Positions 1 to 23,693 of a stretch of 23,693 nt of DNA are shown here, in pieces. Position 1 is the first letter of the stretch, and every line of letters starts with the position of its first letter. The position numbers and the translations under genes are program-made. Under the pieces are notes generated by a model. It ran no database searches and had not been told where the DNA came from. It worked only from the letters and a program-made list of their open reading frames with translations. The stretch comes from a virus, in the IMG/VR virus record IMGVR_UViG_3300031857_001409, positions 1 through 23,693 of that record; one strand, written 5' to 3'.

Positions 1-158
1 ATCCTACCAACAGCGTACCTAGACATCAACTGTTCAGCATCTTCTAACAGTGTTGAACTTCTAGGAAATGTGGGCACAGTCCATTTTTGATCTTCAAGGA
101 TCAACAGCAGTCTACCTGTAGTTTTGGCAAGGAAAAGCAGTCCGGCACGTTGTTGCAT
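1..158 (-). CDS. Nudix-like protein, N-terminal part (runs off left edge)
   Basis: Partial gene read leftward from ATG at 158-156, seven bases after the gp15 stop codon, open to the window edge (52 complete codons). The visible protein begins MQQRAGLLFLAKTTGRLLLI and continues with an ExxKWTVPTF stretch. This resembles the first strands of the Nudix fold, where a beta strand with a Gly-Arg-x-Leu-Leu turn is followed by Trp-x-x-Pro, and T4-like cyanophages carry a similar small gene beside gp15 as far as I recall. The diagnostic Nudix box (GX5EX7REUXEE) should lie further on; the visible acidic helix only partly fits it, so catalytic competence is unknown. It is probably co-transcribed with gp14 and gp15. 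Family assignment is tentative because two thirds of the gene is missing. Confidence 0.55.
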   Translation of the reverse strand, partial: MQQRAGLLFLAKTTGRLLLILEDQKWTVPTFPRSSTLLEDAEQLMSRYAVGR

Positions 159-165
159 CTTGTAC

Positions 166-1806
166 TTATGCAGGATCTAGATCAAACCTCCAGTATCCTG
201 ATGCATATTCTCCCTCAAAACTCTTCATCCATTGCCCATCGCTGCCCCAACGATACTGTACTCCAGTTTTTAAATTTTGGAACATTAGACTTATACTGTC
301 AAATTTATCATTAGTTTCTGGAATGTCTGTGTTTTCAATCTGAGTGATGTTGGCATTAGCCTTGTAGGCAACACCATCATAGATCACCATCTGATTCACA
401 GCATAGGCTATAACAGCCGCAGTAGAAGGGCTAGGAGTAGATACTACCCATTCTGGCATGACGTTAACCCAAGCTGTGCCACTCCATTCAATGATAGAAT
501 TGGCTATAATTACAGGATCGCTACCGTTGAGATTTTTCCAACCATCTGGACCGTCGTAGTTGAATGTGGGATTGAATGGAGGAGTATCAACCTGTGTGCC
601 CACATTCGAACTAGTGTTAACATCTTCCAGCACCAAGTATCGTGTGCCTGCCACCAATGGTTGATCCGCAGTTTCTTTGTTAGGGCGCTTGGGATTAAAC
701 TTGTAAGGATCCACTATAGCGTCTATGGTAGTGCGACCAGCTGGATATACTGAGCTTACAATTACAGTGTTTGACGGCTTGTCCTCTAGATTGATCAACA
801 GTTGGGTAGGATCAATTTCGTTGACCACAAATGTGCCGCCTAGTTCATTGCCGTCTGCCTGTAAGAAAAATATTTTGCTAATGCCATTGATATAGCCACC
901 ATACAGCTCAATAATGGTATTCCAATTGATTGGATCACCAGTTTTTGTTGGCGGTTCAAGCCCGTTGGCCAGTAAGACTTCATTGGGCGCTACAATGGAC
1001 ACGTCATAATCGTTGGCTTGATTGTTGTTGCTTTTCAGTAACAGCACTCTAAAATTGCCATTTACATTTTTAGTTTCTATCGGATTTCCGCTGCCCGAGT
1101 AGATCAAATCATCTAGCGCCAGCATGTCGCCTGTTTCGCCAAACACATTGGCCACAATGTTTCTTACCACTCCCAACTTCTTTACCTTGGTAGGCGGACT
1201 GATATAGATAGGCATTTTAAATTCCATTGAGCAAATGTCTATTTCCGAATCATTGCCCTGTGGTATTGTTCTTGAACTAAAGTTCAATGTGGCTAGATCA
1301 ATCACACTTAGACTGGTCCAATCGATGTAATTGTCTGTGGTTTGAATTTCTAAACTAGGGTTAAACAGAACTAGAATCTGTTCCATCAATTGTAGTTTTT
1401 GATCAGTGTTTGAAGTCCATATATCTGCTTTCATTGACAGCTTGAAAGGAGTAGGCATGAGTCTTTCCACTGTGTATCCTGCTCCCTGATAATTTTTATA
1501 GTTGATTTCACCGTCAACTGTGTCATAGGCACGTTCAGTGATGTTGAGTTTGCTGACAAAACTGGCATCGGCCAGTCTAGAAGTGTCCAACTCAAGCCCT
1601 GAAATATAACAGGCGATTCTTGGCACAGTGGACATTTTGTTTTCGCTGTTATCTTTGATAATACTGGCCACTTGCCTAGTAAGGTCGCCATACATCACAG
1701 GCACATGGCGCAGAGTGTCATCTCCAGCCTTGTACTTGAATCCAATAAAGATTCGCATGAACTGCGTGACATAGCGTCTTATCTGACCGTCATAAAAATA
1801 ATCCAT
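166..1806 (-). CDS. 15: gp15-like tail sheath stabiliser / tail terminator, enlarged
   Basis: 546 residues. The first ~210 residues match the T4 gp15 pattern: an FYxxxxRRY opening (residues 4-12), a conserved RVP/HVP strand near 34-36, a PTPFKLSMKADIWTSN-type stretch near 118-133 followed by MEQILVLFNPSLE, and an acidic loop before a PIYISPP strand near 199-205. In T4, gp15 forms the hexameric cap that closes the contracted or extended sheath and joins the tail to the neck. T4 gp15 is about 272 residues; this one has about 300 extra C-terminal residues containing surface-module-like repeats: WSGTAWVNV near 441-449, a CBM5/12-like YAVNQMVIYDGVAYKA near 468-483, and a final YRWGSDGQW...GYWRF segment. 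The ATG overlaps the TAA of the gp14 gene by one base (TAATG), so translation is probably coupled. Confidence 0.85.
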   Translation of the reverse strand: MDYFYDGQIRRYVTQFMRIFIGFKYKAGDDTLRHVPVMYGDLTRQVASIIKDNSENKMSTVPRIACYISGLELDTSRLADASFVSKLNITERAYDTVDGEINYKNYQGAGYTVERLMPTPFKLSMKADIWTSNTDQKLQLMEQILVLFNPSLEIQTTDNYIDWTSLSVIDLATLNFSSRTIPQGNDSEIDICSMEFKMPIYISPPTKVKKLGVVRNIVANVFGETGDMLALDDLIYSGSGNPIETKNVNGNFRVLLLKSNNNQANDYDVSIVAPNEVLLANGLEPPTKTGDPINWNTIIELYGGYINGISKIFFLQADGNELGGTFVVNEIDPTQLLINLEDKPSNTVIVSSVYPAGRTTIDAIVDPYKFNPKRPNKETADQPLVAGTRYLVLEDVNTSSNVGTQVDTPPFNPTFNYDGPDGWKNLNGSDPVIIANSIIEWSGTAWVNVMPEWVVSTPSPSTAAVIAYAVNQMVIYDGVAYKANANITQIENTDIPETNDKFDSISLMFQNLKTGVQYRWGSDGQWMKSFEGEYASGYWRFDLDPA

Positions 1807-3071
1807 TACTCATCCGCCTTGGGTCTAAGAGCCTTGCTGAGGCTTTGTTTTTCTTTGATAGTTTTACCATTCAATACTGACTCTGCATTATTATTGATAA
1901 AAGTGGTTTTGTGTGTGAGTCGCACATCTTTATCGAGGAACACATCATTAGGAGATCCGTCTGCTACTACGTCTTCAGCACCCATGTTGCTCATGGTCAT
2001 TCTAGTGACATCTTCCACTTTTACCCAGCGTGTGCCATTGTAGCGAAACAGACGTTTTGGTAAAAAATCAGTGCGTAGACAAAATTGACCAATGCTCGGC
2101 TGAAGAGGAAAACTGATGCCTGCTGAAAATGGTGCGCCGTTAGGAGGTATACCATCTCCGTCACCAATTATGGGACCATCATATTCCGGACTTTGATATA
2201 TGGTACTGGCTGTGTTGCCAACATAAATTGGATTGTTGTTTTGATCAAACAACAGATTGCCTTCAGCATCGGTGGCCTGTGTTTGCATACTGGCCAATGA
2301 TGTGGTCAACGATGCATCAACTAATTCTACTTTGCCATTGACATCTTTCTGAATCATGTAATGGCGAGTGGTATCATAGCCACTCTTGGGCGCATCACTT
2401 TCTGCTTGATTCAGTACTGCCTGAGTGATCTGCATTTCCTTCTCATAGGTGCTCATGATATCACGCAGTGATTGATCGCTGCCTTCTCCAGCTGCTCTAT
2501 CTAGAATTTCTTTGAATTCTTGGCTGTCTACTAAGGGCTTGCATTTTGCACGATATAAATGCGGATACCATGTCACAGAAAATCCCTCAGCAGCCCTAGA
2601 AACTTCTTCTACCACAAAGAAACGCTTCAAGGCAAATTGAAAATCATTTAGTGCGTATTCGTCTTTGAGATGCGGAAGTTCTATAACATCGCCGGACATT
2701 ATTTTTCTACCTAATTTTTCTACTGTGTCATTGATATGGAATGTGATAAAAATTGTGTCATTTTGTAGAAATAACCCAAATTGGCTGAGGTTAAAATCTA
2801 TGTCTTGCAGACTGTATACTCCTCGCAATTGGTAAATGTCAGTGTCGTATTTTCGATCTCTATTTTCTAAAAATAGTAGATCCTGTATGTTGCTGACACT
2901 GTTGCCTACATAATTAGGCGTAGTAGGAGTGGTTTCTGTACTGCTTCCAGGACCAATGTACTTGTGAACCAGCACGTCGGTGCCGCCCACTTGGAACATT
3001 TCCCAGGCAGTTTTATCAATGAATTTATAATCGTTGCCTTTTTCAGGCCGATATAATGAGAGTCTTGGCAT
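1806..3071 (-). CDS. 14: gp14-like neck protein with C-terminal extension
   Basis: 421 residues from ATG at 3071-3069 (protein starts MPRLSLYRPEKGNDYKF). A longer in-frame reading to 3131 exists, but I reject it because it would run through the divergent promoter region and into the gp13 gene. T4 gp14 (256 residues) joins gp13 in the neck between portal and tail; features shared here are the QDLLFLENRDRKYD segment, a FGLFLQNDTIFITFHIND strand pair, and the GDVIELPHLKDEYALNDF segment that parallels GDLIYFP in T4. Residues after ~210 are an extension with a coiled region and, near 321-355, an FPLQPSIGQFCLRTD...FRYNGTRWVKV module of the kind found in phage surface proteins. It is the first gene of a leftward gp14-gp15-Nudix operon. 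A late-type box (TAAATA) lies seven bases upstream and there is no Shine-Dalgarno sequence. Confidence 0.8.
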   Translation of the reverse strand: MPRLSLYRPEKGNDYKFIDKTAWEMFQVGGTDVLVHKYIGPGSSTETTPTTPNYVGNSVSNIQDLLFLENRDRKYDTDIYQLRGVYSLQDIDFNLSQFGLFLQNDTIFITFHINDTVEKLGRKIMSGDVIELPHLKDEYALNDFQFALKRFFVVEEVSRAAEGFSVTWYPHLYRAKCKPLVDSQEFKEILDRAAGEGSDQSLRDIMSTYEKEMQITQAVLNQAESDAPKSGYDTTRHYMIQKDVNGKVELVDASLTTSLASMQTQATDAEGNLLFDQNNNPIYVGNTASTIYQSPEYDGPIIGDGDGIPPNGAPFSAGISFPLQPSIGQFCLRTDFLPKRLFRYNGTRWVKVEDVTRMTMSNMGAEDVVADGSPNDVFLDKDVRLTHKTTFINNNAESVLNGKTIKEKQSLSKALRPKADE

Positions 3072-3078
3072 AGTAGTA

Positions 3079-3086
3079 TATTTACC
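3079..3086 (-). promoter_or_regulatory. late-type promoter of the gp14-gp15 operon (GGTAAATA)
   Basis: On the minus strand the bases read GGTAAATA, then seven bases, then the gp14 ATG. T4 late promoters are defined by TATAAATA around -10, recognised by gp55 with the gp45 clamp, so this is a good match to the last six bases. AGCGG directly precedes TAAATA. The expected transcription start lies only about one or two bases before the start codon. Confidence 0.6.
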
Positions 3087-3091
3087 GCTAC

Positions 3092-3099
3092 GATAAATA
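3092..3099 (+). promoter_or_regulatory. late-type promoter of gp13 (GATAAATA)
   Basis: GATAAATA followed by exactly five bases and the gp13 ATG. It matches seven of eight positions of the T4 late consensus TATAAATA. With T4 geometry (-13 to -6) transcription would begin at the A of the ATG. It is arranged back to back with the gp14 promoter within 33 bases. Confidence 0.7.
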
Positions 3100-3104
3100 A
3101 CAGT

Positions 3105-3863
3105 ATGAGCCAAATTGATCAATCCAAACAAAGCGTTTACGACTACTGTAAAGCCATGCTGGGCGATGGCATGATTGATGTAGAACTAGACCCCATACAC
3201 TACGAAACTGCCCTAAATCGCAGTCTAGGAGTTTTTCGCCAACGTTCAGATAATGCTGTAGAAGAAAGCTATATGTTTTTGACACTGCAACAAGATCAAA
3301 ACGACTATATTCTACCCAAAGAAGTCCAACAGGTACGACAGATCTTTCGCCGAAGCATTGGATCAAGAACCGGCAACGGTTCAGGCGGCACAGTATTTGA
3401 ACCGTTTAACTTGGCCTATACAAATACCTATTTGCTAAGTTCTACCAACATGGGTGGCCTATTAACCTACGAACTGTTTAGTCAGTACCAGGAACTAGTA
3501 GGTAAAATGTTTGGATCATTTATTGGTTTCAATTGGCATCCACAGAGTCGCAAACTGACCATTCTACAACGTCCCCGTGGTTTTGAAGAAGTCATGATAC
3601 AGGTATATAACACCAAACCTGATTTTGCCATAATTGAAGATACTTACGCAGGCCAATGGATCAAGGACTATACCTTGGCTAACTGCAAAATGATGCTGGG
3701 ACAGGCACGTGAAAAGTTTGCGCAAATAGCAGGTCCAGGTGGCGGAAGCAGTCTCAATGGAGCTGCCATGAAATCAGAAGCCACTGCCGATCTTGAACGT
3801 CTTACCAAAGAATTAGAAATGTTGGTCTCAGGCGGATCTGGTTATACATTTATCATAGGCTAA
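3105..3863 (+). CDS. 13: gp13-like neck (head completion) protein
   Basis: 252 residues, close to the size of cyanophage gp13 and somewhat shorter than T4 gp13. Landmarks are KAMLGDGMIDVELDPIHYE near 16-34, an RQRSDNAVEESYMFLTL stretch, QVRQIFRRSIGSRTG, FEPFNLAYTNTYLLSSTNMGG near 99-118, QYQELVGKMFGSF, and the C-terminal FIIG. All are, to my recollection, hallmark segments of the cyanophage/pelagiphage gp13 family. In T4 the protein sits with gp14 in the neck below the portal and allows tail attachment to the filled head. It is transcribed divergently from gp14 and gp15, unlike T4, where the three genes are co-directional. No Shine-Dalgarno sequence precedes it; a late promoter box ends five bases before the ATG. 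Confidence 0.88.
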   Translation: MSQIDQSKQSVYDYCKAMLGDGMIDVELDPIHYETALNRSLGVFRQRSDNAVEESYMFLTLQQDQNDYILPKEVQQVRQIFRRSIGSRTGNGSGGTVFEPFNLAYTNTYLLSSTNMGGLLTYELFSQYQELVGKMFGSFIGFNWHPQSRKLTILQRPRGFEEVMIQVYNTKPDFAIIEDTYAGQWIKDYTLANCKMMLGQAREKFAQIAGPGGGSSLNGAAMKSEATADLERLTKELEMLVSGGSGYTFIIG

Positions 3864-3867
3864 TGTC

Positions 3868-3896
3868 TTGACCTTGTGCTGATTCTATAGTATAAT
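3868..3896 (+). promoter_or_regulatory. sigma70-type (early) promoter of the dNMP kinase gene
   Basis: TTGACC at 3868-3873, a spacer of exactly 17 bases, and a perfect TATAAT at 3891-3896. Transcription should start near 3903, leaving a leader of about a dozen bases that holds the Shine-Dalgarno AGGAGA (3904-3909) before the ATG at 3915. The -35 region shares the nine bases TTGACCTTG with the promoter in front of gp32. This is expected for host-polymerase-driven early transcription. Confidence 0.8.
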
Positions 3897-3914
3897 TGTT
3901 TATAGGAGACAATT

Positions 3915-4571
3915 ATGATTATTGGAATTTGCGGATTTATCGGTTCGGGCAAGGACACAGTGGCTGACTATCTAGTCAACTTTCACGAATTTAGACGAGA
4001 AAGTTTTGCATCCACCCTCAAAGACGCTGTGGCTGCGGTGTTTGGCTGGGATCGAACCATGCTAGAAGGTCGCACAAAACAAGCACGTGAATGGCGTGAA
4101 CAAGTTGATCCGTGGTGGGCTCAACGTCTTGACATGCCCACGCTGACACCTAGATGGGTTCTACAATACTGGGGTACCGAAGTGTGCCGAAAGGCATTTC
4201 ATGATGACATATGGATTGCCAGTCTAGAAAATAAAATACGCAATTCACAAGATCACGTGGTAATTTCAGACTGCCGTTTCCCCAACGAAATACAGGCCAT
4301 AAAAAATGCAGGCGGCAAGATCTATTGGGTGCAACGTGGTGATCTGCCAGAATGGTACGAGGATGCTGTGTTGGCTAACAGTGGTAGCAATGTGGGACTA
4401 AACAGCATGAAGATGAAAAAAATTCATGCCAGTGAGTGGGCGTGGATCGGCTGTAAATTTGATGCTGTTCTTGACAATAACGGATCCATAGACGAGCTCT
4501 ACGATAGATCCAAATTGCTAGTAGTCAGCAACGAGATCTCCCTGGCGCCAAGTCATACCTTCTTTGCCTAA
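3915..4571 (+). CDS. 1: deoxynucleoside monophosphate kinase (T4 gp1-like)
   Basis: 218 residues (T4 gp1 is 241). The P-loop is GFIGSGKDT near residues 7-15; further family landmarks are LKDAVAAVFGW, an RWVLQYWGTEVCR helix that parallels RLMQALGTDL in T4, DDIWIASL, VISDCRFPNE near 116-125, and NNGSIDEL near the C-terminus, which mirrors NDGSLEEL in T4. The enzyme phosphorylates dNMPs (in T4 dGMP, dTMP and 5-hydroxymethyl-dCMP) and so feeds phage DNA synthesis in the cytoplasm. It is a nucleotide-metabolism gene set among structural genes and has its own sigma70 promoter and Shine-Dalgarno site. Its last 54 bases overlap the end of the convergent HNH gene. Substrate specificity cannot be read; whether this phage uses modified cytosine is unknown. 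Confidence 0.85.
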   Translation: MIIGICGFIGSGKDTVADYLVNFHEFRRESFASTLKDAVAAVFGWDRTMLEGRTKQAREWREQVDPWWAQRLDMPTLTPRWVLQYWGTEVCRKAFHDDIWIASLENKIRNSQDHVVISDCRFPNEIQAIKNAGGKIYWVQRGDLPEWYEDAVLANSGSNVGLNSMKMKKIHASEWAWIGCKFDAVLDNNGSIDELYDRSKLLVVSNEISLAPSHTFFA

Positions 4572-4853
4572 TATGCTGGCACAGTTTGAACATACTGTTT
4601 TTAAATTGTTGTGACGACAGTTGTCTAAATTGCCGTCTATATGAAACACTCTAAATACTTGGCTATGTGGTGATTTAAATCCGCATTTGTCGCACTGTGA
4701 TTTCATATGATATCCTGCTCTGAACCAGCGTGGAATACCATGATATACTCCGTATGCCATGCAGATTTCGCACAATGATCTGTAGTAGATCTTGTCGTTC
4801 TTTTTGTAGTTAACAGCACGGGGTCGTTGTCCGCACTTACAAAGAGGTCTCAT
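4518..4853 (-). CDS. small HNH-type zinc-finger protein (putative endonuclease)
   Basis: 111 residues. Two zinc-knuckle-like pairs are visible: C5/C7 with C28/C31, and C54/C57 with C88/C91. Between the second pair lies an HNH-like core, FHIDGNLDNCRHNNLKTVC, with H71, N75 and N83 as the likely catalytic or structural residues. Similar small proteins, often written leftward among structural genes, occur in T4-like cyanophages. The HNH fold suggests DNA nicking or cleavage, possibly a homing enzyme or an accessory to packaging; no substrate can be assigned. The gene converges on the dNMP kinase and overlaps it by 54 bases, both frames being intact. A TAAATA box five bases upstream of its ATG and no Shine-Dalgarno sequence place it with the late, possibly leaderless genes. 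Confidence 0.75.
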   Translation of the reverse strand: MRPLCKCGQRPRAVNYKKNDKIYYRSLCEICMAYGVYHGIPRWFRAGYHMKSQCDKCGFKSPHSQVFRVFHIDGNLDNCRHNNLKTVCSNCASILGKEGMTWRQGDLVADY

Positions 4854-4858
4854 AAATA

Positions 4859-4866
4859 TATTTACA
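4859..4866 (-). promoter_or_regulatory. late-type promoter of the HNH gene (TGTAAATA)
   Basis: The minus strand reads TGTAAATA, five bases (tattt), then the HNH ATG at 4853-4851. It has the same five-base spacing as five rightward genes in this window, which makes chance unlikely even though the box has one mismatch to TATAAATA at the second base. Confidence 0.6.
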
Positions 4867-4908
4867 CCTTTTCAACCCCTTTTTCATCTAGTATAACAGG
4901 CCAATTTT

Positions 4909-4926
4909 AGCGGATACCGCTAAATA
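4909..4926 (+). promoter_or_regulatory. late-type promoter of the sheath-tube operon with inverted repeat
   Basis: GCTAAATA (4919-4926) is the late-type box. AGCGG (4909-4913) lies seven bases before TAAATA and forms a five-base-pair inverted repeat with CCGCT (4917-4921), which overlaps the box. Unlike the other late genes, the start codon is distant (4958), leaving a leader of about 26 bases with Shine-Dalgarno AGGAGA at 4945-4950. Confidence 0.65.
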
Positions 4927-4957
4927 ATATGAGCAACTATTACCAGGAGAAAATGGG

Positions 4958-7900
4958 ATGGCACTACAATCACCAGGCGTACAAGTTACGGTAATCGACG
5001 AGAGTTTTTATACACCAGCAGAACCTGGTACAACTCCTCTTATCGTTATAGCTACCGCAGAAAGTAAATCTAATGCAGCAGGCACAGGCACTGCTGCTGG
5101 TACCACACAAGTAAATGCAGGCAAGGTATTTAAAATTACCAGCCAAAGAGAATTGGTCGACACATATGGTGTGCCGTTCTTTGAAAAGACAGCTTCTTCA
5201 AGCCCTATACACGGCGGCGAAAGAAACGAATACGGACTATTAGCAGCCTACAGCTTTTTAGGAGTTTCAAATTCTGCATTTATAGTACGTGCAGACGTTG
5301 ACCTAGATGAACTGCAGGGTCAGACTTCTGCTCCTGGAGCAGAACCAGCTGACGGTCAATGGTGGTTTGATACAAGAGCAACATCATATGGTATTCAGGA
5401 ATGGAATTCAGCTCCGGCAACAACCACAGGCGGACAAAAGTTTGCATTAAAAATTCCTCTAGTACTCACTGATGATGACAGTGCAAAAATAAATTCAGGC
5501 ACTTATGCTCCAAAAGATTCTGTGGGCGCTGTTGGCGACTATGCTGTAGTAGCACAGACTATAGGAAACACAGGTGAAGCAGGATTTAGCCTTGCTAAAG
5601 AAGCAATTAAAATCTACTACAAACGCAACCAAGCTCTGCTAGGCGGCGATCATTGGGTAGAAGTTGGCAGCCAAGATTGGGCAGGAAGTCATCCTACAGT
5701 GTCGGGAGCCAGCACAGTGACCACAGTCACACCTGGACAAACTTTTTCTATCAACGGCACAACATTGACAATGCCAGGCGGCGCAACGCTATCAGCCTTT
5801 GTGACCTACTTCAACAGCGGTAGCGGATTAGTCACTGGTGTAAGAGCAGTGCAATTGAACAGCAGATTGTATTTGTACACAGATGGAGCCACTGAAACAG
5901 ACGGTGACTCTGCTCTAGCAAACGCTATCACGATTGCTGGTAGTACCGCAGCGGGCTCAGCAATTGCACAATTAGGTATTACTACTGGTACATTTTACGG
6001 GCCAGCAATACAACAGACACCGCATACTAGTGTACCAGAGTGGAAGTCAACAAACGCTAAGCCACGTCCAACTGGTTCTGTATGGATCAAGACCACTGAA
6101 CCAAACTTTGGAGCAAGATACATTGTCAAACAATGGAATTCAGCTACCAAGACTTGGGTAACGTATTCTGCTCCTGTCTACTCAAGCACACACGCTGCCT
6201 TGTATTATCTAGATCGCAGTGGTGGCGGACAAGGCATTGCAACAGATAATCTGTTTGTTCAAAGCAACAGCGATGAAAACAGCAACTACGACACATCACC
6301 AGAAACTGCGTCATTTAGAATTTACAAAAGAGCAACCACAGGCAATACCGTGGTAACATCTAACGCTGTGATCTCTGGAACATTTGGTGCTGGACTAAAC
6401 ACATTCACATTCAAAGCATCCAGCAAAGGTAATTTGACATTGGATGCTGCCAGCTCAGTGAGCTTTACTGCTCTAGGCACAGTGGGGGATGCAGAACTTA
6501 TGGCCACAGCAATTAATGCTGTAGGCAGTACCACTGTTGAAGCTTCTGTGACCACAAACAATGAAGTACAAATCATTCACAAAGAAGGTGGTGACATACG
6601 TTTTACAGATGGCACAGGATCACCAATAAGTGATATATTCACTGCCTATAACATCGACACAGGCAATGGTACACAGAATCTATACACACCAGGCTCCGGT
6701 GCTGCAGAAACTTTCATTGCAACAAATTGGATTCCGTTGGCCTCAGAAGATTTTGCTGCATCAGCTACTGCACCTTTGGCCGAACCACAAGACGGACAAC
6801 TGTGGTACACTCCAGTGTTTGATGAAATAGACATCATGGTTCACAACGGTGATATCTGGGTTGGATATAAAACAGCAACCAGTCCTTATTTTGCAGCCGC
6901 AGCAGCAGACAAAACTGATCCAGCAGGACCACTTGTAGCGGCCAGCGAGCCGACAGTTCAAAGCGATGGAACTCCACTTAAAAATGGTGATCTGTGGATC
7001 AGCACAGCCGATCTAGAAAACTTTCCAACTATCTATCGTTATGATGGATTGGCCTTGGAATTTGTCTTGATTGACAAAACCGATCAGACCACAGAAGAGG
7101 GTATCTTGTTTGCAGATGCTAGATACGGATCAAGTGGCGCTTCAGGTAACACAGCAGCTACCATCAAAGATCTTTTGTTAAGCAACTATGTTGACTTTGA
7201 CTGTCCAGATCCAGCACTGTATCCCAAAGGCATGCTGCTGTGGAACCTACGCAGAAGCGGCGGCAATGTCAAAAAATACACTAACAACTACATTGACACA
7301 GCAGCCAATAACGTGCGTTACGAAGCGTTATATAATGATGCTGGAACAGGACCTGTTACTGGTGATGGTCAAAGCACTTATGCCACAGATCGTTGGGTCA
7401 CAGCTTCGCCAAATAATGAAGACGGTTCGGGCAGCTTTGGTCGAAAAGCTCAGCGTAGCCTAGTTGTACAAAAACTCAAATCTGCAATTGACACCAGTTC
7501 AGAAGCCCGTGATGAAGAACGTAGAAACTTTAACCTAATTGCTTGCCCAGGATATCCTGAAGCCTACAGCAATTTGATCAACTTGAACATAGACAGAGGA
7601 GTTACAGCATTTGTAGTAGCTGATACTCCATTGCGTTTACCAGCAGATGCAACCAGCCTCACAGCTTGGGGCACTAACGCTAATGGCGCACTAGACAACA
7701 ACGACACAGGTATTGTCAGCTACGACGAATATTCAGCTGTATATTATCCCAATGGATTTACCACTGACCTAGGTGGTGCTAATGCAGTTGTTCCAGCATC
7801 ACACATGATGTTGCGCACAATTGCTCTAAGCGATCAAGTTAGCTATCCATGGTTTGCACCAGCAGGTACAAGACGCGGCGGCATTACTAATGCAACAGCA

Positions 7901-8374
7901 GTTGGTTATATTGATGCAGACACAGGAGAATTCCAGTCAGTGGCACTGAACGAAGGACAACGTGACACACTGTATGATCTCAAAGTAAATCCAATTCCAT
8001 TCTTTGTAGGAGTCGGACTTGTGGCCTACGGTCAGAAGACTCGCGCAAGAAATGCATCAGCACTAGACCGTATCAACGTGTCACGTCTAGTGGTTTACCT
8101 ACGCAGTCAGCTAAACAAACTGGCTCGTCCTTATATCTTTGAACCCAATGACAAGATTACAAGAGATGAAATCAAAGGGGCAGTTGAGAGTCTGTTGATT
8201 GAGTTGGTAGGCTTACGAGCACTGTATGATTTTGCCGTGGTCTGCGATGAATCAAACAATACACCAAGTAGAATTGATCGCAATGAGCTTTATGTTGACA
8301 TAGCGATTGAGCCAGTCAAAGCGATAGAATTTATCTATATTCCATTGCGTATCAAGAACACAGGAGAAATTTAA
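4958..8374 (+). CDS. 18: gp18-like contractile tail sheath protein, very large
   Basis: 1138 residues, far above T4 gp18 (659). The N-terminus MALQSPGVQVTVIDESF and the RELVDTYG / YGLLAAYSFLGVSNSAFIVRA segment (residues ~64-112) are typical of myovirus sheath, as is the C-terminal domain with FFVGVGLVAYGQKT, LDRINVSRLVVYLR, FEPND and the final strand EFIYIPLRI. In the virion it forms the contractile outer layer around the gp19 tube. The extra mass lies between about residues 120 and 710 and contains four repeats of a PxxGxxW...W pattern (near 130, 370, 609 and 673) plus beta-rich Ser/Thr/Gly sequence. These are probably surface-exposed insertions. I chose the ATG at 4958 because AGGAGA lies seven bases upstream and the protein then starts with the family signature. 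Confidence 0.92.
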   Translation: MALQSPGVQVTVIDESFYTPAEPGTTPLIVIATAESKSNAAGTGTAAGTTQVNAGKVFKITSQRELVDTYGVPFFEKTASSSPIHGGERNEYGLLAAYSFLGVSNSAFIVRADVDLDELQGQTSAPGAEPADGQWWFDTRATSYGIQEWNSAPATTTGGQKFALKIPLVLTDDDSAKINSGTYAPKDSVGAVGDYAVVAQTIGNTGEAGFSLAKEAIKIYYKRNQALLGGDHWVEVGSQDWAGSHPTVSGASTVTTVTPGQTFSINGTTLTMPGGATLSAFVTYFNSGSGLVTGVRAVQLNSRLYLYTDGATETDGDSALANAITIAGSTAAGSAIAQLGITTGTFYGPAIQQTPHTSVPEWKSTNAKPRPTGSVWIKTTEPNFGARYIVKQWNSATKTWVTYSAPVYSSTHAALYYLDRSGGGQGIATDNLFVQSNSDENSNYDTSPETASFRIYKRATTGNTVVTSNAVISGTFGAGLNTFTFKASSKGNLTLDAASSVSFTALGTVGDAELMATAINAVGSTTVEASVTTNNEVQIIHKEGGDIRFTDGTGSPISDIFTAYNIDTGNGTQNLYTPGSGAAETFIATNWIPLASEDFAASATAPLAEPQDGQLWYTPVFDEIDIMVHNGDIWVGYKTATSPYFAAAAADKTDPAGPLVAASEPTVQSDGTPLKNGDLWISTADLENFPTIYRYDGLALEFVLIDKTDQTTEEGILFADARYGSSGASGNTAATIKDLLLSNYVDFDCPDPALYPKGMLLWNLRRSGGNVKKYTNNYIDTAANNVRYEALYNDAGTGPVTGDGQSTYATDRWVTASPNNEDGSGSFGRKAQRSLVVQKLKSAIDTSSEARDEERRNFNLIACPGYPEAYSNLINLNIDRGVTAFVVADTPLRLPADATSLTAWGTNANGALDNNDTGIVSYDEYSAVYYPNGFTTDLGGANAVVPASHMMLRTIALSDQVSYPWFAPAGTRRGGITNATAVGYIDADTGEFQSVALNEGQRDTLYDLKVNPIPFFVGVGLVAYGQKTRARNASALDRINVSRLVVYLRSQLNKLARPYIFEPNDKITRDEIKGAVESLLIELVGLRALYDFAVVCDESNNTPSRIDRNELYVDIAIEPVKAIEFIYIPLRIKNTGEI
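8362..8367 (+). promoter_or_regulatory. Shine-Dalgarno site of the tail tube gene
   Basis: AGGAGA lies nine bases before the gp19 ATG, inside the last codons of the sheath gene. It contrasts with the late genes that have no such site and indicates that tube protein is translated from the shared sheath-tube message. Confidence 0.75.
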
Positions 8375-8376
8375 AA

Positions 8377-9018
8377 ATGGCACTAACTTCCTTAAATAGA
8401 ATTTCGGTTCCTGCTTCAGGAGCCAACAGCGGCACAGCCCTGCTGATGCCAAAACTAAAATATCGCTTTCGGGTGATACTACTAGGATTTGGTGTTGAGG
8501 CCAGCACAGAACTAACCAAACAGGTTAGTGATGTGACCAGACCAACTGTGACATTTGAAGAAATGACTATTGAAGTCTACAACTCAAAAGTTAAATTGGC
8601 TGGAAAACCAAGCTGGGGCGACGTCACGTTAAATCTACGAGACGATGCCAACGGACAGGTTCAGAAAATTGTTGGTCAACAGGTGCAGAAGCAGTTTGAC
8701 TTCATGGAACAGGCCAGCGCCCGTTCAGGCATTGACTACAAATTCCAAATGAACATTGAGATGTTAGATGGCGGCAATGGTAGTTTTGAACCAAACATCC
8801 TTGAAAAATGGGAAACATATGGTTGCTATGTATCTGAAGTAAACTACGGTGAAGCAAACTACGGTTCCAACGAACCGATGACAGTGGCTCTTACTATCAA
8901 GTATGACAATGCTGTACAGTTTGCCGGCGGTACAGGTACAGGCACAGCACGGGGTATTGGCGCAGTTGTAGGCCGAAGTCTTGGCGAGGCTGTAACAGGC
9001 CGCGGCAGAGCGGACTAA
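8377..9018 (+). CDS. 19: gp19-like tail tube protein
   Basis: 213 residues, against 163 in T4 and about 200-215 in marine T4-like phages. The pattern fits the tube fold: an N-terminal segment ending LKYRFRVILLGFG (near 28-40), QVSDVTRPTVTFEE, VEVYNSK-like YNSKVKLAGKPSWGDVTLNLRDD near 67-90, then KFQMNIEMLDG, LEKWETYGCYVSEVNYG and a strand MTVALTIKYDNA. Hexameric rings of this protein build the inner tail tube through which DNA passes. The C-terminus is a Gly/Arg-rich tail not needed by the core fold. It follows the sheath stop after two bases and is closed by a strong terminator, so sheath and tube form a two-gene operon, which suits their near-equal copy number. Confidence 0.9.
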   Translation: MALTSLNRISVPASGANSGTALLMPKLKYRFRVILLGFGVEASTELTKQVSDVTRPTVTFEEMTIEVYNSKVKLAGKPSWGDVTLNLRDDANGQVQKIVGQQVQKQFDFMEQASARSGIDYKFQMNIEMLDGGNGSFEPNILEKWETYGCYVSEVNYGEANYGSNEPMTVALTIKYDNAVQFAGGTGTGTARGIGAVVGRSLGEAVTGRGRAD

Positions 9019-9033
9019 TATCAACAGTTGATC

Positions 9034-9063
9034 AAAAACCCGGATTACGATCCGGGTTTTTTT
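9034..9063 (+). terminator. intrinsic terminator after the tube gene
   Basis: Stem AAAAACCCGGAT / ATCCGGGTTTTTT with a TACG loop and a run of seven T residues. The A tract upstream allows a longer stem on the reverse strand as well. It ends the sheath-tube operon and lies five bases before the next late promoter box. Confidence 0.9.
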
Positions 9064-9066
9064 ACG

Positions 9067-9074
9067 GCTAAATA
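9067..9074 (+). promoter_or_regulatory. late-type promoter of the tube-like gene (GCTAAATA)
   Basis: GCTAAATA, five bases, then ATG at 9080. No Shine-Dalgarno sequence is present. The box starts four bases after the T run of the preceding terminator, so the downstream operon gets independent transcription. Confidence 0.7.
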
Positions 9075-9079
9075 ATTAT

Positions 9080-10183
9080 ATGGCAAATGTATTCACTCGA
9101 TTTTTAAAAGGGGTAGGAGAAGGGTTACTTACACCCAAGGGCGGTCTTGCGGATTGGCGTCATGCGTCTCGATTGTTTATACAAAACGGCTATAGGCTCA
9201 TGCCTCGTAGCAAGTTCATGTTTTATGTGCGGTTTGAAATTGAGAAAAATGTACTGACTTCACCGGTATTTACCAACACTCATGCAGATGAGATTGGGTA
9301 TCTTATCAAGAGTACTGATCTGCCTAAATACAAATTTGAGACAGTGACCAAAAATCAATACAATAGAAAACACATAATCTATAAAAATTTCACCTATGAA
9401 GGCATAAGCATGAAATTTCATGACGATAGTGCAGGTGTAATCAATGCATTATGGGCACTGTACATGGGAACCTATGTACAGGATCGATTCAATCCTGAAG
9501 CAGCATTTTCTAAAACCAACTTACAGGCCACCGGAACATCATTCGAAGGCTATAGATACGGCCTCGACAAGCAGGGAAAAAATGAAGATTTTTTTAAGTC
9601 TATTACCATATACACCATGAGTCGTCGTAGATTTTTAGGTTATACATTAGTCAAACCTAAAATCACAAGTTGGCAACACGGCGACGCTGGATATGGTGCA
9701 AATGAATTTAATGAAACCACAATGAACATAGAATACGAGTCTGTGGTGTACAGCTCAGGAAGTGTCGCAAGGAATACTCCTAAGGGATTTGCCAACTTAT
9801 ACTACGATAATGTGCCAAGTCCGTTGACTGTTGCAGGCGGCGGCACAGCCACTCTACTGGGAGAGGGCGGAGTCCTAGATGGCCTCGAAAGTATCTTTGG
9901 AGATGTTAGCAAGGGATCAGCATTTGGCAGCGTGGGAGGATTCCTTGGCACAGCCATTGCCGCAGTAAACACCGCAAAAAATATTGGTAGATTATCTGGA
10001 GCAGGTCTGAGAGCGGAAGCTATAGGTTTGTTAAGCAGTCCTGCTGCCATTGGCGGTATAATTAATACCGTAGGCGGAACCTTGGGATCAGTATTTCCAA
10101 GAAACAACGGCGGCAACGGCGCCACACAGGCCACGCAACGGTCAATTGCTCCTCCACCAGCAGACCTAGGAGAATTCTTATAA
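9080..10183 (+). CDS. tube-fold virion protein, gp48/gp54-like baseplate tube initiator candidate
   Basis: 367 residues. The region 20-235 has tail-tube-like features: GLADWRHASRLFIQNGYRLMP, KFMFYVRFEI, a YLIKSTDLPKYKFE strand (the tube family has a comparable xxVxxVxxPxxxxE pattern), NQYNRKHIIYKNFTYEGISMKFHDD near 92-116, and KITSWQHGDAGYGANEFNE near 193-211. In T4, gp48 and gp54 are gp19 relatives that cap the baseplate hub and start tube polymerisation; this protein's size and pattern fit that role, though I cannot tell which of the two it equals. The C-terminal ~120 residues are Gly/Ala-rich and hydrophobic (for example SVGGFLGTAIAAVNTAKNIG), ending in a Pro-rich tail; this part has no T4 match that I recognise. 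It is the first gene of a new late operon, probably leaderless. Confidence 0.6.
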   Translation: MANVFTRFLKGVGEGLLTPKGGLADWRHASRLFIQNGYRLMPRSKFMFYVRFEIEKNVLTSPVFTNTHADEIGYLIKSTDLPKYKFETVTKNQYNRKHIIYKNFTYEGISMKFHDDSAGVINALWALYMGTYVQDRFNPEAAFSKTNLQATGTSFEGYRYGLDKQGKNEDFFKSITIYTMSRRRFLGYTLVKPKITSWQHGDAGYGANEFNETTMNIEYESVVYSSGSVARNTPKGFANLYYDNVPSPLTVAGGGTATLLGEGGVLDGLESIFGDVSKGSAFGSVGGFLGTAIAAVNTAKNIGRLSGAGLRAEAIGLLSSPAAIGGIINTVGGTLGSVFPRNNGGNGATQATQRSIAPPPADLGEFL

Positions 10184-10184
10184 C

Positions 10185-10550
10185 ATGTCAAATTTACCAA
10201 CTTCTCTTCAACAAGATAGTGCCGCTGGCACAAAGTTATTTTTTGATCGTTACGGTGAAAAACCCTTGGAGTTTGGAGCCAATGAAGTCGGAGCTGCCAT
10301 TGCTTTTTTTCAAAGTCGTGGATTTGAAAACGATGCAGCTATCATTACAGCGCAGGTTTTATTGAATCAGGCCAAACTTGACGCCGTGCCAGTGTTCAAG
10401 ATCATTGACACTCTTAAGAATTTTAATGGCGTTCAAATCAGTGCGCTGGTAGCAGAGATATTAAACAACAATAGAAATGCCACAAGTTCGTTGGGTTACC
10501 GCACTGACCTAATAGAAAAACAAAATCAGACTAGAAATATTTTTGCATAA
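10185..10550 (+). CDS. conserved T4-like phage protein of unknown function
   Basis: 121 residues with a helical, soluble profile. It resembles a small protein found near gp4 or baseplate genes in marine T4-like phages; recognisable parts are LFFDRYGEKPLEFGANE, VGAAIAFFQSRGFENDAA near 36-53, LLNQAKLDAVPVFKIIDTL near 59-77, and the C-terminal EILNNNRNATSSLGYRTD. The FFxxRGFxxxAA helix followed by NQAK suggests a helical-bundle assembly factor or baseplate accessory, but no function can be named. It begins one base after the stop of the tube-like gene, and its last base overlaps the start of gp4 (TAATG), pointing to coupled translation within one late operon. Confidence 0.7.
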   Translation: MSNLPTSLQQDSAAGTKLFFDRYGEKPLEFGANEVGAAIAFFQSRGFENDAAIITAQVLLNQAKLDAVPVFKIIDTLKNFNGVQISALVAEILNNNRNATSSLGYRTDLIEKQNQTRNIFA

Positions 10551-10990
10551 TGCCAAAATTTGCTCAAGGTCGTTTTGAAATGAAAAATGTCGACAAGTAT
10601 GTGGGCAAAAAAACACCATTGGCTCGTAGCTCATGGGAATTTATTTTCATGAAGATGTTAGACGAACATCCAGGAGTTGAAAAGTGGGCAAGTGAAAGTA
10701 TACAGATTCCTTATCGAGATCCATTAACTGGCAAATATACAATATATGTTCCTGATTTTTTTATCACCTATGTGGATAAAAATGGAAGGAAACATGCAGA
10801 GGTCGTAGAAGTCAAACCAGCCAGTCAGACTTTTATAGAACAAGTGGGCAAGAGTCAGTATAATCAACAACAGTATGTAAAAAACATGGCCAAGTGGGAA
10901 GCTGCTGCCGCTTGGTGCAAACAACAGGGTATTAAGTTTCGCATAGTCAACGAAAACGATATTTTCCATACTGGCTCAAAACGTAGATAA
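10550..10990 (+). CDS. 4: gp4-like head completion protein (nuclease fold)
   Basis: 146 residues, the normal size of the family (T4 gp4 150). The layout is typical: an N-terminal basic segment, RSSWEFIFMKMLDEHP near 26-41, WASESIQIPYRDP near 46-58, YVPDFFITY near 66-74, and VVEVKPASQ near 85-93. Acidic residue E30, D69 of PDF and the E87-x-K89 motif reproduce the PD-(D/E)xK active site of TnsA-like nucleases. T4 gp4 completes heads after packaging, probably by trimming or protecting DNA ends; loss gives non-infectious particles. The C-terminal part (KWEAAAAWCKQQGIKFRIVNE) is also family-typical. All catalytic residues appear present. It sits in the operon between a conserved small gene and the small terminase. 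Confidence 0.85.
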   Translation: MPKFAQGRFEMKNVDKYVGKKTPLARSSWEFIFMKMLDEHPGVEKWASESIQIPYRDPLTGKYTIYVPDFFITYVDKNGRKHAEVVEVKPASQTFIEQVGKSQYNQQQYVKNMAKWEAAAAWCKQQGIKFRIVNENDIFHTGSKRR

Positions 10991-10997
10991 GTAAAGT

Positions 10998-11480
10998 ATG
11001 ACGAAAAAACTTGAAGAACTGTTTAATCTAGAAGATTCTAAGCCGGTCAAAGAACCAGTGGTGGTTGAAACAAAAATAGATCACACAGAAGTCCGTAGCC
11101 TAGATGACAGCTATAAAGCAGTGGCGGAAATCACTCGCAGTTTACCACAGGTAAAAGAGCTGGACGAACTCAATGATCACGAGTTAGATAACTTAGCATC
11201 AAAGGCTGAACAGGCCTACGATGATCTAATGGATCTAGGCATGAATGTAGAAGTTCGTTATAGCAGTCGTATTTTTGAAGTAGCCAGCTCAATGTTAGGC
11301 CACGCAATTACAGCTAAGTCAAATAAAATTGAGAAAAAACTCAAGGCCATTGACATGCAGATGAAAAAATACAAGATTGACAAAGACAACAATGAAGACC
11401 CAAATGATGTTATCAATGGGCAAGGATATGTAATCACTGACCGCAACGATCTCATTAAAAAATTAAGCGGAAAAGCATAA
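10998..11480 (+). CDS. 16: gp16-like small terminase subunit
   Basis: 160 residues (T4 gp16 is 164). The plan matches T4: an acidic leucine-rich N-terminus (LEELFNLEDSKP), a linker, then DDSYKAVAEITRSLPQ, two long helices around residues 60-125 (AEQAYDDLMDLG..., RIFEVASSMLGHAITAKSNKIEKKLKAIDMQMKKYKI) that fit the central coiled-coil that oligomerises into a ring, and a short C-terminal segment. Small terminase recognises or regulates DNA and stimulates the gp17 motor. It is encoded two genes upstream of gp17 instead of directly adjacent. The stop codon is part of the late promoter box of the next gene. Sequence in this family diverges fast, so the call rests on architecture, size and neighbourhood. 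Confidence 0.7.
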   Translation: MTKKLEELFNLEDSKPVKEPVVVETKIDHTEVRSLDDSYKAVAEITRSLPQVKELDELNDHELDNLASKAEQAYDDLMDLGMNVEVRYSSRIFEVASSMLGHAITAKSNKIEKKLKAIDMQMKKYKIDKDNNEDPNDVINGQGYVITDRNDLIKKLSGKA

Positions 11481-11483
11481 ATA
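11466..11483 (+). promoter_or_regulatory. late-type promoter of the capsid-targeted protein gene (AGCGG-N7-TAAATA)
   Basis: CATAAATA at 11476-11483 matches seven of eight bases of TATAAATA and is followed by exactly five bases and the ATG at 11489. AGCGG (11466-11470) precedes TAAATA by seven bases, as it does before the sheath gene and the gene at 14624. The box includes the stop codon of gp16. Confidence 0.7.
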
Positions 11484-11488
11484 CTACT

Positions 11489-12049
11489 ATGAAAACTTTC
11501 AAAGAATACCTTGCAGAGGGCAAAAAGTCATACAGCTTTAAGATTAAAGTTGCAGGTGAGTTGCCCCAGGATTTCCAGTCAAACTTAAAAACATCACTAG
11601 AAAGATGTAAAGTTATGAAAATGGAAAAAATCAGTACAACACCAATCCAAGCAGTGCCTATGGATTTTCCAACTATGAAAAACTGTGAAGTTCACGTTTT
11701 CGAAGTTGCGTGTGAATACCCAATTACTTCACCTGAAATCAGCAGTGATATCAAGAGCATGGGTCTAGACGAAACTTGTTTTAGAGTAAGGGGCAGCAAC
11801 GAATCTTCTGAAACCGAACAAGGCGAAACAGAAATTTTAAATACTGATGGGCTATTAACAGACAGCCAGTACAAAGAAGGCACCAATGTCAAGCATAAAG
11901 ATTTCTTTGGCGATGACTTTAACAAGAGTTTTTTGAAAGATTTAAGCAAGGTTGCTAAACAACAAAAGAAAGACAACGGTCAGACAGAGTATAAACTGCC
12001 TAAGGCCAAAATTGATAAGACAGGCGTAAAAAGCGCCCTAGGGAGTTAA
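11489..12049 (+). CDS. putative internal head protein with capsid-targeting leader
   Basis: 186 residues. The N-terminus MKTFKEYLAE-GKK closely resembles the capsid-targeting leader of T4 internal proteins (MKTYQEFIAE-A...), which directs proteins into the prohead core and is removed by the gp21 protease after a (L/I)xE site. Here L8-A9-E10 followed by G11 fits that cleavage rule. The rest contains SYSFKIKVAGELPQDF, a conserved-looking alpha/beta region up to ~100 (VHVFEVACEYPITSPE...), and a charged, probably disordered tail with DFFGDDFNKSFLKDLSKVAKQQ. I therefore infer that it is packaged in the head, either as a core/scaffold component or as a protein injected with DNA. No enzymatic motif is visible. 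The neighbouring genes (gp4, gp16, scaffold-like, gp17) all serve head assembly and packaging. Confidence 0.65.
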   Translation: MKTFKEYLAEGKKSYSFKIKVAGELPQDFQSNLKTSLERCKVMKMEKISTTPIQAVPMDFPTMKNCEVHVFEVACEYPITSPEISSDIKSMGLDETCFRVRGSNESSETEQGETEILNTDGLLTDSQYKEGTNVKHKDFFGDDFNKSFLKDLSKVAKQQKKDNGQTEYKLPKAKIDKTGVKSALGS

Positions 12050-12050
12050 T

Positions 12051-12965
12051 ATGAATTTCAATGAATTAATGCAAAGAATGCGTGAGTTAGATGCTCCTGT
12101 CGCTCCATCAGCAGCAGTTGAGGCCTGTGGCGATCCAATGGGAATGCCACCACCAAGTATTCCTAGCAAACCCGATGAACCTCCCCCAAGCATGAGCGTA
12201 AACCTCAATGCACAGGGCATGGACAACATTGCTGAATTAATGAAGTTAATGACTAAAGTTAATCCAGACATGATCAATCAACCAGCTCCTATGAGTATGC
12301 CTCCGATCAGTGCTGAACCAAGTATCATGAGCATTAAACCTCCAATGTCTAGTATCGGCGATCTAGGCAATCTAGATGCAGGCCCATTAAAAATGTTGCC
12401 CGACTTAGACGCAGACAACAATAATATGCCAGGCGGCGAAATGGATAGTGACTACGATGACAGCGGAGATCTAGATGCACATGAAAAAGATCACGCAGAT
12501 GAAAAACCATTGATCAAAACTCTAGACCGTGACGACGACGGTGATCATGACATGGATGATCATGACATGGAAAAAGATGACGACAAAGAAGACAGCAAGA
12601 AAGACAAAGAAGAAGCATTTAGTAATGCTCCTATTGGTGCTTCTGGTCAAGAATATCACGGCATTGACGCTGCTATACCCGATGGTGATGATCTTAATAA
12701 GCCCAAGAAAAGTTTTAGCGGCAAACCATACCGCGGGGATAATCCAATGTCTGCAGGCGCTTACGAAAGCAAAGAAGCACTACGTGCAAGTATCAAAGAA
12801 GAACTACGTGCCCGTTTAGCAGAAGCTAAGTTTGACCCACTAAAGCATGTTAAGAATCCTACCAAAGGTGAAAAAGAAGCTGCTAAAGATGTTAAGCGTG
12901 GCAGCTATGCTGACCGTGCAGCCATGCTAAAGTCAGCAGAAGCAGATGGTCGTTTAAAAAAATAA
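12051..12965 (+). CDS. acidic scaffold/core-like head protein with EF-hand-like loops
   Basis: 304 residues. An N-terminal helix MNFNELMQRMREL leads into a Pro/Met-rich stretch, then a strongly acidic low-complexity region near 115-185, then SFSGKPYRGDNPM near 221-233 and a helical C-terminus with ALRASIKEELRARLAEAK near 253-270. Similar proteins lie beside gp17 in marine T4-like phages and are usually unannotated. L266-A267-E268 followed by A269 fits the gp21 prohead-protease rule. Two segments fit the 12-residue EF-hand calcium loop: residues 134-145 (D,D,S,G,D,D,E at positions 1,3,5,6,7,9,12) and 159-170. I infer a prohead core or packaging role. The start is one base after the previous stop, with GGGAG upstream. 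A terminator follows at once. Confidence 0.7.
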   Translation: MNFNELMQRMRELDAPVAPSAAVEACGDPMGMPPPSIPSKPDEPPPSMSVNLNAQGMDNIAELMKLMTKVNPDMINQPAPMSMPPISAEPSIMSIKPPMSSIGDLGNLDAGPLKMLPDLDADNNNMPGGEMDSDYDDSGDLDAHEKDHADEKPLIKTLDRDDDGDHDMDDHDMEKDDDKEDSKKDKEEAFSNAPIGASGQEYHGIDAAIPDGDDLNKPKKSFSGKPYRGDNPMSAGAYESKEALRASIKEELRARLAEAKFDPLKHVKNPTKGEKEAAKDVKRGSYADRAAMLKSAEADGRLKK

Positions 12966-12983
12966 TCATTTAATAGCAATACC

Positions 12984-13011
12984 AAAAAGCATCCTACGGG
13001 GTGCTTTTTTT
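12984..13011 (+). terminator. intrinsic terminator before gp17
   Basis: AAAAAGCATCC, a TACG loop, GGGTGCTTTTTTT. The loop is closed by a C-G pair, giving a canonical cUACGg tetraloop of the stable UNCG class. Flanking A and T runs lengthen the stem. It separates the head-gene operon from gp17, whose late promoter box begins within two bases of the T run. Confidence 0.85.
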
Positions 13012-13012
13012 A

Positions 13013-13020
13013 TGTAAATA
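13013..13020 (+). promoter_or_regulatory. late-type promoter of gp17 (TGTAAATA)
   Basis: TGTAAATA, five bases (acaat), then the gp17 ATG at 13026. No Shine-Dalgarno sequence. The same one-mismatch variant precedes the HNH gene. Confidence 0.65.
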
Positions 13021-13025
13021 ACAAT

Positions 13026-14612
13026 ATGGCAAAATCACTAGACGGCGTATTAATTAAGAAAGCTCATGCCCCTCAACGCTACACACTTGAGGAAGTTCAG
13101 CATCTTGAAGCCTGTATGGATCCTATAACAGGTCCTCTGTATTTTTGCAAAAATTTCCTTAAGATACAACATCCGGTTAGAGGATCAATTCCGTTTGTGC
13201 CTTATGACTATCAAGAAAGACTGATAGATGCCTATCACAATAACAAACAGTGCATTGCCATGCTGCCAAGACAGATGGGCAAGACCACCTGTGCCACAGG
13301 ATACCTTCTGTGGTTTACTATGTTTGTTCCTGAAGCACAGGTATTGATTGCTGCGCACAAATACGAAGGCGCACAGGATATCATGAATCGTTATCGATTT
13401 GGCTATGAAAACTTGCCAGACTTTATTCGTGCTGGAGTGTACAGCTATAACAGAAACACCATCGAATACGATAACGGTGCTCGTATACAGGCAGTAACAA
13501 CTACAGAAAATACAGGACGCGGTAAATCTCTTTCATTGATCTATTGCGATGAGTTCGCATTCGTGCAACCTCCAGAGAAAGCCAAGGAGTTTTGGACCGC
13601 ACTAAGCCCCACACTATCAACTGGTGGTAAGTGTATCATCACATCAACACCTAACTCAGACGAAGATCAGTTTGCCTTGATCTGGACAGAAGCCAACAAG
13701 AAGTTTGACGAACACGGAAATGAACAAGCACTAGGCATGAATGGATTTCATAGTTTCTTTGCACACTGGGCAGAACATCCGGATCGTGATGAAAAATGGG
13801 CGCAAACAGAACGTGCTAAAATTGGTGAGGAAAGATTCCGTCGTGAATTTGATTGCGAATTCTTGATCTTTGATGAAACACTAATCAACGCAGTACGTCT
13901 GGCAGAAATGAAAGGCATTGACCCTATTATGACCATGGGACAAACACGGTTCTATAAAGATATTGATCCAAGATCCACCTATCTAGTTTCTCTAGATCCT
14001 TCACTAGGCACAGGCGGTGACTATGGTGCTATCCAAGTTTTTGAAATGCCCAGTATGGAACAGGTGGCAGAGTGGCGACACAATCTAACCCCCATTCAAG
14101 CGCAAGTTAAACATCTAAGAGAAATATGTAAGTATATTCAAGACCGTGGCATGGAAAAAGGCAGTGCTCCTCAACTATACTATTCAGTGGAGAATAACAC
14201 TCTAGGTGAAGCTGCCCTTATTGTGATCAATAACATAGGTGAAGAGAATTTTCCAGGTTTATTCCTTTCTGAGCCAATTCGCAAGGGGCATGTACGTAAA
14301 TTCAGAAAAGGATTTAATACCACACATAAGTCAAAAATCACTGCTTGCAGCCAGGTTAAACACATGTTAGAAACACAGAAAATGAAGATTTATTCAAAAC
14401 CTCTAATATCTGAACTTAAAACGTTTGTGGCACACGGAGTGGGATTTGGCGCTAAAACAGGCGAACATGATGACCTAGTAAGTGCCATGCTGTTGGTAAT
14501 ACGCATGGCGGGCATATTGTCAGACTGGGATCCTAAGATCTACGAAAAGATGACGGAAAAATTAAGCGAAGATCAAATGCCCATGCCGATATTTGTCTCT
14601 AGCGGTTTTTGA
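13026..14612 (+). CDS. 17: gp17-like large terminase subunit (packaging motor ATPase/nuclease)
   Basis: 528 residues, slightly shorter than T4 gp17 (610). ATPase domain: Walker A LPRQMGKTT (80-88), Walker B LIYCDE (171-176) and the coupling motif ITSTPN (205-210). Nuclease domain (RNase H fold): SLDPSLGTGGDYG with D324, YSVENN with E389, and GEHDDLVSAM with D482, which together form the metal-binding triad. All key residues are present. The protein translocates DNA into the prohead at the portal and cuts concatemers. It has a terminator directly upstream and a late promoter of its own, so it is expressed independently of gp16. No intein or intron is visible, unlike some T4-like relatives. Translation probably starts without a Shine-Dalgarno sequence. 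Confidence 0.95.
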   Translation: MAKSLDGVLIKKAHAPQRYTLEEVQHLEACMDPITGPLYFCKNFLKIQHPVRGSIPFVPYDYQERLIDAYHNNKQCIAMLPRQMGKTTCATGYLLWFTMFVPEAQVLIAAHKYEGAQDIMNRYRFGYENLPDFIRAGVYSYNRNTIEYDNGARIQAVTTTENTGRGKSLSLIYCDEFAFVQPPEKAKEFWTALSPTLSTGGKCIITSTPNSDEDQFALIWTEANKKFDEHGNEQALGMNGFHSFFAHWAEHPDRDEKWAQTERAKIGEERFRREFDCEFLIFDETLINAVRLAEMKGIDPIMTMGQTRFYKDIDPRSTYLVSLDPSLGTGGDYGAIQVFEMPSMEQVAEWRHNLTPIQAQVKHLREICKYIQDRGMEKGSAPQLYYSVENNTLGEAALIVINNIGEENFPGLFLSEPIRKGHVRKFRKGFNTTHKSKITACSQVKHMLETQKMKIYSKPLISELKTFVAHGVGFGAKTGEHDDLVSAMLLVIRMAGILSDWDPKIYEKMTEKLSEDQMPMPIFVSSGF

Positions 14613-14618
14613 TAAATA
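14601..14618 (+). promoter_or_regulatory. late-type promoter of the 654-residue protein gene (AGCGG-N7-TAAATA)
   Basis: GATAAATA at 14611-14618, five bases, then ATG at 14624. AGCGG (14601-14605) lies seven bases before TAAATA. The box overlaps the stop codon of gp17, so the promoter is partly inside coding sequence. Confidence 0.7.
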
Positions 14619-14623
14619 TAACT

Positions 14624-16588
14624 ATGGACGCAACAAACAATATAGCCACTGATTTATTCTATAAAATTAGAAGCCGCTTCAAAGGCCTAAAACTAGGCGA
14701 CTCTGGCGGTGCCATCACTATCAATCCCGAAGATGCCCGCTTCTTTGATTTTGATTATATGGAAGGCGAAACTGCGATAGGGCATGTTAGCATTAGCCTA
14801 GCAGAACAAAATTCATTGAAAGTATATTTCTCAACAGGAATTACAGAATCAATGGACGGTGGACAGAAAACCAACTGGTATGGTTTTTTGAAAGAATTAC
14901 GTACATTTGCCAAACGAAGACTAATGGCATTTGATACTAGAGATATTGCCAAAGACAATCTAGATCAGAGAGATTATGAATTTCTCACCCAGCACAATAC
15001 GCCCAAAGATCAATCAAACACAGTAGTCAAACCTGTTGGAGAAAGCATTATGAGTGAAAGCGCACTATACGGATCAAAGACCGTTAGTTATCAAAAGTTA
15101 ATGGACACCCGTCTAATTATCAAACACAGCCAAGCAGTTATGGATGATGCAGCACCAGGTGCTAGATCAAGAAATATTTCTGGACTGTTCGTTGAAAATC
15201 AAGACGGTGAACGTTTTAAATATCCGTTCATTCACCTAGCAGGTGCAAGAGCAATGCAACGACATGTGGCCAATGGTGGTGTTCCTTATGATGACATTGG
15301 CAAAAGTATTGTGACTATGAGTGAAGAAATTGCACAACTAAAGAGCTTTGGCAATTATGTTGTTCGCAACGACCTAATGAATTCAGACACAAATAATGTT
15401 GTGGAAAGATCAGCAGAACAACTAAACAGATTGCGCGAGCAAATTAAGGCTATGAGCAAGCAAGGATATTACGAGCAGTATCGTGAATCATTCCAGGCAC
15501 AAACACAAGAAGAAGTTCCACAAGAGTTTGTAGAAGAATTTACAGAAAAATTCACAGTTAGAAACTTTAAAGAAGATATTAAAAATGTGTTTCCAGTCTT
15601 GTATAGACTAATGAAAGAAAGCGACATAGGCTATGACGACATAGTCGCAATGACAACCACAGAACAAGATACAGTAGAAGATGTTGAACTTGAGGAACAC
15701 AACGAGTTTGATCGATTTGAATCTTGGGTTATGGGGTTAGGCGAAGACTCAGCAATTGCTAGTCAAGACCCAGAAGAACAACAGACAGCAAAACAAGAAT
15801 TACAAGAACTAGTAGGCCAAGCATTTTCCGTTGGCGTCGATGGTAGTAATGCTATCGAAAGCCTAAAAGGCATCATAGAAGATCCACAATTATTCAAACA
15901 GATCAAAGAAACAGCAAAATCAGATCCAGATGCAGATGTTAGAGGACTTGTTAAAGACTGGCTAGAATCTAATGCCCCAGAAGCACTAGAAGGTTTAGAC
16001 TTTGGCGACTTTCAGGAAGAAGAGCCTGCAGGTGAACAGCAACCAGAAGGCGAAGAAATTCCACAAGAAGCAGCAGACGGTCCTAACAAAAGTGATGTTC
16101 CAGCATATCTACGCAAACAACAAGGCGAAGATCCAATGACTCTAAAGGATCTAGAAGATGAAAAAACAAAATCACCAACAAGTTCAGCGGGGCTGGCAAG
16201 ACGCAAACAAGAACTAGGTATGGGAGAAGCTGACAGCGAACCAGGCGAGAAAGATGATGACCCCCCATTTGATCCAGATGAAAAACCAAGCAAGCCAGTA
16301 ACACCTGGTAAACATGGACAAGAATATTCCAAGGCAAAACATCTAGCACAGCAGGGTATGAAAAAGGCAATGAATGTACAAGAATTAGCAGAATTTATCC
16401 ACAGCTTCTATGATCGTAATTCAGGAACATTCCCTAAAGGCCCAGAAGGCGTTGTGATCATGGTAGGCAAGAAGTTTGGTGAACAGGCAGAAATGGTTGC
16501 TCGCAAAATGGTCGAGCGTATGGCTCCACAACAACAGGATCCACAAATTGCAGAACTTGCTCGTATTAGAGAATTAGCAGGCTATTAA
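14624..16588 (+). CDS. large conserved T4-like phage protein of unknown function
   Basis: 654 residues from ATG at 14624; an in-frame TTG at 14609 lies inside the gp17 gene and the promoter box, so I reject it. The first half looks conserved and folded (NIATDLFYKIRSRFKGLKLGD, DARFFDFDY, NWYGFLKELRTFAKRRLMAFDTRDIAKDNLDQRD near 87-120, then RLIIKHSQAV and GARSRNISGLFVENQDGERFKYPFIHLAGARAMQRHVANGGVPYDDIGKS near 183-232). Similar proteins occur in pelagiphages and cyanophages without a known role. The C-terminal half is acidic and Pro/Gln-rich, probably flexible, and closes with a helical segment and IAELARIRELAGY, an ending that I recall on several structural proteins of these phages. The late promoter and head-gene neighbours suggest a virion or assembly protein. 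No catalytic motif is recognised. Confidence 0.65.
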   Translation: MDATNNIATDLFYKIRSRFKGLKLGDSGGAITINPEDARFFDFDYMEGETAIGHVSISLAEQNSLKVYFSTGITESMDGGQKTNWYGFLKELRTFAKRRLMAFDTRDIAKDNLDQRDYEFLTQHNTPKDQSNTVVKPVGESIMSESALYGSKTVSYQKLMDTRLIIKHSQAVMDDAAPGARSRNISGLFVENQDGERFKYPFIHLAGARAMQRHVANGGVPYDDIGKSIVTMSEEIAQLKSFGNYVVRNDLMNSDTNNVVERSAEQLNRLREQIKAMSKQGYYEQYRESFQAQTQEEVPQEFVEEFTEKFTVRNFKEDIKNVFPVLYRLMKESDIGYDDIVAMTTTEQDTVEDVELEEHNEFDRFESWVMGLGEDSAIASQDPEEQQTAKQELQELVGQAFSVGVDGSNAIESLKGIIEDPQLFKQIKETAKSDPDADVRGLVKDWLESNAPEALEGLDFGDFQEEEPAGEQQPEGEEIPQEAADGPNKSDVPAYLRKQQGEDPMTLKDLEDEKTKSPTSSAGLARRKQELGMGEADSEPGEKDDDPPFDPDEKPSKPVTPGKHGQEYSKAKHLAQQGMKKAMNVQELAEFIHSFYDRNSGTFPKGPEGVVIMVGKKFGEQAEMVARKMVERMAPQQQDPQIAELARIRELAGY

Positions 16589-16604
16589 GATTGTTCGTAG
16601 CAGT

Positions 16605-16654
16605 TAGAGTCTAGTTAACTCTATTAGATCGGACACTTAGGTGTCCTTTCTTTT
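16605..16654 (+). terminator. tandem hairpins ending the late module
   Basis: A first hairpin pairs TAGAGT (16605-16610) with ACTCTA (16618-16623). The second pairs GGACAC (16631-16636) with GTGTCC (16641-16646) around a TTAG loop and is followed by TTTCTTTT, a usual intrinsic terminator. Together they mark the border between structural genes and the replication region. Confidence 0.75.
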
Positions 16655-16677
16655 GGCTAAATCAATTGTCAACGAAA

Positions 16678-16705
16678 TTGCCATCTAAAGCGTTATATAT
16701 ATACG
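16678..16705 (+). promoter_or_regulatory. possible sigma70-type promoter of the secreted-protein gene
   Basis: TTGCCA (16678-16683), 16 bases, then TATACG (16700-16705). The alternating AT stretch TTATATATATA makes other -10 choices possible. A leader of about 35 bases with AAGGA (16733-16737) precedes the ATG at 16747. The match is moderate; I keep it because an independent promoter is expected after the terminator. Confidence 0.35.
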
Positions 16706-16746
16706 CAGAGAATATTCTTTGCGCATAACCTAAAGGAAACTTTAAA

Positions 16747-16950
16747 ATGAAATCAGCAATCGCAATCGTAGTAGCATCGTTGTTTGCAGTATCAGCATTT
16801 GCTCAGGCACCTGCCAAGAAAGAAGAAGCCAAGCCAGCCGCTTCAGCACCAGCTAAAGCAGATGCCAAGAAGGACGAAAAGAAGCCTGCCAAAAGTGAGC
16901 CTGCAAAGAAAGACGCAGCTAAGGCAGAAGCAAAGCCGGCAGCTAAGTAA
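16747..16950 (+). CDS. small secreted Ala/Lys/Pro-rich protein
   Basis: 67 residues. MK-S followed by a hydrophobic stretch (AIAIVVASLFAVSA) and AFA-Q at residues 17-20 form a good Sec signal peptide with a signal-peptidase I site after A19. The mature ~48 residues are almost entirely Ala, Lys, Pro, Glu and Asp in imperfect repeats (PAKKEEAKPA, KADAKKDEKKPAK, EPAKKDAAKAEAKPA). Small exported proteins of this style are common in Betaproteobacteria; I do not know one from T4-like phages. It has its own Shine-Dalgarno AAGGA nine bases upstream. It could be a host-derived envelope protein that alters the cell surface during infection, or an accessory to lysis or exclusion, but nothing in the sequence decides this. 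The gene stands between two terminators, which suggests a self-contained transcription unit or a recent insertion. Confidence 0.7.
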   Translation: MKSAIAIVVASLFAVSAFAQAPAKKEEAKPAASAPAKADAKKDEKKPAKSEPAKKDAAKAEAKPAAK

Positions 16951-17125
16951 TCTTGATCTAGAACAAAACAGTCTTGTCATCGATGATGAGATTGTTTTTG
17001 GCCGTAATCTCCAATCACGTAAGTTTGGCAAGATATTAGATGATGATTTATCTGATTATGTAAAGTTTAGATTATGGCTAGCAAGGCAACGAGCAATGGC
17101 AGCGTATAAGGAAAAGTGGGTTTGA
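16949..17125 (+). CDS. coding-like segment without a recognisable start
   Basis: An open frame of about 58 codons ends at TGA 17123-17125 and looks coding: acidic NSLVIDDEIVFG, then GRNLQSRKFGKILDDDLSDY and a helix KFRLWLARQRAMAAYKEKW. It has the look of small T4-like phage proteins, and a terminator folds around its stop codon. However, no ATG, GTG or TTG exists in this frame after the secreted-protein stop; the only upstream GTG (16895) lies inside that gene in another frame. Possibilities are a non-standard start such as ATT at 16991, a +1 frameshift at the AAG-TAA end of the secreted gene, or a gene that lost its 5' end when the secreted gene was inserted. I mark coordinates from the end of the upstream gene and leave the start unresolved. 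Confidence 0.4.
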   Translation, partial: NLDLEQNSLVIDDEIVFGRNLQSRKFGKILDDDLSDYVKFRLWLARQRAMAAYKEKWV

Positions 17126-17140
17126 CCCACTTTTTCTTTT
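17112..17140 (+). terminator. intrinsic terminator upstream of the gp32 transcription unit
   Basis: AAAAGTGGGT / ACCCACTTTT with a three-base TTG loop, ten base pairs, followed by TCTTTT. The TGA stop of the preceding reading frame falls at the loop. It isolates the gp32 promoter from upstream transcription. Confidence 0.85.
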
Positions 17141-17174
17141 GGCAAAATAAAATCAAAAAACTATCAGATAATCA

Positions 17175-17203
17175 TTGACCTTGATAAATAAAAAGCGCAT
17201 AAT
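17175..17203 (+). promoter_or_regulatory. sigma70-type promoter of gp32 with embedded late-type box
   Basis: TTGACC (17175-17180), exactly 17 bases, then CATAAT (17198-17203). The -35 region shares TTGACCTTG with the dNMP kinase promoter. Within the spacer lies GATAAATA (17183-17190), a good late box, so the same 29 bases could serve early and late polymerase. Early transcription should start near 17210. Confidence 0.75.
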
Positions 17204-17260
17204 AAAACATGTGCATAAGGCATATAAACATTTTAGGCATAACATAGGAGGCATATAAAA
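17197..17260 (+). promoter_or_regulatory. gp32 leader: repeated GCATA elements and Shine-Dalgarno, candidate autoregulatory site
   Basis: GCATA occurs five times (starting 17197, 17213, 17220, 17237, 17251), three of them as AGGCATA. The last overlaps the Shine-Dalgarno AGGAGG (17246-17251) region before the ATG at 17260. The leader is A/T-rich with little predicted pairing. T4 gp32 represses its own translation by binding an unstructured leader next to a pseudoknot, so a similar operator is plausible; no pseudoknot is evident by eye. A 12-codon frame (ATG 17209, TAG 17245-17247) also ends in the Shine-Dalgarno site. Confidence 0.45.
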
Positions 17261-18240
17261 TGGCATCATTAGCAGAAATTCGTGCGAAACTTCAAGAAGC
17301 ACAATCAAAGTCCACAGGACAATCCACCGGCGGTGGAGACAACGCAATTTATCCACATTGGAACATGCAAGAAGGCAAGGAAGCGGTTATCCGTTTGCTA
17401 CCCGACGGCAATTCAGCCAATACATTTTTCTGGGTAGAACGTGCAATGATCAAATTGCCGTTCGCAGGCGTTAAAGGTGAAACAGACAGTCGTCCAGTGC
17501 AGGTACAAGTACCTTGCGTGGAAATGTACAACGACGGTACAGTTTGTCCAATCCTTTCAGAAGTGCGTGGTTGGTTCAAAGATAAATCATTGGAAGAAAT
17601 GGGTCGTAAGTATTGGAAAAAGCGTTCATACATTTTCCAAGGCTTTGTTGTTGAAGATCCTATCAAGGAAGATAAGCAGCCTGAGAATCCAATTCGTAGA
17701 TTTATCATTGGTCCTCAAATCTATCAAATTATCCGTTCAGCACTAATGGATCCAGAGTTGGAAGAATTGCCAACTGACTACCTCAAGGGCGTAGACTTCC
17801 GTATTGCCAAGACATCAAAAGGCGGCTTTGCTGACTACTCTACTTCAAAGTGGAGCCGTCGTGAACGTTCTTTAACTGAAGTTGAAGCAGCGGCCATTGA
17901 AGCTCATGGTTTGTTTAATTTGAGCGATTTCCTACCTAAGAAGCCTACTGATGTAGAACTCAAGGTAATGAAAGAAATGTTTGAAGCGTCAGTTGACGGT
18001 GAAGCCTACGACATGGATCGTTGGGGGCAATACTTCAAACCAGCAGGTATGGGATCCGCAACAGGTGATCCACATCGTGCAACAGCTAATACATCAACAC
18101 CAGCTGCTAAGGCCAGTGAAGATTTTGATGAAGAGTCTGTTCCGGCCGTTAAGGCTGCACCAGCAGCAACTCCAGCATCAGCTGATGGTGCAAGTCGTGC
18201 GCAAGACATCCTTGCCATGATTCGCAATCGTCAGAAGTAA
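17260..18240 (+). CDS. 32: gp32-like single-stranded DNA-binding protein
   Basis: 326 residues (T4 gp32 is 301). An N-terminal self-interaction segment (MASLAEIRAKLQEAQSK) corresponds to the LAST-type cooperativity region; the core follows with PHWNMQEGKEAVIRLLPDGN, FFWVERAMIKLPFAG and VPCVEMYNDGTVCPILSEVRGWF, which match the T4-like OB-fold. Of the four zinc ligands of T4 (H64, C77, C87, C90), only C86 and C96 (spaced as C77 and C87) remain: CPVC has become CPIL and no His is in place, so zinc is probably absent. The tail has an acidic patch (EDFDEES) before an Ala-rich stretch and a terminal RAQDILAMIRNRQ helix. The protein coats ssDNA in replication, recombination and repair and works with UvsX/UvsY encoded just downstream. 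A strong AGGAGG precedes it. Confidence 0.92.
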   Translation: MASLAEIRAKLQEAQSKSTGQSTGGGDNAIYPHWNMQEGKEAVIRLLPDGNSANTFFWVERAMIKLPFAGVKGETDSRPVQVQVPCVEMYNDGTVCPILSEVRGWFKDKSLEEMGRKYWKKRSYIFQGFVVEDPIKEDKQPENPIRRFIIGPQIYQIIRSALMDPELEELPTDYLKGVDFRIAKTSKGGFADYSTSKWSRRERSLTEVEAAAIEAHGLFNLSDFLPKKPTDVELKVMKEMFEASVDGEAYDMDRWGQYFKPAGMGSATGDPHRATANTSTPAAKASEDFDEESVPAVKAAPAATPASADGASRAQDILAMIRNRQK

Positions 18241-18253
18241 TTAAGCTAAACAT

Positions 18254-18286
18254 AGAGTGCGGGGCAATCTCGCACTCTCTTTCATC
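18254..18286 (+). terminator. strong hairpin after gp32, possible attenuator or processing site
   Basis: AGAGTGCG (18254-18261) pairs perfectly with CGCACTCT (18271-18278) around a nine-base loop, followed by CTTTCATC. The T run is short, so termination may be partial. As uvsX and uvsY lie downstream without an obvious promoter, a leaky terminator would set a high gp32 to UvsX ratio. Confidence 0.5.
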
Positions 18287-18301
18287 TCTAGGAAAATAAT
18301 A

Positions 18302-18493
18302 ATGGCAAAACTAACTAAATTAGAAAAAGTAAGCGAATCGATCACTATCAATCGTTATGACAACGCTTGGATGGTTGAAATCGGCGGGCGTGATAAAAAA
18401 GAAGAATGGAAAAATTCTAAAACAGTCTGCAATACAGAAGAAGAATTAATTGCGTTAATTAAAGAATACAACGCATTAAACTTGGACAATTAA
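18302..18493 (+). CDS. conserved small protein between gp32 and uvsX
   Basis: 63 residues from the ATG at 18302; an in-frame ATG at 18257 is rejected because it lies in the hairpin stem and has no Shine-Dalgarno site, while GGAAAA lies just before 18302. Sequence: MAKLTKLEKVSESITINRYD, then NAWMVEIGGRDKKEEWKNSKTVC and a C-terminal acidic helix EEELIALIKEYNAL. Very similar proteins accompany gp32 in marine T4-like phages, always unnamed to my knowledge. The predicted fold is a small beta meander (INRYDNAWMVEIGGR) plus one helix. Its fixed place between gp32 and uvsX suggests a helper in recombination or replication, but nothing visible proves this. Only one base separates its stop from the uvsX start. 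Confidence 0.8.
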   Translation: MAKLTKLEKVSESITINRYDNAWMVEIGGRDKKEEWKNSKTVCNTEEELIALIKEYNALNLDN

Positions 18494-18494
18494 T

Positions 18495-19574
18495 ATGGCT
18501 AAAGCATTTGATATTTCTAAATTTAGAAAGTCAATCACTAAGAACATCGAAGGTCTTAGCATTGGCTTCAACGATCCGGTAGATTGGATCTCAACCAACA
18601 ACTTCGCACTGAATTATTTGATTAGCGGAGATTTTTACAAAGGCATTCCACTGGGCAAGGTCACTGTGTTCGCCGGTGAATCAGGCGCAGGCAAGAGCTT
18701 TATCTGTGCAGGTAATTTGGTCAAAAACGCACAGGCGTCTGGCATCTTTCCCATATTGATTGACACAGAAAACGCCTTGGATAAAGATTGGCTAGAAGCA
18801 TTAGGGGTAGATACTTCAGAAGATAAATTAATGAAGTTGAACATGGCCATGATCGATGATGTGGCTAAGACCATCGTGGAGTTTGTGGCAGAATATAAAT
18901 CTATGGATGAAGCCGCACGTCCCAAGATCTTGTTTGTGATAGACAGTCTTGGAATGTTACTGACTCCCACGGACGTCAATCAGTTCGAAGCCGGGGATCT
19001 CAAAGGCGACATGGGTCGCAAGCCTAAAGCACTTACAGCACTGGTTCGTAACTGTGTCAACATGTTTGGTTCATTGAACATCGGTCTAGTATGTACCAAT
19101 CACACCTATGCCAGCCAAGACATGTTTGATCCCGATGACAAGATTTCGGGTGGTCAAGGTTTTATCTACGCAAGTTCTATCGTGGTAGCCATGCGCAAAC
19201 TCAAACTCAAAGAAGACGAGGATGGCAACAAGATTTCAGAGGTCAAAGGTATTCGTGCTGCCTGCAAGGTTATGAAAACACGATACGCCAAACCTTTTGA
19301 AAGTGTGCAGGTTAAAATTCCTTATGAAACAGGTATGAATCCATATAGTGGGCTGGTCGATCTATTCGAAGCCAAAGGCATGCTTAAGAAAGAAGGAAAC
19401 AGCCTAGTCTATACCACGGCCGATGGCGAGATCATCAAACAGTTCCGCAAAGCGTGGGAACGCAATGAGAAAGATGGACTAGACATTGCAATGGCTGACA
19501 TTTCAAAACACGGTGAAATTTCCACTTCTGAGATAACTACTACAGTTGAATCAGACTTGGAGGTCACTGAATGA
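18495..19574 (+). CDS. uvsX: UvsX recombinase (RecA/Rad51 family)
   Basis: 359 residues (T4 UvsX 391). Walker A GESGAGKS at 61-68, Walker B LFVIDS at 146-151, a catalytic-glutamate region IDTENALDKDWLEALGV near 89-105, a DNA-binding loop region near 165-180 (EAGDLKGDMGRKPKAL), and VCTNHTYASQDMFDPDDKISGGQG near 200-225, which corresponds to the L2 and adjacent segment. The acidic C-terminal tail (ESDLEVTE) is typical. UvsX forms ATP-dependent filaments on ssDNA and catalyses strand exchange for repair and recombination-dependent replication. It acts with gp32 (upstream) and UvsY (two genes downstream). Start codon follows the previous stop after one base; its last four bases overlap the next gene (ATGA). 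Confidence 0.95.
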   Translation: MAKAFDISKFRKSITKNIEGLSIGFNDPVDWISTNNFALNYLISGDFYKGIPLGKVTVFAGESGAGKSFICAGNLVKNAQASGIFPILIDTENALDKDWLEALGVDTSEDKLMKLNMAMIDDVAKTIVEFVAEYKSMDEAARPKILFVIDSLGMLLTPTDVNQFEAGDLKGDMGRKPKALTALVRNCVNMFGSLNIGLVCTNHTYASQDMFDPDDKISGGQGFIYASSIVVAMRKLKLKEDEDGNKISEVKGIRAACKVMKTRYAKPFESVQVKIPYETGMNPYSGLVDLFEAKGMLKKEGNSLVYTTADGEIIKQFRKAWERNEKDGLDIAMADISKHGEISTSEITTTVESDLEVTE

Positions 19575-19810
19575 AAGACGACTTAATTGCGGATATCTGG
19601 ACATTGGTTATCGAGCACATTCCAGAAAAGCATAGAAAAGATCTTGCTGCCGACTTTGTTAATACACTATTAGATTACGGTATTAAAGAATCAACACTTG
19701 AAAGCCTTCTTGGTGTTGATCCTTACCTAGACACCGCAATAGAATATTCAATTGACGGTGAAGAAATTGAGGAAGAGGAAGAAGAATACTACGACGAAGA
19801 TGAGGAATAA
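19571..19810 (+). CDS. small acidic protein between uvsX and uvsY
   Basis: 79 residues. An N-terminal helical part (DDLIADIWTLVIEHIPEKHR, then DLAADFVNTLLDYGIKE) is followed by a short helix (LESLLGVDPYLDTAIEY) and a run of Glu/Asp/Tyr at the C-terminus (EEIEEEEEEYYDEDEE). I recall comparable genes beside uvsX in cyanophages. The acidic tail recalls DNA-mimicking or protein-displacing tails such as the gp32 C-terminus, so it could contact UvsX, UvsY or gp32, but this is inference. The start codon overlaps the UvsX stop by ATGA and the next gene starts directly after its stop, so the three proteins are likely made from one coupled message. Confidence 0.75.
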   Translation: MKDDLIADIWTLVIEHIPEKHRKDLAADFVNTLLDYGIKESTLESLLGVDPYLDTAIEYSIDGEEIEEEEEEYYDEDEE

Positions 19811-20266
19811 ATGAATTGGTATGACAGGGTAAGTAAAGATATAAGCAACATTCCTGATGCTGTGGCCTATTATGAAGCTGAGTTAATCGAAGCAAAACAA
19901 GATGTCCGCATAGCGGGAAACATCGAGAAGGCAAGTTCGCAAATGCCCGGCATCGTGGAAGAACGCTTTAATCAACTTCAAGAAATTGAAGGTATCCTTG
20001 AGTACTTAAACATTGAACTTCGTAGACTTCGTAGTCAACATTTCCGCAAGTACCTTGAAAACTACCAACGTCAACTAAGTTCTAGAGACTGTGAAAAGTT
20101 TGTAGAAGGTGAAGCTGACGTGGTAGATTTTGAAAAAATAATCAACGACTTTGCCCTGCTTAGAAACAAGTGGTTGGGCATTATCAAAGCACTTGATCAG
20201 AAACAATGGCATCTTAGCAACATTGTGAAACTACGAGTATCAGGACTAGAAGACGCATCATTATGA
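19811..20266 (+). CDS. uvsY: UvsY-like recombination mediator
   Basis: 151 residues (T4 UvsY 137). Mostly helical: AVAYYEAELIEAKQDVRIAGNIEKASSQMPGIVEERFNQLQEIEGILEYLNIELRRLRSQHFRKY corresponds to the UvsY core, followed by the SSRDCEKFVEGEADVVDFEKIINDF segment that parallels MDRYEKSEM...LKVD in T4, and a helix ending SNIVKLRVSGLEDAS that parallels AIKHIQDMRAFEAG. UvsY forms rings that load UvsX onto gp32-coated DNA. Size, helical profile and the position after uvsX all agree. Its start follows GAGGA, and its last four bases overlap the next gene (ATGA), which ties the recombination genes to the sugar cassette. Confidence 0.85.
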   Translation: MNWYDRVSKDISNIPDAVAYYEAELIEAKQDVRIAGNIEKASSQMPGIVEERFNQLQEIEGILEYLNIELRRLRSQHFRKYLENYQRQLSSRDCEKFVEGEADVVDFEKIINDFALLRNKWLGIIKALDQKQWHLSNIVKLRVSGLEDASL

Positions 20267-21048
20267 AAATAGGTATCATAGGATTTGGTTTTGTAGGACA
20301 GGCTATTGGGTGGGCTCATCGGCATGATGATTTAGTTATTAGAGATCCCAAACGCAAAGATAGTGCAGAAATTACTGAATTTGTAGGATGCGATGCTATC
20401 TTTGTATGTGTGCCTACACCTAGTACAGATGATGGGCGTTGCGATAGTTCTATACTAGAACAGACTCTAAAAGAGTTGTTGTTTATTGTGATTAATAATC
20501 AACTTCCCATTATATGTAAATCAACGGCGCCTCCTAGCGTGTACGCACGTTTACAAAAACAATATCCTAATATTGTACATTGTCCAGAATTTTTAACAGC
20601 GGCAAATGCTACTATAGATTATGCCAATGCAGATTCATGTATTCTTGGCGGGGATTACGAGTGGGCTGTAAAAGCACGTACAGTTATTCAGCACGGACGA
20701 CCAATGGTCAGTGATAAATTTACCATTGTACCAATTAAGGTCGCAGCATTACACAAATATCTAATGAATAGTTATCTTGCTGCTAGAGTATCGTTTATGA
20801 ACGATTTTAAAAAATTAGCAGATGCTGTAGAAGTTGAGTGGGATGATCTAGCATATCTTGCCAAGCACGATGGTAGAATTGGATACAGTCATTTAGATGT
20901 GCCGGGACCTGACGGCCAATATGGATGGGGAGGCGCCTGTTTTCCTAAAGATGTTGCAGCAATACAAATGGAAGCAATTGATTTAAGAGTAGATTTAGAA
21001 CTGCTCGGAAGAATAGAAGATATCAACAAGAAGCATAGAAGACTATGA
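20263..21048 (+). CDS. short nucleotide-sugar dehydrogenase (UDP-glucose/GDP-mannose dehydrogenase family)
   Basis: 261 residues, well below the usual 390-450. The NAD-binding domain begins with GFGFVG (7-12); VCVPTP (48-53) and KSTAPP (86-91) are family strands; HCPEFL (106-111) is the conserved substrate-side motif; HKYLMNSYLAARVSFMND (164-181) holds the conserved Lys165 and Asn169; and GGACFPKD (223-230) contains the catalytic Cys226. So the active-site set is intact, but the protein stops about 30 residues after the Cys and lacks the C-terminal sugar-nucleotide-binding domain. Full-length members oxidise a sugar nucleotide to its uronic acid with two NAD+. The short form may act as a different oxidoreductase or need a partner. 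It starts a cassette of surface-sugar genes whose base composition looks more AT-rich than the structural genes. Confidence 0.8.
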   Translation: MKIGIIGFGFVGQAIGWAHRHDDLVIRDPKRKDSAEITEFVGCDAIFVCVPTPSTDDGRCDSSILEQTLKELLFIVINNQLPIICKSTAPPSVYARLQKQYPNIVHCPEFLTAANATIDYANADSCILGGDYEWAVKARTVIQHGRPMVSDKFTIVPIKVAALHKYLMNSYLAARVSFMNDFKKLADAVEVEWDDLAYLAKHDGRIGYSHLDVPGPDGQYGWGGACFPKDVAAIQMEAIDLRVDLELLGRIEDINKKHRRL

Positions 21049-21869
21049 AAAAAGTTTTAGTTACTGGATCGGAAGGTTACATCGGCAAGCACCTTATTCA
21101 AATGCTTGCAAACAAATATGACATCTATAAATTAGATTTAAAAGATCCCACAACTCCATTAGACATACGCACAGTCAATTGGGACTTAGAATTTGATACT
21201 GTAGTTCATTTAGCAGCACTAGTAAATGTAAGTCGTTCAACAAAATATCCAGAAGATTATTTTGATACAAATGTAAACGGAACTAGGCATTTACTTAAAA
21301 ATTTAAAATATAAAAACTTTGTGTTTGCATCAACTGGATCTGCTGCCGGCATGGCTAGTCCTTATGGTATTTCTAAAAAGATGGCAGAGTTAGTTGTAGA
21401 AGATTATTGTAAAAATCAAAATAAAGATTTTACAATGTTTAGATTTTACAACGTAACTGGAGCAGACGGATTACCTCCCACAAATCCCGATGGTCTATTC
21501 TTTAGCCTTATGCGGGCTGAAAAAGAAGGTATCTTTTATCTGTATGGTGACGATTATAACACTCGAGATGGCTCATGCATTAGGGATTACACCCATGTAA
21601 ATGAAATTTGTGCGGCACTAGTTAAAGCCATTGATACTCCGGCAAACAATTTAGAAAATTTAGGTCACGGTGTAGGCACCAGCGTGAAGGAAATGGTAGC
21701 AATTTATAAACAAGTAAATAACTGTGATTTTAAAATACAAGTTATGCCAAGACGCCCCGGTGATCTAGAAATTAGTGTTCTAGATAATGTGTCTCAGTAC
21801 ATGACAAAAAGCTACACAATGAATGACCTAATGAGGAAATACGATGGAACACTTTTATCAGAAATTTGA
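21045..21869 (+). CDS. GalE-like NAD-dependent sugar-nucleotide epimerase
   Basis: 274 residues, shorter than bacterial GalE (~338). It is an extended short-chain dehydrogenase: TGSEGYIG (G8, G11, G14), VVHLAALVNVSRS near 53-65, FASTGSAAG near 94-102, and the catalytic YxxxK at Y107-K111 (YGISK). C-terminal substrate motifs are RFYNVTGA and SCIRDYTHVNEICAAL, which match GalE's GVRDYIHV...; MPRRPGDLE near 240 is also typical. The likely reaction is C4 epimerisation of a UDP-hexose or, with the neighbouring dehydrogenase, of a uronic acid. It begins inside the end of the dehydrogenase gene (ATGA) and its own end overlaps the next gene by 26 bases. It may serve glycosylation of phage proteins or DNA or remodelling of host surface sugars; the sequence does not decide. 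Confidence 0.85.
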   Translation: MKKVLVTGSEGYIGKHLIQMLANKYDIYKLDLKDPTTPLDIRTVNWDLEFDTVVHLAALVNVSRSTKYPEDYFDTNVNGTRHLLKNLKYKNFVFASTGSAAGMASPYGISKKMAELVVEDYCKNQNKDFTMFRFYNVTGADGLPPTNPDGLFFSLMRAEKEGIFYLYGDDYNTRDGSCIRDYTHVNEICAALVKAIDTPANNLENLGHGVGTSVKEMVAIYKQVNNCDFKIQVMPRRPGDLEISVLDNVSQYMTKSYTMNDLMRKYDGTLLSEI

Positions 21870-22401
21870 CGGATTTATGAGTGAGAAAAATACAGTTTTT
21901 CTCAACATTGTTCTTGAAAGATTTCCTGCTAACGGAGTTTGGGTAGAATTAGGTTCGTGGACTGGTCGATCTGTTGCCTACTGTGTGGTTGAATTACTCA
22001 ACAGAAATAAATTAGGGAAATTTTACGCGGTTGACACATGGGACGGAGGAGTTGAACTAAAAGATCATGGGTCTACTAAAAATCTCAAACAGATATTTCA
22101 CGATAACGTGGCCCCTGTGCTTGATAAGATTGAAACGATTCAAACTTTAAGTTGGGATGCGGCTAAACAATTTAATGATAACTCTGTTGACTTTTGTTAT
22201 GTAGATGCCGGACATACATACGAATGTGTTATCCAGGATTTAAATGCTTGGTGGCCAAAAATTAAACCAGGTTCCTTCTTTGGTGGAGATGACTATACTA
22301 AAGGACATCCTGGAGTCCAGAAAGCAGTATGGGAATTCTTTGGCCAACGAAATATTAAAGTTCGTCGGAGTGGTCGATGTTGGTTTGTTGAAAAACTGTA
22401 A
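21844..22401 (+). CDS. class I SAM-dependent methyltransferase (Methyltransf_24 type)
   Basis: 185 residues. Motif I is VELGSWTGRS (34-43); FYAVDTWDGG near 60-69 provides the acidic residue for SAM ribose binding; VDFCYVDAGHTYECVIQDL (115-133) and GSFFGGDDYTKGHPGV near 143-158 are characteristic of the Methyltransf_24 group, commonly found in polysaccharide or small-molecule modification clusters. The likely role is O-methylation of a sugar on a surface or virion glycan, judging from the adjacent dehydrogenase, epimerase and glycosyltransferase. It starts 26 bases inside the epimerase gene, with GAGGA before it. It converges with the GT17-like gene and overlaps it by 47 bases. Confidence 0.8.
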   Translation: MEHFYQKFDGFMSEKNTVFLNIVLERFPANGVWVELGSWTGRSVAYCVVELLNRNKLGKFYAVDTWDGGVELKDHGSTKNLKQIFHDNVAPVLDKIETIQTLSWDAAKQFNDNSVDFCYVDAGHTYECVIQDLNAWWPKIKPGSFFGGDDYTKGHPGVQKAVWEFFGQRNIKVRRSGRCWFVEKL

Positions 22402-23185
22402 TAGAGTTATGCCAATAATCTGGATAGTTTTTAATTATCTGCAACACTGAGTCCGGATAAACTGGATTTACGATTTCACTACCTGCTTTATGATTAATTG
22501 CTGACATACTATCAACTTTCTTAAAAGCATCCAACACTTGTTCGGGATCTCGATGCTGACTTTCGATACAACTTACTACTTTATTTTTAATTAAGGTGTC
22601 GTTGCCCATCCATGTCCAATGCCATCCAACATGTCCGTCCGACCCTGCGCAATGATTTCTATTTTTCCGTTTGACTACTCCCATATCTCCTTTGTATAGA
22701 TCGTGCGGAGTATCAAACATTCTTTTTTTAGCAACTACACTACCTTTCCAACTTCTACCTGCTTTTTGATCAAACCTATAAAAATACATTTCAAATATAC
22801 AAGACACCGGCTTATTATGTTCTTCCATTAAGGCAATTATAGAATCCCATTTTTCCGGATTTATAATTTCGTCCAAATCTCCGTGTATGATTACATCCTC
22901 GGCATCATACTTGTTTAATGATTCACGGAATCCTCTGCGCATCATAGTTTCACATACTAAATTTTTTTGATCTTCTGCTAATTCTAAGTTAATAACTTCT
23001 AATCGATCTCCGTACTTTTCTTTATACCGGTCTAAATTATTTGTTAAATTATAAGGTTTAGGCAATCCACTAAATGTTCTGCTGGCTTCTAATACAATCC
23101 ATCTATCTACATAATGTTCTGTAATTGCTAGATGTATATCTAACATATCAAATTCATCATTAAACAATAATGTATCTACTATCAT
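22355..23185 (-). CDS. GT17-like glycosyltransferase
   Basis: 276 residues. N-terminus DTLLFNDEFDMLDIHL, then VDRWIVLEASRTFSGLPKP (26-44) matches the GT17 family (beta-1,4-N-acetylglucosaminyltransferase type), where xxFNELDLLEIRLxEL and VExxxTFTGxxKPL are hallmarks. MMRRGFRESL near 81-90 and HGDLDEI (101-107), a DxD-type metal/nucleotide-sugar site, follow; the middle contains FEMYFYRFD and GWHWTWMGN, also usual in the family. Members transfer a sugar from a nucleotide donor; in phages they are found in glycan clusters and may decorate virion proteins. The acceptor is unknown. It is on the opposite strand to the other cassette genes and seems co-transcribed with the upstream methyltransferase (8 bases apart). 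Confidence 0.8.
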   Translation of the reverse strand: MIVDTLLFNDEFDMLDIHLAITEHYVDRWIVLEASRTFSGLPKPYNLTNNLDRYKEKYGDRLEVINLELAEDQKNLVCETMMRRGFRESLNKYDAEDVIIHGDLDEIINPEKWDSIIALMEEHNKPVSCIFEMYFYRFDQKAGRSWKGSVVAKKRMFDTPHDLYKGDMGVVKRKNRNHCAGSDGHVGWHWTWMGNDTLIKNKVVSCIESQHRDPEQVLDAFKKVDSMSAINHKAGSEIVNPVYPDSVLQIIKNYPDYWHNSITVFQQTNIDHSDEL

Positions 23186-23193
23186 AATTTTCC

Positions 23194-23693
23194 TTAAAAC
23201 TTATAAATTATTTGGTAAGCATCGTACACAGGTACAATGCCTTTAGAATCTAAATATTCAACAATCATACGGCCTTTACCTGTACGTTTGTTGGTTTCTA
23301 ACAGTCTTGAATTATCGTCAATAGCAACAACACATCCAGGCTTTAAATGTTTTTCAATGGCCTGAAATTCTTTTAAATGATGTGCAGCACTCGGAGCATC
23401 ATTATCCCATCTTACATCGTAGCTGTCAAGATAAAATAAATCAATGGTATTTAAATCTTCTAATGACTCTAACCATGCAACACTATCTGAGCAAAATGAT
23501 CTATAATATTGTTGATCAATAAATTGATTAGCGGTATCTACAGCAGTTTGATCAATGTCTACTGAACGCACAAATCCGCCATGCAATCTAACCATTTCGG
23601 AAAACAAAAAACCACTGTTGCCATCTTTCCAATTATTGGGTTTTCGCACAGTGCCAGTTTCTATAATGGCAAAATCATTTGATTTTTGTTCTA
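23194..23693 (-). CDS. class I methyltransferase, 5' end beyond the right edge
   Basis: The frame is open from the window edge to TAA at 23194-23196 (about 165 codons visible). A GTG at 23649 could be taken as start, but the frame continues upstream with DFAIIETGTVRKPNNW, which is a SAM-binding motif I (E-T-G-T) and shows the gene begins outside the window. Later motifs: VRSVDIDQTAVDTA (motif II), IDLFYLDSYDVRW, and LKPGCVVAIDDN, all typical of the Methyltransf_24-like group. The acceptor is unknown; the neighbouring GT17-like gene suggests glycan or sugar methylation. It is related in plan to the methyltransferase at 21844, but sequence similarity appears limited. Confidence 0.75.
   Translation of the reverse strand, partial: EQKSNDFAIIETGTVRKPNNWKDGNSGFLFSEMVRLHGGFVRSVDIDQTAVDTANQFIDQQYYRSFCSDSVAWLESLEDLNTIDLFYLDSYDVRWDNDAPSAAHHLKEFQAIEKHLKPGCVVAIDDNSRLLETNKRTGKGRMIVEYLDSKGIVPVYDAYQIIYKF

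Follow-up and report, generated by a model that had tools for sequence, protein, structure and literature searches.

The protein encoded at positions 11489-12049 of the window, i.e., the whole stretch of viral DNA of 23,693 nucleotides that was analysed, is probably a late head protein which is tagged with a capsid-targeting sequence (CTS), would have this leader cut off and most likely serves as a constitutive inner-head or core component. The modularity of the leader is a more interesting result than the protein itself.

Positions 11489-11521 (plus strand) translate as MKTFKEYLAEG, the N-terminus of an open reading frame of 186 amino acids closing at 12049 (Table 1). In the T4 record, ipII and ipIII feature the leader MKTYQEFIAE-A and ipI features MKTFKEF, with MKTFKE being identical between IPI and the protein studied here. 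According to residue composition, a leader of the class M-K-[TS]-[FY]-x-[ED]-[FYL]-[LIV]-x-E has a probability of 1.7e-7 per start, which corresponds post hoc to about 6e-6 over approximately 33 genes. Additionally, residues 1-39 weakly match PHROG 2667, an internal head protein (E = 0.0036). Residues K2, F4, K5, E6, Y7, L8 and E10 are fixed in all 47 distinct homologs from IMG/VR, which were partly retrieved with the seed MKTFKEYL and may thus be biased towards intact leaders, although other seeds were also used. Variation of the leader in this group is limited to position 9 and one exchange of T3 to P, despite synonymous codon changes at positions 2, 4, 7, 8 and 10. With a mean column conservation of 0.95 for residues 1-10 compared to 0.67-0.83 elsewhere, the leader is the most conserved part of the protein. 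The T4 record and this conservation confirm the likeness to the leader of T4 internal proteins which the first-pass annotation had pointed out, and MKTFKEYLAE is, judged by its sequence, a T4-type CTS. Homology of the cargo to the T4 internal proteins outside the leader was rejected, with only noise-level alignments being left after omission of the first 12 residues; homology of the cargo to gp2 or gp4 was likewise compared and rejected.

Table 1. Features of the window around the leader-tagged open reading frame.
Feature	Position	Strand	Basis
gp4-type head completion protein	10550..10990	+	PHROG 218 head closure (E=7.5e-38); TnsA-like Pfam
CATAAATA, T4-late-promoter-like motif	11476..11483	+	just 5' of ATG; TAAATA in 47/47 homologs
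Leader plus ferredoxin-like virion protein, 186 aa	11489..12049	+	PHROG 14802 match; virion homologs CBB_210 and PA5oct gp282
Capsid-targeting leader MKTFKEYLAE	11489..11518	+	match to T4 internal-protein leader; conservation in 47 homologs; AlphaFold2 helix
Predicted prohead-protease cleavage site Glu10/Gly11	11516..11521	+	YLAE/S type like capsid protein site of complete relatives
Predicted ferredoxin-like beta-alpha-beta-beta-alpha-beta domain, residues 15-103	11531..11797	+	AlphaFold2 pLDDT about 79-90; Foldseek to ribosomal protein S6-like folds
Predicted C-terminal helix 142-161 and basic disordered tail (residues 141-186, pI 9.7)	11912..12046	+	AlphaFold2; composition
Fast-evolving neighbour with second leader-like N-terminus MNFNELMQRMRELDAP	12051..12965	+	37% identity to G2
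Terminase large subunit	13026..14612	+	PHROG 36964 (E=2.5e-114)

Mutagenesis of the T4 IPIII leader assigned targeting mainly to residues 4 and 7 and processing to residues 8 and 10, and an Asp at position 10 blocked processing while targeting was unaffected (PMC9026906). In the group of the window, F4 and Y7 occur in 47 of 47 homologs, and both positions are hydrophobic in all isolate homologs read. The processing site (L/I)xE is represented by L8-A9-E10/Gly11, with E10 being likewise invariant in the group. Positions 4, 7 and 8 are hydrophobic or aromatic in every relative of the wider family that was read. Position 10 is Glu in the window group, Atu_ph07, CBB, GAP32-type phages and Vibrio 2.275.O, Asp in RaK2, Hallingskeid and several CBB-type contigs at least 87% identical to CBB, Ser in Munch and Phosso, and Ala in PA5oct and XaC1; the capsid proteins of the same phages retain the Glu ahead of a SATAGATSAGN-type stretch. 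As positions 4, 7 and 8 are kept while Glu10 toggles, targeting appears to be conserved and cleavage to be optional across the family. Since many relatives have Asp, Ser or Ala in place of Glu10, cleavage is not required family-wide, which counts against the proposed role in the inner head. Cleavage is plausible in the lineage of the present protein, yet no constant feature of the family; the earlier statement that the (L/I)xE site is kept holds within the group of the window and not throughout its wider relatives. The natural variants with targeting residues but without the cleavage Glu represent a mutational series which separates targeting from processing.

A gp21-type protease and T4-type head genes are absent from the 23.7-kb fragment itself, but the near-complete relatives (G001-G003) feature the protease together with a gp22-type scaffold (MLDFVKQLFE/N...) and gp23. 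Their capsid protein precursor contains ENTRKYLAE/SATAGATSAGN with the putative processing site YLAE/S, and in many relatives the leader ends in the same way (MKTFKEYLAE/S). Besides, an 86-aa protein (L097, G002:26087-26347) starts with MKIRDILE/SATAGATSAGN, its 11 residues after the Glu being identical to those with which the major capsid protein (G002:111057-112226) continues past its putative cleavage site. A similar stretch, VEE/TASAGASSAGG, occurs in PA5oct gp281.

The cargo matches PHROG 14802, annotated as virion structural protein, over residues 1-168 (E=4.4e-7), and tblastn revealed homologs in PA5oct-type phages, Sinorhizobium phage Phosso and Agrobacterium Atu_ph07. Via the Phosso query, homologs were found in 56 records of the RaK2/CBB/121Q/PA5oct lineage. 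Judged from organism tallies, they match near one-to-one a set of 58 records in which the identity of the capsid protein to that of the group reaches at least 57%; Salicola phage SCTP-2 and a partial Escherichia record seem to deviate. Virion data come from two homologs: CBB_210 was detected in CBB virions with 13 unique peptides and 60.5% coverage (PMC5259590), and the record of PA5oct gp282 carries the note ESI-MS/MS. Thus, the protein cannot be called unstudied, as had been done at first, and it most likely belongs, as a late-type virion protein, to a known family from the RaK2/CBB/PA5oct jumbo lineage. With the PHROG 14802 members CBB_210, PA5oct gp282 and RaK2 gp488 it shares homology over most of the length and the same neighbourhood, and the homologs of CBB and PA5oct occur in virions. 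Identity between the groups is about 20-26%, the C-terminal regions diverge, and the canonical T4-like leader with Glu10 belongs to the group of the window. Compared to the near-complete relative G2, the protein shows 66% identity, while tail tubes show 57-64% and the sheath 62%; the next gene is far less similar (Table 1). Queries of the PA5oct and Vibrio types yielded no further relatives in IMG/VR, and a family-wide alignment was dropped as seed for the collection search due to its divergence. In Atu_ph07, the annotated start of FDI40_gp113 omits 29 codons (L084:8001-8088) encoding the leader MKTLQDYLTE/S, whereas RaK2 gp488 is annotated with the extended start.

The AlphaFold2 model of the protein (46 sequences) is of moderate quality, with an overall pLDDT of 69 and a pTM of 0.47, which weighs against the core reading. 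It places a short helix of low confidence at residues 4-10, separated by a linker from the ferredoxin-like domain, which would stay intact after loss of residues 1-10. A disordered acidic stretch lies between this core and the helix 142-161, and the mature protein has a pI of about 6.9, unlike the basic T4 internal proteins, which was counted against the core reading. Sequence searches with the cargo gave no match in PDB, Pfam, NCBIfam or PADLOC. The Foldseek matches were generic for ferredoxin-like folds, and a fold match to the T-even protein Ip7 was discounted as weak (E=1.6e-3, TM 0.25-0.40).

The gene order tail tube, tail tube, gp4, small protein, homolog of the present gene, ..., terminase is shared by PA5oct, CBB, RaK2 and Vibrio 2.275.O. 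Because the gene lies beside gp4 and tail genes, a location in the neck is possible. Such a neck or portal-vertex protein would join with gp4 and the neck proteins after packaging, its N-terminal helix acting as a docking helix instead of a prohead-core signal, which would fit the conserved order, the variable Glu10 in the family and the good detection of CBB_210 in virions without localisation. However, the leader of the window group equals the T4 CTS wherever targeting or processing depends on the residue, ends in the same type of site as the capsid protein and occurs identically on unrelated cargos of phages encoding gp21 and gp23, so that a place in the neck is considered unlikely. Otherwise differing proteins, namely that of the following gene in the window and those at G001:62087-63073, G002:26377-27366 and G002:151471-152031, share another leader-like N-terminus of roughly the form M(D/N)F..L(L/I/M)..(L/M/I)..(L/M)(D/E).

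T4 late promoters feature TATAAATA. Late expression of the present gene is suggested by the resemblance of CATAAATA and its TAAATA to this element. TAAATA is enriched upstream of open reading frames in the near-complete relatives, where it precedes 48 genes in G1 (5.4 expected) and 41 in G2 (7.4 expected), including terminase, tail tube and head genes. Within the window, NATAAATA motifs occur right before structural genes at 3092, 4851, 11476 and 14611, often about 9-13 bases ahead of the ATG. Given this close spacing, use of the motifs as promoters would leave transcripts with a 5' untranslated leader that is very short or missing. Since the TAAATA motif falls between TTG 14609 and ATG 14624, translation of the 659-aa virion protein probably begins at the latter (MDATNN...).

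For the protein as inner-head component, the following course may be proposed. In the assembling prohead, the amphipathic helix at the N-terminus, with its hydrophobic positions 4, 7 and 8, would dock the protein on a gp22-type scaffold core, and a gp21-type protease would subsequently cut after Glu10 and leave the mature chain of residues Gly11-186 inside the head. There, helix and basic tail could contact the packaged DNA, and the protein would act as a constitutive part of the inner head or core with a structural rather than an effector role. In the capsid of the RaK2-like phage phAPEC6, a rod-shaped inner body is present (PMC7247149), and by analogy a body of this type might accommodate such proteins.

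The gene is universal and single-copy, keeps its synteny, is of late type and evolves slowly, and a structural or assembly role is therefore favoured over that of an arms-race effector. As an ejected effector, the mature protein would be packaged and injected and, in the manner of T4 IPI or Alt, would counteract a host defence or reprogramme the cell. The T-even internal proteins with CTS leader are indeed diverse defence-blocking proteins in which only the CTS is conserved (PMC3012670), and a cyanophage S-AdoMet lyase family with the same leader suggests that this leader class can deliver effectors. The present gene, however, occurs near one-to-one with the capsid protein, evolves at a rate like that of tube and sheath, and encodes a cargo without matches in the databases PADLOC, Pfam and PDB, which makes the effector quite improbable. 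From the alternatives initially offered, i.e., an ejected anti-defence or takeover protein or a core component, the former is therefore not favoured and the core component is the better half.

With T4 IPI, IPII and IPIII, the protein has in common the 10-residue leader with matching or similar residues 2-4, 6-8 and 10, a gp21-type protease in its complete relatives and the virion association of its homologs. It differs by an unrelated cargo sequence of near-neutral pI and by the missing cleavage Glu in some relatives; moreover, T4 internal proteins are variable and dispensable, whereas the present gene is a conserved and syntenic core gene. The inner-body and ejection proteins of phiKZ and SPN3US are likewise head proteins of large phages; their propeptides feature a short motif which ends in Glu and is cut by a homolog of T4 gp21. 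This likeness concerns the motif, with no sequence relation being claimed, and the motif of phiKZ is S/A-X-E instead of (L/I)xE. Discussion of the T4 leader has mostly centred on T-even phages; here, jumbo-type phages have it conserved on one of their core virion proteins.

A DNA pattern for MKTFKE(Y/F)(L/F)xE gave at least 120 matches in IMG/VR, compared to none for a permuted pattern of the same composition. Among the matches listed, 77 classifiable open reading frames with the exact leader beyond the group of the window fell into at least 19 cargo clusters by BLAST of the cargo alone, a level of separation at which remote homology between clusters is possible. It is very improbable that the N-terminal helix simply belongs to the fold and owes its T4 likeness to chance: the motif is short and the helix is retained even without Glu10, but matches of this number and the leader common to so many unrelated cargos speak against a coincidence, as does the linker which sets the predicted helix apart from the domain. 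Of 13 leader-bearing records tested, 10 encode an S77 prohead protease and Gp23, including all records above 70 kb; the other 3 are fragments below 65 kb. At least four consecutive open reading frames with MKTFKEY(L/I)xE leaders form a tandem array (L128:1041-5000), which is preceded by a GTG-start frame with MKTFKQYLEE and followed by KKFKEYL starts. In two further records (L157, L126), a MKTFKEFLEE gene is paired with a MKTYQEFISE gene, the latter being nearly T4's own leader.

Many other cargos in IMG/VR thus carry this leader, but in near-complete relatives the exact leader occurs once. These feature shorter (L/I)xE-like leaders, i.e., MKLLELFE/Q and MLLKQLFE/S on cytidylyltransferase-like proteins, and further MRAKEFIIE/N, MKLYEILTE/G, MKISELLVE/S and MKIRDILE/SATAGATSAGN. 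As a genome-wide criterion, (L/I/V)xE near the N-terminus was too loose with an only about 2.5-fold enrichment. The strings MKTFKEF, MKTFKEY and MKTYQEF did not occur in the literature searched, which is only part of all literature, and within the same partial coverage no paper linked CTS leaders to metagenomic T4-like phages. Given that unrelated proteins in large number carry MKTFKE(Y/F)L-type leaders, there is about an even chance that uncultured T4-type phages generally use the T4 capsid-targeting leader as a modular system of loading, by which tagged enzymes, ready-made and in part anti-restriction, would be delivered together with the DNA. Its high recognisability makes the leader usable as a key for finding packaged and possibly injected phage proteins in metagenomes.

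The first leader-keyed search already yielded an S-AdoMet lyase family, the enzyme type of T3 anti-restriction. This second largest cargo cluster comprises 12 members from relatives of cyanophages (L131, L141, L144, L161, L162, L170, L174, L180, L188, L193, L196 and the truncated L143), carries the leader MKTFKEFL(D/E)E/SS, matches Pfam S-AdoMet_lyase PF23780 (E=6.6e-18) and is related to cyanophage proteins such as P-TIM68 gp123; a sequence match in PDB was not found for this cargo. In comparison with the Svi3-3 residues Gly56, Tyr58, Glu69, Ser71 and Gln104 (PMC7877911), the motif G-x-Y...E-x-S is present in 6 of the 12 members and GQD(S/A) in 11. Where read, five members without G-x-Y appear to have Trp for Tyr (e.g., GRW in L161), and one member is truncated. 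Since phage T3 uses an S-AdoMet lyase-type enzyme against restriction (PMC7877911), a packaged anti-restriction enzyme is an attractive idea, and by this analogy the leader-tagged family is a possible example. In S-WAM1 (L254:589-2007) and P-RSM6 (L255:406-2022), the lyase domain is located C-terminally in a longer open reading frame and is preceded by an internal leader-like segment, KSFKEFLEE/GN or KTWQEFLDE/GN, as if tagged proteins had been fused.
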